Assembly: GCF_009602705.1 (NCBI RefSeq)
Contig: NZ_VSWH01000001.1
Coordinates: forward strand, 558,001-622,000
Direction: 5' to 3'
Origin: Chryseobacterium vaccae
GTDB lineage: Bacteria > Bacteroidota > Bacteroidia > Flavobacteriales > Weeksellaceae
DNA: 64,000 bases
A program made the position numbers and the translations under genes. Shown here one piece after another: positions 1 to 64,000 of this stretch. The notes below the pieces were generated by a model. It was not told the origin of the DNA. It was given only the letters and a program-made list of their open reading frames with translations, and did not search any database. Each line of letters begins with the position of its first letter. Position 1 is the stretch's first letter.

Positions 1-140
1 TTGATAGTTTTGTCAAAAAAATCACCTTCCAGCATCTGACTAAAAAAGGCCTTCAGAATATTGGAAGAACAATAGAAATTATGGCAGAGGCAGAAGGTCT
101 TCTCGCTCACAAAAATGCAGTATCCATCAGATTAAAATAA
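1..140 (+). CDS. hisD: Histidinol dehydrogenase, C-terminal end (partial)
   Basis: An open frame enters from the left edge in the frame beginning at base 3 and stops at 138-140. The roughly 45 residues visible contain ITFQHLTKKGLQNIG followed by EIMAEAEGLLAHKNAVSIR, which is the usual HisD C-terminus. HisD oxidises L-histidinol to L-histidine in the last two steps of the pathway. hisC starts 5 bases downstream, so this is part of the same operon; hisG is probably just outside the window. Only the tail is visible, so integrity of the rest cannot be judged. Confidence 0.9.
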   Translation, partial: DSFVKKITFQHLTKKGLQNIGRTIEIMAEAEGLLAHKNAVSIRLK

Positions 141-145
141 TAAAA

Positions 146-1177
146 ATGAAAGATTTTAACCTCAATAATTTAGTAAGAAAAAACATTATAGCACTACAGC
201 CTTATATCAGTTTCAGAGATCATAATGAGTTTAATGCTCCGGTTATGCTGGATGCCAATGAATGTCCGTTCGGAGAATTCAACAGATACCCGGATTCAAC
301 TCAGAAAAAACTTAAAAATAAGCTGGCAGAAATAAAAGGGGTACAACCAGCACAGATTGCGGTAGGCAACGGAAGCGATGAACTGATCGATCTGATTGTC
401 AAAGTATTCTGTGAACCTAAAAAAGATGCCATTCTTATGATGAATCCGTCATTTGCGATGTATGGTTTTTATGCCATGGTGAATGAGAATGAAGTCCTGA
501 AGCTCGATTTGGATGAGAATTTTGAAATGGTAAAAGATGAGTTTTTAAAAAAGACCCGGGAAAGAGATATCAAGATTTTCTTTTTGTGTTCCCCTAATAA
601 TCCAACCGGAAACAGTGTGGAAGACATTGAGTTTTTTGTTAAAAATTTTGACGGAATTGTAGTGATTGATGAAGCTTATATTGAATTTTCCGGGAAACGG
701 TCAGGCATAGAACTGTTGTCACAATATCCTAATCTGATTATTCTTCAGACCTTCTCAAAAGCCTGGGGAACAGCCGGTGCAAGGGTAGGTGTTGCCTATG
801 CTTCAGAAGAGATCATCCGGTTTATCAACACCGTAAAAGCACCTTATAACGTCAATGTATTGAGCCAGGAACTGATTCTGAATCTTTTAAATGATGAAAA
901 CAGACTTAAAGAGAACGTTGAAAATACTCTTCAGGAAAGAGAGTGGCTGATCGGGGAGTTTCAGAATATTGAATGTATTGAAAAGGTTTTCCCTACCGAT
1001 GCCAATTTCTTCCTGATTAAAATGAAAAATGCAGAACAGGTGTATGAAAAAATGCTTTCAGAGGAAATTTTAACCAGTAAAAGAGCTCCTGCTATTCCGG
1101 AATGCATCAGGATCAATGTGGGAAACCGTGAAGAAAATATAAAATTAATTGATACCCTGAAAAAAATCAACTCATGA
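146..1177 (+). CDS. hisC: Histidinol-phosphate aminotransferase
   Basis: A 343-residue PLP-dependent class I/II aminotransferase that converts imidazole acetol phosphate plus glutamate to histidinol phosphate. Visible signatures are LDANECPFG near the N-terminus, [10 protein letters not shown] for the cofactor-binding loop, [18 protein letters not shown], and [15 protein letters not shown], whose lysine is the expected PLP Schiff-base residue. The C-terminus ends in [10 protein letters not shown], where the arginine normally binds substrate phosphate or carboxylate. Length is normal for HisC. The stop overlaps the hisB start by 4 bases (ATGA), so translation is probably coupled. Confidence 0.96.
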
Positions 1178-2268
1178 AAAAAGTCCTTTTTATAGACCGT
1201 GACGGTACGCTGATCATTGAACCGCCGGAAGATTTTCAGGTCGATTCACTGGATAAGCTGGAATTCTATCCCGGTGTTTTTCAGAATCTTTCAAAAATAG
1301 CCAGAGAGCTGGATTATGAACTGGTCATGGTTACTAATCAGGACGGCTTGGGAACAGATAGCTTTCCCTATGAGAATTTTATAAAACCTCACGAAAAGAT
1401 GCTGAAGGCCTTTGAAAATGAAGGGATTTTTTTCAGGGATATCCTGATTGACAGCAGTTTTGAACATGAAAATAAACCAACCCGAAAACCGGGAACGGCA
1501 ATGCTTGAAAAATATAGATACGGACAGTATGATCTGGAAAATTCCTATGTAATTGGAGATAGAATTACCGATATTCAATTAGCTGAAAATATGGGGTCTA
1601 AAGCTATTTTTATAAATGAAAACTTTAATGAAGGGGCCACACTAACCACTAAAAAATGGGAAGAGATCTACAGGTTTTTAAAACACGGATCAAGAAAAGC
1701 TATAGTCCGCAGAAAGACCAATGAAACAGATATAGAAATAGAAATAAACCTTGATGGAAAAGGCCGTTCAGAAATTTCAACAGGACTGCATTTTTTTGAT
1801 CATATGCTGGATCAGATCGCCAGACACGGTGGTCTTGATCTGAAAATTACCACAAAAGGAGATCTGGAAATCGATGAACACCACACGATTGAAGATACGG
1901 GAATTGTCTTGGGAGAAGCATTTTTGAAAGCATTGGGTAATAAAAAAGGAATTGAACGATACGGGTTTCTGCTTCCGATGGACGACTGCCTGGCGCAGGC
2001 GGCAATAGATTTCGGAGGACGCCCGTGGCTGGTCTGGAATGCTGAATTTACAAGAGAAAAAATAGGAGACGTACCCACTGAAATGTTTTTTCATTTTTTT
2101 AAATCATTCACAGACTCCTCAAAGTCTAATCTGAACCTTAAAGCAGAAGGAAACAACGAGCACCACAAGATAGAATCCTTGTTCAAAGCATTTGCAAAAG
2201 CCCTGAAGATGGCAGTGAAACAATCTGATGATTCCTATAATTTACCCTCAACCAAAGGAAGTTTATGA
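1174..2268 (+). CDS. hisB: Bifunctional histidinol-phosphatase / imidazoleglycerol-phosphate dehydratase
   Basis: A 364-residue fusion. Residues 1-165 are a HAD-type histidinol phosphatase with the nucleophile motif FIDRDGT at the N-terminus and [14 protein letters not shown] near residue 130. Residues about 175-364 are IGP dehydratase, with metal-binding clusters [25 protein letters not shown] and [17 protein letters not shown]. It performs two non-consecutive steps of histidine synthesis. It overlaps hisC and hisH by 4 bases each. The fused form is common in Gammaproteobacteria and Bacteroidota, so it is not unusual here. Confidence 0.96.
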
Positions 2269-2843
2269 TCGCCATAATAAAATATAACGGAGGTAATGTA
2301 AGTTCCGTCCAAAATGCATTACTGCGATTGAATACAGATTCTGTAGTAACCGATGATCCTGAATTGATCTTGCAGGCTGATAAAGTCATTTTTCCGGGGG
2401 TAGGAGAAGCCTCTTCCACCATGAAAAACCTTCAGGAAAAAGGCCTTGATAAGCTTATTCCCACATTAAAACAGCCTGTTCTGGGAATTTGCCTTGGAAT
2501 GCAGCTGATGTGCGCAGAGAATGAAGAAGGAAGAACCGAAGGAATGGGAATCTTTGATACTCAGGTTAAAAGGTTTCCGCCTGAAGATCTTGTTCCTCAC
2601 ATGGGCTGGAATACGGTTTCAGATCTGAAATCACCTCTTTTTTCGGGAGTTGATGAAAACACTGATGTTTATTTTGTACACAGCTATTACTGCAGCCTGT
2701 CGGAGTTTACAGTGGCAACATGCGATTATATTCTGCCGTTCAGTGCAGCGCTGCAGAAAGATAACTTTTATGCTGTTCAGTTTCACCCGGAAAAATCAGG
2801 GATTGTGGGACGCAGGATTTTAGAAAACTTTTTAAACCTTTAG
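2265..2843 (+). CDS. hisH: Imidazole glycerol phosphate synthase, glutaminase subunit
   Basis: A 192-residue class I glutamine amidotransferase that supplies ammonia to HisF. It has YNGGNVSSV at the N-terminus, PGVGEA for the oxyanion strand, the nucleophile cysteine in GICLGMQLM near residue 77, and the catalytic His and Glu in FHPEKSG near residue 175. Length is usual. It overlaps hisB by 4 bases and is followed by hisA after 2 bases. Its partner hisF is two genes downstream. Confidence 0.96.
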
Positions 2844-2845
2844 AA

Positions 2846-3568
2846 ATGAAAATTATACCAGCTATTGATATTATTGACGGAAAATGTGTACGACTGTCAA
2901 AAGGTGATTACAGCACAAAAAAAGTATACCGTGAAGATCCGGTGGAAATGGCTAAGGAATTTGAAAGTTACGGAATCCGGTTTCTTCATCTTGTTGATCT
3001 TGATGGGGCCCAATCCAAACATATCGTCAATCAGAAAGTCCTGGAAAATATAGCAAAAGAAACTTCGCTGCACATTGATTTCGGAGGCGGCTTGAAAACA
3101 CAAAAAGATATAGAAACTGCTTTTGATTCGGGAGCAAAGCAGGTAACCCTTGGAAGTATCGCGGTTCAGAATCCTGAATTCAGTGTTGAAATGATTAGAA
3201 AATACGGAAGTGAAAAGATCATCTTAGGGGCAGACTGCCACCACCGGAAAATAAAGATCTCCGGCTGGCAGGAAGAAAGCAGTGATGACATTATTGATTT
3301 TCTCCTGCGGTATCAGGAACTGGGAATTCAGCAGGTCATCTGTACCGATATTGCTAAGGACGGAATGTTGGAAGGCCCGTCTGAGGAACTCTATAAAGAA
3401 ATTCTGAAGAAAACTTCGGTAAGTCTTACAGCAAGCGGAGGCATTTCATGCATTGAGGATGTGTACAGGATGAAAGAGATCGGATGTTCAGGAACGATTA
3501 TCGGAAAAGCGCTTTATGAAGGAAAAATAACATTCACAGAACTTCAGAAACTGATTGATAATGCTTAA
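2846..3568 (+). CDS. hisA: ProFAR isomerase
   Basis: A 240-residue (beta/alpha)8 barrel that isomerises ProFAR to PRFAR. The N-terminal motif [19 protein letters not shown] carries the catalytic aspartate. The phosphate-binding segments DFGGGLKT and [12 protein letters not shown] are present in the two half-barrels, and [10 protein letters not shown] provides the second acidic residue. The gene sits between hisH and hisF, and its stop lies inside the hisF start region (8-base overlap), giving a fully packed operon. Confidence 0.96.
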
Positions 3569-4313
3569 AAAAAGAATAATCCCATGTCTGGATATCAAAG
3601 ACGGAACCACAGTAAAAGGAATCAATTTTGAAGGGCTCCGCAATGCAGGAGATCCTGTAGAACTTGCCATAAAATACGAACAGGATGGAGCCGATGAGTT
3701 GGTTTTCCTAGATATTACGGCTACCATAGAGAAAAGGAAGACCTTTGTAAGTCTGGTAAAAGATATTGCTGAAAAACTGAGCATACCCTTTACGGTAGGA
3801 GGCGGAATTTCCTCTGTAGAAGATGTCAGAAAGCTTCTGGAGGCCGGAGCAGATAAAATCAGTGTCAATTCCTCAGCGGTAAAAGATCCACAGCTTGTTT
3901 ACAGGCTGGCGAAGGAATTCGGAAGTCAGTGTGTAGTTGTAGCTATTGATACCCGGTTTTCTGCGGGTAAAGATCTGGTTTACATCAGCGGGGGGCGTGT
4001 GCCTACCAGTCTGGATACCATCAATTGGGCTAAAGAAACCGCAGCTTTGGGAGCTGGAGAGCTTCTTTTGACTTCTATGGACGGAGACGGAACAAAAGCC
4101 GGATTTGACCTGCGGATCACTCAACTGGTATCAGAAAGTGTGCAGATTCCTGTAATTGCATCCGGTGGAGCCGGAAAAGCAGAGGACTTTGCTAAGGTTT
4201 TTCAGGAAACAAAAGCCACAGGAGCGTTGGCGGCCAGTATTTTCCATTTCAATGAAGTACCCATATCAGAATTAAAACAAATATTAAAATCCCAAAAAAT
4301 TGCAATACGATGA
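3561..4313 (+). CDS. hisF: Imidazole glycerol phosphate synthase, cyclase subunit
   Basis: A 250-residue barrel that condenses PRFAR with ammonia from HisH to give IGP and AICAR. I choose the ATG at 3561, giving [15 protein letters not shown], which is the standard HisF start; a TTG two codons upstream is unlikely. The first catalytic aspartate lies in CLDIKDG and the second in VVAIDTRF near residue 130. Phosphate-binding loops [11 protein letters not shown] and [12 protein letters not shown] are intact. The start overlaps hisA by 8 bases and the stop overlaps hisI by 4. Confidence 0.96.
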
Positions 4314-4897
4314 AAATTAATTTCAATAAAGGCAATGGTCTTGTACCGGTTGTCATTCAGGACAGCAGAACACTTCAGATGCTTATGCTTGGCTATATGA
4401 ATGAAGAAGCATTTGAAAAAACAAAAAGAGAAGGGAAGGTTACCTTTTTCAGTCGTTCCAAAAACAGACTTTGGACGAAAGGAGAAGAATCCGGAAATTT
4501 TTTGAAAGTAGAAAGCATAAAATTAGATTGTGATCAGGATACCATTCTGATTAAAGCAGTTCCCGCAGGTCCGGTTTGCCACACCGGAAGTTTCAGCTGC
4601 TTTGGTGAAAAGAATTCAAAAGGATTCCTATATCAACTGGAAGCTAAAATCTCTGATAAAATTGATAGCCAGGAAGATGGTTCATACACCTATTCTCTTT
4701 ATCAGAAGGGTATTAATAAAGTCGCTCAGAAAGTAGGAGAGGAAGCTGTAGAACTGGTCATTGAAGCCAAAGATAATAATCAGGATTTATTCAAAAACGA
4801 AGCGGCCGATCTTCTGTATCATTTTCTGATTTTACTCAAAGCTAAAGGTCATACATTGGAAGAGATTGAAGATATTCTTCAGAGCAGAGACAGATAA
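4310..4897 (+). CDS. hisI: Bifunctional PR-AMP cyclohydrolase / PR-ATP pyrophosphatase
   Basis: A 195-residue HisIE fusion. Residues 1-105 are PR-AMP cyclohydrolase with [23 protein letters not shown] (metal-binding Cys/Asp) and [11 protein letters not shown]. Residues 115-195 are the helical pyrophosphohydrolase domain with [13 protein letters not shown] and [14 protein letters not shown], the acidic magnesium-binding set of the MazG-like fold. It carries out steps 2 and 3 of histidine synthesis although it is the last gene of the operon. No clear terminator follows before the lipoprotein gene 78 bases downstream. Confidence 0.96.
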
Positions 4898-4975
4898 GTA
4901 AAGACCTTTAGTGTTTTATGGATTGTTAAAAAACAGGTATATTTACAGCTATACAATCTAAAAACTAATGCCAAA

Positions 4976-5518
4976 ATGTATAAATTCCTTTATATAGCAA
5001 CTCTTCTCCTGCTCATCAACTCTTGTGAGAAAAAGGGGAGCACTACTTTCAAAACAGAAAAAATAGGTAACGTAAGCTTTAAAATACCGTCCTCTTTTTC
5101 ACTGGTGAAAGCAAAAAGTACAGACACAGAAGTTTATGATATTCTCTCAGGCCAAAAGATAGTAGGCTCTGTTTATAGAGGTACTTACTACCAGCCTTTT
5201 GTGGAGGACTATTCTCTTACTGAAGAAAAAGAAATATATGATAAAGTAAAGTCTAAGGAAACCCGGATTTATTATTCTGAGAATTTTGAAAAAGATTATA
5301 AAAATGGGATTTACAACGATAATTACTATTACTACGATACCATCAACAAAAATATAGGACAGGTTATGCTTCCTAAAAAAGAGAATAAAGGTTCAATAGG
5401 AATTTATTTTGACAGTATAGACCGTCACAAAAATAAATTTGCCATCATAAGCAGTGATCTGAGTAAGGCTAATCAAAAAACTTTTTTAGAGATTTTTAAA
5501 ACAATAGAAGTGAAATAA
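4976..5518 (+). CDS. Hypothetical lipoprotein
   Basis: A 180-residue protein with a lipoprotein signal peptide: MYKFLYIATLLLLINSC, with the lipobox cysteine at residue 17. The mature part is hydrophilic with a run of tyrosines near residue 120 (NDNYYYYD). I do not recognise a family. It lies 78 bases after hisI and is followed by a strong hairpin, so it may be read from the his operon or from its own promoter. Expected location is the cell envelope. The reading frame is clearly coding; the function is unknown. Confidence 0.75.
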   Translation: MYKFLYIATLLLLINSCEKKGSTTFKTEKIGNVSFKIPSSFSLVKAKSTDTEVYDILSGQKIVGSVYRGTYYQPFVEDYSLTEEKEIYDKVKSKETRIYYSENFEKDYKNGIYNDNYYYYDTINKNIGQVMLPKKENKGSIGIYFDSIDRHKNKFAIISSDLSKANQKTFLEIFKTIEVK

Positions 5519-5587
5519 CTGAAAGGAATAAGAGATTTTCAGATTATTACTTCTTTATATTTTTCACAAAAATAACGATTGTAGATA

Positions 5588-5623
5588 CTAAAAAAGCAGG
5601 AAAATAATCCCTGCTTTTTTAGT
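5588..5623. terminator. Bidirectional intrinsic terminator
   Basis: Arms AAAAAGCAGG and CCTGCTTTTT enclose an 8-base AT-rich loop, giving an A-run before and a T-run after the stem. It lies between two convergent genes (lipoprotein on +, M28 peptidase on -) and can serve both. Confidence 0.85.
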
Positions 5624-5652
5624 TATTTTATACTTTATATTAGCGTTTTCAA

Positions 5653-6834
5653 TTATCTGTCTATTAATATTTTACGCACTGCTGTTTGATCTCCAGATTT
5701 AATAATGCCAATATAAGCTCCGTTGGCAAGTTCTGAAACATTAATTTCAGTTTCATTATTTCTCTTAAGGAGTGATTTCCCGGAAAGATCAGTGATTTCA
5801 AAGCTCAGATCTTTGGTCTTCACATCAGGAAGCTGAATTGAAATCACATCTTTGGAAGGGTTAGGATAAATCACGACAGATTCAATCGATTTTGAATTAT
5901 TTTCCTTTGTTCCCATTAATGAACTGACAGTAGTAGCAACGGCAAAATGTTGAAGGGCTCCCACAGTTGCCTTTCCTATTTTGTAGATATACACCGGATC
6001 TGTATTGGCAAATGTATCAGCTGTAGTGTGAGGGTAAGAACTTCTTATTCTTTCAAAGAAACCGGTAATGACTTCCCCTTTTCTTTCAAACGGAATATAA
6101 TCTGTATCTGCAGCCGGATCTACGGCAGTCTGAAGAGGAGAGTATAGTGTGGTGCAATTTCTAAGCTGTTGGGTTACAGCAGCTGAAGCAGCATTGTTAC
6201 TTGTTGTCCCACCCTGATCCTGATCACAGTAGACCACATTGTTATTATTGCCCATAACACCTCCTACCTGATCCAGGTTAAAGACCAGCTTGATATCCAA
6301 TACCCGGGTATTCCCTTGATAGGCAATGTTGTTGGCGTAATGATAGCTGCCCTTCAATCCCTGTTCTTCCACTGAGAAATGAATGAATTTAATAGAGTAT
6401 TCTGTAGGGATATTTCTGAGAATTCTTGCGGCTTCCAGAATAATAGAAGTTCCGCTGCCATTGTCATTGACACCAGGGCCGTTAAGACTGTCAAAATGCC
6501 CGCAGATGATCACATATTTGTTAGGGTAGACCGTTCCGGTTTTAGTGATGACTAAATTTTTGGAACTTGTCCCGCTGAATGTAAAAGGATCTTCTACGAT
6601 CTGAGATGCGGAATAACCGTAAGAAAGATACTTGTTTTTGATCCAGGTAAGTGCATTGGCATTATTTACCGAACCTGTTGTTTTAATACCTAAATTGGCA
6701 AATTCCTGAAGGCTGGTGGTGATATTGGTTTGGGAAACCATATCAGCTCTGTTTTTGTAAGCCTGAATAAGGCTTTGGGCACCGATGCAGTGAAATGCAA
6801 ATGATGCCAGTGCGATTGTGGTGAGTTTTTTCAT
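5653..6834 (-). CDS. Secreted M28 family aminopeptidase with T9SS sorting domain
   Basis: I start this at MKKLTTIALASFAF (6834), which is a proper signal peptide ending at CIGAQ; the open frame extends 11 codons further upstream without support. The catalytic domain has the M28 zinc set: GHFDS (His/Asp), GVNDNGSGTS (bridging Asp), HFSVEEQGLKGS (catalytic Glu plus ligand), LDQVGG and YPHTTADTF (final His). The last 70 residues, from VIYPNPSKDVISI to VRKILIDR, form a Por-type T9SS sorting domain. It is 22 bases downstream of a paralog with the same architecture, so the pair is a tandem duplication and probably one operon. Confidence 0.93.
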   Translation of the reverse strand: MKKLTTIALASFAFHCIGAQSLIQAYKNRADMVSQTNITTSLQEFANLGIKTTGSVNNANALTWIKNKYLSYGYSASQIVEDPFTFSGTSSKNLVITKTGTVYPNKYVIICGHFDSLNGPGVNDNGSGTSIILEAARILRNIPTEYSIKFIHFSVEEQGLKGSYHYANNIAYQGNTRVLDIKLVFNLDQVGGVMGNNNNVVYCDQDQGGTTSNNAASAAVTQQLRNCTTLYSPLQTAVDPAADTDYIPFERKGEVITGFFERIRSSYPHTTADTFANTDPVYIYKIGKATVGALQHFAVATTVSSLMGTKENNSKSIESVVIYPNPSKDVISIQLPDVKTKDLSFEITDLSGKSLLKRNNETEINVSELANGAYIGIIKSGDQTAVRKILIDR

Positions 6835-6856
6835 ATATATAATTTGTTGGTGGTGT

Positions 6857-8044
6857 CTATTTCTCAATAATGACCTTTCGGGTCACTGTGTTTTGGTCAG
6901 ATTTTACCGTTACCATATAGGTTCCGTTAATAAGGTTAGAAGTTAGTATTCTGTCCTCATTTTCTGAATTCAACAGTAAACGGCCATTCATATCACTAAG
7001 TTCTACATTGAAGTTTTTAACGCTTTCCGGCAGCTCAATATGAATAATATCCTTAGCCGGGTTAGGGTAGATTTTGATGGCTGCCAGCTCGTTTTCTGCA
7101 TGAACTTCATCGGTTCCCAATACACTGGATGCAGAGGCAAAATGCTGAAGCGCTCCTACAGCAGCTTTTCCTATTTTATAAACATAAACAGGATCTACAT
7201 TGGCAAAAGTATCATTGGCGGTATGAGGGCGGGAGCTTTGAATATTCTCATAAAACCCGGTAATAATCTCGTTTTTCTGCTCAAAAGGGATATAGTCTGA
7301 TGAATAAGCATTGGTAATCACGGTCTGTAGTGGTGAATATAAAGTGGTGCAGGTCGCCAGCTCCTGAGTGATCTGGTTAGACATCGCATTGTTAGTAGAT
7401 AGCCCGCTTACGTCTCTTTCACATTTGATGATAGTATTATTATTACCCAGCTGGCCGCCTACCTGATCTATATTGAATACCAGCTTTACGTCAATATTAC
7501 GGCTGTTATTCTGGTAAACAACATCATTGGCATAATGCTTACTTCCGTAAAGTCCCTGTTCTTCTCCTGAAAAATGAATGAATTTTATAGAATAATCAGT
7601 GGGAACATCTTTTAAAATCCTTGCCGCTTCCAGAAGGATAGAAGTGCCGCTTCCATTATCATTTACACCAGGCCCGTTAATCGTGTCATAATGAGCACAG
7701 ATAATTACATACGTATTGGGATAAAGTGTTCCGGTTTTCGTAATAACAAGGTTTTTAGAACTTATTGTTGTATTAGCTGTATAATCAAAAGTGAAAGGAT
7801 CTTCCACAATTTGTCCGGCAGTATAACCATACGAAAGATATTTATTTTTAATCCAGTTGAAAGCACTCGTATTAACAGGTGAGCCTGTCATTTTTACGCC
7901 TAAATCTCCGAAAGCCTGAAGGTTAGAAGTTATATTAGTTTGAGAAACCTTGTTGGCCCTGTCTTGATAAGCTTGGATAAAAGTTTGCCCGTTAAGGTGG
8001 TAAGCTGTCAAAGAAAGAAGAATAATAGTCGTTATTTTTTTCAC
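6857..8044 (-). CDS. Secreted M28 family aminopeptidase with T9SS sorting domain (paralog)
   Basis: A 395-residue paralog of the gene just downstream. The signal peptide MKKITTIILLSLTAYHLNGQ is followed by the M28 zinc site: AHYDT, GVNDNGSGTS, HFSGEEQGLYGS, IDQVGG and RPHTANDTF. The C-terminal 75 residues, starting IKIYPNPAKDIIHIEL and ending VTRKVIIEK, are a T9SS sorting domain. It probably works outside the cell, releasing amino acids from peptides. The gene is the first of a two-gene minus-strand unit; the AT-rich 590-base region upstream should hold the promoter. Confidence 0.93.
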   Translation of the reverse strand: MKKITTIILLSLTAYHLNGQTFIQAYQDRANKVSQTNITSNLQAFGDLGVKMTGSPVNTSAFNWIKNKYLSYGYTAGQIVEDPFTFDYTANTTISSKNLVITKTGTLYPNTYVIICAHYDTINGPGVNDNGSGTSILLEAARILKDVPTDYSIKFIHFSGEEQGLYGSKHYANDVVYQNNSRNIDVKLVFNIDQVGGQLGNNNTIIKCERDVSGLSTNNAMSNQITQELATCTTLYSPLQTVITNAYSSDYIPFEQKNEIITGFYENIQSSRPHTANDTFANVDPVYVYKIGKAAVGALQHFASASSVLGTDEVHAENELAAIKIYPNPAKDIIHIELPESVKNFNVELSDMNGRLLLNSENEDRILTSNLINGTYMVTVKSDQNTVTRKVIIEK

Positions 8045-8584
8045 TTTTAGATAAAATTTTACAGATTCAATAATTCAGCAAATTTAGATAATAAAAACGA
8101 ATTTTATTTATAAAAACTCAAAGATTCTCCCTTATAATTCTTATTTAGTAAAACATTGATTATGTGATAGGTATATAATTAATTACATTACCGTATAGTA
8201 ATTAAATTATTCATTATTATTATTATTGTATTTATTGATTTTTTACATTAAAAATGGAATTTAAAAGAAAATAATGATTCGGAATCATAAATCCACTTCC
8301 GGATTACTGTGAATACAGCAATAGTGAATAGATCAGTTTCAAAAGTTAGGGAGAATTTTTATTAATCGCGAGGAAAGACAAAGGATAAATAAAATGTAGC
8401 TGTTTTTAAGATAAATAAAGGCGCTTCGCTTATTTTTGAAATACAAGGTTATATCTAAATTTACTTTTTTGAAATTATCAGATAATATTGTTGACATGGG
8501 GTACTGGGGCTGATTGATTGACCTGGGAAGCAGGAGCGTTTAAAAAAAGTTATAATTGGAGAAGCGTAATTTTCCGGAACAAAA
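8045..8584. other. Intergenic region, no gene found
   Basis: About 540 AT-rich bases between the peptidase start and the rplT terminator. It contains no convincing open frame or RNA gene. The first 200 bases are very AT-rich and likely carry the promoter of the peptidase pair. A phrase near 8423, CTTCGCTTATTTTTGAAATA, recurs with changes near 12471, so some of it may be degenerate dispersed repeat. Confidence 0.5.
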
Positions 8585-8610
8585 AAATCCCGGACCAAAG
8601 CCCGGGATTT
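8585..8610 (-). terminator. Intrinsic terminator of rpmI-rplT
   Basis: Arms AAATCCCGG and CCGGGATTT pair around an 8-base loop, 24 bases after the rplT stop. On the minus strand the stem is followed by a T-rich stretch. Confidence 0.85.
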
Positions 8611-8633
8611 ATATTGATAACAAAAGTTCTACA

Positions 8634-8978
8634 TTATTTTACTTGATCTACAACAGCTTTGAAAGCTTCAGGGTGATTCATTGCTAAATCTGCTAAAACT
8701 TTTCTGTTAAGCTCAATGTTGTTCTTTTTAAGAGCTCCCATAAACTGAGAGTAAGACATTCCGTGCTCTCTTGTTCCCGCGTTGATACGAGTGATCCAAA
8801 GTGATCTGAAATTTCTCTTTTTCTCTTTTCTTCCGCGGTAAGCATATTGCATTGCTTTTTCAACCGCATTTTTAGCTACAGTCCAAACGTTCTTTCTTCT
8901 ACCGAAAAAACCTTTAGCTTGCTTAAAAATTTTCTTTCTGCGAGCTCTTGAAGCTACGGCATTTACTGATCTAGGCAT
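8634..8978 (-). CDS. rplT: 50S ribosomal protein L20
   Basis: A 114-residue basic protein with the hallmark L20 sequence [19 protein letters not shown], then [10 protein letters not shown] and [18 protein letters not shown]. It binds 23S rRNA early in large-subunit assembly. Length is normal. It follows rpmI by about 118 bases on the same strand and is closed by a strong hairpin. In E. coli L20 represses its own operon; nothing visible here tells whether that applies. Confidence 0.98.
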
Positions 8979-9096
8979 AATTTAAATTGTTTTTTTGAAA
9001 AGGGCGGAATATAAAATTCTCTTAGTGGCACCGTTTCAGGGTTAAAATGTTGAATTTGTTTTGAATTCTTATAAACCGAATATAGATTTATAAAAA

Positions 9097-9294
9097 CTAC
9101 TTAATGGCTAATTGACGTAGAACGCTCTTTGTGTCCACAGCAGCAACGTAAGAAGTCTGCGTAAGATTTCTCTTCTGCTTAGTTTCTTTCTTAGTTAAGA
9201 TGTGGCTTTTGAAAGCATTTTTTCTTTTGATCTTACCAGATCCGGTAAGAGCAAAACGTTTCTTAGCACCTGATTTCGTTTTTAATTTTGGCAT
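9097..9294 (-). CDS. rpmI: 50S ribosomal protein L35
   Basis: A 65-residue basic protein beginning [20 protein letters not shown], the standard L35 start, and ending LRQLAIK. It normally follows infC directly. Here about 3.3 kb with two unrelated genes lie between infC and rpmI, so rpmI-rplT must be expressed from a promoter upstream of 9294 or from the preceding gene. Confidence 0.97.
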
Positions 9295-9387
9295 TGTCTT
9301 GCTTTTTTATTGTTTTTGTTATCAATATCTTGTCCATGGTTCCTAAATTACTTAGGAATAACAGTTTGCAAAGATACAAAAAAAGAT

Positions 9388-11166
9388 TTAATCTTCTGCC
9401 TCTACTACCAGAGATTCTAATAAAATGTTGTGGGTGGGAATAACGGATATCTTTATCACCCCGCCATTCTGTGCAACCGTGCTCTGAAGCTTATCATTAT
9501 CTTTTTGATGATTGACTGATTTTACAGCCCATTTTTTAGACGGAATAGATTTCAGAACCACGGTATAGGTATTTCCTTTGATCATATTCTTTACCAGTTT
9601 GTTCTGTTTGAAAACACTTAGAGTATCAGTCGTATTTTTAAAGAAATAACCAGGAACGGTTAGTTCATTTTTGACCAGATTAATTCCCGTATTCTTACTG
9701 TATTTATTAAAATAGAGGATGTAATCTTCATTTTTTAACCGGAGATCAACACGGCTAAAGCCATCAGTAAATCTTTGATCTCTAGTCATCTGTTCTCCAA
9801 AAGAGAAAAAAGGAATACTGCCGGTATTGAAAATAATGATATCCGGATTTCTTTCAAGAACATAATTGGCATCACCTAGTTCATGCCCTAAAGCTCCGTT
9901 TCCAAAATTAGCAGGTGGATGTCTCGGAAGATAATAGTCATTTAATCCCAGCATATCTACTGTCGGAAGTTCTGATGAATAGGGAATACATCCGGCCGCA
10001 GTAACCGCAATCAGGGTATTATCAGGAAAGGTATTTTTGAGTTCTTGGCCTAATTCCATTCCACGGAACTCCCATCTTTCTTTGGCGGCTCTGTAATTCT
10101 GTGGAATAAAAAGCTGTATAATGGCATTAATAATCAGTGCAGGGATCAGTACAGACTGTATTTTTTTTTGTTTAAAATTGAATTGAGGGGAAACGTTCAG
10201 CCCTAAAATAATAGCAAACGTAAAGAAAATAAGCAAAACATAATAATGTCTGTTGGCCGGGAAAATATCACCTCCGACTGATGTTACATAACCTGCCCAT
10301 GCAGCGATATTTAACAAAAAATAGAAACCAGTGATATTTTTTTTCCTGAAGACAAGAATATATAGAAAATAGAGTCCCAGAGAAGAAATAATCAGAGTTC
10401 CGACAAATGCTCTAAGCTGATAATATCCACCTCTCAGAATATGATGAAGAGTAACTTTTACTTTAACTAACGCTGTATTGGGAACAATTTCACCATAATA
10501 AGTATATCTGAAAGCCAATTGTCCCAAAAGAAATAAAGAAGGGATGATAAAGCTGAACAACACTATTTTAGCTAATTGGGTCCTGTTTTTCAGATTTGTA
10601 GCTAACAGGAAAAATGAAGCCAGAAGGGTAAATAAAAATCCATCCGGCCTGGTAAGGGCAAGAAGTCCCAGCCATACAGAAAGGTAAAGCCCTCTTTTCA
10701 GGCTTCCGGTATTGACAATTTTCAATACTTCAATGATAACCAGGGTAACCAAGAGAGCATACATAGGCTGTTCCAGACCTCCGACTGCCCACACGGCAAG
10801 GGTAGGAGTCGTTACCAGCAATCCCACACCAAAAAATACAAATTCCTTTTTTACAGGCTGTTGGCTGAAGTACCGGAGAATAGTGCCTATCATCCCAACA
10901 GTACACAGAATACCCAGTATCCTTGCCGAAAAAATAAGGTCAATACCCAGTTTGCCAAACAAGGAAACCCCAAGAACCCAAAGAAGGTTGGAGTAGCCTT
11001 CCACAGGATGCCCGTCATTCCAGGTCAGTCCTTTACCTTCTAAAAAGCGCTGTGCATATCGGAGAGAGATCAGGCTGTCATCGGAGAAAAAAGGGTAGTA
11101 GAAGTAACAGGTCAGGAAGAATACAATAAGGGAAAGAATGAAAAAAAGTCGATATCCAAATTTCAT
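9388..11166 (-). CDS. Polytopic membrane protein, GT-C glycosyltransferase-like
   Basis: I start this at MKFGYRLFFILSLIVFFL (11166), which opens with a transmembrane helix; the open frame runs 27 codons further upstream with no membrane or signal character. The 592-residue product has about nine to eleven hydrophobic helices in the first 400 residues and a soluble C-terminal part. The first external loop carries FSDDSLISLRYAQRFLEGKG followed by PVEGYSNLLW, resembling the DD-containing loop of GT-C enzymes that use polyprenyl-phosphate sugars (arabinofuranosyl or mannosyl transferase type). The substrate cannot be read. The gene separates infC from rpmI. Confidence 0.75.
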   Translation of the reverse strand: MKFGYRLFFILSLIVFFLTCYFYYPFFSDDSLISLRYAQRFLEGKGLTWNDGHPVEGYSNLLWVLGVSLFGKLGIDLIFSARILGILCTVGMIGTILRYFSQQPVKKEFVFFGVGLLVTTPTLAVWAVGGLEQPMYALLVTLVIIEVLKIVNTGSLKRGLYLSVWLGLLALTRPDGFLFTLLASFFLLATNLKNRTQLAKIVLFSFIIPSLFLLGQLAFRYTYYGEIVPNTALVKVKVTLHHILRGGYYQLRAFVGTLIISSLGLYFLYILVFRKKNITGFYFLLNIAAWAGYVTSVGGDIFPANRHYYVLLIFFTFAIILGLNVSPQFNFKQKKIQSVLIPALIINAIIQLFIPQNYRAAKERWEFRGMELGQELKNTFPDNTLIAVTAAGCIPYSSELPTVDMLGLNDYYLPRHPPANFGNGALGHELGDANYVLERNPDIIIFNTGSIPFFSFGEQMTRDQRFTDGFSRVDLRLKNEDYILYFNKYSKNTGINLVKNELTVPGYFFKNTTDTLSVFKQNKLVKNMIKGNTYTVVLKSIPSKKWAVKSVNHQKDNDKLQSTVAQNGGVIKISVIPTHNILLESLVVEAED

Positions 11167-11251
11167 GAATGTGTCAGTTTTTAGCGCATAGTTTCCCAAA
11201 CCTTTCAGGAATTCCGATTGCAAAATAACAAAAAAACTGCCTCCCAAAAAA

Positions 11252-11282
11252 GAAAAACTGCAGACGGACTGCCTGCAGTTAG
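11252..11282 (-). terminator. Intrinsic terminator after the alpha/beta hydrolase gene
   Basis: Arms AACTGCAG (11256-11263) and CTGCAGTT (11273-11280) form a stem; on the minus strand it is followed by TTTTTCTTTTTT. It lies 20-50 bases past the hydrolase stop. Confidence 0.85.
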
Positions 11283-11302
11283 ATTATTTTATGAACTAAA
11301 GT

Positions 11303-12127
11303 CTATGAATTGAAAAATTCCAGCAGATCTTTATTGATCGTTTCCGCTTCTGTGGTTGGCATACCATGAGGGAATCCTGGATAAGTGATTAACTTTCCAT
11401 TCTTAAGAAGCTGTGCAGATTTAACGCCTGAATCCTGATAAGGTACAATCTGGTCATCTTCGCCATGCATTACCAGAACAGGAAAATCTACACTTTTAAG
11501 GTCTTCTGTAAAATCTGTTTCGGAAAAAACTTTAACGCAATCGTAATGAGCTTTGATAGATCCCATCATTCCCTGTCTCCACCAGTTTCTGCGGATTCCT
11601 TCAGATACATTGGCTCCTTCTCTGTTAAATCCATAGAAAGGAAGGGTAATATCGATATAAAACTGAGATCTGTTGTTAGCAGTATTGTAGCGGATATCAT
11701 CAAATACCGAGATAGGAGTTCCTTCAGGATTACTGTCACTTTGTACCATGATAGGAGGTACTGCACTGATTAATACCACTTTTGAAACTCTTCCGTTTCC
11801 TCCGTATTTTGCAGCATATCGGATTGCTTCTCCACCTCCTGTAGAATGGCCGACATGAATAGCGTCCTTCAGATCCAAAAACGCCGTAAGTTCTGCCACA
11901 TCTGAGGCGTAGGTATCCATATAATGGCCTGTTTCTACCTGGGTAGATCTGCCGTGTCCCCTACGGTCGTGGGCAATGACACGAAATCCTTTTTCAAGGA
12001 AGAAAAACATCTGTTTATCCCAATCGTCTCCCGATAATGGCCATCCGTGATGAAAGAATACAGGCTGTCCTTTTCCCCAGTCTTTGTAATAGATCTCTGT
12101 TCCGTCTTTTAATTGAAATGTGCTCAT
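11303..12127 (-). CDS. Alpha/beta hydrolase, non-heme chloroperoxidase/esterase type
   Basis: A 274-residue alpha/beta hydrolase. It has FFHHGWPLSGDDW for the oxyanion region, HDRRGHGRS, the nucleophile elbow GHSTGGGEA with Ser95, the acid in VMHGEDDQIVPY near residue 228 and the histidine in FPHGMPTT near residue 255. This set fits the cofactor-free haloperoxidase/arylesterase group. There is no signal peptide, so it is cytoplasmic. The natural substrate is unknown. It is a single-gene unit with its own terminator, inserted between infC and rpmI. Confidence 0.92.
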   Translation of the reverse strand: MSTFQLKDGTEIYYKDWGKGQPVFFHHGWPLSGDDWDKQMFFFLEKGFRVIAHDRRGHGRSTQVETGHYMDTYASDVAELTAFLDLKDAIHVGHSTGGGEAIRYAAKYGGNGRVSKVVLISAVPPIMVQSDSNPEGTPISVFDDIRYNTANNRSQFYIDITLPFYGFNREGANVSEGIRRNWWRQGMMGSIKAHYDCVKVFSETDFTEDLKSVDFPVLVMHGEDDQIVPYQDSGVKSAQLLKNGKLITYPGFPHGMPTTEAETINKDLLEFFNS

Positions 12128-12296
12128 TGTTCTACTTTTTTTGTGATTAATAATGTGCTCAATGTTTTAGTTTATCATGATGATAACAAATGTAGGACAA
12201 AATATTTTACAGAAAATTGATATAGGATAATGATTAACAATAATGTAATAAAAAAAGCCGCATATTAGAAATTAGAGAAAAATTAAATTAATCTTT

Positions 12297-12470
12297 GTTC
12301 GGGATAAGAGTATCTGATTGATGCAGGTTTGAAGCTGGGAGATGGAAGTTATGAATGCCATCAATAATAAGTATCATTTTTGTTTTATCTTTTTTTAAGA
12401 TAGTTTGATTTTAAGTAAACTCTAATACCTATACTAAAATTAACTTCCATCTTTCAGTCATTAATCTTCA
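12297..12470. repeat. Palindromic intergenic repeat, copy 1
   Basis: This segment matches 40658-40823 in order and spacing: GTTCGG, then GATGCAGGTTT.AAGCTGG, then GATGGAAGTTATGAA, a roughly 100-base AT-rich middle including AATACCTAT, then TAACTTCCA. Within this copy GATGGAAGTTA (12341-12351) and TAACTTCCATC (about 12441-12451) are a perfect 11-base inverted pair. It has no coding frame. It looks like a small dispersed palindromic element (REP- or MITE-like). Confidence 0.7.
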
Positions 12471-12535
12471 CTTCGCTTATTTTAGAAATGCGAAGTCTTG
12501 TTTGATGTATCAGCCGGATACTGATTATAAAAAAG

Positions 12536-12561
12536 AAAGCTACCTCATTTGAGATAGCTTT
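12536..12561 (-). terminator. Intrinsic terminator of infC
   Basis: Arms AAAGCTA (12536-12542) and TAGCTTT (12555-12561) pair, and the minus strand continues with CTTTTTT. It ends infC transcription before the inserted genes, uncoupling infC from rpmI-rplT. Confidence 0.85.
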
Positions 12562-12567
12562 TATATT

Positions 12568-13128
12568 TTATTTAGCTGGTTTTTTAGGACTCATCATCAT
12601 GATCATTCTTTTTCCCTCAAGCTTTGGAAGCTGGTCTACTTTTCCAACATGCTCCAATTCCTGAGCAAGTTTCAGAAGTAAGATTTCTCCCTGGTCTTTA
12701 AAGATAATAGAACGTCCTTTAAAAAATACGTAGGTCTTTAATTTTGAACCTTCTTCAAGGAATTTTTCAGCATGCTTTTTCTTGAATTCATAATCGTGGT
12801 CATCAGTCTGAGGTCCGAAACGGATCTCCTTTACCACCACTTTTACCTGCTTGGCCTTAAGTTCCTTCTGCTTTTTCTTTTGCTCGTATAAAAACTTTTT
12901 ATAGTCTAATATCCTTGCAATAAAAGGCTCAGCCTTATCGGAGATTACTACCAGATCAAGCTCCTGCTCTGTGGCGAGCTGTCTTGCTTTATCAATTGGA
13001 TAAACTCCCGGCTCTACGTTATCGCCCACTAAACGAAGCTCTCTCACACGAATTTTATCGTTGATCAAGTGTGCGTCCTCCTGTACCGGACGTCTCTGTG
13101 GGCCCCTGTTGTTAAATCTTTGTGCTAT
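12568..13128 (-). CDS. infC: Translation initiation factor IF-3, probable AUA start
   Basis: IF-3 prevents premature subunit joining and checks the start codon. The C-terminal domain is complete ([40 protein letters not shown]) and the N-terminal domain has [21 protein letters not shown]. No ATG exists in the frame between the upstream stop and LINDKIR. The frame upstream of the TTG at 13068 encodes a basic stretch ([19 protein letters not shown]), as expected for a real N-terminus, and begins at ATA at 13126-13128, giving 186 residues. I therefore call the ATA; the conservative alternative is TTG at 13068 (166 residues). Rare start codons on infC are known to let IF-3 repress itself in E. 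coli (AUU). Confidence 0.88.
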
Positions 13129-13221
13129 TGTATTATAATTTTATTGGTTAATTGCTATTTTATCAAAAGATTGAGAGATTCAGCAATGATTAATCTCTCA
13201 ATACTTTATTTTTTAATCTTA

Positions 13222-15141
13222 TTAAATGGCAGATTCCTTTTTAAAGTAAGAAACAAAATCTTCCATATTCATTACTCCAAGGTCTCCTTCACCACGTCTT
13301 CTTACAGAAATCGTACCGTCTTTCTCTTCATTTTCACCCACTACAAGCATGAATGGGATCTTGTTCAATTCAGCATCACGGATCTTTTTTCCGGTTTTCT
13401 CGTTTCTGTCGTCAATCTGACCGCTAATATCGTGATTTTCCAAAAATTGTGAAACTTTTTTTGCATAATCTACATATTTTTCACTGATTGGAAGAATAAT
13501 AAACTGATCAGGGCTCAGCCACAACGGGAAATCTCCTGCCGTATTCTCCAAAAGGATCGCGATAAAACGTTCCATAGAACCGAATGGTGCTCTGTGAATC
13601 ATTACCGGTCTGTGCTTCTCATTATCGTTTCCAATGTAGTGAAGATCAAATCTTTCCGGTAAGTTATAGTCAACCTGGATCGTTCCAAGCTGCCATCTTC
13701 TTCCTAAAGCGTCTTTCACCATGAAATCCAGCTTCGGTCCGTAGAATGCAGCTTCACCATATTCTATTACCGTTTTAAGATTCTTATTTTTAGCAGCAGT
13801 AATGATGGCACTTTCTGCTTTTTCCCAGTTCTCATCAGAACCGATATATTTTTCTCTGTTTTCAGGATCTCTTAAAGAAACCTGCGTTACAAAATCTTCA
13901 AAACCTAAAGATCTGAAAACATAAAGAACAAGATCAATTACCGCTTCAAATTCTCCTAAAAGCTGATCCGGAGTACAGAAAAGGTGAGCATCATCCTGAG
14001 TAAATCCACGAACCCTAGTCAGCCCGTGAAGCTCTCCACTTTGCTCATATCTGTATACCGTACCGAATTCTGCATATCTTTTCGGAAGATCTCTGTAGCT
14101 CCATTGCGAAGTTTTATAGATTTCACAGTGGTGAGGGCAGTTCATTGGTTTCAGCATGAATTCTTCACCTTCATTCGGTGTTTTGATCGGCTGGAAGCTG
14201 TCTGCTCCGTATTTATCCCAGTGTCCGGAAGTTACATACAATTCTTTCGCCCCGATATGTGGAGACATTACAAATTCATAACCTCCTTTTTTCTGAGCTG
14301 CAGAAAGGAAATTTTCCAGTTTTCTTCTCAAAGCAGTCCCTTTTGGCAGCCATAACGGAAGCCCGGCACCTACTTTCTCAGAAAATGCAAAAATTCCAAG
14401 TTCTTTACCTAATTTTCTGTGGTCTCTTCTTTTGGCCTCTTCAAGTCTTTCAAGATATTCAGTAAGATCTTTCTGTTTAGGGAAAGAAATACCGTAAACT
14501 CTTGTCAATTGAGGGTTTTTCTCATTTCCTCTCCAGTAAGCTCCTGCAGCATTTAAAATCTTAACGGCTTTTACGATATTGGTGTTAGGAATATGACCTC
14601 CACGGCATAAATCTGTGAAGTCATCATGAGTTACAAAAGTGATCTCTCCGTCATTAAGATTAGAGATCAGCTCTACTTTATAAGGATTATCTGCATAAAC
14701 TTTCAATGCTTCTTCTTTAGAAACAGGGTATAATGAGAATGTTGAACCTTTTTTAGCATTTTCCAATACTTTCTTTTCAATTTTCTCAAAGTCTTTTTCA
14801 GATAAGCTTTCGTCTCCGAAATCTACATCATAATAGAATCCGCTTTCAATAGCAGGACCAATGGTCAGCTTAGCATTAGGATAAAACTCAAGGATTGCCT
14901 GCGCCAGAAGGTGGGCAGAAGAATGCCAGAACGCTTTCTTTCCAAGATCATCATTCCAGGTCAGCAGCTGTACCGTTGAATCCGTCGTTATAGGTGTGGT
15001 GGTTTCTACTTGTTTACCGTTTACAACTGCGGAAATGGTATTTCTAGCCAATCCCTCACTGATAGATTTTGCCACATCTAAAGGAGTAACTTCTCCTTCG
15101 AATTCTTTGACACTATTGTCTGGAAGTGTAATTTTTATCAT
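13222..15141 (-). CDS. thrS: Threonyl-tRNA synthetase
   Basis: A 639-residue class II synthetase. An N-terminal TGS domain ([20 protein letters not shown]) is followed by the editing domain with [10 protein letters not shown] near residue 75 and CRGGHIPNT near 180. The catalytic core has [12 protein letters not shown] (zinc-binding Cys/His), [12 protein letters not shown] and [11 protein letters not shown]. The C-terminal anticodon-binding domain ends in [16 protein letters not shown]. Full length. infC follows after about 93 bases on the same strand, the classical thrS-infC arrangement. Confidence 0.98.
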
Positions 15142-15411
15142 TGTTTACTAAGAAATTTTAAGATGCAAAAATACGCATTTTTTAGATAATATACTATATT
15201 AGCATCTATTTAGAATGAGATTTAATATAAAAAATAGAAAAGATATTTGTGCTTTTTGTATCATTGGGTTTTATAAGTAGCTTTTCATAGAAAAATTATT
15301 CAAATTCCTTTGTTTACAGGAGAAGTAAAAAGCCTGAAGTACGCTTTGTCTATTGAACTGTATTTCTTCTCAAAAACATCAGAAATCAAACAAAAAATAA
15401 ACTTTTTAAAT

Positions 15412-16389
15412 ATGGATACTTTCAATATAGATCTGCATTGTGACCTTTTATATTATCTGTTAAGATCAGAGGCCAAAATAAATGATGGTGAGTTCGGAGC
15501 TTCACTGCCTTTTTTAAGAGAAGGAAATGTAAAGCTTCAGATTATGGCGATCTATTCATCCACAGGTAAGGGAAGTACAGAATATGGGCTTCAACAGAGC
15601 AGTCTGTTTTCAGAACTGATAAAAAGTGACGATTTTTTCCTGTTTGAAAATGAAAGCTATAAAGACACCGAAAATGAAGGAAAAACAGGAATTCTGGCTT
15701 CCATTGAAAATGCTTCTTCTTTCTGTGATGAAAATGAAAGCCTTGATTCCGGTTTTAAAAAGTTGGACAGTATCATTGAAAATACAAAAAAAGTCTTTTA
15801 TATAGGAATTACCCATCACACGGAAAATCGTTTTGGAGGCGGAAACAATGCTTCAGCAGGATTGAAAGAAGACGGAAAAGTATTGATTGATTATCTTTCA
15901 GACACAAAAATAGCCATCGACCTTGCTCATGCAAGTGACCAGCTGGCTCATGATATTTTTAATTATATCGATCAGAAAAATTATTCAGTTCCCATTCTGG
16001 CAAGTCATTCCAATTACAGAACGATTTATAAGAACAACCGGAATCTTCCTGATGAGCTGGCTAAAGAAGTGATCCACAGAAAAGGTTTAATTGGATTGAA
16101 TTTCATTAAAGATTATATTGATCTGGAGCATCCGGAACGGCTTTATGAACATATTCAGTACGGATTAGATCTGGGTGGAGAAAACAGTATCGCTTATGGA
16201 GCTGATTATTTCTACTGGAAAGACCATCCGGACAAATCCCGTCATCCGTTTTTCTTCCCTGAACATTCCGATGCTTCAGTGTATCCGGCAATCAATAAAG
16301 AAATATCGGAGAGATTTTCTCCTGAACTGATGAGAAAAATAAGCCATGAAAATGCCCTGAAATTTATAACGGGAATATATCAGCCGTAA
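15412..16389 (+). CDS. M19 family membrane-dipeptidase-like peptidase
   Basis: I choose the ATG at 15412 (MDTFNIDLHCDLLYYLL); the longer frame from 15310 adds 34 residues unlike the family. The 325-residue product has the M19 zinc residues: DLHCD, IASIENASSF (Glu), ASHSNYR and IDLAHASDQ, with GADYFYW near the end. Renal-dipeptidase-like enzymes hydrolyse dipeptides, including some with D-residues. There is no signal peptide, so it is probably cytoplasmic. It is alone on this strand. Confidence 0.88.
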   Translation: MDTFNIDLHCDLLYYLLRSEAKINDGEFGASLPFLREGNVKLQIMAIYSSTGKGSTEYGLQQSSLFSELIKSDDFFLFENESYKDTENEGKTGILASIENASSFCDENESLDSGFKKLDSIIENTKKVFYIGITHHTENRFGGGNNASAGLKEDGKVLIDYLSDTKIAIDLAHASDQLAHDIFNYIDQKNYSVPILASHSNYRTIYKNNRNLPDELAKEVIHRKGLIGLNFIKDYIDLEHPERLYEHIQYGLDLGGENSIAYGADYFYWKDHPDKSRHPFFFPEHSDASVYPAINKEISERFSPELMRKISHENALKFITGIYQP

Positions 16390-16539
16390 TTCTGATTTTT
16401 AGAGTGCAAGTTTGTTTTAAAATCAGAGGGAAAATATTTTAATTCTCGCAGATCATGCAGATTTGGCAGATTTATGAAGTCTTTTAAAAAAACAGAAATA
16501 GATTTAAAAACGTTTGCCTATAACGTTCACTTCATCGGA

Positions 16540-16628
16540 TAACGAAGTTGATTCTATACTTTGCTTCCTTTAAAATCATTATTGCCTATTCATGAAACTT
16601 TGTGTTTTCAAAAAAATAATAATTAATG
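16540..16628. repeat. Degenerate direct repeat, copy 1
   Basis: In the 570-base gap between the dipeptidase and the helical protein, this stretch shares the order CATCG, GAAGTTGATTCT, TTTGCTTCC, AAAATCA and TTTTCAAAAAAATAATAATT with the stretch at 16768-16872. There is no open frame. The rest of the gap (16390-16957) also holds phrases such as CGCAGATCATGCAGATTTGG that recur elsewhere in the window. Confidence 0.55.
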
Positions 16629-16767
16629 CTTGTCCGGGAGATTTATTTAGGTTTGCAGATCATGCCGTTTTTTGTTGGTTTAACGCAAAAGGCGCAAAAG
16701 TTTTAAATTATTATGCAGCTTTTAAGGCGCAAGAAAATCCATGATTTTCAGCAAGTTTTTAGAATTG

Positions 16768-16872
16768 CAATCCTTCGTTTCATCGAATCAACGGAGTTGA
16801 TTCTTTCTTTTGCTCCCTAAAATCAATAGTATCAATAATAAACCTTTAGTTTTCAAAAAAATAATAATTAAT
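16768..16872. repeat. Degenerate direct repeat, copy 2
   Basis: This is the second copy of the unit at 16540-16628, in the same orientation, with CATCGAATC, GGAGTTGATTCTTT, TTTTGCTCCC and the shared end TTTTCAAAAAAATAATAATT. The two are about 230 bases apart. No coding potential is seen. Confidence 0.55.
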
Positions 16873-16941
16873 TTCAGTTACTCAATTAAAAAGATAAAAA
16901 GGGTCATGAAATCTGTGTAATCAGCGAGATCTGTGGGAAAT

Positions 16942-16973
16942 AAAAGCCAGCTACAGTTTACAGCTGACTTTTT
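16942..16973 (-). terminator. Intrinsic terminator overlapping the stop codon
   Basis: Arms AAAAGCCAGCT and AGCTGACTTTTT pair around a 9-base loop. The stop codon of the minus-strand gene (16958-16960) is within the loop, so the stem is built partly from the last coding codons. Confidence 0.75.
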
Positions 16974-18508
16974 CTTTTATATTTTACCTTCTGCTTGATG
17001 ATTTCAATCACATCCACATTCTGCACTTTAGACTTTACCCAGCCATGAATGTCAATATAAAGAAGGGATCTTCTGTAATATTCATTTTGTGAAAATGTTT
17101 CCAACTTTTCATCAAATGCTTTAAATGCCTCTTGCTGTTTGTTTAAAACCAGATTGTTAATCTCTTTGAAAAACTGGATGCTTTCATAATGAAATTCCTC
17201 AGGCTTTTTCATTTTCCGGGCAAACTTTAAGGTAGAGGCAATAAATTCATCATAATCTTCATCATTTCCCGATTCATATTTCACCATCAGAATCAGGATT
17301 CTTGTATGAAAGAGAAGGTCTTCCTGTACATTTCCGCGGCATTCTACGACCTTCATTGCGTACTTAATTGACCTATCATACATTTTACTTCCGAAAAACA
17401 TGGCAGCCATTTTCAGATAGAGAATCATAAAGTGATGTTCATCAATCTTTTCTTTCAGGCGTTCCATTTTCAATTCAATTTCCGGGATCAGCTTTGTACC
17501 TGCAAAAAATTCACCCTTTACAAAATGAATGTTCATCAGGGTATTATAATGGGTCAGAAAAATCAGCGACTGTAGGTTCTCGTTCTGAGCAAAGTTTTCA
17601 GCGTTCACTGTAGTGTTGAAGCTTTCAAAATGTTCTTCCAGAATATCAATGTTTCCGTATAAGAACAGGATTTTGAGGAGGTAAGTATTTCCTTTAATAT
17701 ACCAGACCGGATGGCTGAAGATCATTTCAGGCTTTTTATGAAACAGATCTACCCACTGATACGCGTATTTCAGGGTGTATTTATACTCCTGCAACAGTTG
17801 GTTTTTCCAGACATGAGCTTTGAAATACCAGAGTTTTTCTGTGAAGTTCAGTTGATCCGGATTTATATTTTGGATCTGTGCATTGAAGATGTCCAGTATT
17901 TCTTCCCGATCCTTATCATTTTTTGCATAGCCATGGGTAAGCATTTCGCTATACAGTTTCAATGAAAGATTAGAGAGTTCGGTAGCATAATGATTTTGTA
18001 TGCTTACTTCCTGTGATTGTCTGATCAGTTCATCGGCACGGCCTTCAATACTTCTTGTAATGAATTGTGATTCAATAACTTTTTCAAGATCAATAATTTC
18101 AGAAGCAATGCTTTTTTCGTCCAGTTCTAAAGCAGTTTGCTTCGTTTTATCTAATATTTTTAAAGCTTGCTTATAAAGACCTTTCTGATATAAAATATTG
18201 GCAAAGTCAAGCTGTTCACGAAGCTGTATCCTGTAATTCTGATGGCTGGGATTCATCCGCAGGCTGACTAAGATCTGCTTATAAAGATGAGCCTTAAGAT
18301 TGGATAATTGTTGTTTCGTGGATATTTTTTTCTCAATAACGATATTCTCATCATATTCTTTCATTTTATCCATTTCTGAAAACAGCAGCAGAAATTTGGC
18401 ATCTGTGTTTATTCCGAGACGATTCACATAAAGTTTGAACTGGCGTTTTTCTGAAGTGGTCAATGACTTGACGAGGACGAACAAAAAATCTTTCTGCAAT
18501 TCTGCCAT
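16958..18508 (-). CDS. Hypothetical helical protein, TPR-like
   Basis: A 516-residue cytoplasmic protein, almost entirely alpha-helical by composition, with repeated helix pairs such as YQKGLYKQALKILDKTKQTA near residues 110-135 that suggest TPR-like repeats. It begins MAELQKDFLFVLVKSLTTSEK and has no signal peptide or membrane helix. I do not recognise a named family; similar long helical proteins seem common in Flavobacteriia. The last codons form part of a terminator stem. The leu operon starts divergently 146 bases away. Confidence 0.75.
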   Translation of the reverse strand: MAELQKDFLFVLVKSLTTSEKRQFKLYVNRLGINTDAKFLLLFSEMDKMKEYDENIVIEKKISTKQQLSNLKAHLYKQILVSLRMNPSHQNYRIQLREQLDFANILYQKGLYKQALKILDKTKQTALELDEKSIASEIIDLEKVIESQFITRSIEGRADELIRQSQEVSIQNHYATELSNLSLKLYSEMLTHGYAKNDKDREEILDIFNAQIQNINPDQLNFTEKLWYFKAHVWKNQLLQEYKYTLKYAYQWVDLFHKKPEMIFSHPVWYIKGNTYLLKILFLYGNIDILEEHFESFNTTVNAENFAQNENLQSLIFLTHYNTLMNIHFVKGEFFAGTKLIPEIELKMERLKEKIDEHHFMILYLKMAAMFFGSKMYDRSIKYAMKVVECRGNVQEDLLFHTRILILMVKYESGNDEDYDEFIASTLKFARKMKKPEEFHYESIQFFKEINNLVLNKQQEAFKAFDEKLETFSQNEYYRRSLLYIDIHGWVKSKVQNVDVIEIIKQKVKYKRKSQL

Positions 18509-18620
18509 TGTAAATTAATGAAGTATAATTAATTGATTTTTAATTGAATATGGTTATTTTATTGGCTGTTGGATATTGTAATTTTCAGAATTAATGAAAA
18601 TAAAAAAATATAGTAAGCTG

Positions 18621-18628
18621 TAGTTTTG
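18621..18628 (+). promoter_or_regulatory. Probable -7 box of the leu operon
   Basis: TAGTTTTG matches the Bacteroidota -7 consensus TAnnTTTG and lies 27 bases before the leuA ATG. No leader peptide or attenuator hairpin is evident between it and leuA. Confidence 0.5.
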
Positions 18629-18654
18629 ATTCAAAATTAAGTAAAAATTTAATT

Positions 18655-19818
18655 ATGAGTTCTGAAAAGATTGAAATTTTTGACACCACATTAAGAGATG
18701 GAGAACAGGTTCCCGGATGTAAGCTGAATACCCAGCAAAAGCTGATTATCGCTGAAAGCCTTGATGAGCTAGGGATTGATGTAATAGAAGCCGGTTTCCC
18801 GATTTCAAGCCCCGGAGATTTTGAATCGGTTTCAGAAATTTCAAAGCTGATGCGAAATGCTAAAGTATGCGGACTGACAAGAGTTAATAAAAAAGATATT
18901 GATACCGCTGCGGAAGCTCTGAAATATGCAAAGAAACCACGTATCCATACCGGAATAGGGACTTCAGATTCTCATATCCGATACAAATTCAATTCAACAA
19001 GAGAAGCTGTTCTGGAGCGGGCTGTAGAAGCTGTAAAATATGCCAAAAGCTATGTGGAAGATGTAGAATTCTATGCGGAAGATGCCGGAAGAACAGATAA
19101 TGCCTATCTGGCAAAGGTTTGTGAGGAAGTCATTAAAGCAGGCGCTACGGTTCTTAATATTCCGGATACCACAGGATATTGTCTTCCTGAAGAATACGGC
19201 CGGAAAATAAAATACCTGAAAGAAAACGTAAAAGGTATTGAAAAAGCAATTTTATCCTGCCATTGCCATAATGATCTGGGGCTGGCTACGGCCAATTCCA
19301 TTGCAGGAGCGGCTAACGGTGCACGTCAGATTGAATGTACAATCAACGGATTGGGAGAAAGGGCTGGAAATACAGCTTTGGAAGAAGTGGTTATGATCCT
19401 GAAACAGCATAAACACTTAAATCTGCACACCGATGTGAATTCCAGGATGCTTAATGAAATGAGCCTTATGGTTTCAGATCTGATGGGAATGCCGGTACAG
19501 CCTAATAAAGCGATTGTAGGAGCCAACGCATTCGCTCACAGTTCCGGAATCCACCAGGACGGTGTCATCAAGAACAGGGAAACCTATGAAATCATTGATC
19601 CTGAAGAAGTAGGAGTGAATGCATCTTCTATCATCCTTACAGCAAGAAGCGGGCGTTCAGCTTTGGCCTACCGTTTTAAACACATTGGATATGATATTAC
19701 CAAAAATGAATTAGACTTTCTGTATCAGGAATTTTTGAAGATAGCAGATCTAAAAAAGGAAGTTAAAAATGATGATCTGTATCTGATGATGGAAACTTTC
19801 AGCAGAAAAATAGGATAG
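18655..19818 (+). CDS. leuA: 2-isopropylmalate synthase, short form
   Basis: A 387-residue HMGL-type barrel enzyme that condenses 2-oxoisovalerate with acetyl-CoA, the first step of leucine synthesis. Motifs are [13 protein letters not shown] at residues 9-21, [31 protein letters not shown] (metal-binding His pair) and NGLGERAGN, then [10 protein letters not shown]. The frame stops about 40 residues after the communication region, so the C-terminal LeuA dimer domain, which binds leucine in long enzymes of about 510 residues, is absent. It may therefore escape classical feedback inhibition. It leads the leuACDB unit. Confidence 0.93.
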
Positions 19819-21231
19819 ATGAAGATGAATAATCAAGACCATATGACAATGAATAAAAAAACTCTTTTTGACAAAGTATGGGATGCCCATGTTGTGGAGA
19901 CTGTTCCGGACGGACCACAGATTATCTATATTGATAAACATCTGATTCACGAAGTAACCAGCCCTCAGGCCTTTGCAGAGCTTGAAACCAGAAACCTGAA
20001 AATATTCAGACCGGAGCAGATTGTTGCCACCGCTGATCATAATGTCCCAACATTGGATCAGGAACTGCCGATCAGGGACGACCTTTCCCGGAATCAGGTA
20101 GAGCAGCTGGAAGAAAACTGCGCAAAAAATAATATTGAACTTTTTGGCCTTGGACATCCGTATCAGGGAATCGTACATATCATTGCCCCGGAGCTGGGAA
20201 TTACCCGTCCCGGAATGAGTATTGTATGCGGAGATAGCCACACTTCCACACATGGTGCTTTCGGAGCGATTGCTTTCGGGATAGGAACCAGCCAGGTTGC
20301 ACAGGTTTTTGCCAGTCAGTGCCTGCTGCTGAACAAGCCTAAATCGATGAGGATTACCGTGAGCGGAAAACTGAATAAAAATGTCCAGCCTAAAGATGTG
20401 ATCCTTTATATTATCTCCAAAATAGGGACAGACGGTGGAACCGGTTACTTCTGCGAATATGCAGGGAATGTATTTGAAGAAATGTCGATGGAAGGAAGAA
20501 TGACCGTCTGCAATATGAGTATTGAAATGGGCGCAAGAGGCGGTATGATCGCTCCTGATGAAACGACTTTTGACTATGTGAAGGGAAAACCTTTTGCCCC
20601 TCAGGGTGAAGAATGGGAGGCTGAACTGGCGTACTGGAAAACACTAAAAACGGATGAAGGAGCCGTATTTGATCAGGAACTGAGTTTTGATGCTTCAGAA
20701 ATTCATCCTATGATCACTTATGGAACCAATCCGGGAATGGGTATTTCTGTGAATGAAGTAATTCCTGCCCCACAGAATGAATCTGAAGAAAAAGCCCTCC
20801 GATATATGGGATTAAATGCAGGACAGACGGTTTCAGACATCAAAGTGAATTATGTATTTATAGGGAGCTGTACCAATGCCAGGATAGAAGATTTCAGATC
20901 GGCAGCACAATATATTAAAGGAAAGAGTAAAGCGGACAATGTTAAAGCTTTGATTGTTCCCGGATCTCAGCAGGTGGTAAAACAGATTTACGAGGAAGGT
21001 CTTGACCGGATTTTTAACGAAGCAGGGTTTCAGATTCGCCAGCCCGGATGCTCCGCGTGTCTTGCGATGAATGATGATAAGATTCCGGAAAGTGAATACT
21101 GTGTTTCCACTTCCAACAGAAATTTTGAAGGAAGACAGGGACAGGGAGCCAGAACAATACTGGCCAGTCCGCTTACAGCAGCCAAAGCAGCCATTGAAGG
21201 CAGAATTTCAGCTTTTGAAAATTTAAATTAA
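19819..21231 (+). CDS. leuC: 3-isopropylmalate dehydratase large subunit
   Basis: An aconitase-family protein that, with LeuD, isomerises 2- to 3-isopropylmalate. The family start [14 protein letters not shown] is preceded by three possible ATGs (19819, 19843, 19849); 19849 gives the usual length and 19819 abuts the leuA stop. Iron-sulfur cysteines are in FIGSCTNAR and GCSACLAM. Other signatures are [21 protein letters not shown] and [20 protein letters not shown]. Up to 470 residues. leuD starts 31 bases downstream. Confidence 0.96.
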
Positions 21232-21262
21232 AAAGGTTTTAAAATATATTTTTTAACAACAC

Positions 21263-21868
21263 ATGCAACAATTAAAGCGAATACAATCCCGCGCAGTTCC
21301 GCTGCCGGCAGAAAATATAGATACAGATCAGATTATTCCTGCAAGATTTCTTAAAAGTATAGAAAGGCAAGGTTTTGGCGAAAATCTGTTCAGAGACTGG
21401 AGATTCAATATCCATACGGGGGAGCCCAATCCGGATTTTGTCCTGAACAACCCCAGATATAAAGGGGAGATTCTTGTAGCAGGTAATAATTTCGGGTGTG
21501 GAAGCAGCAGGGAACATGCAGCATGGTCCTTAACGGATTATGGTTTTAAAGTGATCATCTCCAGTTATTTTGCAGACATTTTTAAGGGAAATGCCTTGAA
21601 TAACGGCCTTCTTCCGGTAAAAGTCTCCGAAGAATTCCTGAAAGATATTTTAAAAATAAGCACAGAAAATCCTGAAACTGAAATCACGGTGGATGTGGAA
21701 CAGCAAACCATCAGCTGTAATGGAAAAACCGAAACTTTTGAACTCGATTCTTATAAAAAGATATGCCTTCTTAACGGCTATGACGATATTGATTTTTTAA
21801 TCAGCAAAAAACAGGCGATAGAGCAATTTGAACTAAAAACACAAAAGTATGAGCAAAAAACAGTTTAA
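21263..21868 (+). CDS. leuD: 3-isopropylmalate dehydratase small subunit
   Basis: A 201-residue swivel-domain partner of LeuC. It contains [31 protein letters not shown] and [25 protein letters not shown], all diagnostic of LeuD. Length is usual. Its last 20 bases overlap the leuB start in another frame, which would couple their translation. Confidence 0.97.
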
Positions 21869-22973
21869 AATAGCAGTGCTTCCCGGTGATGGAATTGGTC
21901 CTGAAGTAGTTGGAGAAAGTATTAAAGTACTTGAAGCTGTTGGTGAGGTTTTCCAGTGTGAATTTCACACGGAATACGGACTGATTGGTGCGGAAGCTAT
22001 TTTTAAAACAGGAGATCCATTACCAGAAGAAACCTTGCAGATCTGCAGAAATTCAGATGCAGTGCTGTTTGGAGCGATAGGGGATCCTGTTTTTGATAAC
22101 GATCCTGATGCGAAGGTGAGGCCGGAACAAGGACTGTTGAAACTCCGTAAGGAATTAGGTCTTTTTGCCAATATAAGACCTTTGAAAACGTATGCTTCTC
22201 TGATTGAAAAAAGTCCTTTAAAAAGAGAAATCATTGAAGGAACAGATATTCAGATCTTCAGAGAGCTGGTGAGCGGAATCTATTTCGGAGAAAAATTTAC
22301 CGATCCGGAAGGTGCTTACGCTTATGATATCTGCAAATACAGCCGTGAAGATATTGTTCCTATCGTTCATATGGCTTTTAAAGAAGCGGAAAAGAGAAAT
22401 AAAAAGCTTACCCTTATTGACAAAGCCAACGTTCTGGATACTTCAAGGCTTTGGAGAAAGATTTGTAAGCAAATTGCGTCTCAGTATCCGGGCGTTCAGC
22501 TGGATTATCTGTTTGTTGACAATGCGGCCATGCAAATGATCCTTAATCCCAGACAGTTTGATGTGATCCTGACTGAAAATATGTTCGGAGATATTATCTC
22601 AGATGAAGCAAGTGTGATTGGCGGGTCCATAGGGCTTCTTCCTTCAGCTTCTATTGGTGAGGAAAATGCCCTGTTTGAACCTATACACGGTTCTTATCCC
22701 CAGGCAAAAGGGAAAGGCATTGCCAATCCTGTGGCTTCTATTCTGAGTACAGCCATGATGCTTGATCATCTTGAACTTTATGATGCTGCAGATAAATTGA
22801 AAAGAGCTGTAGAACACGCCCTAGAAAATAAATATGTTACGGTGGATCTTAATGCGGAACAGCATTATTCCACACAGGAAGTGGGAAGCTTTATTTCCGA
22901 TTACATCCGGTATTCTGAAAAATCCTATTATAATTTTGAAAATATCAAGATCGGAAAATCTACCATTGTATAG
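21849..22973 (+). CDS. leuB: 3-isopropylmalate dehydrogenase
   Basis: A 374-residue NAD-dependent oxidative decarboxylase. It begins with [19 protein letters not shown], then [20 protein letters not shown], the catalytic Tyr/Lys region with [34 protein letters not shown] and [18 protein letters not shown]. It completes the leucine-specific branch. A strong terminator follows after about 35 bases, so the operon is leuACDB with no ilv genes in the window. Confidence 0.97.
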
Positions 22974-23006
22974 ACACCACAGCCCATATAATAATAGATT
23001 AGAAAG

Positions 23007-23034
23007 AAAGGTTCTGCTCCGGCGGAACCTTTTG
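23007..23034 (+). terminator. Intrinsic terminator of the leu operon
   Basis: Arms AAAGGTTC (23007-23014) and GAACCTTT (23025-23032) form a stem with a GC-rich 10-base loop, ending in TTTTGATTTT. Confidence 0.85.
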
Positions 23035-23082
23035 ATTTTGGATAAGTACTATTGGCCTACATGTTGGCTTACGCAAAGATTT

Positions 23083-23763
23083 CTATGTTAATAAACAAAT
23101 ATTATTAGAATTTTTTATTGATAAAAATTCTTCCTTTGGTAAAAATGGCTGTTTTCGTTTGATTACGGCCATTATTCGGTGTACTAATTTATTTCTTACG
23201 GCATTGAGAACACTCATTTTATTTTTACCCTGCTCTACTTTTCTCTGGTAATACGTTAATAGCTTAAACACATACACATCGTGGCTCTTAGCTTCCCGCA
23301 ATTGATTTTCCAGTGCTGTCTTCTGCAATAGCAGTGTATCACGGGATTTGGCCAGTACATTCATTTGTTGTATAACTTCCTCTGGTTCTTCATAAGGCAT
23401 TATTTTATCATGATAACGCACAGCATATTCTGCAATTTTTCTGGCATCTTTCCTATCGTCTTTTCCTCTTAAATCACTTGCTGCTTTTTTGATTTTCAAA
23501 GGATATTCCACCCAAAGTAGATATTCTGATTTTGAACAGACTTTTTCCAATGGACGGTTATAAATCCCCGTATTTTCGCAACAAATCAAAAGATCTTCTT
23601 TTGTTATTTTTAGCATTTTTAAAAGATCTTTTAAAAAAATAGTAATTCCTTTCTCTGTATTGGGGATAATCAGCTCACATTGAACTTTGTATTCAAAATT
23701 CATTACTGTACAATCTAGTTTTAATTTGGAAATATCGATGCCAATAACATACTTTTGTCTCAT
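23083..23763 (-). pseudogene. IS110 family transposase, internally deleted
   Basis: The start MRQKYVIGIDISK at 23763 is the usual IS110 start. The N-terminal DEDD domain is present: GIDISK, CCENTGIY, and KDDRKDARKIA. After LENQLREAKSHD (about residue 160) the sequence jumps to YYQRKVEQGKNKMSVLNAVR, which in full-length relatives is the extreme C-terminus. The 226-residue frame is open, but the central part and the Transposase_20 domain with the catalytic serine are missing, a loss of roughly 100-150 residues compared with normal members of 320-350. It is most likely a dead deletion derivative. It lies between the leu operon terminator and an unrelated operon. Confidence 0.85.
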
Positions 23764-23784
23764 AACTTTTGAGTTTATCATTCA

Positions 23785-23930
23785 CATTGAGAGTTTTGTC
23801 TAAGCCCTTGATAATAGGTCCTAAACCTAAATTTCTATTATGACCTTGCTCTCAAAGAAACAGGGTTCATAATCTTTGCATAGGTCTAAGAATCCTCTGA
23901 CGCAATATGGTTCACCCTGTTTCTTGTGAA
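23785..23930 (-). ncRNA. Candidate IS110 bridge RNA region
   Basis: Just upstream of the transposase start is a non-coding stretch with two nested stem-loops. The first has 12-base perfect arms, AAGAAACAGGGT (23855-23866) and ACCCTGTTTCTT (23914-23925), around a 47-base loop. The second has outer arms TTGAGAG (23787-23793) and CTCTCAA (23849-23855) and inner arms ATAATAG (23811-23817) and CTATTAT (23835-23841). IS110 elements are known to encode a structured bridge RNA with two large guide loops from the non-coding end upstream of the transposase. Position and shape fit; the identification is inference. Confidence 0.45.
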
Positions 23931-24243
23931 TGGTTTAATTCTGTAAACTTAATTTCTTTTTACAAACTAAAGGACGCTATTTTTCTTTTACATGCTGTGG
24001 TATAAGGCGCCAGGATTTTATCTTCGATAAAATTGGGATCATGTATATTTTGCCTGGAACTTTTTTAGACTTAGTTTTAGCACACATCAAAAATTTCATT
24101 CTTGAATTTGTGGTACATAAAACACGGAAATTTTTATCCCCAGATTTTACAGATATATAAACCTGCTTAATCTGCTAGATCTGCCGAGAGAAAATAAAAA
24201 CAGAAATCTTTACAATTCTCTATAAATTTTCAAGGTGATAAAA
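23931..24243. other. Non-coding region with nested hairpin
   Basis: No gene is seen. At 24012-24033 GGATTTTATC and GATAAAATT pair around TTC, enclosed by GCCAGG (about 24008) and CCTGG (about 24054). The stretch near 24165-24190 has CTGCTTAATCTGCTAGATCTGC, a phrase type that recurs in other gaps. The left part may still belong to the IS110 end. Confidence 0.4.
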
Positions 24244-24244
24244 T

Positions 24245-24277
24245 AAAAAAGGCTCTGCTATTGAGACAGAACCTTTG
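24245..24277 (-). terminator. Intrinsic terminator of the DUF4230 operon
   Basis: Imperfect arms AAAGGCTCTG and CAGAACCTTT pair around a 10-base loop just past the stop of the 61-residue gene. On the minus strand the stem is followed by TTTTTTATTT. Confidence 0.7.
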
Positions 24278-24281
24278 GGTT

Positions 24282-24467
24282 TTATTTTTCAGTGTTATCC
24301 GTTTTTCCCGACTTGTTTTTGGAAGACTTTTGAACATCTTCCTTGTCAATATCAGGCGGATTGGTCTTTTCTGATGATGCAGGAATATTCTGAAAATCCT
24401 GATTTTGCTTTTTCGTTTCTGCTGAATTCGCAGATTCTTTCTTTTTGTGATTGTCTTCTGAATTCAT
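24282..24467 (-). CDS. Small hydrophilic hypothetical protein
   Basis: A 61-residue, very charged, low-complexity protein rich in Lys, Asn, Ser and Glu (starts MNSEDNHKKKESANSAE) with no cysteine or hydrophobic stretch; probably disordered. It follows the DUF4230 gene by 13 bases and ends at a terminator, which is the main support that it is real. Function unknown. Confidence 0.5.
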   Translation of the reverse strand: MNSEDNHKKKESANSAETKKQNQDFQNIPASSEKTNPPDIDKEDVQKSSKNKSGKTDNTEK

Positions 24468-24480
24468 AGCTTCTATATTT

Positions 24481-25098
24481 TTAGAGTCCTAAAATACCGA
24501 GTTTGCCGGTTTTATCTTCTATAGTATAATTCAAAGCTTTTGCCAAAACGAAAATATTATTCAGATTTTCCATTAATTGTTTACGACCTTCAGTCCGAAG
24601 CTGATTCTGATCAATAGATTTCATAGCAGTTTCCTTGGCTTTCTGAGTTACATTCTTAATGTCTTTTTCAGAAATCCTGTTGAAGAACGAATCATCCAGA
24701 GACTGGATTTCAACACTTGGTGTAATTCTTATATCCGCATCGGGAAGTTCTGTGATCACCAGCTTTTTGTTGATGGAGTCCACTTCTATCTTCATTTTGT
24801 TCAGATCATAAGAAACCTGGGCATTGGTTTTCGTGTAAGTGATGATACTATTGCTTGAAACTTCCTTTCCAAACACCTCGTAACCCATTTTGGTTTTCTG
24901 CATACTGGAGGTATTTTGTTCCATCACCACCATTTTATTCATCTTGGAAATCTGGTTGGTCAGGATATAATAATCTGACTGTTCCGTTTTTCCGCCAAGA
25001 TTCAGACATGATTTAAGGCCGAAGAATAGAATCAGCATAGCAAGAACTCCTGCTGCAAACGATATGATTACTTTATAATTTCTCAACTTATTTGCCAA
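24481..25098 (-). CDS. DUF4230 domain-containing membrane-anchored protein
   Basis: A 205-residue protein with one N-terminal membrane anchor (about residues 9-31, VIISFAAGVLAMLILFFGL) and an extracytoplasmic domain. The core, with VVMEQNTSS, AQVSYDLNKMKIEVDS and KLVITELPDADI, matches what I know of DUF4230 proteins of Bacteroidota. The function of the family is not known. It overlaps the upstream thioredoxin-like gene by 11 bases and is part of a four-gene minus-strand operon. Confidence 0.82.
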   Translation of the reverse strand: MANKLRNYKVIISFAAGVLAMLILFFGLKSCLNLGGKTEQSDYYILTNQISKMNKMVVMEQNTSSMQKTKMGYEVFGKEVSSNSIITYTKTNAQVSYDLNKMKIEVDSINKKLVITELPDADIRITPSVEIQSLDDSFFNRISEKDIKNVTQKAKETAMKSIDQNQLRTEGRKQLMENLNNIFVLAKALNYTIEDKTGKLGILGL

Positions 25099-25654
25099 AA
25101 ATTTCTTTAATTACAGAACCGTCATCTTTTTTCAGGATTTCAACCAGGTCTCTTTCGATATAGCCGGTTTTAGGCATTTCAATAATCCTTCCGATTTCTT
25201 TTCCATATTTTTCTACAATAATGGTAGGAACCTTTTGAATGTTGTAGCGCACTTCATCTCCGTTTGGAGATTCTTTTTTCCTGTTGACAGCAATAATCGT
25301 TAGTTTATTGTCCGGGTATTTCAATTCTTCCAGAATTCTCATCAGTCTTGGAAAATCCCTGTGGCTGTCTTCACACCATGTTCCCATGAAAACGACAAGT
25401 GAATACGTGTTTAGTTTTCCTTTTCTCAGTTCGCTGATCGCTTTCTGGTCAAGGGCATATTCATCATATTCCTTCACATACCAGTCTGCATACGGAGCCT
25501 TTAAAAACTGTTCTTTCAGCTGATTTCCCAAAAGCATTTTACCGTCATTCTGAGTCTCTACCTCACGGTTTACTACCACTTTTTGAGCGCTGAACTGTTG
25601 GGCAGCCAGAACAATACATGAAACGGCAACAATCTTTGTAATAAATTTCTTCAT
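25088..25654 (-). CDS. Exported thioredoxin-fold protein with a single active-site cysteine
   Basis: A 188-residue protein with a signal peptide (MKKFITKIVAVSCIVLAAQQ, cleavage after FSA). The thioredoxin fold is seen in YSLVVFMGTWCEDSHRDFPR, with the cis-proline in VPTIIV near residue 145. The usual CxxC is WCEDS here, so only the first cysteine remains and a disulfide exchange by the normal dithiol route is not possible. It may be monothiol or non-redox. It is 1 base after the NTP-pyrophosphohydrolase-like gene and overlaps the DUF4230 gene. Confidence 0.83.
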   Translation of the reverse strand: MKKFITKIVAVSCIVLAAQQFSAQKVVVNREVETQNDGKMLLGNQLKEQFLKAPYADWYVKEYDEYALDQKAISELRKGKLNTYSLVVFMGTWCEDSHRDFPRLMRILEELKYPDNKLTIIAVNRKKESPNGDEVRYNIQKVPTIIVEKYGKEIGRIIEMPKTGYIERDLVEILKKDDGSVIKEIFGK

Positions 25655-25655
25655 A

Positions 25656-26123
25656 TTATTTTTCGATAATTGTTTTCAGATCTGCAGGGGAGTAGTATTT
25701 GTTTTTTAATACTTTATGATCTGCCTGTCTGTAAACATTGAATTTTTCTCCAGACTTTTCATAAAAAGATTCTACTTCCTTTGCTTTATAAAACTCAACA
25801 GTTTCCTGTGCCTGTTCTTCATTGTCACAAGCTTTCGACATATTGGAACGCTGAACTTCGTTGAATAACTCTACAAATTTACTGCCAAGTCCGAATTCAA
25901 GCACAGCTCCGCTTAAAACATACTGAAGATCACACAGTGCATCAGCAATTTCTACAATATTATTGTCGGCAATGGCCTGTTTTAATTCATTAAGTTCTTC
26001 CTGTAAAAGTTCTACTCTAAGGTTGCATCTTTCGGGAGAAGGGATTTGCGGAGTATCTAAAATAGGGGCTTTGAAAGTAGTATGGAATTCTGCTACTTGG
26101 TTCAGACTGTCAATTTTATCCAT
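25656..26123 (-). CDS. MazG-like nucleotide pyrophosphohydrolase-domain protein
   Basis: A 155-residue all-helical protein. The metal-binding pattern of MazG-like enzymes is visible: LLQEELNELKQAI around residue 40 and EIADALCDLQYVL around residue 60 (ExxE followed by ExxxD). Such proteins hydrolyse nucleoside triphosphates to monophosphates for pool cleaning. It is the first gene of the operon leading through the thioredoxin-like protein to DUF4230. The link between these functions is not evident. Confidence 0.8.
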   Translation of the reverse strand: MDKIDSLNQVAEFHTTFKAPILDTPQIPSPERCNLRVELLQEELNELKQAIADNNIVEIADALCDLQYVLSGAVLEFGLGSKFVELFNEVQRSNMSKACDNEEQAQETVEFYKAKEVESFYEKSGEKFNVYRQADHKVLKNKYYSPADLKTIIEK

Positions 26124-26384
26124 GAAATTTTTTATTTACGCAAAGATAGAAAACGATTTGTAAATGGGGAAATTCTAAAGATATAATCCTTTTGTAAATA
26201 AGCAGTGTGCTGTATTTTAATAATTTGATGAGACTTTAAATGTTAAAAATAACTTGTGAATGATGAAAGGCATATGTTTATTGCTAAACCTATAAGGTTT
26301 GAACGTAATTCAGCCATAACTTCCTCACAGATCAGCAGGTTACTACGGTTAATATCAACAAAAATCTGCTCCATCTGCGAGCAA

Positions 26385-26420
26385 TAAAAAATCCACAACC
26401 TAAAATTGTGGACCTTGTTT
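26385..26420. terminator. Intrinsic terminator after the TNT/partner operon
   Basis: Arms TCCACAA (26392-26398) and TTGTGGA (26406-26412) form a perfect stem; the minus strand continues with TTTTTTATTG. It lies about 38 bases past the stop of the 139-residue gene. Confidence 0.8.
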
Positions 26421-26449
26421 TTATTATTCGTAAATATATTCAATATCAA

Positions 26450-26869
26450 TTATTTAAGTTCTTTATATTTCCATATACCTGAAATCTGTAATGCCGTTAG
26501 TCCCGGCTGCTTTTCTCCATAACTAAATATACCGATATACTTTGCAGGGCAGGTTTTACAGCTGGTTCCGAAATATAAAGTGGGCAAATTATTGACAGTC
26601 AATTCCCCGAAATGAATCATTCCTTTTGAGGTTTCAGCAGCCATCCCGTTTTGAAGCAATTCGTTTTTAGATAGTATTTTATCTTCGTGGTACACCTGAA
26701 AAATAGGAAATCCGGATTGATAAGGAATGATTTCAACCATATTTTCATGGCTGCAGTCACAGCAGATGAATTTTGTAATGGCTGAAGGGTTTATTTCACC
26801 ATTGGTGAAGATGCTTTTTTCAATGAGGGCTTTTTTGCTGATGCTTATTTTTGTTGATATTGAATACAT
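26450..26869 (-). CDS. Small Cys-rich hypothetical protein, possible antidote to the TNT-like lipoprotein
   Basis: A 139-residue protein without a signal peptide, so cytoplasmic. It has two cysteine clusters, ICCDC near residue 36 and SCKTCPAK near residue 105, that could bind zinc, and a conserved-looking end GIFSYGEKQPGLTALQISG. I do not recognise a family. It begins 10 bases after the stop of the TNT-like gene and shares its terminator, so they are co-transcribed. Toxin genes of this class are usually followed by a cytosolic immunity gene; calling this one is inference from position only. Confidence 0.7.
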   Translation of the reverse strand: MYSISTKISISKKALIEKSIFTNGEINPSAITKFICCDCSHENMVEIIPYQSGFPIFQVYHEDKILSKNELLQNGMAAETSKGMIHFGELTVNNLPTLYFGTSCKTCPAKYIGIFSYGEKQPGLTALQISGIWKYKELK

Positions 26870-26879
26870 TTGAATGGTT

Positions 26880-27584
26880 TTATTGCTGAATAACTGTACC
26901 TGCTAAGTTATTATATTTTCCGCTTGGACTTTTCTTAATCGTGATTTTTACATATCCTTCAGCTGCCAGCTTATTCCACGTTTTCTGATAACCTGTAGCT
27001 GGGTCAATCGGGATCTTCCACATGGTCTGCTTACCATTTCCTGCCTGATTAAACCATGGAATAATATCTGCCGTCTGAGACTGGAAAGGTAATGAATTCA
27101 GGACATCTATTTCATAATAAAAATCATATTTGTTTTCAGGCTGGTTAAGGGCTCTCTGTGTAAAGGTGTAAGTGTATCCGTTAATGATAGGACTTGTGAA
27201 GCTTCCTCCCAGAGTAGGGTTTCCGGTTCCGTCATAGTTTCCGATGGCCCCACTGTATCGGTCGAATTTTTGTCCTGCCAGAATGGGAACATCATCCACA
27301 ATATTATAGCCGCCGTTTGCAGGAGGCCATCCTCCGTTTAGGTTATTACCCGTGAAAAAGTATTCCATTTCAGTCCATCTGCCTTTTTTGTAGAGGTCAA
27401 AGACATAATTTCTGGCTTCAGATCCTACTGTTCCGGTGGGATCATAGGTGACTGCAAGTTCATCCGCATTTTTATAGAATACATGCGTAACGTTTCCTGT
27501 GTTTTCATCTTCTCTGTCTGAGCTGCAGGCCATTGAAAAAAAGGCCATTGAGAAAAATAAAATGTACTTAAATAAATGTTTCAT
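26880..27584 (-). CDS. Lipoprotein with TNT-like (NAD glycohydrolase) domain
   Basis: A 234-residue protein with lipoprotein signal MKHLFKYILFFSMAFFSMAC (Cys20). Residues about 84-215 follow the order of the tuberculosis necrotizing toxin (TNT) domain: GGWPPANGGY, ILAGQKFDRYSG (Arg109), a GxP region, FTQRAL (Arg144), YYEIDVL, IIPWFNQAGNGKQ (Gln186) and LAAEGYVKI. In TNT enzymes the corresponding arginines and the final glutamine are active-site residues that hydrolyse NAD+. As a lipoprotein it would sit in the envelope or on the surface. It is followed at 10 bases by a cytoplasmic gene that may protect the producer. Assignment is by motif order, not by alignment. Confidence 0.72.
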   Translation of the reverse strand: MKHLFKYILFFSMAFFSMACSSDREDENTGNVTHVFYKNADELAVTYDPTGTVGSEARNYVFDLYKKGRWTEMEYFFTGNNLNGGWPPANGGYNIVDDVPILAGQKFDRYSGAIGNYDGTGNPTLGGSFTSPIINGYTYTFTQRALNQPENKYDFYYEIDVLNSLPFQSQTADIIPWFNQAGNGKQTMWKIPIDPATGYQKTWNKLAAEGYVKITIKKSPSGKYNNLAGTVIQQ

Positions 27585-27925
27585 ATAAATAATTTAAACT
27601 ATTAATGATTTAATCAAGTATTTAAGAGAGGAGAATGTCCGCAGATTCCGCAGATTTTATGATGATGTTTTTTAACCGTTTACAGATGTACTTCAGATTA
27701 CCGGCAGTTAATTTTCAGGAAAACAGTAATGCCATAGAAAACAGGTTCAAGGTTCCCTTAAATACCTTTGGGTAAAACAGTACAATGAATAAGCGTTTGA
27801 GTTGTAAATTTAAATCAAAAAAGTAAATTATGTTGAATTTTATTAAAATAAATTATTATTAATAAATTCATTGTGTTAATAGTATGGTTTTTAACATATT
27901 TATATTAAAATTAATTTGATTTTAT
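27585..27925. other. Intergenic region, no gene found
   Basis: About 340 bases upstream of the TNT-like gene. The part near 27640 has CCGCAGATTCCGCAGATTTT, one of the CTGC-type phrases that recur in gaps of this window. The remainder is AT-rich and should carry the TNT gene promoter. No open frame or clear RNA. Confidence 0.5.
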
Positions 27926-27930
27926 ATAAA

Positions 27931-27956
27931 AAAGACCGCTCAATAATTGAACGGTC
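27931..27956 (-). terminator. Intrinsic terminator of the metalloprotease gene
   Basis: Arms GACCG (27934-27938) and CGGTC (27952-27956), extended by CTCAAT/ATTGAA, with TTTTTTATAT following on the minus strand. Confidence 0.85.
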
Positions 27957-27982
27957 AGTCACATCGCATTAAAAAATGAATA

Positions 27983-30913
27983 TTAATTCTTGATGAATCT
28001 CTTGGCGCTTTCTCCAATCTGGATCATATAAGCTCCTTTAATAAGTCCGCTTACATTTATGCTGCCTCTTTCTAGTTTTCCTGAATTGATTAGTTTTCCA
28101 CCCATATCGAAGATTTTATAATCTTCAGATTCCGTATTTGAAATATATAATACATCTTTTACAGGATTTGGATATAGTCTGAATCCGGTGATTAAATCTT
28201 TGGTATCAGAAAGCTCTCCTCTGCCTGAAGAAACGATATTAAGGGTATAGTCTTCAACCTGGCCGTATGTGAATGCTTCACAAGAAGAAGTTGGGATAGA
28301 GCTGTACTTCATCATTACTCTCATTCTTGTAGAACCAATGGCTGCGGTTGCAGGAATGGTAATGCTTCCCGTTACAGGAGTTGTTGTAGAGCCTGCCTTA
28401 GACCATGCTAATTCTCCGCTGTCGGTAAAGTCACCGTCTCCGTTATAATCAATATAAACGGCATAAGCTTCGCTGTATTTAGTTGAGGTCCATACAGGGG
28501 TTATAGAGATGGTATAAGCGCTTCCTCTGGTAACATTGGTAGAAACAGATGTGAAGTTTTCATAACCTGCAGTTCCTGTTGAGGTATTGTTGATGGTTCC
28601 GAATTTTACATTTCCAATTCTTTCATCTGCGGTATTGCTGGCTGATGAAGAACAGTAGGTTACCGTACCTCCTGAAAGTGTTGTTACACTTACGGTATTG
28701 CTGGAAGGGGAAATATTTCCGGCGGCATCTTTAGCTTTTATACTGAAGCTGTAAGTTGTTGCAGGGCTTAAACCTGTTACGGTATAAGTGGTAGACGCTG
28801 TATTTCCGATCACTGAACCGTTCATGTATACATCATATCCTGTTACGGCTACATTATCAGTAGCTCCGCTCCATGAAAGATTGGTGCTTGTGGCTGTTGT
28901 TCCTGAAGCTGCAAGAGTAGGGGCTGTAGGTGCAACAGTATCTGTTCCGCCTGAGCCTGCATTTACAGTAATGTTGGCATTGTTCACATCAAAGAAAATG
29001 TGATTTGAACCTTTTACCATCAATCTTCCGCTTGTTGTAGATGAATTAGGGATGGTTACAGCCTGAGATCCGTCGTTTGGCGTTCCTGCCAGAAGAGTAG
29101 TCCAGGTGTTTCCGTTATCTGTAGACCAAAGAATATCTACGTTAGCGGCATTTACTCCGTTGGAGGTAGTCCCTGCTTCGTTCCATGTTACCGTTTGAGA
29201 GCTTCCGCCTGCGTAAGTAGTGGCTGAGTTTTGCGAAGTGATACTGAAAGGTCCCGCTGTTCCGTTAACAGTAATTACTGCATCGTCTGAATTATTTCCT
29301 GCACCGCCGGCTCTGTTATCCCGAACGGTAAATCTGAAATTGAGTGCTCTGGCTACATTAGATAAAGCTTCTACTGTGATTTCTGACCCCGCGGTAGTGG
29401 TTGCTCCGGTAAGAATGGAGGCCATTCTAGGGAAATATCTTACAGGGGAAGTAGTAGGTGCCCATGATCTGAAAGTAGGTCCGGATGCTTTTGTGGCACT
29501 TGCTGCTGAGCTGGCTCCTGTTTGTGAGGAGGAAGCATTATCCATCTGCTCCCAGATATAGGTTAGTGAATCTCCGTTCGCATCTGTTCCTGTTCCGGTC
29601 AGCATGAAAGGAGTTCCTTTCGGAATTGTATAATCAAGGCCGGCGTTTGCTGTTGGAATTGAATTTCCTGTAGAAGTGCTTACCGGGCATGTTTTAGCTT
29701 TAATATTATTGGTAATCTGCTGAATACTTACCGCATGGAAAAATGCATCTGAGTGTGGCTGTACATCCTGTGCTGTAATTCCTGCGTAGCCCATAATGGT
29801 TGATCCGGAACCTGGTTCCATATTTACACCTGTTCCTTCATTTCCGTGAGAGAAGGTATGATTTCCTCCAAACTGGTGCCCCATTTCGTGAGCTACATAA
29901 TCAATGTCAAAATTATCTCCTGAAGGAATAGCATCTGCCGGAGAGGTGTAGCCACTACCTTTTGACCCGTTGGTACAGATACAGCCGATACAGCCTGCAT
30001 TTCCGCCTCCTCCGGAAGCTCCGAACAGGTGTCCTATATCATAATTGGCTTCACCAATTACTGAAGTCAGGGTGCTTTGAAGCTGGGAATTCCAGCTGCT
30101 CATTCCTGAAGCTGCAGAATAAGGATCTGTAGAAGCGTTGGTATAGATAACGGCATCGTTATTGGCAATAAGAACCATTCTGGCGGCAAAGTCTTTTTCG
30201 AAAACACCGTTTACGCGGGTCATGGTTGTGTTCATGGCGGCCAGCGCATTTGCTTTAGTTCCTCCGAAATAACTAGTGTATTCTCCTGTGCATGATAATG
30301 CAAGCCTGAATGTTCTTAATTTGGCATCATCTGCATTAGGTCTTGCAGCGAGGCTGGCATTGGAAGCACCTTTCTGGGCTACATCAATCACCGTACATTC
30401 GAATTTGTTGAGGTTGTCTTTTTTATCAGACTTTTTGTAAACCACATACGTAGAAAGATCTTTGGTATACGGTTCAATAAAAACGGCAGATTTGTCGCCG
30501 TAAATTTCCATGGAAGACAGGCCTAGCGGGGAAACACTGAAGTAAACGGTAGAGTTGGGGTCGCTTAAACCTTCTCCAACGTAAGATTTGATGTCGGGAT
30601 ATTTTGCAGCAAGCTGAGGGTCAAAATTGGATTGCTCTCTTACTTTAAAATTTTCCATCTTTCCTTCAGAATTAGGGAAAGAAATAATGATTTCTGATTT
30701 TTCTCCCTGAGCAAGCCTTTTAGGTGCTTTGGCCAGTACGTTTTTCAATCCGTTAATGTCAAGGCTGTAAACTTTAGGGTTGCTGATGTTGGTTTTGTTT
30801 TCAAAAACCTCTGAAGATGCTTTTTTAGAGCCTTCAGTCCATAGACGATCTGTCTGCGCGAATGAGATACCTGTAATAAGCAGCATCCCAATCATGGAGA
30901 ATTGTTTTTTCAT
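27983..30913 (-). CDS. Secreted reprolysin-like zinc metalloprotease, T9SS substrate
   Basis: A 976-residue multidomain exoprotein. A signal peptide (MKKQFSMIGMLLITGISFAQ) and propeptide are followed by a metalloprotease domain of metzincin type: HEMGHQFGGNHTF near residue 341 gives the HExxHxxGxxH zinc site, and MGYAGIT downstream is the Met-turn. Next come a Ig-like/PKD-type stretch, a fibronectin type III domain (near residues 665-755, APTAPTLAASGTTATSTNLS) and a GEVED domain (YIDYNGDGDFTDSGE near 840). The last 75 residues, with GFRLYPNPVKDVLYI and ending AKRFIKN, form a T9SS sorting domain. It probably degrades extracellular protein. Confidence 0.94.
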   Translation of the reverse strand: MKKQFSMIGMLLITGISFAQTDRLWTEGSKKASSEVFENKTNISNPKVYSLDINGLKNVLAKAPKRLAQGEKSEIIISFPNSEGKMENFKVREQSNFDPQLAAKYPDIKSYVGEGLSDPNSTVYFSVSPLGLSSMEIYGDKSAVFIEPYTKDLSTYVVYKKSDKKDNLNKFECTVIDVAQKGASNASLAARPNADDAKLRTFRLALSCTGEYTSYFGGTKANALAAMNTTMTRVNGVFEKDFAARMVLIANNDAVIYTNASTDPYSAASGMSSWNSQLQSTLTSVIGEANYDIGHLFGASGGGGNAGCIGCICTNGSKGSGYTSPADAIPSGDNFDIDYVAHEMGHQFGGNHTFSHGNEGTGVNMEPGSGSTIMGYAGITAQDVQPHSDAFFHAVSIQQITNNIKAKTCPVSTSTGNSIPTANAGLDYTIPKGTPFMLTGTGTDANGDSLTYIWEQMDNASSSQTGASSAASATKASGPTFRSWAPTTSPVRYFPRMASILTGATTTAGSEITVEALSNVARALNFRFTVRDNRAGGAGNNSDDAVITVNGTAGPFSITSQNSATTYAGGSSQTVTWNEAGTTSNGVNAANVDILWSTDNGNTWTTLLAGTPNDGSQAVTIPNSSTTSGRLMVKGSNHIFFDVNNANITVNAGSGGTDTVAPTAPTLAASGTTATSTNLSWSGATDNVAVTGYDVYMNGSVIGNTASTTYTVTGLSPATTYSFSIKAKDAAGNISPSSNTVSVTTLSGGTVTYCSSSASNTADERIGNVKFGTINNTSTGTAGYENFTSVSTNVTRGSAYTISITPVWTSTKYSEAYAVYIDYNGDGDFTDSGELAWSKAGSTTTPVTGSITIPATAAIGSTRMRVMMKYSSIPTSSCEAFTYGQVEDYTLNIVSSGRGELSDTKDLITGFRLYPNPVKDVLYISNTESEDYKIFDMGGKLINSGKLERGSINVSGLIKGAYMIQIGESAKRFIKN

Positions 30914-31061
30914 ATTAATTATTTGTTTTGATTGTGGAATATCAAAGCTAATAAATTTTATATTACGAAAAACAAGTTTTTTTAAGAAAATTTTAGATAA
31001 TTCATTTAAAATACTATGCGATACATTAAATGTAATGAAAGACGTATTATCCCGAAAAAAG

Positions 31062-31092
31062 AAAATAGCATACGCAAAATACGTATGCTATT
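31062..31092 (-). terminator. Intrinsic terminator of the acyl-CoA dehydrogenase gene
   Basis: Perfect 11-base arms AATAGCATACG (31064-31074) and CGTATGCTATT (31082-31092) with a 7-base loop, followed on the minus strand by TTCTTTTTT. Confidence 0.88.
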
Positions 31093-31116
31093 GATTTATT
31101 GATGAAATATTTCTAA

Positions 31117-32256
31117 TTATTTGGTAATATCTCTTCCGATCACTAATCTCTGGATTTCTGAAGTACCTTCACCAATGGTGCAAAGTTTAGAGTCTCTGTA
31201 GAATTTCTCAGCAGGGAAGTCCTTAGTATATCCATAACCTCCGAAGATCTGAACAGCATTGTTGGAAATTCTTACACACGCCTCAGAAGCATATAATTTA
31301 GCCATTGCACCTTCCTTCGTCATTTTTTGCTTTGCATTTTTAAGCGTTGAAGCTCTTTGAATAAGAAGTTCTGCTGCGTCAATTTCTGTTGCCATATCAG
31401 CAAGCATAAAGTTAACCGCCTGGAATTCAGAGATTGATTTTCCGAACTGGTGTCTTTCTTTAGCATATTTTAAAGCCGCTTTGTAAGCTCCTCTTGCAGT
31501 TCCTAAACTTAAAGCTGCGATAGAAATTCTTCCGCCATCAAGAATTTTCATGGCTTGTTTGAATCCTTCACCTACTTCTCCAAGACGGTGTGAATCTGGT
31601 ACACGTACATTGTCGAAGATAAGTTCTGCCGTTTCAGAAGCACGCATTCCTAATTTATTCTCCTTTTTTCCGGAAGTAAACCCCGGCATTCCTTTTTCTA
31701 ATACAAAAGCTGTAGAGTTATTTTTTGCTCCTTTTTCACCAGTTCTGGTCATCACTACGGCAATATCACCGGAAATAGCATGGGTGATGAAGTTCTTAGC
31801 CCCGTTAATGATCCATTCATCACCGTCTTTCACCGCTGTGGTTGACATCCCTCCGGAATCTGAACCTGTATTGTGTTCTGTAAGTCCCCAGGCGCCAATT
31901 ACCTTTCCGGAAGCCAGCTGAGGAAGCCATTTGTTTCTTTGCTCTTCATTTCCGAACTCATAAATATGGTTGGTGCAAAGTGAGTTGTGTGCAGCTACAG
32001 AAAGACCAATAGAAGGGTCTACCTGAGAGATTTCATCCAGGATAGCAACATATTCATGATAGCCCAAGCCGGAGCCTCCGTACTGCTCAGGAACTACAAT
32101 TCCCATAAAACCCATTTCTCCTAACTGGTGAAAAAGATCTTTTGGAAATGTCTGGCTCTCGTCCCACTCCATAATATTCGGTCTGATATTTTTCTCAGCG
32201 AATTCTCTTGCTGTTTCAGCTATCATTTTGATGTTGTCAATAGTCTCTGTATTCAT
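31117..32256 (-). CDS. Acyl-CoA dehydrogenase
   Basis: A 379-residue FAD-dependent dehydrogenase of fatty-acid or branched-chain amino-acid breakdown. Signatures are GAWGLTEHNTGSDSGGM, EWIINGAKNFITHA (FAD contacts), RHQFGKSISEFQAVNFMLAD, QIFGGYGYTKDFPAEKFYRD and GEGTSEIQRLVIGRD; the glutamate of GEGTSE is the expected catalytic base. Length is normal. It is a single-gene unit between two secreted-protein genes, so the acyl chain it acts on cannot be inferred from context. Confidence 0.95.
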   Translation of the reverse strand: MNTETIDNIKMIAETAREFAEKNIRPNIMEWDESQTFPKDLFHQLGEMGFMGIVVPEQYGGSGLGYHEYVAILDEISQVDPSIGLSVAAHNSLCTNHIYEFGNEEQRNKWLPQLASGKVIGAWGLTEHNTGSDSGGMSTTAVKDGDEWIINGAKNFITHAISGDIAVVMTRTGEKGAKNNSTAFVLEKGMPGFTSGKKENKLGMRASETAELIFDNVRVPDSHRLGEVGEGFKQAMKILDGGRISIAALSLGTARGAYKAALKYAKERHQFGKSISEFQAVNFMLADMATEIDAAELLIQRASTLKNAKQKMTKEGAMAKLYASEACVRISNNAVQIFGGYGYTKDFPAEKFYRDSKLCTIGEGTSEIQRLVIGRDITK

Positions 32257-32447
32257 ATAGATAATAGTTAGTTCCCAAAGATAAATAAATTGAACGAATG
32301 CTAAAAAAAATTATTTCTTCCATAGCAGTTTATTTGCAAAATAGTAGTTTTCAATTTTTTATATTTTACGAATTAATGTTTTTTTAATAAAATTTTCAGA
32401 ACTTTAAGTGTTTTAATTTACTACTTTAGCCTCCCAATTTTTAAGGT

Positions 32448-34313
32448 ATGAAAAAACTTCTATTTCCTGTTATTTTAATTTCGTCACTTCTATCCGCCCA
32501 GGCGCCGGCAGGATACTACGACGGAACAGCCGGACTTACAGGCTATGCTCTGAAGTCTAAGCTGCATGATATTATTGCAGCGAAGAATATTAACTGGCAT
32601 TATGGTGATCTTCAGAATTACTATAACCAGACGGATCTTGATAAATATTATGATCACAATGCTTCCAATACGACATTACTGCTGGATATTTATTCTGAAA
32701 TACCGTCAGGGCCGGATGCATATGAATATACAAGCGCCCAGATGATCGGGAGCTCCGGAGGTGAAGGTGAAGGATGGAACAGAGAGCATATGATGCCTCA
32801 GAGTACATTTTATAGTAATTATCCAATGTATTCGGATTTATTTTATGTTATTCCTACGGATGCCAAAATTAATCAGCTGAGAAGCAATTATCCTTATGGA
32901 GTTATTAACTCTACCATCCATTATACTTTCACTAATTCGTCAAAAATAGGTAATAGTGCCATCCCTAACTGGGTTTATACCGGCAGGGTATATGAACCTA
33001 TTCCTGAATTCAGGGGAGATATTGCAAGAAGTCTGCTTTATTTCGCTGTAAGATATGAGGGAAAATTAGGAACATTCAATTTTAATAACAGTACTAATCC
33101 TGCTTCGGATACCAATCCGCTGGACGGAACGGAAGAAAGGGCTTTTGAGCCTGCTTATATTGCGATGCTGCTGCAATGGCATGCTGCCGATCCTGTTTCA
33201 GACAGGGAGAGAGACCGTAATAATGCAGTGTATGCCATTCAGAATAATAGGAATCCTTTTATAGATAATCCTTCCCTGGTAACAGCCATATGGGGGCAGA
33301 ATCCTGATACTGTGGCACCTCAGATTCCGTCTAATCTTACGGCGGTTCAGACCAGTGCTTATTTTACTACATTGAGCTGGTCTCCCAGCGCAGATGCAGA
33401 TGTAATCGGGTATAAGGTTTACCAGAACGGAACATTGGTTGCCACAACAAAAGGCACTACGGTAAGCATTGACCACCTGACTCCCTCCACAACCTACAAT
33501 TTTACAGTAAAAGCATATGATAACGGGTATCTGTCGTCTGCTGACAGTAATACATTGCCGGTAACAACACTGGCTACAGATGTGTATGCAAAAGATTTGT
33601 ATATTTCCAAATACCTGGAGGGGACAGGTAATAATAAAGCTCTTGAGATAACCAACAAAACAGGCCATCCTGTTAATTTAAATAACTACAGAATTTCTAT
33701 CCAGCTGCCAAGCGGGGCAAACTATTATTTCCCTGCTCCTTATGAATTGGAAGGTACTGTTCAGAATAATGAAACATTTGTGGTTTTAAATCCAGCAGCT
33801 AATTTTTCCTGCTATACTATTAATCAGGCCCGGTTTGTAACAGCAGCTCCGCAGATGACATTTAATGGTAGAAACTATGTGGAATTAAGATATAAGTCAT
33901 CCAGTGTTGATGCCATTGGAGTGGTAGGACAGGACAATTCATCAACGTTGCAGGATAGATCTTTATACAGAAAGATTACGGTAGACCAGCCGGTGACTAC
34001 ATTCAATATTAATGAATGGGATACTCATCCTATGAATTATTGCCAGAATCTTGGAGGAACCTTATCTGTTACAGATTTAATGACCGATACCAAAGAATTT
34101 AAAATCTATCCGAATCCGGTTTCTGAAAATTTATTTGTAGCCGGAGAAACAGAAAAAGTAAAAACAGCCCAGATTATTGATCTTTCCGGTAAGGTAATTT
34201 ATACAGAGAAAGAACCGTTCAGAAGTAAAAAGAATATTTCCGTTCAGAATCTTTCTGCCGGTTCTTACTTCCTGAAACTGGATGATAAAGCTTACCAGTT
34301 TATTAAAAAATAA
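32448..34313 (+). CDS. Secreted endonuclease I with FN3, lamin-tail and T9SS domains
   Basis: A 621-residue exoenzyme with signal peptide MKKLLFPVILISSLLSAQ. Residues about 25-280 are an endonuclease I (EndA/NucM) domain with GEGWNREHMMPQSTF near residue 107, the His-Met active site of that family, and DLFYVIPTDAKINQLRSNYP. A fibronectin type III domain lies at about 285-375 (APQIPSNLTAVQTSAYFTTL), a lamin-tail-like domain at about 385-500 (LEGTGNNKALEITNKTG), and a T9SS sorting domain from FKIYPNPVSENLFV to YQFIKK. It likely digests extracellular DNA for phosphate or nucleosides, or remodels biofilm. Confidence 0.93.
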   Translation: MKKLLFPVILISSLLSAQAPAGYYDGTAGLTGYALKSKLHDIIAAKNINWHYGDLQNYYNQTDLDKYYDHNASNTTLLLDIYSEIPSGPDAYEYTSAQMIGSSGGEGEGWNREHMMPQSTFYSNYPMYSDLFYVIPTDAKINQLRSNYPYGVINSTIHYTFTNSSKIGNSAIPNWVYTGRVYEPIPEFRGDIARSLLYFAVRYEGKLGTFNFNNSTNPASDTNPLDGTEERAFEPAYIAMLLQWHAADPVSDRERDRNNAVYAIQNNRNPFIDNPSLVTAIWGQNPDTVAPQIPSNLTAVQTSAYFTTLSWSPSADADVIGYKVYQNGTLVATTKGTTVSIDHLTPSTTYNFTVKAYDNGYLSSADSNTLPVTTLATDVYAKDLYISKYLEGTGNNKALEITNKTGHPVNLNNYRISIQLPSGANYYFPAPYELEGTVQNNETFVVLNPAANFSCYTINQARFVTAAPQMTFNGRNYVELRYKSSSVDAIGVVGQDNSSTLQDRSLYRKITVDQPVTTFNINEWDTHPMNYCQNLGGTLSVTDLMTDTKEFKIYPNPVSENLFVAGETEKVKTAQIIDLSGKVIYTEKEPFRSKKNISVQNLSAGSYFLKLDDKAYQFIKK

Positions 34314-34338
34314 CAAAGTAAGGTTAGAAGGACAGTTC

Positions 34339-34427
34339 CATAGCCCTGATAGCAGCGGTTACCCCGCAGCATGAAGCTGGAAAGCTGATGGCGTGAGGAG
34401 TATGAGCGGATAGCAGGAAACAGCTCC
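34339..34427 (+). ncRNA. Candidate Flavo-1-like structured RNA element
   Basis: This GC-richer island begins TAGCCCTGATAGCAGCGG and ends GAGCGGATAGCAGGAAACAGC followed by TCC, with pairing possible between GCAGC and GCTG inside. A conserved start TAGCCC-GAT-AGCGG and end GCGGATAGC-GGAA-AGCTCC is what I remember of a widespread intergenic RNA motif of Flavobacteriia (Flavo-1). It lies 26 bases after the endonuclease stop. I could not test the structure; the match is from memory. Confidence 0.45.
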
Positions 34428-34493
34428 TTATCATAAGAGTGGTAAAAAAGTTTTACTAATCTTCTTTAAACCTTATTTTCCCTGCATAATCGA

Positions 34494-34571
34494 TATAAGC
34501 AGATTCACTAATAATTAATATCTATAAGTGTTTCTGCTTATATTTTTTATTTATAAGTAATTATGCTTATA
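34494..34571 (+). promoter_or_regulatory. Three tandem palindromic operators upstream of the SatD-family gene
   Basis: Three 20-base palindromes TATAAG-N8-CTTATA start at 34494 (right half CTAATA, one mismatch), 34523 and 34552, exactly 29 bases apart with 9-base spacers. The third overlaps the -7 box and ends 8 bases before the ATG. This is the layout of a repressor binding site, most simply for the HTH of the adjacent gene itself. Confidence 0.7.
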
Positions 34572-34575
34572 TTTG
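34568..34575 (+). promoter_or_regulatory. Probable -7 box of the SatD-family gene
   Basis: TATATTTG matches TAnnTTTG exactly and lies 5 bases before the ATG at 34580, so transcription may start at or next to the start codon (leaderless mRNA). It overlaps the third operator. Confidence 0.55.
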
Positions 34576-34579
34576 CATT

Positions 34580-35185
34580 ATGATAGCGGTTATTACCGGA
34601 GATATTATAAATTCACAGCATGCAGACACGGAAGCCTGGTTAACCAGACTCAAAAATCTTCTGGAAACTTGGGGGAGCTCACCGCTTGTATGGGAAATCT
34701 ACAGAGGAGACGAATTTCAATTCAAGTGTAGCATTGATGATGCATTCTGGCATTTTCTAGCCATTAAATCACTGATAAAAAGCCAGGAAAATCTGGATAT
34801 AAGACTTGCCATAGGCATTGGAGAGGAAAGTTTTTCATCTGAAAAGATCACCGAATCTAATGGTACAGCGTACGTACATTCCGGCAGACTTCTGAAAGAT
34901 TTGAAAAGCGACGGGCATACTGTGGCCATAAAAACCTCCAACGAATCTGTAGACCGGGATCTTAATATCCTTCTGAAATGGTCTACCAAAGATTTTGATA
35001 ACTGGACCGTAGCAACGGCAGAAATCATTCACGAAATGATTATGAACCAGGATATCACACAGGAAGACCTTGCTAAAAAGTTTGCTATATCACAGTCCTC
35101 GGTAAGTCAGAGGCTGAAACGCGCCAACTACGAACTGATCGTAGAAACCAATCAATATTTTAGAAAGAAAATCTCGGAACTGTAA
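34580..35185 (+). CDS. SatD family protein with C-terminal helix-turn-helix
   Basis: A 201-residue protein. The N-terminus MIAVITGDIINS and the segment EIYRGDEFQFKC match the SatD family as I know it. Residues 150-185 (QEDLAKKFAISQSSVSQRL) form a clear helix-turn-helix, so it is probably a DNA-binding regulator with an N-terminal sensing domain. Three palindromes precede it. The next gene is a broken DUF3307 membrane protein, whose intact form is usually next to SatD genes in Bacteroidota, to my knowledge. The ligand and process are unknown. Confidence 0.82.
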   Translation: MIAVITGDIINSQHADTEAWLTRLKNLLETWGSSPLVWEIYRGDEFQFKCSIDDAFWHFLAIKSLIKSQENLDIRLAIGIGEESFSSEKITESNGTAYVHSGRLLKDLKSDGHTVAIKTSNESVDRDLNILLKWSTKDFDNWTVATAEIIHEMIMNQDITQEDLAKKFAISQSSVSQRLKRANYELIVETNQYFRKKISEL

Positions 35186-35187
35186 GC

Positions 35188-35394
35188 ATGATCTTTACTC
35201 AACTCATATTGGCACATCTACTCGGAGATTTTATTCTTCAGCCAAATTCATGGGTTGCTGATAGAGAGCACCGTAAGCTGAAAAAGTTCCGGCTTGTATC
35301 TGTGTGTTCTGATTCCAGGCGAAGCAGAGCGTATGCGATTGGTCTATCATTGAGTTCAGGAATGGCGGCTTTAACAGGAATTTTAATAAAATAA
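35188..35394 (+). pseudogene. DUF3307 membrane protein, internally deleted remnant
   Basis: The first 32 residues (MIFTQLILAHLLGDFILQP then NSWVADREHRKLK) are the typical DUF3307 N-terminus. The last 25 (AYAIGLSLSSGMAALTGIL) resemble the C-terminus of the same family, with a final membrane helix. Full-length members are, as I recall, over 200 residues with several membrane helices; the 68-residue frame here lacks the middle. The joining segment KFRLVSVCSDSRRSR fits neither end. It starts 2 bases after the SatD stop. Confidence 0.65.
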
Positions 35395-35428
35395 TTTAAA
35401 TAAATCTAACTAATAAGAATTTTTAGAA

Positions 35429-36148
35429 ATGGAAAAGAAAGAAATGTTGTACGAAGGTAAAGCAAAACAGGTATTTGCAACCGATAATCCTGAGGAAGTA
35501 GTAGTACGTTTCAAGGACGATGCTACCGCATTTAACGCTCAAAAGAAAGGACAGGTGGACCTTAAAGGTGAAATGAACAACGCCATCACCACTTTGATCT
35601 TTGAATACTTAAATGAAAAAGGGATTAAAACTCATTTCATTAAACAATTAAACGAAAGAGAGCAGCTGGTAAGAAAAGTATCCATCATTCCTTTGGAAAT
35701 GGTAGTAAGAAACTATTCTGCAGGAAGCATGGCTCAGAGATTAGGGGTTGAAGAAGGAATTAAATCTCCGGTAACCATCTTCGATATCTGCTATAAAAAA
35801 GACGAATTGGGAGATCCGCTTATCAACGATCACCATGCTGTTTTCTTAGGAGCAGCTACTTATGAAGAACTTGATGAAATGTATGAACTGACTTCAGATA
35901 TCAACGAAATCCTGATCGATCTTTTCGATAAAATGAACATCATCCTGGTAGATTTCAAAATTGAGTTAGGAAAGACTTCTGATGGTGAGATCATCCTTGC
36001 AGACGAAATTTCTCCGGATACGTGCAGACTTTGGGATAAAGATACGATGAAGAAACTGGATAAAGACAGATTCAGAAGAGATCTTGGAGAAGTTACAGAA
36101 GCGTATGTAGAGATCTATAACAGACTGAAAAACCTACTTGGAAAGTAG
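35429..36148 (+). CDS. purC: SAICAR synthase
   Basis: A 239-residue ATP-dependent ligase joining CAIR and aspartate in purine synthesis. Motifs are [10 protein letters not shown] at the N-terminus, [53 protein letters not shown] and SPDTCRLWD. Length fits the short bacterial form. purF follows after 78 bases on the same strand. Confidence 0.97.
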
Positions 36149-36226
36149 TTTAAAAATGATCATTGAAGTTAACTTATTCTGATTATCAATATCTAACGGT
36201 TAACTTCTAAATTAGAAAAAATAGAA

Positions 36227-37726
36227 ATGAAAAGTTTAGACATTCATAAAAGTGAATATTTAAAACAGTTTAAAGACCAGACCTACGGACGCAATCTTTT
36301 CAGAACGCAGGAGGAGGAAAGACTGGATGCTCCCAATGAGGAGTGCGGTATTTTCGGACTGTATTCCGACAATGATCTGGATACGTTTTCTTTGTCTCAG
36401 TTCGGTCTTTTTGCCCTTCAGCACAGAGGGCAGGAAGCCTGTGGTATTTCCGTTCTGAAAAATGGAAAGATCACCAATATGAAAGATGAAGGACTGGTTT
36501 TGGATGTTTATAAAGAAATCCAGGAGCCGGAAGCCTTTATGGGGAATTCTGCGATTGGTCATACGAGATATACAACAGCAGGGGATAAAAAGAAATATAA
36601 TTTCCAGCCGTTCTTTGCGAAAAACGAGTACGACCAGATTATCCTTTCCATTGCCCATAACGGAAACCTTACCAATGCAAAAGAGCTGAAAAAAGAATTG
36701 GAAGCTGAAGGAGTGGTTTTCAGAGCTACATCAGATTCTGAAGTTATTCTGAGACTGATCCAGAAGAACCTTGATTTAGGTCTTCGCGGAGCCATTAAAG
36801 CTACAATGGAAAAAATTGAGGGAGCGTATTCTGTAGTAGGAATGACGAGAAATAAATTCTTTGCCTTCAGAGATTTTAACGGAATCAGACCTTTGGTTCT
36901 GGGGGCTATTGACGAGAAGTCTTATGTGGTAGCTTCTGAATCAGTAGCTTTGGATGCCGTAGGTGCTCAGTATGTAAGAGACATCCTTCCCGGAGAAATC
37001 ATTTACACCAATGAAAATGAGCCTGGAAAACTGCACTCTTATATGGTAGATGAAAAGAGAGGAAAACAGAGAATCTGCTCATTTGAGTATATTTATTTTG
37101 CAAGACCTGACTCTTCTCTAGAAAACATCAACGTATATGAGATCAGAGAAAAATCCGGTGAGAAAATCTGGGAACAGGCTCCGGTAGAAGCTGATGTGGT
37201 GATAGGAGTTCCTGATTCAGGAGTTCCGGCAGCAATTGGTTTCTCAAAAGCTTCAGGAATACCATTCCGTCCCGTACTGATTAAAAACAGATATATTGGA
37301 AGAAGTTTCATCGTTCCTACACAGGAGATGAGAGAAAGGGTTGTCAATCTTAAGCTAAACCCGATTATCTCTGAAATCAAGGATAAAAGAGTAGTCATTA
37401 TTGATGATTCTATTGTAAGAGGAACAACTTCCAAAAGACTGGTGAAAATTCTGAAAGATGCAGGGGTAAAAGAAATTCACTTCAGAAGTGTTTCTCCGCC
37501 CATTATTGCACCTTGCTATCTTGGAATTGATACCCCATCCAAAGATGATCTGATTTCAGCTAACATGACTACAGAACAGCTTAGAGACTATCTTGGAGTA
37601 GATTCTTTAGAGTTTTTAAGCACAGATAATCTGAAAGAGATCTTAGGATCTTCCAATCACTGCTTCGGATGCTTTACAGAAGAATATCCGGTAGGAAAAG
37701 GAGAGGAAGTAGAATTATTTAATTAA
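36227..37726 (+). CDS. purF: Amidophosphoribosyltransferase, Fe-S type
   Basis: A 499-residue glutamine-dependent enzyme for the first committed step of purine synthesis. The N-terminal nucleophile is the cysteine of EECGIFGLYSD near residue 40, so about 39 residues would be cleaved as a propeptide. The PRPP site is VVIIDDSIVRGTTSKRL. Cysteines in RICSFEYIYF, APCYLGID and HCFGCFTEEYP match the iron-sulfur ligands of the B. subtilis-type enzyme, whose cluster makes it oxygen-sensitive. A bidirectional hairpin follows. Confidence 0.96.
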   Translation: MKSLDIHKSEYLKQFKDQTYGRNLFRTQEEERLDAPNEECGIFGLYSDNDLDTFSLSQFGLFALQHRGQEACGISVLKNGKITNMKDEGLVLDVYKEIQEPEAFMGNSAIGHTRYTTAGDKKKYNFQPFFAKNEYDQIILSIAHNGNLTNAKELKKELEAEGVVFRATSDSEVILRLIQKNLDLGLRGAIKATMEKIEGAYSVVGMTRNKFFAFRDFNGIRPLVLGAIDEKSYVVASESVALDAVGAQYVRDILPGEIIYTNENEPGKLHSYMVDEKRGKQRICSFEYIYFARPDSSLENINVYEIREKSGEKIWEQAPVEADVVIGVPDSGVPAAIGFSKASGIPFRPVLIKNRYIGRSFIVPTQEMRERVVNLKLNPIISEIKDKRVVIIDDSIVRGTTSKRLVKILKDAGVKEIHFRSVSPPIIAPCYLGIDTPSKDDLISANMTTEQLRDYLGVDSLEFLSTDNLKEILGSSNHCFGCFTEEYPVGKGEEVELFN

Positions 37727-37744
37727 TTTACTTTAAATACAATG

Positions 37745-37778
37745 AAAGGCCTGATTTAATACATTAAATCAGGCCTTT
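37745..37778. terminator. Bidirectional terminator between purF and an outer-membrane barrel gene
   Basis: Perfect 13-base arms AAAGGCCTGATTT (37745-37757) and AAATCAGGCCTTT (37766-37778) with an 8-base loop; it serves the convergent genes on both sides. Confidence 0.85.
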
Positions 37779-37810
37779 GCTATTGGAGTTAAAAAATTGG
37801 TTTTCTTTGA

Positions 37811-38512
37811 TTAGAATTTGTAGTTTACCCCTAACTGGAAAACTCTGTTGTTGTTTTCAGCGGCAGGTACACTTTTATCAATCTTGGTAAGACTGTTTAC
37901 ATATCTCGCATTAATTCCGATGTTGGAAGTAATATCATACCCTAAACCTAAGCCTAAACCGAAGTTGAATCTGTTGATGTTATCCTTATTAAGGTCTTCA
38001 GAATGAGACTGCGTCTGAGTGGTTGTGATTCCTCCTGTAGTACTGGCTACAGTAGCTTCTCCTTTATTCTTTCCGTTGATGAAATAACTGAATTCCGGTC
38101 CGGCTTCCACATAGAACTTTTCCATAGGTCTCATCTGAACCATTAACGGAACGGAAATATAGTTCATTGTTACTTTATCCTGTCCTTTGGTTTTTATCGT
38201 AGTTGCTCCTACTGTCTGTTCTGTGGAGTAAGCTACATCTCTCGCACCCATTTGGTTGTATAAAACCTCTGGCTGGAAGCTAAATTGCTTTGAAATGGGA
38301 ATGTTAACAAATGCTCCTGCATGAAAACCTAATTTCTGGCTGTTCAAACCAAAGCTTTGCTGGCTAAACTGAGCTGAGTTTCCTCCTGCCTTGATCCCGA
38401 ATCTGATGGGTTGTGTTTCCTTTTTGATGGGTTCCTGAGTTACAGTTTTTGTTTCCTGCGCAAAAGTCAGAGTGCCAGCAGCGGCTGCCAGCCCTAGAAA
38501 TAACTTCTTCAT
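37811..38512 (-). CDS. Outer-membrane beta-barrel protein, paralog 1
   Basis: I start at MKKLFLGLAAAAGTLTFAQ (38512), a clean signal peptide; the open frame adds 16 upstream codons. The 233-residue product is a small OmpA-like/porin-family barrel: RFGIKAGGNSAQFS, FQPEVLYNQMG, FYVEAGPEFSYFINGK, NRFNFGLGLGLGYDI and a final aromatic NYKF. It is a paralog of the genes at 40907 and 41960, which share the same order of motifs. Expected location is the outer membrane. Confidence 0.9.
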   Translation of the reverse strand: MKKLFLGLAAAAGTLTFAQETKTVTQEPIKKETQPIRFGIKAGGNSAQFSQQSFGLNSQKLGFHAGAFVNIPISKQFSFQPEVLYNQMGARDVAYSTEQTVGATTIKTKGQDKVTMNYISVPLMVQMRPMEKFYVEAGPEFSYFINGKNKGEATVASTTGGITTTQTQSHSEDLNKDNINRFNFGLGLGLGYDITSNIGINARYVNSLTKIDKSVPAAENNNRVFQLGVNYKF

Positions 38513-38574
38513 AATTTTATTTTTTAATTTTACTATTTTACTTCTTATCCAATTTTTCAATCAGACTTCATGTA

Positions 38575-38600
38575 TTTTGCAAAATGCTTGCCAAACTTCG
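38575..38600 (-). promoter_or_regulatory. Shared upstream motif of the barrel genes, copy 1
   Basis: The minus strand reads TTTGGCAAGCATTTTG, one of four copies of TTTGGYAAGNANTTTG near this gene family, about 65 to 85 bases upstream of the start. It may be the -33 region or a regulator site. Confidence 0.5.
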
Positions 38601-38768
38601 AAAACCCTTATCCGTAGGCCTTTGGCGATGGTTTTGGTTATTGTTTTTTGTAGCTTTTTCTTTCGTTTTTGTAAAATATTGATGGCCGTAACCTGAATTT
38701 TTTAAAGAATTTTCTGCTTTCAAAAGGATTCGGTTGGTTTATTTTAATGGCGGAATTCCGTAAATAAA

Positions 38769-38800
38769 AATGCCGGAACTTTTATAAAAGTTCCGGCATT
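38769..38800 (-). terminator. Intrinsic terminator of the DUF262 gene
   Basis: Arms AATGCCGGAACTTTT and AAAAGTTCCGGCATT form a nearly perfect palindrome 70 bases past the DUF262 stop, followed on the minus strand by TTTATTTA. Confidence 0.8.
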
Positions 38801-38868
38801 GATTCCTAAAACAGGATTTTAATTGAATTTATATAGGTGCCAACTCTGAAATACATCATTGTTTTTAA

Positions 38869-40596
38869 TCAGATTGACCATATTTTCTTTGCTTTTTCAT
38901 ACAGAAACTGTGCTCTGTCTTCAATAGTCTGTTCATTCCATTGATCAAGAGTTAAGTATTGGCTGATTGTTTCAAGCCCGGCTGAATAAGTATTTAATCC
39001 TTGTTTATCTCCTTTTCCTTTTCTTTTAATATTCCAGTTGGCATCCCGGATTACTGAGTTTAGATTTTGTGTAATGATGGTTAAATTCCCTAAAGTCAGA
39101 AGCTTTCTGTTACGCTTCATTTTATCTTCCTGACTGGTCAGTTTTCCCCAATGATTCTCCCATTTTTTAGGCATGAGATGCTCCAGACTGTATTTGCTGA
39201 TCCCCAGAAGCTGTGTAGACTGTAAACTTCTGTTACGTATTTTAGATTCAATAAAATATAAAATTCCTGCGGATTGTTTATTGATCAGATAGGAATTTCC
39301 GAAACCGTCTTTAAGTTCTTTATCGGATGGAAGGAAGTTAACTTTATCGGCCTGGCCTTCCAAAAATTCAAGGAACTGTTTTTTAGATAGAATTTCATGG
39401 CTAATCAGTCTGTCTGTAAAAAGCTGATTATAATTCTTTGTGGTAGCATGAACAGCCATTCGCCGCATAATGTAGGTTTCAAGGAAATCAAATAATTCAT
39501 TACGGTCCCTATCATTTGTAACATTTTTAAGAATGTAAAGTACATAAGGGATCAGGGTAGAAGTATCTAATCCAAAAATAATAGCATTGATTCTTTCTAT
39601 TCCGGATTGGTTAGTAAGTTCATTCTCTATAATATCGAAATCAAAGTTTTCCTGAAAGATCAGTGCATAGTCTTTTATTTCAGCAAGTATAGTTTTCTTG
39701 TCATTGTTCAGATAATTTTTGATAAAGCTTTTATAGGATTCAAACAAATGTTCAACTTTTGAAAATTCTATTTTGTCTTCTGTTTTTACATTAAGTGTTT
39801 TATCCTGAATTTTAATCTGAAGATATGAAAAGAAGAACAGGTCAATGAATGTTCTTTTTGATCTTCCGGTTGTAATTTCTTTATCCCAATAGTTTTTGGC
39901 TTCATCATCCTTTTCAAAAATATTTTTCCAGTAGGTCTGATAAGCTGAGATTTCATCTCTGTTAAAGAAATGATTTTTCAGGAGTTCAGCAGTCGTCAGT
40001 TTAACGCCTAGTGAATTGATGGTGTCAAAAATCTGCTGTTCATCTTCATTTTCGTCGAGGTCAATACCCACAAATAAAATTTTTGAGAGAATATTGTTGA
40101 TATCTAATTTGTCCGCATTCATATTCTGCTTAAAATAGAGATAGGCTTTGGTGATATTATCAGTGCCGGTCAGATCTTTCAATTCCATTAAGTTCATTAC
40201 TTGTTCGTAAGCATCAATATCGTTATGATTGTGCTGAATGGCAATTAAATCTCTCAGTTTAAACATCCTGTTATACTCATAATCATCACCCGTATTTAAC
40301 GAAAGTACTTTGAAAAATATGGATAGGGTAGTCAGTCGCTGCTGCCCGTCAATAAGAGTTCTTTTATCTCCAACTCTGCTGCCGGTTGCCGTGGGTTGCT
40401 GCTTTAAAATGACAGAACCTAAAAAATAAGGCTTATTGGCAAAACTTATGTTTTCCATGTCTTCTAAAAGTCTTTCCCATTGTTCTTCTCCCCAAACATA
40501 AGCTCTTTGAAAAAAAGGAACTTCCAGAATCCTGTTTCCGTTAAAAATGTCGTTGATGGTTCTTTTTCCTGCGTCCATAGTTGATTTTATATTCAA
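38869..40596 (-). CDS. DUF262/DUF1524 domain protein (GmrSD-like nuclease candidate)
   Basis: A 575-residue cytoplasmic protein. The N-terminal DUF262 (ParB/Srx-like) domain has VPFFQRAYVWGEEQWERLL and the strongly conserved RTLIDGQQRLTTLSIFF near residue 80. The C-terminal DUF1524 domain has YSLEHLMPKKW near residue 480 and LGNLTIITQNLNSVI, the His-Asn-type nuclease pattern. This two-domain layout is that of GmrSD type IV enzymes that cut modified DNA and of related phage-defence proteins. It stands alone between members of an outer-membrane gene family, with a palindromic repeat just upstream, which suggests acquisition. Confidence 0.85.
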   Translation of the reverse strand: MNIKSTMDAGKRTINDIFNGNRILEVPFFQRAYVWGEEQWERLLEDMENISFANKPYFLGSVILKQQPTATGSRVGDKRTLIDGQQRLTTLSIFFKVLSLNTGDDYEYNRMFKLRDLIAIQHNHNDIDAYEQVMNLMELKDLTGTDNITKAYLYFKQNMNADKLDINNILSKILFVGIDLDENEDEQQIFDTINSLGVKLTTAELLKNHFFNRDEISAYQTYWKNIFEKDDEAKNYWDKEITTGRSKRTFIDLFFFSYLQIKIQDKTLNVKTEDKIEFSKVEHLFESYKSFIKNYLNNDKKTILAEIKDYALIFQENFDFDIIENELTNQSGIERINAIIFGLDTSTLIPYVLYILKNVTNDRDRNELFDFLETYIMRRMAVHATTKNYNQLFTDRLISHEILSKKQFLEFLEGQADKVNFLPSDKELKDGFGNSYLINKQSAGILYFIESKIRNRSLQSTQLLGISKYSLEHLMPKKWENHWGKLTSQEDKMKRNRKLLTLGNLTIITQNLNSVIRDANWNIKRKGKGDKQGLNTYSAGLETISQYLTLDQWNEQTIEDRAQFLYEKAKKIWSI

Positions 40597-40657
40597 ATCT
40601 AAGACGCTTAAGGTCGGCTGCCTTACGGATTCCCGTAATGAATGATTATTTTACTCA

Positions 40658-40823
40658 GTTCGGAATATTTGATGGATGCAGGTTTTAAGCTGGATGATGG
40701 AAGTTATGAAAGTCATTAACAGTAAATATTGATTTTTTTATTCAATTTGATTTTCTGATAGCTTTCAATAGGTATCACTAAAAGTAACTTCCAGCCTTTA
40801 CATTTAAACTCCTTAACCCGAAC
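40658..40823. repeat. Palindromic intergenic repeat, copy 2
   Basis: This copy runs from GTTCGG to CCGAAC and matches 12297-12470. Shared words in order are GATGCAGGTTT, AAGCTGG, GATGGAAGTTATGAA, AATACC-like middle (AATAGGTATC) and TAACTTCCA. GGAAGTTA and TAACTTCC form an inner inverted pair, and the ends form an outer one. It starts 62 bases upstream of the DUF262 gene. Confidence 0.7.
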
Positions 40824-40853
40824 GCAGGTTAATTTGCTATATGTTGTAAAGCA

Positions 40854-40893
40854 AAAAAAGCCGGACTTCTGAGAGAAGCCCGGCATTTTTTTG
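40854..40893. terminator. Intrinsic terminator of barrel gene paralog 2
   Basis: Arms GCCGG and CCGGC with inner CTTCT/AGAAG pairing, flanked by A7 and T7 runs, just past the stop of the minus-strand gene. Confidence 0.85.
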
Positions 40894-40906
40894 AAAATAT
40901 ATGTTC

Positions 40907-41590
40907 TTATTTGAATTTATAAGCTACACCCACCTGGAATGCATTGTTTCTGATAGCATCTCCTGAGTTTTCTTTAAATATATCAGTAACTCCTGCTGTA
41001 AATCTGGCAGTAACTCCAAAATTCTCAGTGAAATAGTATCCAGCACCAACTCCAATTCCGAAATTGAACTTATTATAAAGCTCTGTAGGGATTTTATCGG
41101 AGAACTTTTCTGTTTTTGTTGTGGTTGTATTACCCATTGTTTCGGTCAATGTTCTGTCTCCTTTTGATTTTCCGCCTAATAACAATCCGAATTCCGGACC
41201 TGCTTCTACATAAAGCTGAGGAAGGATATTATACTGTACCATTACAGGCATTGTGATATAATTTAAATTTAATTTATAATCATATTCCTGCTTAAATCTA
41301 TAATTGTCTGAATAATACGTGTAGCTGTCTTCTGTTTTTGAACCTAGCTGACTGAAAAGAAGTTCAGGCTGGATACTGAATTTTTCAGCAATAGGAATAT
41401 TGGCGAATACCCCTGCATAGACTCCTGCCTTTAGCTTCTGGTCATTGTCATAGTTGTCAGATTTACTTAAAGTAGCTGCGCTAAGTCCGGCTTTAACACC
41501 AAAAGTAACAGGAGAGGTTGATTTTCCTTTTTCTTGAGCATACGTGAAAAGGCTTCCCGCAAGAGCTAGTCCTAAAAATAGTTTTTTCAT
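40907..41590 (-). CDS. Outer-membrane beta-barrel protein, paralog 2
   Basis: A 227-residue barrel with signal peptide MKKLFLGLALAGSLFTYAQ. It shares with its two neighbours TFGVKAGLSAATLS, FSIQPELLFSQLG, LYVEAGPEFGLLLGGKSKG, FNFGIGVGAGYYFTENFG and the end FQVGVAYKFK with a terminal aromatic, as needed for outer-membrane assembly. It is closer to paralog 3 than to paralog 1, from which it is separated by the DUF262 gene. Function unknown. Confidence 0.9.
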   Translation of the reverse strand: MKKLFLGLALAGSLFTYAQEKGKSTSPVTFGVKAGLSAATLSKSDNYDNDQKLKAGVYAGVFANIPIAEKFSIQPELLFSQLGSKTEDSYTYYSDNYRFKQEYDYKLNLNYITMPVMVQYNILPQLYVEAGPEFGLLLGGKSKGDRTLTETMGNTTTTKTEKFSDKIPTELYNKFNFGIGVGAGYYFTENFGVTARFTAGVTDIFKENSGDAIRNNAFQVGVAYKFK

Positions 41591-41619
41591 GATTTTTAAT
41601 TTAATACTTGTTCACCATT

Positions 41620-41645
41620 TTGCAGCAAATGTCTTACCAAAACAA
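41620..41645 (-). promoter_or_regulatory. Shared upstream motif of the barrel genes, copy 2
   Basis: The minus strand reads TTTGGTAAGACATTTG, upstream of paralog 2. It matches the other three copies with one change in the first half. Confidence 0.5.
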
Positions 41646-41673
41646 AGAAAATGATAAAAGTCATATAAAAATG

Positions 41674-41709
41674 AAAAGGTCAGATTTAAGTACATAAACC
41701 TGACCTTTT
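41674..41709. terminator. Orphan terminator between barrel paralogs 2 and 3
   Basis: Arms AAAAGGTCAG and CTGACCTTTT with inner TTTA/TAAA pairing. It is like the hairpins that end the barrel genes, with the same following word CTATTG, but no gene precedes it here. Confidence 0.65.
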
Positions 41710-41789
41710 CTATTGAAATCAAAATTTGTTAAAAATGAAAATACATCTGTGAAACTCAGAAATAAGTTAAATTTCACCGATGATCTTTT

Positions 41790-41815
41790 ATAGGCAAACT
41801 TCTTGCCAAAAGGAG
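41790..41815 (-). promoter_or_regulatory. Shared upstream motif of the barrel genes, orphan copy 3
   Basis: The minus strand reads TTTGGCAAGAAGTTTG. It matches the motif upstream of the three barrel genes, but only about 80 bases separate it from the orphan terminator and no coding region lies between. Confidence 0.5.
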
Positions 41816-41887
41816 AAACAGGTAAAAAGAACAATCAACTTTTTTAATGTTGTGCTAAACAAAGCTGATCAGTTGTTGAATAAAAAA

Positions 41888-41918
41888 GAGCCGGACTGAA
41901 AACAGCCCGGCCTTTCTA
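41888..41918. terminator. Intrinsic terminator of barrel gene paralog 3
   Basis: Arms GCCGG (41890-41894) and CCGGC (41907-41911) with inner CTG/CAG pairing, with an A-run before and CTTTCT after. Confidence 0.75.
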
Positions 41919-41959
41919 TTGAATATAAAAATTTGTTACTTGAATGAATGTTAAGCCTA

Positions 41960-42583
41960 TTATTTGAATTTATAAGCTAAACCTACTTGGAATACATTGT
42001 TTCTAATAGCGTCTCCAGAGTTGTTTTTTACAACGTCAGTTACCCCGGCGATATATCTTGCTGTAAGTCCTAAGTTTTGTGTAAAATAGTATCCAGCACC
42101 AATACCGATACCTAAGTTGAATGTACTTAAGTTATCTTTATAGTTATCTGTTGTGGAAGACTGTCCTGTAGATTCGTTTTTGAATTTGTTTTTAGCGCTT
42201 ACCATAAATCCGAATTCCGGACCTGCCTCTAAATAAAGGTTTGGAAGTGCGTTATACTGGAACATTACCGGTACTGTAATATAGTCTAATTTAGTAGAGT
42301 TAGAGAACTTTGTATTACCTACTCTATAATCAGACTTCTCACCATATTGCGAGTATAATACCTCAGGCTGGATGCTGAATGAGCTCGCGATTGGGATATT
42401 AGCGAATGCACCTGCATTGAATCCGATTTTAGATTTTTGGTCATCTAAACCTTCAGTCTTTGAAAGTGAAGAAACGTTCATACCTCCTTTTACACCAAAT
42501 GTAATTGGGTTAGAAGATGAAGTGGTTTGAGCGAATGCTAATGATCCTGCAGTTACTGCTAATCCTAAAATTAACTTTTTCAT
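41960..42583 (-). CDS. Outer-membrane beta-barrel protein, paralog 3
   Basis: A 207-residue barrel with signal peptide MKKLILGLAVTAGSLAFAQ. Core segments are TFGVKGGMNVSSLSKTEG, FSIQPEVLYSQYG, LYLEAGPEFGFMVSAKNK, LGIGIGAGYYFTQNLGLTARY and the end FQVGLAYKFK. The C-terminal 40 residues are nearly identical to paralog 2, pointing to a recent tandem duplication or gene conversion. Confidence 0.9.
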   Translation of the reverse strand: MKKLILGLAVTAGSLAFAQTTSSSNPITFGVKGGMNVSSLSKTEGLDDQKSKIGFNAGAFANIPIASSFSIQPEVLYSQYGEKSDYRVGNTKFSNSTKLDYITVPVMFQYNALPNLYLEAGPEFGFMVSAKNKFKNESTGQSSTTDNYKDNLSTFNLGIGIGAGYYFTQNLGLTARYIAGVTDVVKNNSGDAIRNNVFQVGLAYKFK

Positions 42584-42667
42584 AACTTTAATTTTTTAGT
42601 ATTTTACTATTTCTAATTTTAAATTTTACTACTGTCAACCGTTTACTACTCCGTTTGACGCAGAGTA

Positions 42668-42693
42668 TCTTTCAAATTGCTTGCCAAAAATAT
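42668..42693 (-). promoter_or_regulatory. Shared upstream motif of the barrel genes, copy 4
   Basis: The minus strand reads TTTGGCAAGCAATTTG, upstream of paralog 3 at a similar distance to the copies upstream of the other paralogs. Confidence 0.5.
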
Positions 42694-42864
42694 TTTTCAT
42701 GATGAAAGTCAGTAAAAAAACTGCTTACATTGTAAGCGGTTTTAAATTTAAATTGTTGATTATAAGTGTGTTATGAATTTAATTAAACGGTTGTTTAGAA
42801 GAGGTCTAAATTATTATTCTGCAATAAAATGAATAAAAAAGAACAATTCTATTCCTAAAAATAG

Positions 42865-43911
42865 TTAAGCATTATTCAGATTTCTATAAAAATGTAACGA
42901 TTTTAGAATATTTTGTTGGCTGCACTGGTGGTCGTAGGTACATGATCCGATTCCGGAAAGAAGGGAGAAGTTAATTTTACTATCCGTATTCTTCTTATCA
43001 TTAAGTAAAAGTGTTGTAATATCTTCATCGGTGAAGTCACTGATGTCCATATAAGGATAATAACGCTGAATATTCTCAATAATGGTTTGTGAGTCCTCTT
43101 CAGGGATAAGACCTTCAAGGTAGGAGAGATGAGCCTCAGAGATCATTCCCATCGCTACAGCTTCCCCGTGAAGGATAGGATTTCCCTGGTTCAGGCACAG
43201 ACTTTCAACGGCATGACCGATTGTATGGCCGAAATTCAGCGTTTTTCTGATATTTTTCTCATGAAAATCTTTTTCTACTACATCCTGTTTGATGTCCATA
43301 GAAGTCTGGATATGCGGAACGACTGCTTCTATATCCAATTTATGAATCTGGATCAGCTGCTCCCAATGCAATTTATCTGCAATTAATCCATGCTTCAGCA
43401 TTTCAGCGAATCCGCTTCTCAGTTCTTTAAATGGAAGAGTTTCTAAAAATTTAGGATAAACAAAGATCTGGTCCGGAAATGCAAATGTTCCTACCATATT
43501 TTTATAATGCATCAGGTCTATACCTGTTTTCCCGCCAATGGAAGCATCACACATGGATAAAAGGGTTGTAGGAATATTAATAAACTGAATTCCTCTTTTA
43601 TAAGTAGAAGCAACAAACCCGCCCATATCGGTAATTACCCCGCCGCCAAGATTAATAACCAGAGCTTTTCGGTCTGCCTGCATTTCTGTCAGGATTTCCC
43701 AAAGCTGGTTGGCCGTCTGAATGTTTTTCATTTCCTCACCAGCCTCAATTTCCAGGATTTCAAATCCAAGATCGGTTTCCATATTGCCTAACAATACCGG
43801 AAGACAGTATTCATGTGTATTTTCATCTACAAGAATAAAAATCTTACTGAACGTTTTTTCGTGAAGGAAATCGTTGAGCTGGGAAAAATTATCATCTAAT
43901 ATTGTTATCAT
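42865..43911 (-). CDS. aroB: 3-dehydroquinate synthase
   Basis: A 348-residue NAD- and zinc-dependent enzyme, second step of the shikimate pathway. It shows NLGGGVITDMGGFVAS (NAD binding), PTTLLSMCDASIGGKTGID, RSGFAEMLKHG, and the zinc/active-site segments NFGHTIGHAVES and LHGEAVAMGM. Length is normal. It stands alone on the minus strand, divergent from the pseudouridine synthase gene about 100 bases away. Confidence 0.96.
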   Translation of the reverse strand: MITILDDNFSQLNDFLHEKTFSKIFILVDENTHEYCLPVLLGNMETDLGFEILEIEAGEEMKNIQTANQLWEILTEMQADRKALVINLGGGVITDMGGFVASTYKRGIQFINIPTTLLSMCDASIGGKTGIDLMHYKNMVGTFAFPDQIFVYPKFLETLPFKELRSGFAEMLKHGLIADKLHWEQLIQIHKLDIEAVVPHIQTSMDIKQDVVEKDFHEKNIRKTLNFGHTIGHAVESLCLNQGNPILHGEAVAMGMISEAHLSYLEGLIPEEDSQTIIENIQRYYPYMDISDFTDEDITTLLLNDKKNTDSKINFSLLSGIGSCTYDHQCSQQNILKSLHFYRNLNNA

Positions 43912-44012
43912 GAGTTACTTTTCTATAAAATTAAATTAAAACTATATTGCAAAGTTATGATTCTTAATTTTTAACTCGTAACTAAATTACTATCTTTGCA
44001 GAAATTTTTAGA

Positions 44013-45194
44013 ATGAGCAGAGATAACAATAATTCAGAAAGACCAAAGAGACCAAGAATTTCAAATAGAAAAAATTCTGATGATTCTCGTGCTTCCAGAT
44101 CTGGAAATTCTTCAGGATCAAAACCTTTTAAAAAGCCTTTCCCGAAAGCAGGTGAAAGAAACTTTGAGCATAAAGGTACTAATTCCAAATTCAATAAAAG
44201 CCCTTTCAGAAGTGAAAGTGGTTCTGACGGCAGAGACGAAGATCACGGTTCGAAATCTGAACGTAAGCCTTATATCACTAATTCAAGCGAAAACCGTGAG
44301 AAAAGATCTTTCGGAAAATCGGCTCCTAAAAGAGGCGGAAAGAATTTTGATACAAGAGACAAGTATGAAAGAGGCAGCCTGAAATATGGCAGAAGACCAT
44401 CTAATGGAGAGGAAAGAAATGATGACAGAGCAAAATCTTTTGTACAGAAAAGAAGGTTAAACAAAATTGAAAAGGACGTACATAAAGATACCATCCGTCT
44501 TAATAAGTATATTGCCAACTCAGGGATCTGCAGCAGAAGAGAAGCAGACGAATTGATTACGCAGGGGCTTGTAGAGGTAAACGGAACCGTAGTAACGGAA
44601 ATGGGATATCAGGTTCAGAAAACAGATAAAGTGGTTTTCGACGGACAGAGTATTACCCCTGAAAAACCGGTATATGTACTTCTAAACAAACCTAAAGGTT
44701 ATATTTCAACAACAAAAGATGATAAAGCAAGAAAAACCGTAATGGATCTTGTTGCCAATGCATCGCCATACCGTTTGTTTCCGGTAGGAAGACTTGACCG
44801 TTCCACAACGGGAGTTATTCTTTTAACCAATGACGGACACATGACGAAAAAGCTGACGCACCCATCTTTTGATGCCAAGAAAATCTATCACGTAACATTG
44901 GATAAGAAACTAACACATGAAGACATGAAGCTGATTGTAGAAGGGATTCGTCTTGATGAAGGGGTAGCCGTAGTAGATCAGATTTCATTCATTGAAGGAA
45001 AACCGAAAAATGAAATAGGAATTGAGATCCATATCGGATGGAACAGAGTGATCAGAAGAATTTTCCAAAGATTAGGATACGAAGTAGAAGCTTTAGACAG
45101 AGTGATGTTTGCCGGAATGACGAAGAAAAATATCAAAAGAGGACACTGGAGAATCCTTACAGAACAGGAAGTGAACAACCTTAAAATGCTTTAA
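44013..45194 (+). CDS. RsuA/RluB family pseudouridine synthase with long basic N-terminal tail
   Basis: A 393-residue protein. Residues 1-150 are low-complexity and rich in Arg, Lys, Ser, Asn and Gly, a disordered RNA-binding-type tail. Residues about 160-205 are an S4 domain (RLNKYIANSGICSRREADEL). The catalytic domain has FPVGRLDRSTTGVILLTNDG with the catalytic aspartate, VTLDKKLTHEDM and GWNRVIRRIFQRLGYEV. It modifies uridine in rRNA, most likely 23S; the exact position cannot be told. A terminator follows. Confidence 0.93.
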   Translation: MSRDNNNSERPKRPRISNRKNSDDSRASRSGNSSGSKPFKKPFPKAGERNFEHKGTNSKFNKSPFRSESGSDGRDEDHGSKSERKPYITNSSENREKRSFGKSAPKRGGKNFDTRDKYERGSLKYGRRPSNGEERNDDRAKSFVQKRRLNKIEKDVHKDTIRLNKYIANSGICSRREADELITQGLVEVNGTVVTEMGYQVQKTDKVVFDGQSITPEKPVYVLLNKPKGYISTTKDDKARKTVMDLVANASPYRLFPVGRLDRSTTGVILLTNDGHMTKKLTHPSFDAKKIYHVTLDKKLTHEDMKLIVEGIRLDEGVAVVDQISFIEGKPKNEIGIEIHIGWNRVIRRIFQRLGYEVEALDRVMFAGMTKKNIKRGHWRILTEQEVNNLKML

Positions 45195-45222
45195 GAGCTA
45201 TATAATATAAGGTATGTCAAAT

Positions 45223-45254
45223 AAAAAGACCGCAGATTTTTCTACGGTCTTTCT
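45223..45254. terminator. Bidirectional terminator
   Basis: Arms AAAAAGACCG and CGGTCTTT enclose a 12-base loop between the convergent pseudouridine synthase and pncA genes; both flanks are A/T runs. Confidence 0.8.
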
Positions 45255-45303
45255 TATTTTTAATAACAACCCTGAATATTATTCATTACTAATTACTAAT
45301 TAT

Positions 45304-45909
45304 TTACCCCAATACCGTAACTCCCTTCTGGATCATTTCATAAATAGCATCTTTACCATTATCAGGTTTTACATTAACGGCTCTGGTTCCGTTGAAGTGC
45401 AGGCAGGTAACATATCCGGCAGTTACAGCATCAAGACAAGTGTATTTTACACAGTAGTCCATGGCTAAACCTACAATTTCCACCAATTGAATATCGTGGT
45501 ATTTAAGGAAATCATCAAGACCGGTCTTCATAAAATGGTTATTATCCTGAAAGCCGCTGTAGCTGTCTATTTCCATATTTTTTCCTTTCTGGATAATGTG
45601 GGTTACTTTATCTCTGTTCAGATCTTTGTGGAATTCTGCTCCAAAAGTTCCCTGAACACAGTGATCAGGCCACATAAACTGTGGAATGGAGTTCAGAATA
45701 ATACTTTCACCTACCTTTCTTCCGTTGTTGCTGGCAAAACTTTTGTGATTGGCAGGATGCCAGTCCTGGGTAAGAACAATCTGGTCATATTCATTTTCCT
45801 CCATTAAAAGATTAATATAAGGAATGATCTCATTAGCTCCCGGAACCGCAAGTGAACCCCCTTCACAGAAATCATTCTGTACATCTACGATTATTAACGC
45901 TTTTTTCAT
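45304..45909 (-). CDS. pncA: Nicotinamidase
   Basis: I start at MKKALIIVDVQNDFCEGGSL (45909); the open frame extends 43 codons further without similarity. The 201-residue enzyme hydrolyses nicotinamide to nicotinate for NAD salvage. The catalytic Asp is in VDVQNDF, zinc ligands in QDWHPANH, the Lys in IIQKGK and the nucleophilic Cys in GLAMDYCVKYTCLDA. It is divergent from the DinB-like operon. Confidence 0.94.
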   Translation of the reverse strand: MKKALIIVDVQNDFCEGGSLAVPGANEIIPYINLLMEENEYDQIVLTQDWHPANHKSFASNNGRKVGESIILNSIPQFMWPDHCVQGTFGAEFHKDLNRDKVTHIIQKGKNMEIDSYSGFQDNNHFMKTGLDDFLKYHDIQLVEIVGLAMDYCVKYTCLDAVTAGYVTCLHFNGTRAVNVKPDNGKDAIYEMIQKGVTVLG

Positions 45910-46006
45910 ATTTAGATTTCTCGAATTTTTGATAAATTTACTCAAAAAACTGTCCAAAACGGAATTATCGGACAAATCGGCAATATAAATTTTTAACATT
46001 AATAGA

Positions 46007-46543
46007 ATGAGCAGTTTAGAACAAAAGAAATTTCCCATCGGTCCGTTTCAGCAGCCGGAGAACATCTGTGATACCAGGCTGGATGAGCATATCAGGGTCA
46101 TTAAAAGCTTTCCCGGGAAATTAAAAGATTTAATTGAAAACTTTACAGAGGGTCAGCTGGATACACCTTACAGAGAGGGAGGATGGACGGTTAGACAGCT
46201 GGTTAATCATATTGCCGACAGCCATATTAACAGCTTTATCCGTTTCAAACTGGCTCTTACAGAAGAAAATCCTGTCATCAAACCTTATGATGAAGCCAAA
46301 TGGGCAGAGCTTCAGGACAGTGTGCATATGCCGGTAAGGCCTGCAATGAGAATGATCAAAGGAACACACCAACGATGGACCGTTTTGCTGAATACCCTTA
46401 CCAATAAACAATTCGAAAGAACTTTTCATCACCCGGAACAGAACAAAGATTATAATCTCAGACATTATCTTGCTTTTTATGTGTGGCATTGCAACCATCA
46501 TTACGCTCATATTGAAAATCTGAAGAAAGAAAAAGGTTGGTAA
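46007..46543 (+). CDS. YfiT/BstA-type DinB-fold metal-dependent transferase
   Basis: A 178-residue four-helix protein. The N-terminus FPIGPFQQPE and the metal triad histidines in LVNHIADSH and WHCNHHYAHI match the YfiT group of the DinB superfamily. In Firmicutes, related BstA transfers bacillithiol to electrophiles. It is the first of four genes joined by overlaps (7, 4 and 1 bases), with a bacilliredoxin-like gene third, so a bacillithiol role is a reasonable inference. Its substrate is unknown. Confidence 0.85.
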   Translation: MSSLEQKKFPIGPFQQPENICDTRLDEHIRVIKSFPGKLKDLIENFTEGQLDTPYREGGWTVRQLVNHIADSHINSFIRFKLALTEENPVIKPYDEAKWAELQDSVHMPVRPAMRMIKGTHQRWTVLLNTLTNKQFERTFHHPEQNKDYNLRHYLAFYVWHCNHHYAHIENLKKEKGW

Positions 46544-46998
46544 AGAAGAGTCTTCATAATCCTGTTCATTTTGAGGAAATCATCGAAAGAATTTCCTGTC
46601 TTACAAGAAACTCCATTGCAAAATGGGGGAAGATGGATGTATGTCAGATGCTGAAACACTGCGATCTTGTTCTTCAGGTACCTTTAAGAAAAATTGAACT
46701 TCCTGCCATTAATCCGTTCTTTGAAGCCATAGGAGTCATAACGAAATGGGAAATGTGGGTTTTTAACAATGGAATTCCCCAAAATATGCCGACTTTTCAA
46801 AAACTAATCGTTAATTTTGAATGTGATTTTGATGAATCCAAAACCAATCTGCTGAATACACTAAAGGATTTTCGGAAAGTATCTATAAATAAGGAACTTC
46901 CGGACCGGCACAGGCTATTCGGTAAAATGACTGAAAAAGACTGGGGATTTTTAGAATATAAGCATCTGAATCACCACCTTAAACAATTTAATGTATGA
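46537..46998 (+). CDS. DUF1569 family protein, TTG start
   Basis: A 153-residue protein. The first start in frame is TTG at 46537 (then VKKSLHNPVHFEEI), overlapping the previous gene by 7 bases; the next in-frame ATG is residue 33 (MDVCQMLKHC) and would cut off conserved sequence. QMLKHCDLVLQ and the end YKHLNHHLKQF give histidines placed as in DinB-fold proteins, and DUF1569 is a relative of that fold. Function unknown, possibly another thiol-dependent enzyme. Confidence 0.82.
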   Translation: MVKKSLHNPVHFEEIIERISCLTRNSIAKWGKMDVCQMLKHCDLVLQVPLRKIELPAINPFFEAIGVITKWEMWVFNNGIPQNMPTFQKLIVNFECDFDESKTNLLNTLKDFRKVSINKELPDRHRLFGKMTEKDWGFLEYKHLNHHLKQFNV

Positions 46999-47372
46999 GT
47001 TTTTTTGATAAAATATTCGGAGGAAAAGAAAACGACCCTGAACGTAAATCCTTCTGGACAAAAATAGAATCTGAAGAAGATCTTGCTAAAGCCATAGAGA
47101 ATTCCTATCATCATAGAGTTGCCATCTTCAAGCATTCAACACGCTGCTTTATAAGTAAGACAGTATTGAAAAATTTTGAAAGAGATATAGACAATTTAGA
47201 TCGTGATCTGGATTTATATTACTTAGATTTGCTGCTGTATAGGCCCATCTCCAACAAAATATCTGAGGATTTCGGAATCAGACATGAAAGCCCGCAGCTG
47301 ATCGTAATAGAAAACGGAAAAGTAGTCAATACAGCTTCACATGAAGACATCTCTATAAGCCAGATCGCATAA
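46995..47372 (+). CDS. ytxJ: YtxJ-type monothiol bacilliredoxin
   Basis: A 125-residue thioredoxin-fold protein. FKHSTRCFISKTVLKNFE near residue 48 carries the single active-site cysteine in the family motif HSTRC-IS, and ESPQLIVIENG gives the cis-Pro strand. YtxJ proteins are believed to remove bacillithiol from mixed disulfides. Overlap with DUF1569 is 4 bases and with the Crp/Fnr gene 1 base. Confidence 0.88.
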   Translation: MSFFDKIFGGKENDPERKSFWTKIESEEDLAKAIENSYHHRVAIFKHSTRCFISKTVLKNFERDIDNLDRDLDLYYLDLLLYRPISNKISEDFGIRHESPQLIVIENGKVVNTASHEDISISQIA

Positions 47373-47965
47373 TGAAGAATATTAATAATTATCTAGCTAA
47401 AGTATTAAATGTTCCCATTGAAAAAGTGAACACGTGCAGCCTGCACTATGAAGTAAAGAAAATTCCCAAAAATCAGTTTCTTTTACAGTATGGTGAGATC
47501 TGCCGTCATATATTCTTTGTTGAAAAAGGGCTTTTAAAAATGTATTCCATTGATAAGAACGGAAAAGAACACATTATACAGTTTGCCCCTGAAAGCTGGC
47601 TGATTTCTGACCGAAGCAGTCTCTACTTCAACGAAAAATCCATTTATTACATAGAAGCCGTTGAGGATGCGGAAGTTCTGTTTTTGCACCCTGACTTCTT
47701 TAATAAACTGGTAGAACAGTTTCCAAACAGTATTGAGCGAAGTGATTTTCTGCTTCAGAAACATATCAGAAGTCTTCAGAACAGGATCAATTCCCTCTTA
47801 GGCGAGACTGCCGAAGAAAGGTATATGAAATTCATTAAAATGTATCCTGATCTTCTTTTGAGAGTTCCGCAATGGATGATCGCTTCTTATCTGGGAATCA
47901 CGCCTGAGAGCCTGAGCCGGGTAAGAAAAGAGCTGGCAAGGAAAAACTTCGTTCCGGATAAATAA
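47372..47965 (+). CDS. Crp/Fnr family transcriptional regulator
   Basis: A 197-residue regulator. Residues 20-130 are a cyclic-nucleotide-binding-like fold (FFVEKGLLKMYSIDKNGKEH, IIQFAPESWLISD) and the end holds an HTH (MIASYLGITPESLSRVRKEL). It is the last gene of the DinB-DUF1569-YtxJ operon and could control it. It has no FNR-type cysteine cluster. It ends directly against the convergent MocR gene with no spacer. Confidence 0.9.
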   Translation: MKNINNYLAKVLNVPIEKVNTCSLHYEVKKIPKNQFLLQYGEICRHIFFVEKGLLKMYSIDKNGKEHIIQFAPESWLISDRSSLYFNEKSIYYIEAVEDAEVLFLHPDFFNKLVEQFPNSIERSDFLLQKHIRSLQNRINSLLGETAEERYMKFIKMYPDLLLRVPQWMIASYLGITPESLSRVRKELARKNFVPDK

Positions 47966-49378
47966 TCAGATCTTTTTGGCAAGACTGCCTACCTGCTGTA
48001 ATTGTAAGCGGGTTTCATCCGACCAGGGAAGCCCGATACACAAACGCATGCAATTCTGAAACTGATCCTGAAGGGTAAACATTCTTCCGGGAGCAATACT
48101 TATGTTCTGCTTGATGGCTAAATCATACAACTCGGTAGTACGGATTTTTTTATCAAATTCTACCCACAGAGAAAGTCCTCCCTGCGGACGGCTTGTTTTT
48201 GTTCCTTCCGGGAAAGATTCTGCAATGGTCTGAGCGTAGTTCTGGTAATTATTCTGAAGGGCCTTCCGCATCTGTTGAAGATGTTTTTCATACCTTCCGG
48301 ACTTAAGAAAATTAGCCACAGCCTCATTCACGATAGATATAGATGAAGTGGAATGAAGAAGCTTAAGCTTTAAAATTTTGTCTTTATACCTGCCGGGAGC
48401 AATCCATCCTACACGGTAGCCCGGAGCCAGTGTTTTTGAAATTGAGCTGCAATAAAGCACATTTCCATCTTTATCGAAAGATTTACAGCATTTCGGGCGG
48501 CTGGCACCAAAATACAGGTCGCCGTATACATCGTCTTCAATGAGCGGTATTCCGTTTTCTGACAGGAGTTTAACAATCTCTTTCTTATTTTCGTCCGGCA
48601 TACAGCTGCCCAGCGGAGAATTAAAATTAGGAATCAGCAGGCACAGATTGATTTGTGGAATTACTTTTTTCAGGGCTTCAATTTCTATTCCGGTTGTAGG
48701 ATGGGTAGGAAGTTCAAGGACTTTTAAACCGAGACCGTTAGCCAATTGAAGAATACCAGGATAGCAAGGGCTTTCAATCGCAATCGTATCGCCGGGTTTT
48801 CCCAGAGCCATCAGGCAGAATGACAATGCATTCATCCCTCCGTTGGTGGTAACCAGGTCATTTTCATTAAGATTCCCTCCCCATTGAAGCGATCGGATGG
48901 CAATCATTCTGCGCAGTTTTAAATTTCCCTGAAGCTCTTCATATTCAGTTCCGCCGTCTTTTAATTCGCGGGTAGCATTAATGATTTCTTTTTTTAGCTT
49001 GGCCTGTGGTAAAAGGTCTCCCGAAGGAATTCCTATGGAAAAAAAAGTAATCCCTTTCTTGCCCATATTTTCATAAACTTTGCTGATGAGCTCATCAGGT
49101 TCATCATTATTAGCAATTAGAGACGGACGGCTTACTTCCGGGAGAGGAAGCTTTATTGACATTAGTTTGCTTACAAAGTACCCAGATTGCGGCTTTGATT
49201 CTACTAACGACTGTGATTCCAGTTCCAGAAAGACACGTTTAGCCGTGTTCATGCTTACCTGATGTTCATGGCATAACATTCGTACAGACGGCAGTTTGTC
49301 TCCGGCCTTCAATACTCCGTTTCTGATTTGCGCAGCTATTCTGTCTGCAATTTCTGTGTATAAAAATTCTTTACTCAT
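47966..49378 (-). CDS. MocR-type regulator: GntR domain plus aminotransferase domain
   Basis: A 470-residue protein with an N-terminal GntR winged helix (IAAQIRNGVLKAGDKLPSVR) and a class I aminotransferase-like domain from about residue 95, with PLP lysine in SSISKTLAPGYRVGWIAPG and the aromatic TTNGGMNALSFCL loop. MocR proteins sense PLP or amino-acid adducts. It is divergent from an EamA exporter gene 95 bases away, its probable target. A second MocR at 60051 shares an operator-like word. Confidence 0.92.
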   Translation of the reverse strand: MSKEFLYTEIADRIAAQIRNGVLKAGDKLPSVRMLCHEHQVSMNTAKRVFLELESQSLVESKPQSGYFVSKLMSIKLPLPEVSRPSLIANNDEPDELISKVYENMGKKGITFFSIGIPSGDLLPQAKLKKEIINATRELKDGGTEYEELQGNLKLRRMIAIRSLQWGGNLNENDLVTTNGGMNALSFCLMALGKPGDTIAIESPCYPGILQLANGLGLKVLELPTHPTTGIEIEALKKVIPQINLCLLIPNFNSPLGSCMPDENKKEIVKLLSENGIPLIEDDVYGDLYFGASRPKCCKSFDKDGNVLYCSSISKTLAPGYRVGWIAPGRYKDKILKLKLLHSTSSISIVNEAVANFLKSGRYEKHLQQMRKALQNNYQNYAQTIAESFPEGTKTSRPQGGLSLWVEFDKKIRTTELYDLAIKQNISIAPGRMFTLQDQFQNCMRLCIGLPWSDETRLQLQQVGSLAKKI

Positions 49379-49409
49379 TTTTTCTAACTGTGCTCATGCA
49401 AATATACAA

Positions 49410-49421
49410 AACTGATACTGT
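49410..49421. promoter_or_regulatory. Candidate MocR operator upstream of the EamA gene
   Basis: AACTGATACTGT lies 20 bases before the EamA -7 box. Nearly the same word (AACTGATACAGT on the minus strand) lies at the equivalent place before the other MocR-linked gene at 61507-61519. Confidence 0.5.
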
Positions 49422-49441
49422 GTTTATCTGTTTTACCTTTC

Positions 49442-49449
49442 TAATTTTG
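49442..49449 (+). promoter_or_regulatory. Probable -7 box of the EamA transporter gene
   Basis: TAATTTTG matches TAnnTTTG, 24 bases before the ATG at 49474. Confidence 0.5.
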
Positions 49450-49473
49450 AATCATTAAAATAGAGTTACAATC

Positions 49474-50355
49474 ATGAGCAACACAATATCAAAAAATGAA
49501 CACATCAACGGTTGGATTAACGGCTTTATAGGCGTTTTACTATTCAGCGGATCAATGCCTGCTACTAAGCTGGCCGTAATGGAAATGAGTCCTATATTTG
49601 CAACCATAGCCCGTGCAGGTATTGCCGGGATTCTCGCTCTCTCTGTGTTATTGATCTATAAAGAAAAGCGTCCGGATAAAAAACAAATTTTTCCATTATT
49701 GCTGGTCTCGCTAGGTTGTGTAATCGGTTTCCCTTTACTTTCTGCTTTAGCTCTTCAGTATGTCAGTTCGGCACATTCCATTGTATTTCTTGGAATGCTT
49801 CCCATGGCTACTGCCATATTTGGAGTTCTCCGTGGAGGGGAAAGGCCTCATCCTGTATTCTGGTTGTTTTCCGTGATAGGAAGCCTATTAGTAGTAGGAT
49901 ATGCATTTTCGCAGGGAATTTCTGCATCGCCTGTCGGTGATATTCTGATGCTTGTAGCGGTTATTTTATGTGGTCTGGGGTATGCAGAAGGGGCCAAACT
50001 TTCGAAAACATTAGGCGGATGGCAGGTAATATCATGGGCATTGGTACTTGCGCTTCCTGTGATGATTCCGTTATTTTTTATTTATTTCCCTGATCACATA
50101 GAAACGATCAGCTTCCGCGGATGGTTCGGGCTTGCTTATATTTCCCTGTTCAGTATGTTTATTGGGTTTATCTTCTGGTACAAAGGGCTTGCTCAGGGTG
50201 GAATTACCACAGTAGGTCAGCTTCAGCTATTGCAGCCATTCTTTGGATTGGCCCTGGCGGCTTATTTTCTTCACGAACCGGTAAGTATGGGAATGTTGGG
50301 GATAACAATAGGGGTTATTCTTTGTGTTGCAGGGACTAAAAAGTTTGCGAAATAG
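49474..50355 (+). CDS. DMT/EamA family transporter
   Basis: A 293-residue inner-membrane protein with about ten hydrophobic helices in two EamA repeats (INGFIGVLLFSGSMPATKLA at the start; LAYISLFSMFIGFIFWYKGL in the second half). Such proteins export amino acids or other metabolites. The divergent MocR regulator suggests an amine or amino-acid substrate. No operon partner. Confidence 0.9.
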   Translation: MSNTISKNEHINGWINGFIGVLLFSGSMPATKLAVMEMSPIFATIARAGIAGILALSVLLIYKEKRPDKKQIFPLLLVSLGCVIGFPLLSALALQYVSSAHSIVFLGMLPMATAIFGVLRGGERPHPVFWLFSVIGSLLVVGYAFSQGISASPVGDILMLVAVILCGLGYAEGAKLSKTLGGWQVISWALVLALPVMIPLFFIYFPDHIETISFRGWFGLAYISLFSMFIGFIFWYKGLAQGGITTVGQLQLLQPFFGLALAAYFLHEPVSMGMLGITIGVILCVAGTKKFAK

Positions 50356-50836
50356 TTAATAATAAAAGATTATGATTGTAATCATAAAAGATACGGTTTG
50401 TCGTGGTATATATTTGAAAGCCCACAAAATTTATGATTATGAAACTTACCTGCTCAGTTATTTTTAAAATTAGCTTCCTGAATTTGACACATCAGTTCCA
50501 ATAATAATTATCAGAAATTAAATTCATCCATTCATAGAATTACAGATCCCGTTTTGCCTGGCGAAGCGGGGTTTCTAAATCAATTCATTGATGTAATTCA
50601 GCTCACAGATTTTCTGTTGGGCTGAATTTTGTTTGTCGTAAAATTAATTGTTATTTTAATGTAAATTATAATCAATAAACTATAAATATTGAATATTAAA
50701 GATGTTTTTTTAACTTATTTTAACGTTTTGTGTAATTGTTAAGGTTTGATTTTTGCATTCATAATCCGGTAACTTCCCAATGCATTTTTACTAAGAGATT
50801 TAACGAAACAGGTGAAACCACTAAACATAGTTATTT
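50356..50836. other. Intergenic region with strong hairpin
   Basis: A 480-base gap. At 50548-50570 CCCGTTTTGCC and GGCGAAGCGGG pair with only a tiny loop, followed by GTTTCT; it may end transcription from the EamA gene or form part of a small RNA. The last 130 bases before the Crp/Fnr gene are AT-rich and include GATTTTTGC, a plausible -7 region. No convincing gene. Confidence 0.5.
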
Positions 50837-51433
50837 ATGGTTATTGATGAAAATATTTTGCATTCAGCGGGAGCAGAGATCAGACAGTATAAACCTTCAG
50901 AACTTCTGTTTTGTGAAGGAGACAGCCCCAATTATTATTACCAGATCATTCAAGGACAGGTAAAACTCAACAACTATAATGAAGAAGGAAAGGAATTTAT
51001 ACAGAATATCCTATCAGACGGACAAAGCTGCGGAGAATCTATTCTTTTTATTGACAAACCATATCCTATGAATGCAGAAGCACTTACTGAATGTGTAGTT
51101 TTGAGGCTTCCTAAATCTGCATTTCTGAGTTTGCTGGATCAGTCTCCAAAATTATATATGGACATCAGCAGGTTTCTTTCACAGAGGCTTTATTATAAAT
51201 TCATTATGATGCAGAATCTTTCATCCCAGAATCCCACAATACGATTGAAAGGGCTGATGGATTATTTAAAAAGCTTCCATGAAGATGAAAGCCCGTATTC
51301 TTTTATGATTCCATTTACAAGACAGCAGATGGCTAATCTTACAGGGCTTTGTGTGGAAACTGCAATCAGGACTATCAAACATATGGAAAGAAATAAGATT
51401 GTCAGGATTAAAGACCGCAAAATTTTGTATTAA
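50837..51433 (+). CDS. Crp/Fnr family transcriptional regulator, tandem copy 1
   Basis: A 198-residue Crp/Fnr protein with an N-terminal cyclic-nucleotide-like domain (YYYQIIQGQVKLNNYNEEGK, EFIQNILSDGQSCGESILF) and a C-terminal FNR-like HTH (FTRQQMANLTGLCVETAIRT). It is a clear paralog of the next gene, 56 bases downstream. It has few cysteines and no iron-sulfur cluster pattern. The ligand is unknown. Confidence 0.92.
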   Translation: MVIDENILHSAGAEIRQYKPSELLFCEGDSPNYYYQIIQGQVKLNNYNEEGKEFIQNILSDGQSCGESILFIDKPYPMNAEALTECVVLRLPKSAFLSLLDQSPKLYMDISRFLSQRLYYKFIMMQNLSSQNPTIRLKGLMDYLKSFHEDESPYSFMIPFTRQQMANLTGLCVETAIRTIKHMERNKIVRIKDRKILY

Positions 51434-51489
51434 AAGAATTGAATCAATATAAATTGCTATTTTAACGGAAATATTAAAAATAAAATATA

Positions 51490-52104
51490 ATGAAGACTAT
51501 AAGCTGCATGAATATTGATGAAAAGCTTTTGCTGGCATCAGGAGGAGAAATGAAAAGGTATAAAAAAGGAGAGCTCATCTACAGGGAAGGTCATCATGCA
51601 CTTTATTTTTTTCAGATAGCAGAGGGGAAGATCAAACTCAACAATTATGATGATGAAGGAAAGGAATTTATTCAGAATATTTTAGGAGGAGGACAGAGTT
51701 TTGGGGATTCCATGCTTTTCTTAGATAAGTTTTATCCGATGAATGCTGTTTCCTTGGTTCCCTCGGAAGTTATAAGAGTTCCTAAAGACCAGTTTTTAAA
51801 GCTGATTCAGATACACCCTCATCTTTCCATGGAAATGAATGCTTGTCTGTCTCAAAGATTATACTTCAAAGCAATAATGCTTCAGAATTTGGCTTCACTG
51901 AATCCTATTTCAAGACTCACCGGCCTTCTGGACTATCTTAAAAGCTATCATGATGATAGCTGCGGCTCGTGCTTTCATGTAGAACTGACAAGGCAGGAAA
52001 TTGCCAATCTGGTAGGATTGCGTGTGGAAACCGTGATCCGAGCTTTGAAAAAAATGGAAAAAGAGGGAAAGGTCACGCTGGAAAACAGAAAAATAGTATA
52101 TTGA
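51490..52104 (+). CDS. Crp/Fnr family transcriptional regulator, tandem copy 2
   Basis: A 204-residue paralog of the preceding gene. It repeats the same segments: FFQIAEGKIKLNNYDDEGK, EFIQNILGGGQSFGDSMLF and HTH LTRQEIANLVGLRVETVIRA. It differs by three added cysteines (Cys6 and SCGSC near residue 160), which could allow redox or metal sensing but do not form a standard FNR cluster. The pair arose by tandem duplication. Confidence 0.92.
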   Translation: MKTISCMNIDEKLLLASGGEMKRYKKGELIYREGHHALYFFQIAEGKIKLNNYDDEGKEFIQNILGGGQSFGDSMLFLDKFYPMNAVSLVPSEVIRVPKDQFLKLIQIHPHLSMEMNACLSQRLYFKAIMLQNLASLNPISRLTGLLDYLKSYHDDSCGSCFHVELTRQEIANLVGLRVETVIRALKKMEKEGKVTLENRKIVY

Positions 52105-52280
52105 TATGATCCAGGTCATAAAAATGTGAATTATTTAATCCTATATTTGATCTAGAAGGTTTTCAATTTTTATTGCAAACACCATTTTCAGGATGTGAGT
52201 TATAAAAGGACGGGAACGAAGGTCCAAAGACCACCTGTCTGTGAAAATGAATCAGATTTAAACCACGAATACTCAAATAT

Positions 52281-52583
52281 ATGGACTGTCAGAAGATTGT
52301 AAAAAACCTAAAACATAAAGACTTCAAAAAAGTTCCTAATAAAGGAGAATGGTTTGAAGAAGGAGCAGCTGTCTATGCTAAGGAGATCAAAGAGAATATT
52401 TTTTTATTATTTATTATTCTGAAAGATATTCAGATAGAGAATATTCAGGCGCTTATTGCCCACTTTGACTGCTTCAGCAGCATCGGACTGAAAGAACCGG
52501 AGCAGGTGATGTTTTATCTTTCTATCAAAGACAAGGAAGACCTGCATTATTTTGAAAAATATTTACAAGTAACCGATAACTGA
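52281..52583 (+). CDS. Hypothetical protein
   Basis: A 100-residue soluble protein (starts MDCQKIVKNLKHKDFKKVPN) with no recognised family. Hydrophobic strand IFLLFIILKDIQIENIQALI in the middle is amphipathic rather than membrane-like. It precedes another small unknown by 12 bases, and both lie between the Crp/Fnr pair and a CinA-like gene in the same direction. Confidence 0.6.
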   Translation: MDCQKIVKNLKHKDFKKVPNKGEWFEEGAAVYAKEIKENIFLLFIILKDIQIENIQALIAHFDCFSSIGLKEPEQVMFYLSIKDKEDLHYFEKYLQVTDN

Positions 52584-52595
52584 TAACCTGCGGAT

Positions 52596-52979
52596 ATGAT
52601 ATTTGAAAATGATACTTTAAGACTTTCCGGATTGAATGACAAAAACAATATGATAGAGAATGAGTCTTTATTCCCTAGCGTTATTAATTCATACGGAGTA
52701 ACAGCTTTTCTCATTAAATCACTGGAAAAGATAAAGAATAATGCGCAGTGTGAGATCCTTAAAAAAGTGATCAATACTTATATTGAAGAATATCTTCTGC
52801 ATATCCGGGAATATCACAGTGAAAGTACGTTAAATGTTACTGAACAAACTGAAATAAAGATTGAAAATCCCTCTTTCACATTGTATGCAAAAACGGCATA
52901 TTATAAAGTGTTAAAGGAAGAAGAATACCTCAACAGACTGTTAAATACGTTGAGTAAAGACAGGAACAGCACAGAATAA
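52596..52979 (+). CDS. Hypothetical protein
   Basis: A 127-residue mostly helical protein with no signal peptide (starts MIFENDTLRLSGLNDK) and no recognised family. Middle segment LIKSLEKIKNNAQCEILKKV and ending YLNRLLNTLSKD suggest a helical bundle. It is adjacent to the preceding small gene and probably co-transcribed. Confidence 0.6.
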   Translation: MIFENDTLRLSGLNDKNNMIENESLFPSVINSYGVTAFLIKSLEKIKNNAQCEILKKVINTYIEEYLLHIREYHSESTLNVTEQTEIKIENPSFTLYAKTAYYKVLKEEEYLNRLLNTLSKDRNSTE

Positions 52980-53072
52980 ATATACTTTATCAGTTCTGCC
53001 AATAGACCCGTATCTACACAAAACAGAAAGACATAAAGACACCTTTCACACCACTCACTTAATATTTAATTT

Positions 53073-53582
53073 ATGGACTTTCAGAAAAATCTTTTAGACT
53101 ACATAAGCCAGTCATTAATGACTGCAGGAGAAACCATTGCTATAGCAGAAAGTGTTACATCAGGCTGTTTGCAGCTGGCTTTTTCACAAATGCATAATGC
53201 TTCCCTGTTTTATAAAGGAGGAATAACGGCTTATACACTGCCGCAGAAAGTAAAACTGCTGAATGTAAACAGAAAAGAAGCGGAGGAATGCGACTGTGTC
53301 TCAGAAAATATAGCTTCGGTTATGGCTCTTAATGCCGCCCGGCTTTTTGAATCCGACTGGTCTATTGCTACTACGGGATACTGTACTCCCATAAGAAACT
53401 CTGCCTATAAAATTTTCGCTTATTTTTCCTTTTCTTATAAAGGAGAGATTGTTCTTGCTAAAAAGCTGGAGCTTCACCATAAAACACAGGCTTTAAATGC
53501 ACAGATGTATTATACGGAATTTATTCTGGGTTGTTTTAAAAGTGAAATCAATCAGCTGCTTATTCTGAGATCGGATGGGTAG
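53073..53582 (+). CDS. CinA C-terminal-type nicotinamide-nucleotide amidohydrolase
   Basis: A 169-residue stand-alone CinA domain. The segments IAIAESVTSGCLQLAF, FYKGGITAYTLPQKVKLLNV and SVMALNAARLFESDWSIATTGY match the PncC/CinA family, which deamidates NMN. The usual ESCTGG is ESVTSG here, so activity needs testing. The partner N-terminal domain of full CinA is absent. It is upstream of a two-component system on the same strand. Confidence 0.8.
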   Translation: MDFQKNLLDYISQSLMTAGETIAIAESVTSGCLQLAFSQMHNASLFYKGGITAYTLPQKVKLLNVNRKEAEECDCVSENIASVMALNAARLFESDWSIATTGYCTPIRNSAYKIFAYFSFSYKGEIVLAKKLELHHKTQALNAQMYYTEFILGCFKSEINQLLILRSDG

Positions 53583-53641
53583 CCATTAAGAACTGGTTTA
53601 TTTTTATTCCACTTTCAATAATCTTTAGTATCTTAATTCAG

Positions 53642-53674
53642 AATTTCTTCAAAATTGAACATATACCTTTGCTG
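53642..53674 (+). promoter_or_regulatory. Shared box and promoter of the response-regulator gene
   Basis: AATTTCTTCAAAATTGAA followed by TACCTTTG, 9 bases before the ATG. The same arrangement is upstream of the PAP2 gene (55760-55790), differing by one base in the 18-base box. Confidence 0.6.
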
Positions 53675-53675
53675 A

Positions 53676-54353
53676 ATGAAAATTCTGATCATAGAAGACG
53701 AACCTGAATTGGCCCGGAGTATTGCCACATATCTTTCGGAAGAAAATTATTTATGTGAATTTGCGTCTAGTTTCGGAGAAGCTTTTGACAAGATCAAAAG
53801 TTTCAGCTATGATTGTATTCTGCTGGATATTTCACTTCCGGACGGAAGCGGTATGAAAATTCTGGAAGAACTTAAAAAAGATAATAAACAGGAGGGGGTA
53901 ATCATTATTTCAGCAAAAAATTCATTGGAAGACAAAATAGAAGGTCTTCAGACAGGGGCTGATGATTATCTTACCAAACCGTTTCATTTATCTGAACTTT
54001 CAGCGAGAATTTACTCTGTTATCAGGAGGAAACATTTTGGGAGTACAAACATAATAACTCAGGATGAGTTACAGATTGATATTCTGGCAAAGACGGTTAC
54101 TGTAAATAATACCCCGGTGGTTCTCACGAAAAAAGAATTTGATCTTCTGCTGTATTTTATCAGTAATAAAAATAAAGTAATCTCTAAAAGTGCTCTGGCG
54201 GAACATCTTTCCGGAGATTTTGCAGATATGCTGGACAATCATGATTTTGTATATGCTCACGTAAAAAATCTTAAGAAAAAACTCTATGATGCAGGCAGCA
54301 GGCATTATCTGAAGACGGTGTACGGAACAGGATATAAATGGAGCGGGGAATAG
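53676..54353 (+). CDS. OmpR-family response regulator
   Basis: A 225-residue two-domain regulator. The receiver has MKILIIEDEPELAR (acidic pocket), the phosphorylated Asp in CILLDISLPDGSG near residue 51, and TKPFHLSELSARI with the conserved Lys. The DNA-binding winged helix occupies residues 130-225 (LTKKEFDLLLYFISNKNKVI, YVHVKNLKKKL-type recognition region). The kinase gene follows after 115 bases. A box upstream is repeated before the PAP2 gene, suggesting both are targets. Confidence 0.93.
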   Translation: MKILIIEDEPELARSIATYLSEENYLCEFASSFGEAFDKIKSFSYDCILLDISLPDGSGMKILEELKKDNKQEGVIIISAKNSLEDKIEGLQTGADDYLTKPFHLSELSARIYSVIRRKHFGSTNIITQDELQIDILAKTVTVNNTPVVLTKKEFDLLLYFISNKNKVISKSALAEHLSGDFADMLDNHDFVYAHVKNLKKKLYDAGSRHYLKTVYGTGYKWSGE

Positions 54354-54468
54354 AAGAACATCAGAATATGAATTGTCAATTTTACTTTGTAAGTGAATGG
54401 TAATGGTGAATCGCGTCAGATGACTTATTCACAAGAATCATTACAATTTTAAACCCAGAACAGAACTT

Positions 54469-55752
54469 TTGAAACCTCTATTAGCCAAAACCACCAAACC
54501 GTTTCTGATCTATGTGCTGATTATTTTAGCCGTTAGCATTCCTGTATACTACTGGGTGGTAGACGGTATCTGGATCAGTGAACTGGATGAACACAATAAA
54601 GTTATTGCAGAAAAATCAGCGTATGAGCTGAACCAGTTGCATCTTTCTGATGAAGAACTGGAAAAAAGCATTGCTTTGTGGAATACAATCCAACCGGGTA
54701 CTGATATCCAAAAAATTCCTTTCAACTCACTGAAAAAAGATGTAATTTTTACCATAGAGAAAAAATCTTATACTTCAGAACCGGAATTTGACCGTTTCAG
54801 ATGTCTTGAAACAGTAGTCTATATTAAAAACAAACCTTATCTTTTTACAGTAGAAACCAACGTGGAAGAAAGTCATGAAACCGTTACAGTCATCGCCTTT
54901 ACCACACTTTTTTTCTTTATTGTGATTGTCATCGGGCTTCTGATCTTGAACAGAAGACTTTCCAACACGGTATGGAAACCTTTCCATGATACACTCAACC
55001 GGCTTAAATCTTTTGATCTCAGCAGCGGAAAGAAAATCAGTTTTGAGAAAACAGATATCAAAGAATTTGAAGAACTCAGCCAGGCTCTTTCAAAGCTTAT
55101 TGATCATAATATTTCTGTCTATAAAACTCAGAAAGAATTTACAGAAAATGCTTCCCATGAGTTGCAAACTCCTTTGGCTATCCTCCAGAATAAACTTGAT
55201 GTACTTATCCAGGATGAACATATGACAGAACAGCAATATCAGGTCATTGAAGATCTTAATAAAACGCTGGCAAGAAGCTCCAGAATCAATAAAAACCTGC
55301 TGCTGCTTGCCAAAATTGAAAACCAGCAGTTTGCAGGAAATGAAAAGCTGTTAATCAGTGAAATCACAACACAGTATTCTGCTGTATTCCATGAGCACTT
55401 TGAGCAAAAAAATATTTCTTTACATGAAGAAATCGAAAACGGAATAGAAGTTTCCGGAAACAGGACTCTTACCGAAACCATGATCAGCAATCTTCTGGTA
55501 AATGCTGTAAGACATACAGAGGCAGGAGGAAATGTTCATGTAACATTATCAGAAAAATCACTGGAAATTTCAAATTCCGGAACAGCTGAACTTAATAAAA
55601 ATACCCTTTTCAAAAGATTTTCGAGATCTTCAACAGACAATTTAGGAAGCGGGCTGGGACTTGCCATTATCAAAGAGATCTGTGTCCGCCAGAACTGGAT
55701 CATTTCTTATGATTTTAAAAATAATTTCCACATTTTCAGCATTACCTTTTAA
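54469..55752 (+). CDS. Sensor histidine kinase, TTG start
   Basis: A 427-residue membrane kinase. The start is TTG at 54469 (then KPLLAKTTKPFLIYVLII); no ATG is near. Transmembrane helices lie at about residues 9-28 and 140-162, with a periplasmic domain of about 110 residues between them. HisKA box ENASHELQTPLAILQNKL carries the phosphorylated His, the N box is MISNLLVNAVRHTEAGG and the G box GSGLGLAIIKEIC. Partner of the response regulator upstream. The stimulus is unknown; the downstream PAP2 gene hints at envelope lipids. Confidence 0.92.
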   Translation: MKPLLAKTTKPFLIYVLIILAVSIPVYYWVVDGIWISELDEHNKVIAEKSAYELNQLHLSDEELEKSIALWNTIQPGTDIQKIPFNSLKKDVIFTIEKKSYTSEPEFDRFRCLETVVYIKNKPYLFTVETNVEESHETVTVIAFTTLFFFIVIVIGLLILNRRLSNTVWKPFHDTLNRLKSFDLSSGKKISFEKTDIKEFEELSQALSKLIDHNISVYKTQKEFTENASHELQTPLAILQNKLDVLIQDEHMTEQQYQVIEDLNKTLARSSRINKNLLLLAKIENQQFAGNEKLLISEITTQYSAVFHEHFEQKNISLHEEIENGIEVSGNRTLTETMISNLLVNAVRHTEAGGNVHVTLSEKSLEISNSGTAELNKNTLFKRFSRSSTDNLGSGLGLAIIKEICVRQNWIISYDFKNNFHIFSITF

Positions 55753-55759
55753 AATTCAA

Positions 55760-55790
55760 AATTTCTTCTAAATTGAAATGGAACTTTGCG
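55760..55790 (+). promoter_or_regulatory. Shared box and promoter of the PAP2 gene
   Basis: AATTTCTTCTAAATTGAA followed after 4 to 6 bases by ACTTTGC. It matches the box before the response-regulator gene in 17 of 18 positions at nearly the same distance from the TTTG. Confidence 0.6.
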
Positions 55791-55821
55791 GTATCATTAA
55801 TACAAAAGATACTGCACACTT

Positions 55822-56607
55822 ATGAAAGGTTTCATTTCAAGCTTACTATTTATATGGGTAAGTTTTCAGCAGATTCACGCACAGGACAGTTTAGCCGTTG
55901 AAAAAATTCAGGACAGCGTTATCATTCAGGATGAGGTTCCCGCAGATAAAACCCATCAGTTCAGATATAAAAAGCTTATTATTCCGGCTGTATTTATTTC
56001 CTACGGATTTGCAAGTCTGGGAATCAGCAGCTTAAAGCAGCTTAATTCTTCTACTCAGTATGAGATCAGTGAACATAAACCGGACCATATCAGACTGGAT
56101 AATTATACCCAGTTTGCTCCGGCAGTATTGGTGTATGGGCTAAATGCATTCGGAGTGGAAGGAAAACATAATTTCCGGGACAGAAGTATTATTTACGGAA
56201 CTTCTCTGCTCATCTCTTCAGCATTTATGCTTCCTTTAAAACATATTACCAAAGAAGAAAGACCGGATGGTTCCAATCGGCTGTCATTTCCTTCCGGACA
56301 TACGGCGATGGCATTTGCTTCTGCACAGTTTATGTTCCGGGAATATAAGGACACCAATTTCTGGATAGGGATTTCCGGGTATTCACTTGCTGTATTTACC
56401 GGAGTTTACCGAATGTTGAATAATAAACACTGGTTTGGAGATGTTGTAGGCGGAGCCGGGTTCGGAATTTTGTCTACCGAGCTGGCATATTGGCTGTATC
56501 CTAAGATCAATACTCTTTTAGATGGGAAAAAGGAAAAGTCCCAAATGATGATTTTGCCTTATTACCAGAAAGGAAATGTTGGAATAGGATTGGTGAAAAA
56601 CTTTTAA
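55822..56607 (+). CDS. PAP2 family phosphatase
   Basis: A 261-residue membrane protein with signal peptide (MKGFISSLLFIWVSFQQIHAQ). The PAP2 triad is KHITKEERP near residue 147, FPSGHTA near residue 165 and HWFGDVVGG near residue 212. The family removes phosphate from lipids such as undecaprenyl pyrophosphate or lipid A. Context (two-component system with a shared promoter box) is compatible with regulated lipid A dephosphorylation, as in cationic peptide response, but that is inference. Confidence 0.9.
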   Translation: MKGFISSLLFIWVSFQQIHAQDSLAVEKIQDSVIIQDEVPADKTHQFRYKKLIIPAVFISYGFASLGISSLKQLNSSTQYEISEHKPDHIRLDNYTQFAPAVLVYGLNAFGVEGKHNFRDRSIIYGTSLLISSAFMLPLKHITKEERPDGSNRLSFPSGHTAMAFASAQFMFREYKDTNFWIGISGYSLAVFTGVYRMLNNKHWFGDVVGGAGFGILSTELAYWLYPKINTLLDGKKEKSQMMILPYYQKGNVGIGLVKNF

Positions 56608-56617
56608 AAATAAGACC

Positions 56618-57652
56618 ATGGCCATTTATATCACACTGCTTTTCTTTGCTACCATCGCTGCTTTTTGGATCAGTACAATCTGTGGAGGAGGTGCCAGCCT
56701 GATTCTTATCCCGATCCTGAATATGATGCTTCCTGGTTCTTTAGTCCCGTTTTCACTGACGGTAGGAACTTTTACAAGTTCTTTGTCCCGTATTGCTGTT
56801 TTTAAAAAGCATATCAGATGGAGGATTTTTTTGTGGTTTGTCCCTTTTTCTATTCCTGCTGTTTTAGTAGGGGCGTGGCTCATCAAATATGTCAATCCGA
56901 ACTATTTGCAGTTAATTGTTGCCTTTTTCCTGATGGCCAATGTTCCGGAATTGTTCAAAGCAAAAAAAACGGAACAGGAACCTCAAAAGCTTTATCCTTC
57001 GGCAGCCCTGGCACTTATAGGATTTTGTGCAGGATTTGTTTCCGGTATTACAGGAGCTATTGGGTTGCTGTTTAATCGTTTTTATCTGCGATTTGGGCTG
57101 AAAAAAGAAGAAATTGTGGCAACAAGAGCGGCCAATGAAGTATTCCTCCATTTCATCAAGCTGATGATCTATCTTTCACTCGGTTTATACTCAGGAAAAG
57201 CATTGTGGTTTGGGCTGGCTATTGCTGTAGCGGCCATTATTTCATCATATACTATAAAATATATTCTTCCGTATTTAAGCGAAATGATGTTTAAAAAGAT
57301 AGGATATGGTGCAATGGTAGTCTCCGGAATAATGCTTCTGGTGGGAACTTCAGATAAAATAATAAAAGAAGATAAAATTGCTTTTTCATCCACCCTGCAC
57401 AGCGGAGAGACGGAATCTGTGATCTCATGGCGGAAAACCGATTTTGTTGTTGAATTCGCATTTGATGATGGTTTTGAAGTGGAAAGACCTATAAAACCAG
57501 AGGAACTGCCAGATCCCCTTAAAGAAAAATATCTACAGCTGGAACCGTATTATGACCGCATTCATCTTGAAAAGGTCTTTATGTTCAGAAAAGAACCTGC
57601 TTATGAATTTTACTGCTATAAAGACGGAAAACTTACAAAATTTGAAATTTAA
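56618..57652 (+). CDS. TauE/SafE-type permease with C-terminal extension
   Basis: A 344-residue protein. The first about 260 residues contain eight hydrophobic helices of the TauE/SafE family (STICGGGASLILIPILNMML, SGITGAIGLLFNRFYLRFGL). The last about 85 residues, after IIKEDKIAFSS, are soluble and charged, which normal members of about 250-260 residues lack. The gene starts 10 bases after PAP2 and probably shares its promoter. The transported anion is unknown. The stop overlaps the convergent AraC gene by 4 bases. Confidence 0.85.
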   Translation: MAIYITLLFFATIAAFWISTICGGGASLILIPILNMMLPGSLVPFSLTVGTFTSSLSRIAVFKKHIRWRIFLWFVPFSIPAVLVGAWLIKYVNPNYLQLIVAFFLMANVPELFKAKKTEQEPQKLYPSAALALIGFCAGFVSGITGAIGLLFNRFYLRFGLKKEEIVATRAANEVFLHFIKLMIYLSLGLYSGKALWFGLAIAVAAIISSYTIKYILPYLSEMMFKKIGYGAMVVSGIMLLVGTSDKIIKEDKIAFSSTLHSGETESVISWRKTDFVVEFAFDDGFEVERPIKPEELPDPLKEKYLQLEPYYDRIHLEKVFMFRKEPAYEFYCYKDGKLTKFEI

Positions 57653-58452
57653 TGTTTACGGATCTCCGGCCTGGATTTCATAATTGCTTTGTAAGAAGAA
57701 GTAAATGCAGACAGACTTTGATATCCGACCTTATAAGCAATCTGGCTTAAAGTATATTGCCCGGTGTCCAGCAGTTCAATACTTTTTAAGATGCGTACCA
57801 GCTGATGGTATTTCTGAAGCGTAATTCCTGTTTCATTTTTAAAATTTCTCTGAAGGGAACGAACAGACATTTGCGCCTTTTCTGCAAGCAACTCTGTATC
57901 CAGACTATATCTGAAATTTAAATTGATATGCTCACATACAGGAATAAGCCTTATATCCGCAGGAACGGGGATTCCAAGGTATGAACTTTCCTTACAGAAG
58001 TTAGGAAGGCTTTTTAGAATTGCTTTAAAAAACAGATCCTGCTCTTCATCTTCAGTAAGCAGCTGATTCCATTTAGAAGCATACAAAAGCATTTCCTTCA
58101 AAACCGGAGGGACGGCAAAAACATGAACATTCTTATAAAAATCTTTCTTGAAAACCGACTTAAATAAAAAGACCATTAAATTCACCGTTTTTGCTTCTGA
58201 AGTGATCCGGTGGGCCTTTTCTGAAGGAATCCAGATGACATGATGCTGAGGTACCAGATAGATCTTCTGATCGATATGAAAGTATTGATATCCTTCTTCT
58301 ACAAATGTAAGCTGTGCCCGGCTGTGGGTATGGTCATAATCATCATGTTTCCAGTCTTTTTCACACCAGACATACGCTTCCTTTTCAATGCTGTCTACAA
58401 AACTGCTTTGGGTATATTCTGTTAAACCGCATTTGGTATTGTCGTTCTGCAT
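57649..58452 (-). CDS. AraC family transcriptional regulator
   Basis: A 267-residue regulator. Residues 25-115 are a cupin-like sensing domain (HDDYDHTHSRAQLTFVEEGY-type sequence with HVIWIPSEKAHR) and the C-terminal 100 residues hold the double HTH (LLAEKAQMSVRSLQRNFKNE, LSQIAYKVGYQSLSAFTSSY). It is divergent from the flavodoxin-RidA gene 66 bases away, its likely target. Confidence 0.92.
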   Translation of the reverse strand: MQNDNTKCGLTEYTQSSFVDSIEKEAYVWCEKDWKHDDYDHTHSRAQLTFVEEGYQYFHIDQKIYLVPQHHVIWIPSEKAHRITSEAKTVNLMVFLFKSVFKKDFYKNVHVFAVPPVLKEMLLYASKWNQLLTEDEEQDLFFKAILKSLPNFCKESSYLGIPVPADIRLIPVCEHINLNFRYSLDTELLAEKAQMSVRSLQRNFKNETGITLQKYHQLVRILKSIELLDTGQYTLSQIAYKVGYQSLSAFTSSYKAIMKSRPEIRKH

Positions 58453-58487
58453 ATATTTTTTGGCAAATTTAATAAAAACGACAGTAT

Positions 58488-58495
58488 TAATTTTG
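58488..58495 (+). promoter_or_regulatory. Probable -7 box of the flavodoxin-RidA gene
   Basis: TAATTTTG matches TAnnTTTG and lies 23 bases before the ATG at 58519, in the intergenic region shared with the AraC gene. Confidence 0.45.
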
Positions 58496-58518
58496 TATTA
58501 TCAATTATAGTATTCAAA

Positions 58519-59661
58519 ATGAAAAAATTAAGTACACTTTTTGTATTCATTCTATTATTAAAAACTACCACCATTATGGCGCAAAATCAAAAAGCCAGCA
58601 TATTGGTTCTTATTCATTCAGACAATGGAGGAACATATGAACTGGCAAAAGAAATAGCATCCGGTATTGAAAGCAATGGCAGTGCTTCGGCTGTCATTAA
58701 GCAGGTTAAAGAATCTCCGAATGCCAAATTAAAAAATATCCCTGTGGCTTCAGTGGATGAGCTGCCTTCCTATGACGGAATTGTTTTCGGATCTCCGGTC
58801 TATTTTGGGAATATAAGTACAGGAATGAGTGAGTTTTTGTCTAAAACCGTTAATTTATGGACGAATCATGCTCTTGAAGGGATGCCTGCCTCTGTATTTA
58901 TGTCTGCCGGAAGCGGTGCCGGAAAAGAACTGGCATTACAGGCCTTCTGGAACAGTCTTGCTGTTCACGGAATGGTATTGGTTTCTAATGGCATCAGAGG
59001 GTATGAAAATATGAATAAAACCATACCACAGGGGAACAGCGTGCTTGGAATTACCAGTATGGCTTCTCTAAAAGACGTGGAAAGACCTACAAAAGACGAA
59101 CGTATTCTGGCAGAACTGCAGGGAAGAAATTTTGCTAAAACGGCTTTGGCCCTAAAGGGAACTTTTAATAAAAAGCTAACCACCACAGTAAAACCTGCAT
59201 CAGAAGATATCAATGCCACAATGAAGATTAAAAATATTATGCTGCCTCAGGTTCCTAAGCCAGCCGGAAATTACAAACCTTTCGTACGTTCCGGAAATCT
59301 GGTATTCATTAATCAGGTAGCCTTAAAAGAAGGAAAAATTCTTTATCCAGGAAAATTAGGAGCTGACGTGAATGAAGAACAGGTAAAAGAAGCCACAAAA
59401 ACTACTATGCTGAATGTAATTGCTGTGCTGAAAGAAGCTGTTGGCGGAGACCTGAATAAAGTAAAACAATGTGTACAGCTGACCGGAATTTTCAATACCA
59501 AAGACAATTATACCAAACATGCCGATCTTATGAATGTCGCTTCCGATCTTACAGTGGAAGTATTCGGTGAAAAAGGAAAACATGCAAGAGCTACGCTGGG
59601 AGCTTCTTCTATTCCTGTCAATTCTTCGGTAGAAATACAGGCTGTTTTTGAAGTGGAATAA
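58519..59661 (+). CDS. Exported flavodoxin-like oxidoreductase fused to a RidA domain
   Basis: A 380-residue two-domain protein with a signal peptide (MKKLSTLFVFILLLKTTTIM, then AQ). Residues 25-205 are a WrbA/flavodoxin-like domain: ILVLIHSDNGGTYELAKEIA for the FMN phosphate loop, GIVFGSPVYFGNISTGMSEF and SAGSGAGKELALQAFWNSL. Residues about 245-380 are a RidA/YjgF-type domain: FVRSGNLVFINQVALKEGK, NVIAVLKEAVGGDLNKVKQC and ARATLGASSIPVNSSVEIQA, with the conserved arginine. RidA deaminates reactive imines. The fusion and the export signal are both unusual. Probably regulated by the divergent AraC protein. Confidence 0.88.
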   Translation: MKKLSTLFVFILLLKTTTIMAQNQKASILVLIHSDNGGTYELAKEIASGIESNGSASAVIKQVKESPNAKLKNIPVASVDELPSYDGIVFGSPVYFGNISTGMSEFLSKTVNLWTNHALEGMPASVFMSAGSGAGKELALQAFWNSLAVHGMVLVSNGIRGYENMNKTIPQGNSVLGITSMASLKDVERPTKDERILAELQGRNFAKTALALKGTFNKKLTTTVKPASEDINATMKIKNIMLPQVPKPAGNYKPFVRSGNLVFINQVALKEGKILYPGKLGADVNEEQVKEATKTTMLNVIAVLKEAVGGDLNKVKQCVQLTGIFNTKDNYTKHADLMNVASDLTVEVFGEKGKHARATLGASSIPVNSSVEIQAVFEVE

Positions 59662-59681
59662 GCTCTTTCAACAATTTACAA

Positions 59682-59730
59682 TCAACTGCAGATTTGTGAG
59701 AATTTCAATCTCATGGATTTGCAGTTTTTT
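59682..59730 (+). terminator. Intrinsic terminator of the flavodoxin-RidA gene
   Basis: Arms AACTGCA and TGCAGTT with inner GTGAGA/TCTCAT pairing, followed by TTTTTT, 20 bases past the stop. Confidence 0.75.
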
Positions 59731-60050
59731 ATTTCCCACAAACCCCACTGAGATTTGTGGAAATTTCTCTCTCAGCTTATTTTATTTGAAAAAATTGCTG
59801 AAAAACTCTGGTTTTGTGCCTTAAAGCAGCATAATGATTCAAAACCTTTCGCCATACGTATCCCAGGAAATATCTGATTAAAAAAATAATACAGTCTATT
59901 TCGATAAAATTAAAAGTATAAGTAAGATAACACGCAGTGAAAATAACCATCTTCATCCGTGCAATCTGCGCGATTTGTGGGAAATATTTTTATCGCTAAT
60001 TCACGAATTAATCTGTACCTCCATGCAAAATATAATTAACTGTAAAATAT
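59731..60050. other. Intergenic region, no gene found
   Basis: About 320 AT-rich bases. Around 59965 it contains CGTGCAATCTGCGCGATTTG, a phrase resembling those near 16915 and 24175, so it may hold remnants of a dispersed repeat. No frame or clear RNA. Confidence 0.5.
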
Positions 60051-61484
60051 CTATATCTCTTGAGCCAGTACGTCACCGATTATCTTTATACTCTGTTCCA
60101 GCTGTTCTTCAGAAAGGGAACCATAGCTCAGTCTAAAACCGTTGATTGTCTGATCAAAGCTGTATTGTTCAGGATGGATGATATTGATGTTTCTTTCAAT
60201 AAGTAAATCTGTTACGGTATTCCAGTTCAATTTTGCTTTGGGTACAATCCAGAAGGCCAGTCCGCCATCCGGAAGTATAAAATCAGAAGAATTCTTTATG
60301 TATTTTTCCAGAAGCCCGGCTACAAAATCTCTTTTGTTCCTGTAATGTAATGTGGCTTTTTTAATATGTTTTTTTACAGCTCCATCTTTAATCAGCTGTA
60401 GTACGGCCTGTTCCATAATCACATCACCCTGAACATCAATTATTTTTCTGAGATCTCCGATTCTTTGAAGCAATTTCTGATCTTTGGATACCAGATAACC
60501 AATTCTTAAAGCTGGTGCAACTACTTTACTTAGTGTTCCGATATATACGTAATGGTTAAGAGCCGGGAAACTGGAAACGGGAAGAATAGGGCGGTACCCA
60601 AAATGGAACTCATTATCATAATCGTCTTCAATGATGGTAAAACCATACTTGTTTGATAATGCAATGAGCTGAAGCCTTCTTGCCAGGCTTAAGGTAACGG
60701 TTGTAGGGTATTGCCTGTGAGGGGTGATATAGATCGCTTTGATATTTTTATGGATGGTTAAAAGTTTCTCAATATTTTCAATAATGATCCCTTCATGATC
60801 CACTGCTACAGGTAGAAGCTCTGCTCCTGTGTATTCAAAAGCTTTCCAGGCGGGCTGGTATCCCGGGTTTTCTATGATCACCTGATCTCCCGGCTGTAAA
60901 AGCGCCTGAGCAGTCAGAAACATGGCCATCTGGCTGCCTCTTGTGATAGATATTTCATTCTCATTGATATTCATTCCTCTTTGATGATTCAGCATCTGGG
61001 CAATACTTTTGCGGAATGCAGGATCTCCGTGCTCACTGCTGTAACCCATCATCTGCCACTTGGCTTTTCTGCTGAAAATCTGCCTGTATGCTCTGGCCAG
61101 CTCTGTTACAGGGGCAATTTTACTGTCAGGATGTCCGTCGTCAAAATTAATCATCATAGGATTGTCCTGTCGTTTTTCCTCTTCCGGTCCGGATTCTTTT
61201 TGAGATGATCTCCGTTGTGAAACCGGCAGTACATCTGAGACAAAAATTCCTTTTCTTTCCTTTGAAATTACCCATTCTTCATTAATGAGTACCTGATAAG
61301 CTTCTACTACTGTGTTCCTGTTAATATTCAGCAGCTGGGCCAGATTTCTGCTTCCCGGAAGGGCATCTCCTGCTTTTAATCTTGCTGAACGAATATCTGC
61401 AATGATGGTATCAGCGATCTGTAAATAGACTGCTTTATCAAGTTTTTTATCGATTTCCAATTCTAATTTCCAAGGTCTGAGCAT
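60051..61484 (-). CDS. MocR-type regulator: GntR domain plus aminotransferase domain
   Basis: A 477-residue MocR protein. The GntR winged helix is at residues 12-80 (IRSARLKAGDALPGSRNLAQ) and the aminotransferase-like domain follows a charged linker at about 85-110 (SQKESGPEEEKRQDN). The PLP lysine is in IGTLSKVVAPALRIGYLV. It is divergent from the cupin gene (101 bases between starts), so it likely controls cupin and the DapA-like gene. The intergenic region carries an AACTGTATCAGTT palindrome. Confidence 0.92.
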   Translation of the reverse strand: MLRPWKLELEIDKKLDKAVYLQIADTIIADIRSARLKAGDALPGSRNLAQLLNINRNTVVEAYQVLINEEWVISKERKGIFVSDVLPVSQRRSSQKESGPEEEKRQDNPMMINFDDGHPDSKIAPVTELARAYRQIFSRKAKWQMMGYSSEHGDPAFRKSIAQMLNHQRGMNINENEISITRGSQMAMFLTAQALLQPGDQVIIENPGYQPAWKAFEYTGAELLPVAVDHEGIIIENIEKLLTIHKNIKAIYITPHRQYPTTVTLSLARRLQLIALSNKYGFTIIEDDYDNEFHFGYRPILPVSSFPALNHYVYIGTLSKVVAPALRIGYLVSKDQKLLQRIGDLRKIIDVQGDVIMEQAVLQLIKDGAVKKHIKKATLHYRNKRDFVAGLLEKYIKNSSDFILPDGGLAFWIVPKAKLNWNTVTDLLIERNINIIHPEQYSFDQTINGFRLSYGSLSEEQLEQSIKIIGDVLAQEI

Positions 61485-61506
61485 CTGGACTATCTATTTA
61501 TATGAA

Positions 61507-61519
61507 AACTGTATCAGTT
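61507..61519. promoter_or_regulatory. Candidate MocR operator upstream of the cupin gene
   Basis: AACTGTATCAGTT is a palindrome 19 bases before the -7 box TAATTTTG (61539-61546). Its minus strand AACTGATACAGTT matches the word before the EamA gene at 49410, at the same distance from the -7 box. Confidence 0.55.
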
Positions 61520-61538
61520 AAACAGTCCAAATATAAAA

Positions 61539-61546
61539 TAATTTTG
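61539..61546 (+). promoter_or_regulatory. Probable -7 box of the cupin gene
   Basis: TAATTTTG matches TAnnTTTG, 39 bases before the ATG at 61586. Confidence 0.5.
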
Positions 61547-61585
61547 TCATGCAATAATGCAAAGAACATTTAATTTTTTTAAATC

Positions 61586-62041
61586 ATGGACAAGAAACAA
61601 TTCAGTTCAAAAGACTTTCATGAAACTTTTGCAAGACCTAAATACGTAAAACCAGGCCATCTGATTCATAAAAACGTAGAAAATGCGGGGGAACACAACC
61701 AGTTTTCAACGGAAAGAAAACATCCTGTTTTTTTTGTAGATCTTCCCAGTAAAAATGTAAGTATGACAATAGGAGGTCTTCTTCCGGGCCAGCAGACCAA
61801 CAGACACAGACATACCTATGAAACGGTATTGTATGTGATTGAAGGCAAAGGATGGACAGAAGTGGAAGATGAAAGAGTGCATTGGGAAGCGGGAGATGCT
61901 GTTTACATTCCTTCATGGGCCTGGCATAAACATCAGAATATGAGCGATACTGAACCTGCCAAATATATTGCCTGTGAAAACGCACCGCAGCTACAAAACC
62001 TGGGTGTTGCCTTAAGGGAAGAAGAAGGCAGAGATCTTTAG
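61586..62041 (+). CDS. Cupin domain protein
   Basis: A 151-residue single cupin. Motif 1 is NRHRHTYETVLYVIEGKG with metal-binding histidines near residue 73, and motif 2 is GDAVYIPSWAWHKHQN near residue 110. The metal site looks complete, so it may be a small dioxygenase, isomerase or binding protein. It is first in a probable unit with the DapA-like gene, opposite a MocR regulator. Confidence 0.88.
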   Translation: MDKKQFSSKDFHETFARPKYVKPGHLIHKNVENAGEHNQFSTERKHPVFFVDLPSKNVSMTIGGLLPGQQTNRHRHTYETVLYVIEGKGWTEVEDERVHWEAGDAVYIPSWAWHKHQNMSDTEPAKYIACENAPQLQNLGVALREEEGRDL

Positions 62042-62048
62042 TTACCAG

Positions 62049-62149
62049 CCATTAAGAAATACTGAAAGTTTAAGCTTCGTTAAGAAAGTCATTCTGATTT
62101 TAAAGAAAACCTGCCGTAAACAATCTTAACTGCTTAAACTTTCTTAATG
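62049..62149. repeat. Long inverted repeat between cupin and DapA-like genes
   Basis: CCATTAAGAAA (62049-62059) and GTTTAAGC (62068-62075) on the left are matched by GCTTAAAC (62132-62139) and TTTCTTAATGG (62140-62150) on the right, with an 8-base insertion in the left arm; inner GTTAAG/CTTAAC pairs add to the stem. It would fold into a long hairpin, but has no T-run, so it is not a typical terminator. Confidence 0.6.
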
Positions 62150-62180
62150 GAAATCATTTAATTTTTAAAATCAATAAACA

Positions 62181-63062
62181 ATGAAAAATGTTCCATTTAA
62201 AGGAGTGATTGCTTATCCTATTACCCCTTTCGACGAGAATGAAAAAGTAGACATCCCTCTCTTTAAAAAACTGACTGAAAGGCTGATCGTTTCCGGAAGC
62301 CACGGAATAGCTCCGTTAGGAAGTACCGGAGTAATGCCTTATCTGTCCGATGAGGAAAAAGAAGCCGTAACAGAAGCAACAATAGAACAGACCCAGGGGA
62401 GGGTCCCGACACTTGTAGGAGTATCTAATCTTACCACAGATAAGACCGTTCATCATGCAAAATTTGCTGAGAAAGCAGGGGCTGATGCTGTAATGATCAT
62501 TCCTATGAGCTACTGGAAGCTTACGGATGATGAAATTGTATCTCATTATGATACAGTAGCCAGCAAGATTTCTATTCCTATCATGGCTTATAACAATCCG
62601 GCCACCAGTGGAGTAGATATGTCTCCAGCTCTTCTTAAAAGACTGTTGGAGATTCCTAATGTAACGATGATCAAAGAGAGTTCCGGAGATATCCAGAGAA
62701 TGCATTATCTGCGAAAAGAACTGGGAGAGGATGTTGCTTTTTATAACGGATCCAATCCGCTGGCCCTGGCTGCATTTACTGCCGGAGCAAGAGGCTGGTG
62801 TACCGCGGCACCGAATCTGATCCCCGAACTGAATGTTGCTTTATACAACGCGGTGGAAGAAGGCAATATAGAAAAAGCCCAAGAGGTTTTCTACATGCAG
62901 TTCGACCTGTTGAAATTTATCGTTAATAAAGGACTCCCAAGAGCTGTAAAAGCTGGTTTAAACATTCTGGGAGAAGAAGGCGGAAACCTGAGAAATCCGT
63001 TAAAGCCTCTAACGGCTGAAGAAACGCAGGAACTGAAAAATATTATTAAAATCCTTAATTAA
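62181..63062 (+). CDS. DapA/N-acetylneuraminate lyase family aldolase
   Basis: A 293-residue barrel. It contains GVIAYPITPFDENEKVD at the start, PLGSTGVMPYLSDEEK (the GTTGE-like loop), the catalytic tyrosine in IPIMAYNNPATSG and the Schiff-base lysine in VTMIKESSGDIQR. Family members cleave or form 2-oxo acids. The DapA of lysine synthesis usually keeps GTTGE; here it is GSTGV, so a catabolic aldolase is more likely. Context (MocR regulator, cupin) suggests breakdown of an amino-acid-like compound. Confidence 0.88.
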   Translation: MKNVPFKGVIAYPITPFDENEKVDIPLFKKLTERLIVSGSHGIAPLGSTGVMPYLSDEEKEAVTEATIEQTQGRVPTLVGVSNLTTDKTVHHAKFAEKAGADAVMIIPMSYWKLTDDEIVSHYDTVASKISIPIMAYNNPATSGVDMSPALLKRLLEIPNVTMIKESSGDIQRMHYLRKELGEDVAFYNGSNPLALAAFTAGARGWCTAAPNLIPELNVALYNAVEEGNIEKAQEVFYMQFDLLKFIVNKGLPRAVKAGLNILGEEGGNLRNPLKPLTAEETQELKNIIKILN

Positions 63063-63071
63063 TTTAATCTT

Positions 63072-63305
63072 ATGAAAAAGTCAATTTTTTATCATGCCGG
63101 ATGTCCGGTTTGTGTAAGTGCAGAGCACGATATTGTTAACCTTATTGGTGCAGAAAATGTAGAAATTATTCATTTAGGAAATGACAGAAGTAAAATGACA
63201 GAAGCTGAAAAGGCGGGGATACAATCTGTCCCTGCTTTGGTAACACCTAATGGAAATGTCCTTCATATCAATTTTGGAGCATCTATGGAAGATGTAAAAA
63301 AATAA
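63072..63305 (+). CDS. Small thioredoxin/glutaredoxin-fold protein
   Basis: A 77-residue protein with FYHAGCPVCVSAEHDI, a CPVC redox motif at the N-terminus, and VPALVTPNG with the cis-proline near residue 55. It is a minimal glutaredoxin-like fold without a signal peptide. It starts 10 bases after the DapA-like gene and ends at a terminator, so it belongs to that operon. Confidence 0.8.
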   Translation: MKKSIFYHAGCPVCVSAEHDIVNLIGAENVEIIHLGNDRSKMTEAEKAGIQSVPALVTPNGNVLHINFGASMEDVKK

Positions 63306-63310
63306 AAATT

Positions 63311-63348
63311 CCCGGTGGCTGAATTTTTCAGAATCACCGGGGTTTTCT
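63311..63348 (+). terminator. Intrinsic terminator
   Basis: Arms CCCGGTG (63311-63317) and CACCGGG (63335-63341) with inner CTGAA/TTCAG pairing, followed by GTTTTCT, just past the 77-residue gene. Confidence 0.85.
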
Positions 63349-63391
63349 GTTCTTTTACAAAAGGCAGCCTGAGTTTTCGGCTGTTTTTTCT

Positions 63392-63898
63392 TTATACAGT
63401 GGCATTGCCTTCAACACCGTCTGAATTATTCGTTTTAATTCCAGTTATTGCAGAAGCTACAAAACTGAACAGGCTGACCAGTTTTCCTGCTTTTGTATCC
63501 CAATAATACGTTTCTTCAGGCTCTACACGAATGATGGTAACATCCGGATCATTTTTACCGTCAAACCATGCTTTGGCCATCGGAGACCATTTCTCATCAA
63601 TCGTTGCTTTATCTTTATAAACAGAAGCTTGTCCATATACAGAAAGATATTGAGAGACACTATTGTTCATGAAAAAAAGCTGTACCCTCCGGTCTTCTTT
63701 TATTTCAAAATTCTTGTTGCTTACGGCACTACTGATAAACCATAGGTTCCCGCTGTCATCTGTTTCCTGAAGAGTCATAGGCCGTGAATTGACCGGTACG
63801 GTTTCCAGTTCTGTACAGAACATGCATATTCTTGCTTTTTCTGACAGTTCTTTGATCTTTTTAATGGCTTCGAGGTGGGTTAAATTCTGTGTTGACAT
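63392..63898 (-). CDS. Pyridoxamine 5'-phosphate oxidase-fold general stress protein
   Basis: A 168-residue split-barrel flavin-binding protein. Segments RICMFCTELETVPVNSRPMT, NLWFISSAVSNKNFEI and RRVQLFFMNNSVSQYLSVYG match the general stress protein 26 group. These bind FMN or F420-like cofactors; the substrate is unknown. The C-terminal segment has KAWFDGKNDPDVTIIRVEPE. It is convergent with the thioredoxin-like gene. Confidence 0.88.
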   Translation of the reverse strand: MSTQNLTHLEAIKKIKELSEKARICMFCTELETVPVNSRPMTLQETDDSGNLWFISSAVSNKNFEIKEDRRVQLFFMNNSVSQYLSVYGQASVYKDKATIDEKWSPMAKAWFDGKNDPDVTIIRVEPEETYYWDTKAGKLVSLFSFVASAITGIKTNNSDGVEGNATV

Positions 63899-64000
63899 AT
63901 TATTATATTTTAAAGTTTGGTATTACTGGAAAATAAAAATAAGTGGATTTCTGAAACTGAATTTCAGTAATATTCACTATTAAATATTCAAATACCTGAC
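63899..64000. other. Right edge, no gene found
   Basis: About 100 AT-rich bases upstream of the flavin-binding gene, probably its promoter region. Nothing else is visible. Confidence 0.4.

What the first reader, a model, noticed from the sequence alone, without database searches (positions are those of the whole stretch)
26450..27584. TNT-like NAD glycohydrolase lipoprotein with a possible cytoplasmic antidote
The 234-residue lipoprotein follows the TNT domain order: WPPANGG, FDRYSG, FTQRAL, PWFNQAGNGKQ, GYVKI. The expected active-site Arg and Gln are present. It is exported and lipid-anchored, and 10 bases downstream, under the same terminator, is a cytoplasmic 139-residue protein with two Cys clusters and no known family. 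TNT toxins of other bacteria need a cytosolic immunity factor. A lipoprotein NADase with a Cys-rich partner would be a new form of this system.
Basis: partly seen in the sequence, partly recalled or inferred. Interest (0 to 1): 0.8.

Follow-up and report, generated by a model that had tools for sequence, protein, structure and literature searches.

The report
Surface NADase toxin with new antidote
A Chryseobacterium-like bacterium carries a two-gene cassette that most likely makes an NAD-destroying enzyme fixed to the outside of the cell and, right behind it, an internal antidote of a so far undescribed family; the pair is inherited as one unit and hints at a wider antidote type for this toxin family.

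Summary
The 234-residue protein is a lipoprotein whose mature part is a TNT module: near-threshold Pfam score, confident model matching fungal TNT-type NADases and CpnT-TNT, catalytic residues present in all 120 listed homologues. The 139-residue gene behaves like its immunity gene: in 148 genomes of the genus both genes occur in the same 101 and neither in the other 47; all 102 copies are paired; at 12 of the 47 empty sites checked, the flanking genes remain and both genes are missing. The pair recurs in another order of Bacteroidota without the lipid anchor. The partner's C-terminal hairpin (FSYGExQPG) is shared with a second family found behind TNT-carrying effectors, fused to Tsi6-like domains, with a remote relative behind an unrelated TNT toxin. 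The partner has a very confident model without a PDB match. Against: the second family also sits behind TNT-free effectors, its similarity to the partner spans 30 columns, some TNT genes have other or no neighbours, and no activity, binding or surface exposure was measured. New variant of a known kind: TNT enzyme plus a new immunity family.

The parts
26880..27584 (-). TNT-module lipoprotein, 234 aa; first gene of the pair
   Evidence: ORF; PF14021 E 1.4e-5, 25.9 bits; model pLDDT 89.0 with TNT-type NADases as top structural matches
27525..27584 (-). Lipoprotein signal peptide and Cys20
   Evidence: Sequence; lipoprotein signal pattern in 101 of 120 listed homologues by a relaxed rule
27504..27524 (-). 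SSDREDE after Cys20, like the Bacteroidetes lipoprotein export signal (SDDFE / SDDDD)
   Evidence: Sequence; consensus from passages of PMC5080379; at least 2 acidic residues at +3..+7 in 99 of the 101 with a recognised Cys
27330..27503 (-). N-terminal helical part (thumb region) of the TNT module
   Evidence: Helices between residues 40 and 85 in the model; in the two effector alignments seen, the match covers profile positions 54-224 and 37-222
26883..27329 (-). TNT catalytic (palm) domain, residues 86-234
27258..27263 (-). D108-R109, counterpart of AfNADase D128-R129
   Evidence: 120 of 120 listed homologues; AfNADase residues from passages of PMC7955114; correspondence by motif
27198..27200 (-). 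F129, counterpart of AfNADase F137
   Evidence: 120 of 120; correspondence by motif
27153..27155 (-). R144, counterpart of AfNADase R148
   Evidence: 120 of 120; correspondence by motif
27027..27029 (-). Q186, counterpart of AfNADase Q194
   Evidence: 120 of 120; correspondence by motif
26870..26879 (-). Ten-base gap between the two genes
   Evidence: in all 102 pairs of the genus sample 11-18 bases lie between the two matches, stop codon included
26450..26869 (-). Candidate immunity protein, 139 aa, no signal peptide seen
26753..26764 (-). First Cys pair, C36-x-x-C39
   Evidence: Invariant in 108 aligned sequences
26549..26560 (-). Second Cys pair, C104-x-x-C107
   Evidence: Invariant in 108 aligned sequences
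26459..26542 (-). C-terminal beta-hairpin, residues 110-137, with FSYGEKQPG
   Evidence: Strands 110-121 and 124-137 in the model; shared with the A5 family, hhalign probability 94.7, P 5.6e-8 over 30 columns
26388..26416 (-). Terminator-like stem and T tail after the pair
   Evidence: 13 pairs, 3 G-C; consensus match only

Best explanation
The pair is a toxin-immunity operon. The first gene makes a TNT-family NAD+ glycohydrolase that is exported, lipidated and, judging by its acidic stretch after the Cys, displayed on the outer surface, from where it acts in neighbouring cells (by contact or vesicles) or on NAD+ outside. The second gene makes a cytoplasmic antidote that binds the TNT domain and blocks the NAD+ cleft, so that enzyme that stays in or comes back into the cytosol does not drain the cell's own NAD+. 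Shown by computation: TNT fold, complete active site, lipoprotein signal, strict two-gene inheritance, a C-terminal hairpin shared with proteins in immunity settings. Inferred: NADase activity, surface display, delivery, direct binding, and the guess that the SYGExQPG hairpin is the TNT-binding element while the four Cys hold a structural zinc.
Against: No activity, binding or localisation was measured. The window protein's PF14021 score is just under the cut-off. The A5 family is not tied to TNT alone: of 18 effectors of that type without TNT, 7 have a full-length A5 gene nearby (all seen), 2 a fragment, 9 none (coordinates compared by hand), and all 8 effectors with the long middle region have one, TNT or not. 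The partner-A5 similarity covers only 30 columns, the genome-wide hits of the partner profile on A5 genes are individually weak (E 0.0047-0.376), and the partner profile itself does not detect the G514 protein. Other TNT genes have different or no neighbours: G164 and G319 (a different gene), G462 (none), G221 (cut beside an IS), G118/L091 (broken TNT). Correlated distances of adjacent genes can come from shared ancestry of the segment.
Confidence: 0.8

Rival explanations
1. The lipoprotein is a household ecto-NADase for salvaging NAD+ from the surroundings, and the partner is a safety lock against cytosolic enzyme, with no role in competition. (This shares the antidote part with the best explanation and differs in purpose.)
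For: It is found in 101 of 148 genomes, in one copy in 100 of them, beside the same flanking genes in 29 of the 30 closest loci, and its sequence changes at about the pace of its flanks (0.153 against 0.137 and 0.148, 14 loci), unlike a typical arms-race toxin. The nearest solved relatives are surface NADases (PMC7955114 passages). A lock would still be needed, as with exported streptococcal NADase and IFS (PMC4777570 passages).
Against: Other TNT proteins of Bacteroidota with A5-type neighbours are large toxin-like proteins. The pair is absent from 47 of 148 genomes.
Confidence: 0.35
2. The 139-aa protein is a cofactor or chaperone, for example a metal-binding folding or export helper of the lipoprotein, not an inhibitor.
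For: Four invariant Cys in two CxxC pairs; weak, non-significant hits to proteins some of which are known zinc binders (their zinc is recalled).
Against: The lipoprotein is expected to leave the cytosol unfolded by Sec (established knowledge); the hairpin is shared with proteins that lack these Cys, lie in immunity arrays and are fused to Tsi6-like domains.
Confidence: 0.1
3. The two genes are merely neighbours in a conserved segment, with unrelated functions.
For: The flanking genes are also conserved in order.
Against: In 12 of 12 empty sites checked both are missing and the flanks remain; the pair recurs in G389; 102 of 102 paired.
Confidence: 0.03

Closest known systems
CpnT-TNT and its immunity factor IFT (Rv3902c), PDB 4qlp
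   Same: TNT fold; antidote from the adjacent gene that acts by direct interaction (PMC8092274 passages)
   Different: There TNT is the C-terminal domain of a type VII substrate; here the whole mature protein is a small lipoprotein. The partner has no sequence match among PDB chains that names IFT and no PDB fold match with E <= 0.001
Fungal surface TNT-type NADases (AfNADase 6yge; N. crassa 8r17)
   Same: Closest solved folds; surface NADases with the same catalytic residues
   Different: AfNADase is dimeric and Ca-regulated, and PMC7955114 found no IFT homologue in A. fumigatus and N. crassa
Streptococcal NADase and IFS
   Same: Exported NADase whose production needs its own inhibitor to be co-expressed (PMC4777570 passages)
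   Different: Gram-positive, not a lipoprotein (recalled); relation of sequences not tested here
Tse6 / Tne2 / Rhs1-CT with Tsi6 / Tni2 / RhsI1
   Same: Weaker matches of the same broad fold, solved with immunity proteins
   Different: 7-11% identity; other delivery routes (recalled)
CdiA with a C-terminal DUF4237/PF14021 domain (E. coli FCH1)
   Same: A TNT-type domain as a toxin end with a cdiI immunity gene (PMC4927057 passage)
   Different: Contact-dependent inhibition protein; its immunity gene was not compared here
eCIS toxin-immunity pair EAT5 (RES-like NADase) and its antitoxin
   Same: An NADase-like toxin of an injection-system locus with an unknown neighbour gene that rescued E. coli (PMC8213781 passages)
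   Different: RES-like, not TNT; antidote gene lies upstream
A5 family behind Chryseobacterium effectors (L083-L087)
   Same: C-terminal FSYGExQ element; near TNT in 5 of 5 TNT-carrying loci
   Different: Different N-terminal half, no Cys pairs, also near TNT-free effectors

Membership tests
TNT (PF14021) | Score over Pfam's gathering cut-off | tested here: inconclusive
   25.9 against 27 bits with PF14021.12. The identical database protein P0001 carries a precomputed PF14021.13, and 61 of 148 genus genomes have a match over the cut-off; the window's own is not among them
TNT (PF14021) | TNT fold | tested here: met
TNT (PF14021) | Residues corresponding to R129, F137, R148, Q194 of AfNADase | tested here: met
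   R109, F129, R144, Q186 in 120 of 120 listed homologues; residues; correspondence by motif
TNT (PF14021) | NAD+ glycohydrolase activity | not testable with these tools
   Needs an enzyme assay
TNT-IFT pair | Gene of a cytosolic partner directly adjacent | tested here: met
   no signal peptide seen in the sequence
TNT-IFT pair | Detectable sequence similarity of the partner to IFT | tested here: not met
   phmmer and profile searches of PDB chains list no 4qlp chain at E <= 10
TNT-IFT pair | Partner shares IFT's fold | tested here: inconclusive
TNT-IFT pair | Direct binding and inhibition | not testable with these tools
   No complex prediction on hand
A5 family | C-terminal FSYGExQ hairpin | tested here: met
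   hhalign probability 94.7, P 5.6e-8, 30 columns, 43% identity; control against the toxin alignment 0.2%
A5 family | FDGDE-type N-terminal half | tested here: not met
   Only the C-terminal 30 columns align
Surface-exported Bacteroidetes lipoprotein | Acidic stretch after Cys+1 | tested here: met
   CSSDREDE; consensus
Surface-exported Bacteroidetes lipoprotein | Exposure on the cell surface | not testable with these tools
   Needs protease shaving or labelling

The most novel reading that the evidence does not exclude
Bacteroidota have their own superfamily of TNT antidotes, unrelated to IFT and of a fold not yet solved, built around one TNT-binding beta-hairpin (SxGExQxG) set on interchangeable scaffolds: a Cys4 metal-held one for surface lipoprotein toxins, a second one for injection-system effectors, fusions with Tsi6-like domains that mirror TNT-Ntox46 double toxins, and a large one in G514. 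The lipoprotein form would be an interbacterial NADase shown on the surface or in vesicles.
Probability: 0.4. Interest if true: 0.75.

Novelty: new variant of a known kind. Interest (0 to 1): 0.6.

Why it matters
It would give TNT toxins of Bacteroidota a first antidote family, of apparently unsolved fold, and would show a TNT NADase held on the cell surface as a lipoprotein. One rescue test in E. coli would tell whether the FSYGExQ proteins seen in immunity arrays are TNT antidotes. My searches for such a description found none: TNT domain + Chryseobacterium (0 papers), DUF4237 + immunity (3 papers listed, one passage of one read), polymorphic toxin + NADase + Bacteroidetes + immunity protein (6 listed, passages of one read), injection system + effector + TNT + immunity, TNT + NAD+ glycohydrolase + immunity + Bacteroidota, lipoprotein + NADase + TNT domain. 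Only open-licence papers are held, so this is weak evidence of absence.

Tried and rejected
Family look-ups of the partner in Pfam, NCBIfam and PADLOC gave nothing usable, nor did PDB sequence searches. The strict reading 'A5 family equals TNT antidote by adjacency' was tested on all 23 effector loci found in 148 genomes and rejected as too strong: 5 of 5 with TNT have a full-length A5 gene, but so have 7 of 18 without (comparison by hand, one-sided Fisher about 0.024 by hand, kinship ignored). A hidden TNT in three related TNT-free effectors (G136, G024, G058) was looked for and not found at E <= 10 (the G058 piece was cut by the stretch fetched). IFT and IFS do not appear in the part of the partner's fold lists that was shown; that counts as inconclusive. 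G118, G164 and G319, searched with the partner profile in the same call as the five effector genomes, gave no hit beyond the ordinary partner of G118. In the wider phylum, PF14021 matched 9 of 345 genomes, 10 places: three are the genus lipoprotein; G389 has a partner homologue; G514 an A5-like neighbour; G462 none; G164:C25 a different neighbour; G221 is cut beside an IS; G263 and G164:C5 are 225- and 219-aa proteins in which I see no DRY or QR motif and which have no such neighbour. A scan of named genome contigs with an Elizabethkingia partner found one locus only. A Bacteroidetes promoter pattern was at chance level in the window. The lipoprotein-pattern rule was too strict (57 of 103) and was replaced (101 of 120); rows missed there include proteins with other start codons (P0012, P0074, P0088), a fragment (P0103) and TNT proteins that are not lipoproteins. 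In one search, L030 was dropped for lack of flanking matches, the 30 'with' loci are those closest to the window, the root is the midpoint and no support values were looked at, so the count of 4 changes is rough. In one search only 14 of 30 loci had enough flank. Pfam was run on two of the five TNT effectors (L083, L086).

Full report
What is there. On the minus strand, 27584-26880 encodes a 234-aa lipoprotein and, ten bases on, 26869-26450 encodes a 139-aa protein without a visible signal peptide. A terminator-like stem follows the second gene at 26416-26388 and another closes the preceding gene at 27956-27934. The upstream neighbour is a 976-aa metalloprotease-like gene (27983-30913), the downstream one a MazG-like 155-aa gene (25656-26123); these two labels are my reading of the sequence. 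The genome is a 5.1-Mb assembly in two contigs; homologue names and a named locus with the same gene order, Chryseobacterium sp. ISL-6 (L128), point to Chryseobacterium.

Export. Cys20 is followed by SSDREDE. Passages of PMC5080379 give SDDFE for Flavobacterium johnsoniae and SDDDD for Bacteroides fragilis as signals for surface export. Of 120 listed homologues 101 show a lipoprotein signal by a relaxed rule and 99 of these have at least two acidic residues at +3 to +7. Surface display is therefore likely but inferred.

The partner travels with it. In 148 genomes of the genus, the lipoprotein is in 101 and the partner in 101, the same ones; 102 lipoprotein copies and 102 partner copies pair one to one, same strand, with 11-18 bases between the matches, stop codon included. 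Left out of that pairing: seven weak lipoprotein-query hits, five of which are the TNT regions of about 1250-aa effectors and two weak partial hits in G118 and G133, none with a partner of this type next to it, and two extra pieces of the broken partner of G063. The PF14021 search missed two of the 101. I looked up the site in 12 of the 47 genomes without the pair: in 12 of 12 the metalloprotease and MazG genes are there and both genes are missing between them. On a tree of flanking-gene pieces (41 loci) parsimony needs 4 changes. The partner evolves faster than the lipoprotein, and their distances correlate beyond those of the flanks, partial r 0.61, p 0.002, in 14 usable loci; linkage alone could contribute.

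Beyond the genus. In an order sample, the partner profile is found in 10 of 246 genomes, all of the genus, and the TNT profile in 12 of 246, the two extra ones being G164 and G319. In a phylum sample the TNT profile hits 8 of 395 genomes. One of them, G389, related only at class level, has a 252-aa TNT protein with what reads as a plain export signal and no lipid anchor, followed three bases later by a 139-aa homologue of the partner with both Cys pairs (E 1.2e-55). So the partner goes with the TNT module, not with the anchor. By name, lipoprotein homologues also occur in Pedobacter and Elizabethkingia, and a partner homologue in Elizabethkingia.

A second family with the same C-terminal hairpin. 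Five genomes (G070, G105, G107, G116, G132) have about 1250-aa proteins after an AAA ATPase gene, with a TNT domain some two hundred residues from the end and a variable C-terminal part (Pfam was run on L083 and L086 only, both with PG_binding_1). In L083 the variable part is Ntox46 and the next gene is a Tsi6 homologue, its expected antidote; then, in all five loci, comes a 112-115-aa protein with LFSYGExQxGRYxLFxEG near its end. This A5 family aligns with the partner over 30 C-terminal columns, 43% identity, probability 94.7, P 5.6e-8, while the partner against the toxin alignment gives 0.2%. Searching these whole genomes with the partner profile, the best hit other than orthologues is an A5-family gene in 5 of 5, at the TNT locus in 4 (E 0.0047-0.285) and in a fusion elsewhere in G105 (E 0.376); most are not significant alone. 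Conversely the A5 profile picks up the partner's C-terminus in 20 genomes with E 1.6e-4 to 9.9e-4.

The A5 family looks like an immunity family. Three proteins examined (L112, L113, L118) are fusions of a Tsi6-like half (75-79% identical to the gene behind the L085 effector, itself 36% identical to the Pfam-recognised Tsi6 homologue of L083) and an A5 half (65-75%); Pfam itself does not recognise Tsi6 in the two fusions it was given. The L085 effector is 73% identical to that of L083 along its length, so it too should be TNT plus Ntox46; the fused antidote mirrors that double toxin. The window's own genome has an A5 domain in a 208-aa protein within an array next to a SUKH gene. In G514, a toxin ending exactly with TNT is followed 13 bases later by a 326-aa protein whose first 110 residues match A5 with E 8.1e-9 among the three ORFs of that stretch; the partner profile does not detect it.

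What speaks against too simple a story. A5 genes also lie near 7 of 18 effectors of this type that lack TNT, with fragments near 2 more and none near 9; all 8 effectors with the long middle region have one. They may be leftovers of past TNT effectors, as in immunity arrays, or serve another domain. G164 and G319 have another gene behind TNT with no A5 or partner similarity, G462 has no such neighbour, G221 and L091 are broken.

Mechanism, with marks. Shown: fold, active site, lipoprotein signal, strict pairing, shared hairpin. Inferred: the enzyme hydrolyses NAD+ outside the cell or in a neighbour; the partner stays in the cytosol and blocks the cleft, protecting the cell. Known systems work this way: CpnT with IFT, the antitoxin from the adjacent gene acting by direct interaction (PMC8092274 passages), and streptococcal NADase with IFS (PMC4777570 passages). 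The partner shows no sequence similarity to IFT in the searches made, so it would work like IFT without being shown to be one. Whether the lipoprotein serves competition or NAD+ salvage is open.

Verdict. Print searches found no description (listings, with passages read as stated), within open-licence papers only.

Noticed in passing
Own genome G000:C1:1409819-1418001 (L090, L070): Thirteen same-strand small ORFs that look like a polyimmunity array: one SUKH-1 gene (PF09346, E 1.3e-16), an A5 fusion of 208 aa, and 221-276-aa genes that look like paralogues by eye; no TNT match in the 15 kb read.
   Followed up: partly
window 23083-23781 (-): A 232-aa ORF that reads like the front part of an IS110-type transposase (my reading, no call) directly after the leuB-like gene.
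   Followed up: no
L112, L113, L118, L120: Immunity-type domains fused in several combinations: Tsi6-like with A5, and A5 with what looks like a third family that occurs as separate genes in other loci (by eye).
   Followed up: partly
L114 3098-5587 (G080), also hits in G055, G028 and G011: Open frames of 838-876 aa matching the A5 profile except its C-terminal end (profile about 16-101, E 2.8e-5 to 6.9e-4); meaning unknown.
   Followed up: no
L155 3857-4534, L156 4102-4761: 225- and 219-aa proteins at PF14021 hits in which I see no DRY or QR motif and no export signal, in similar surroundings in two genomes: perhaps a TNT fold turned to another use.
   Followed up: partly
L088, L089 and L091: TNT toxins followed by genes of a different kind (231-235 aa, and a pair of 185-187 aa), candidate further antidote families for TNT.
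   Followed up: partly
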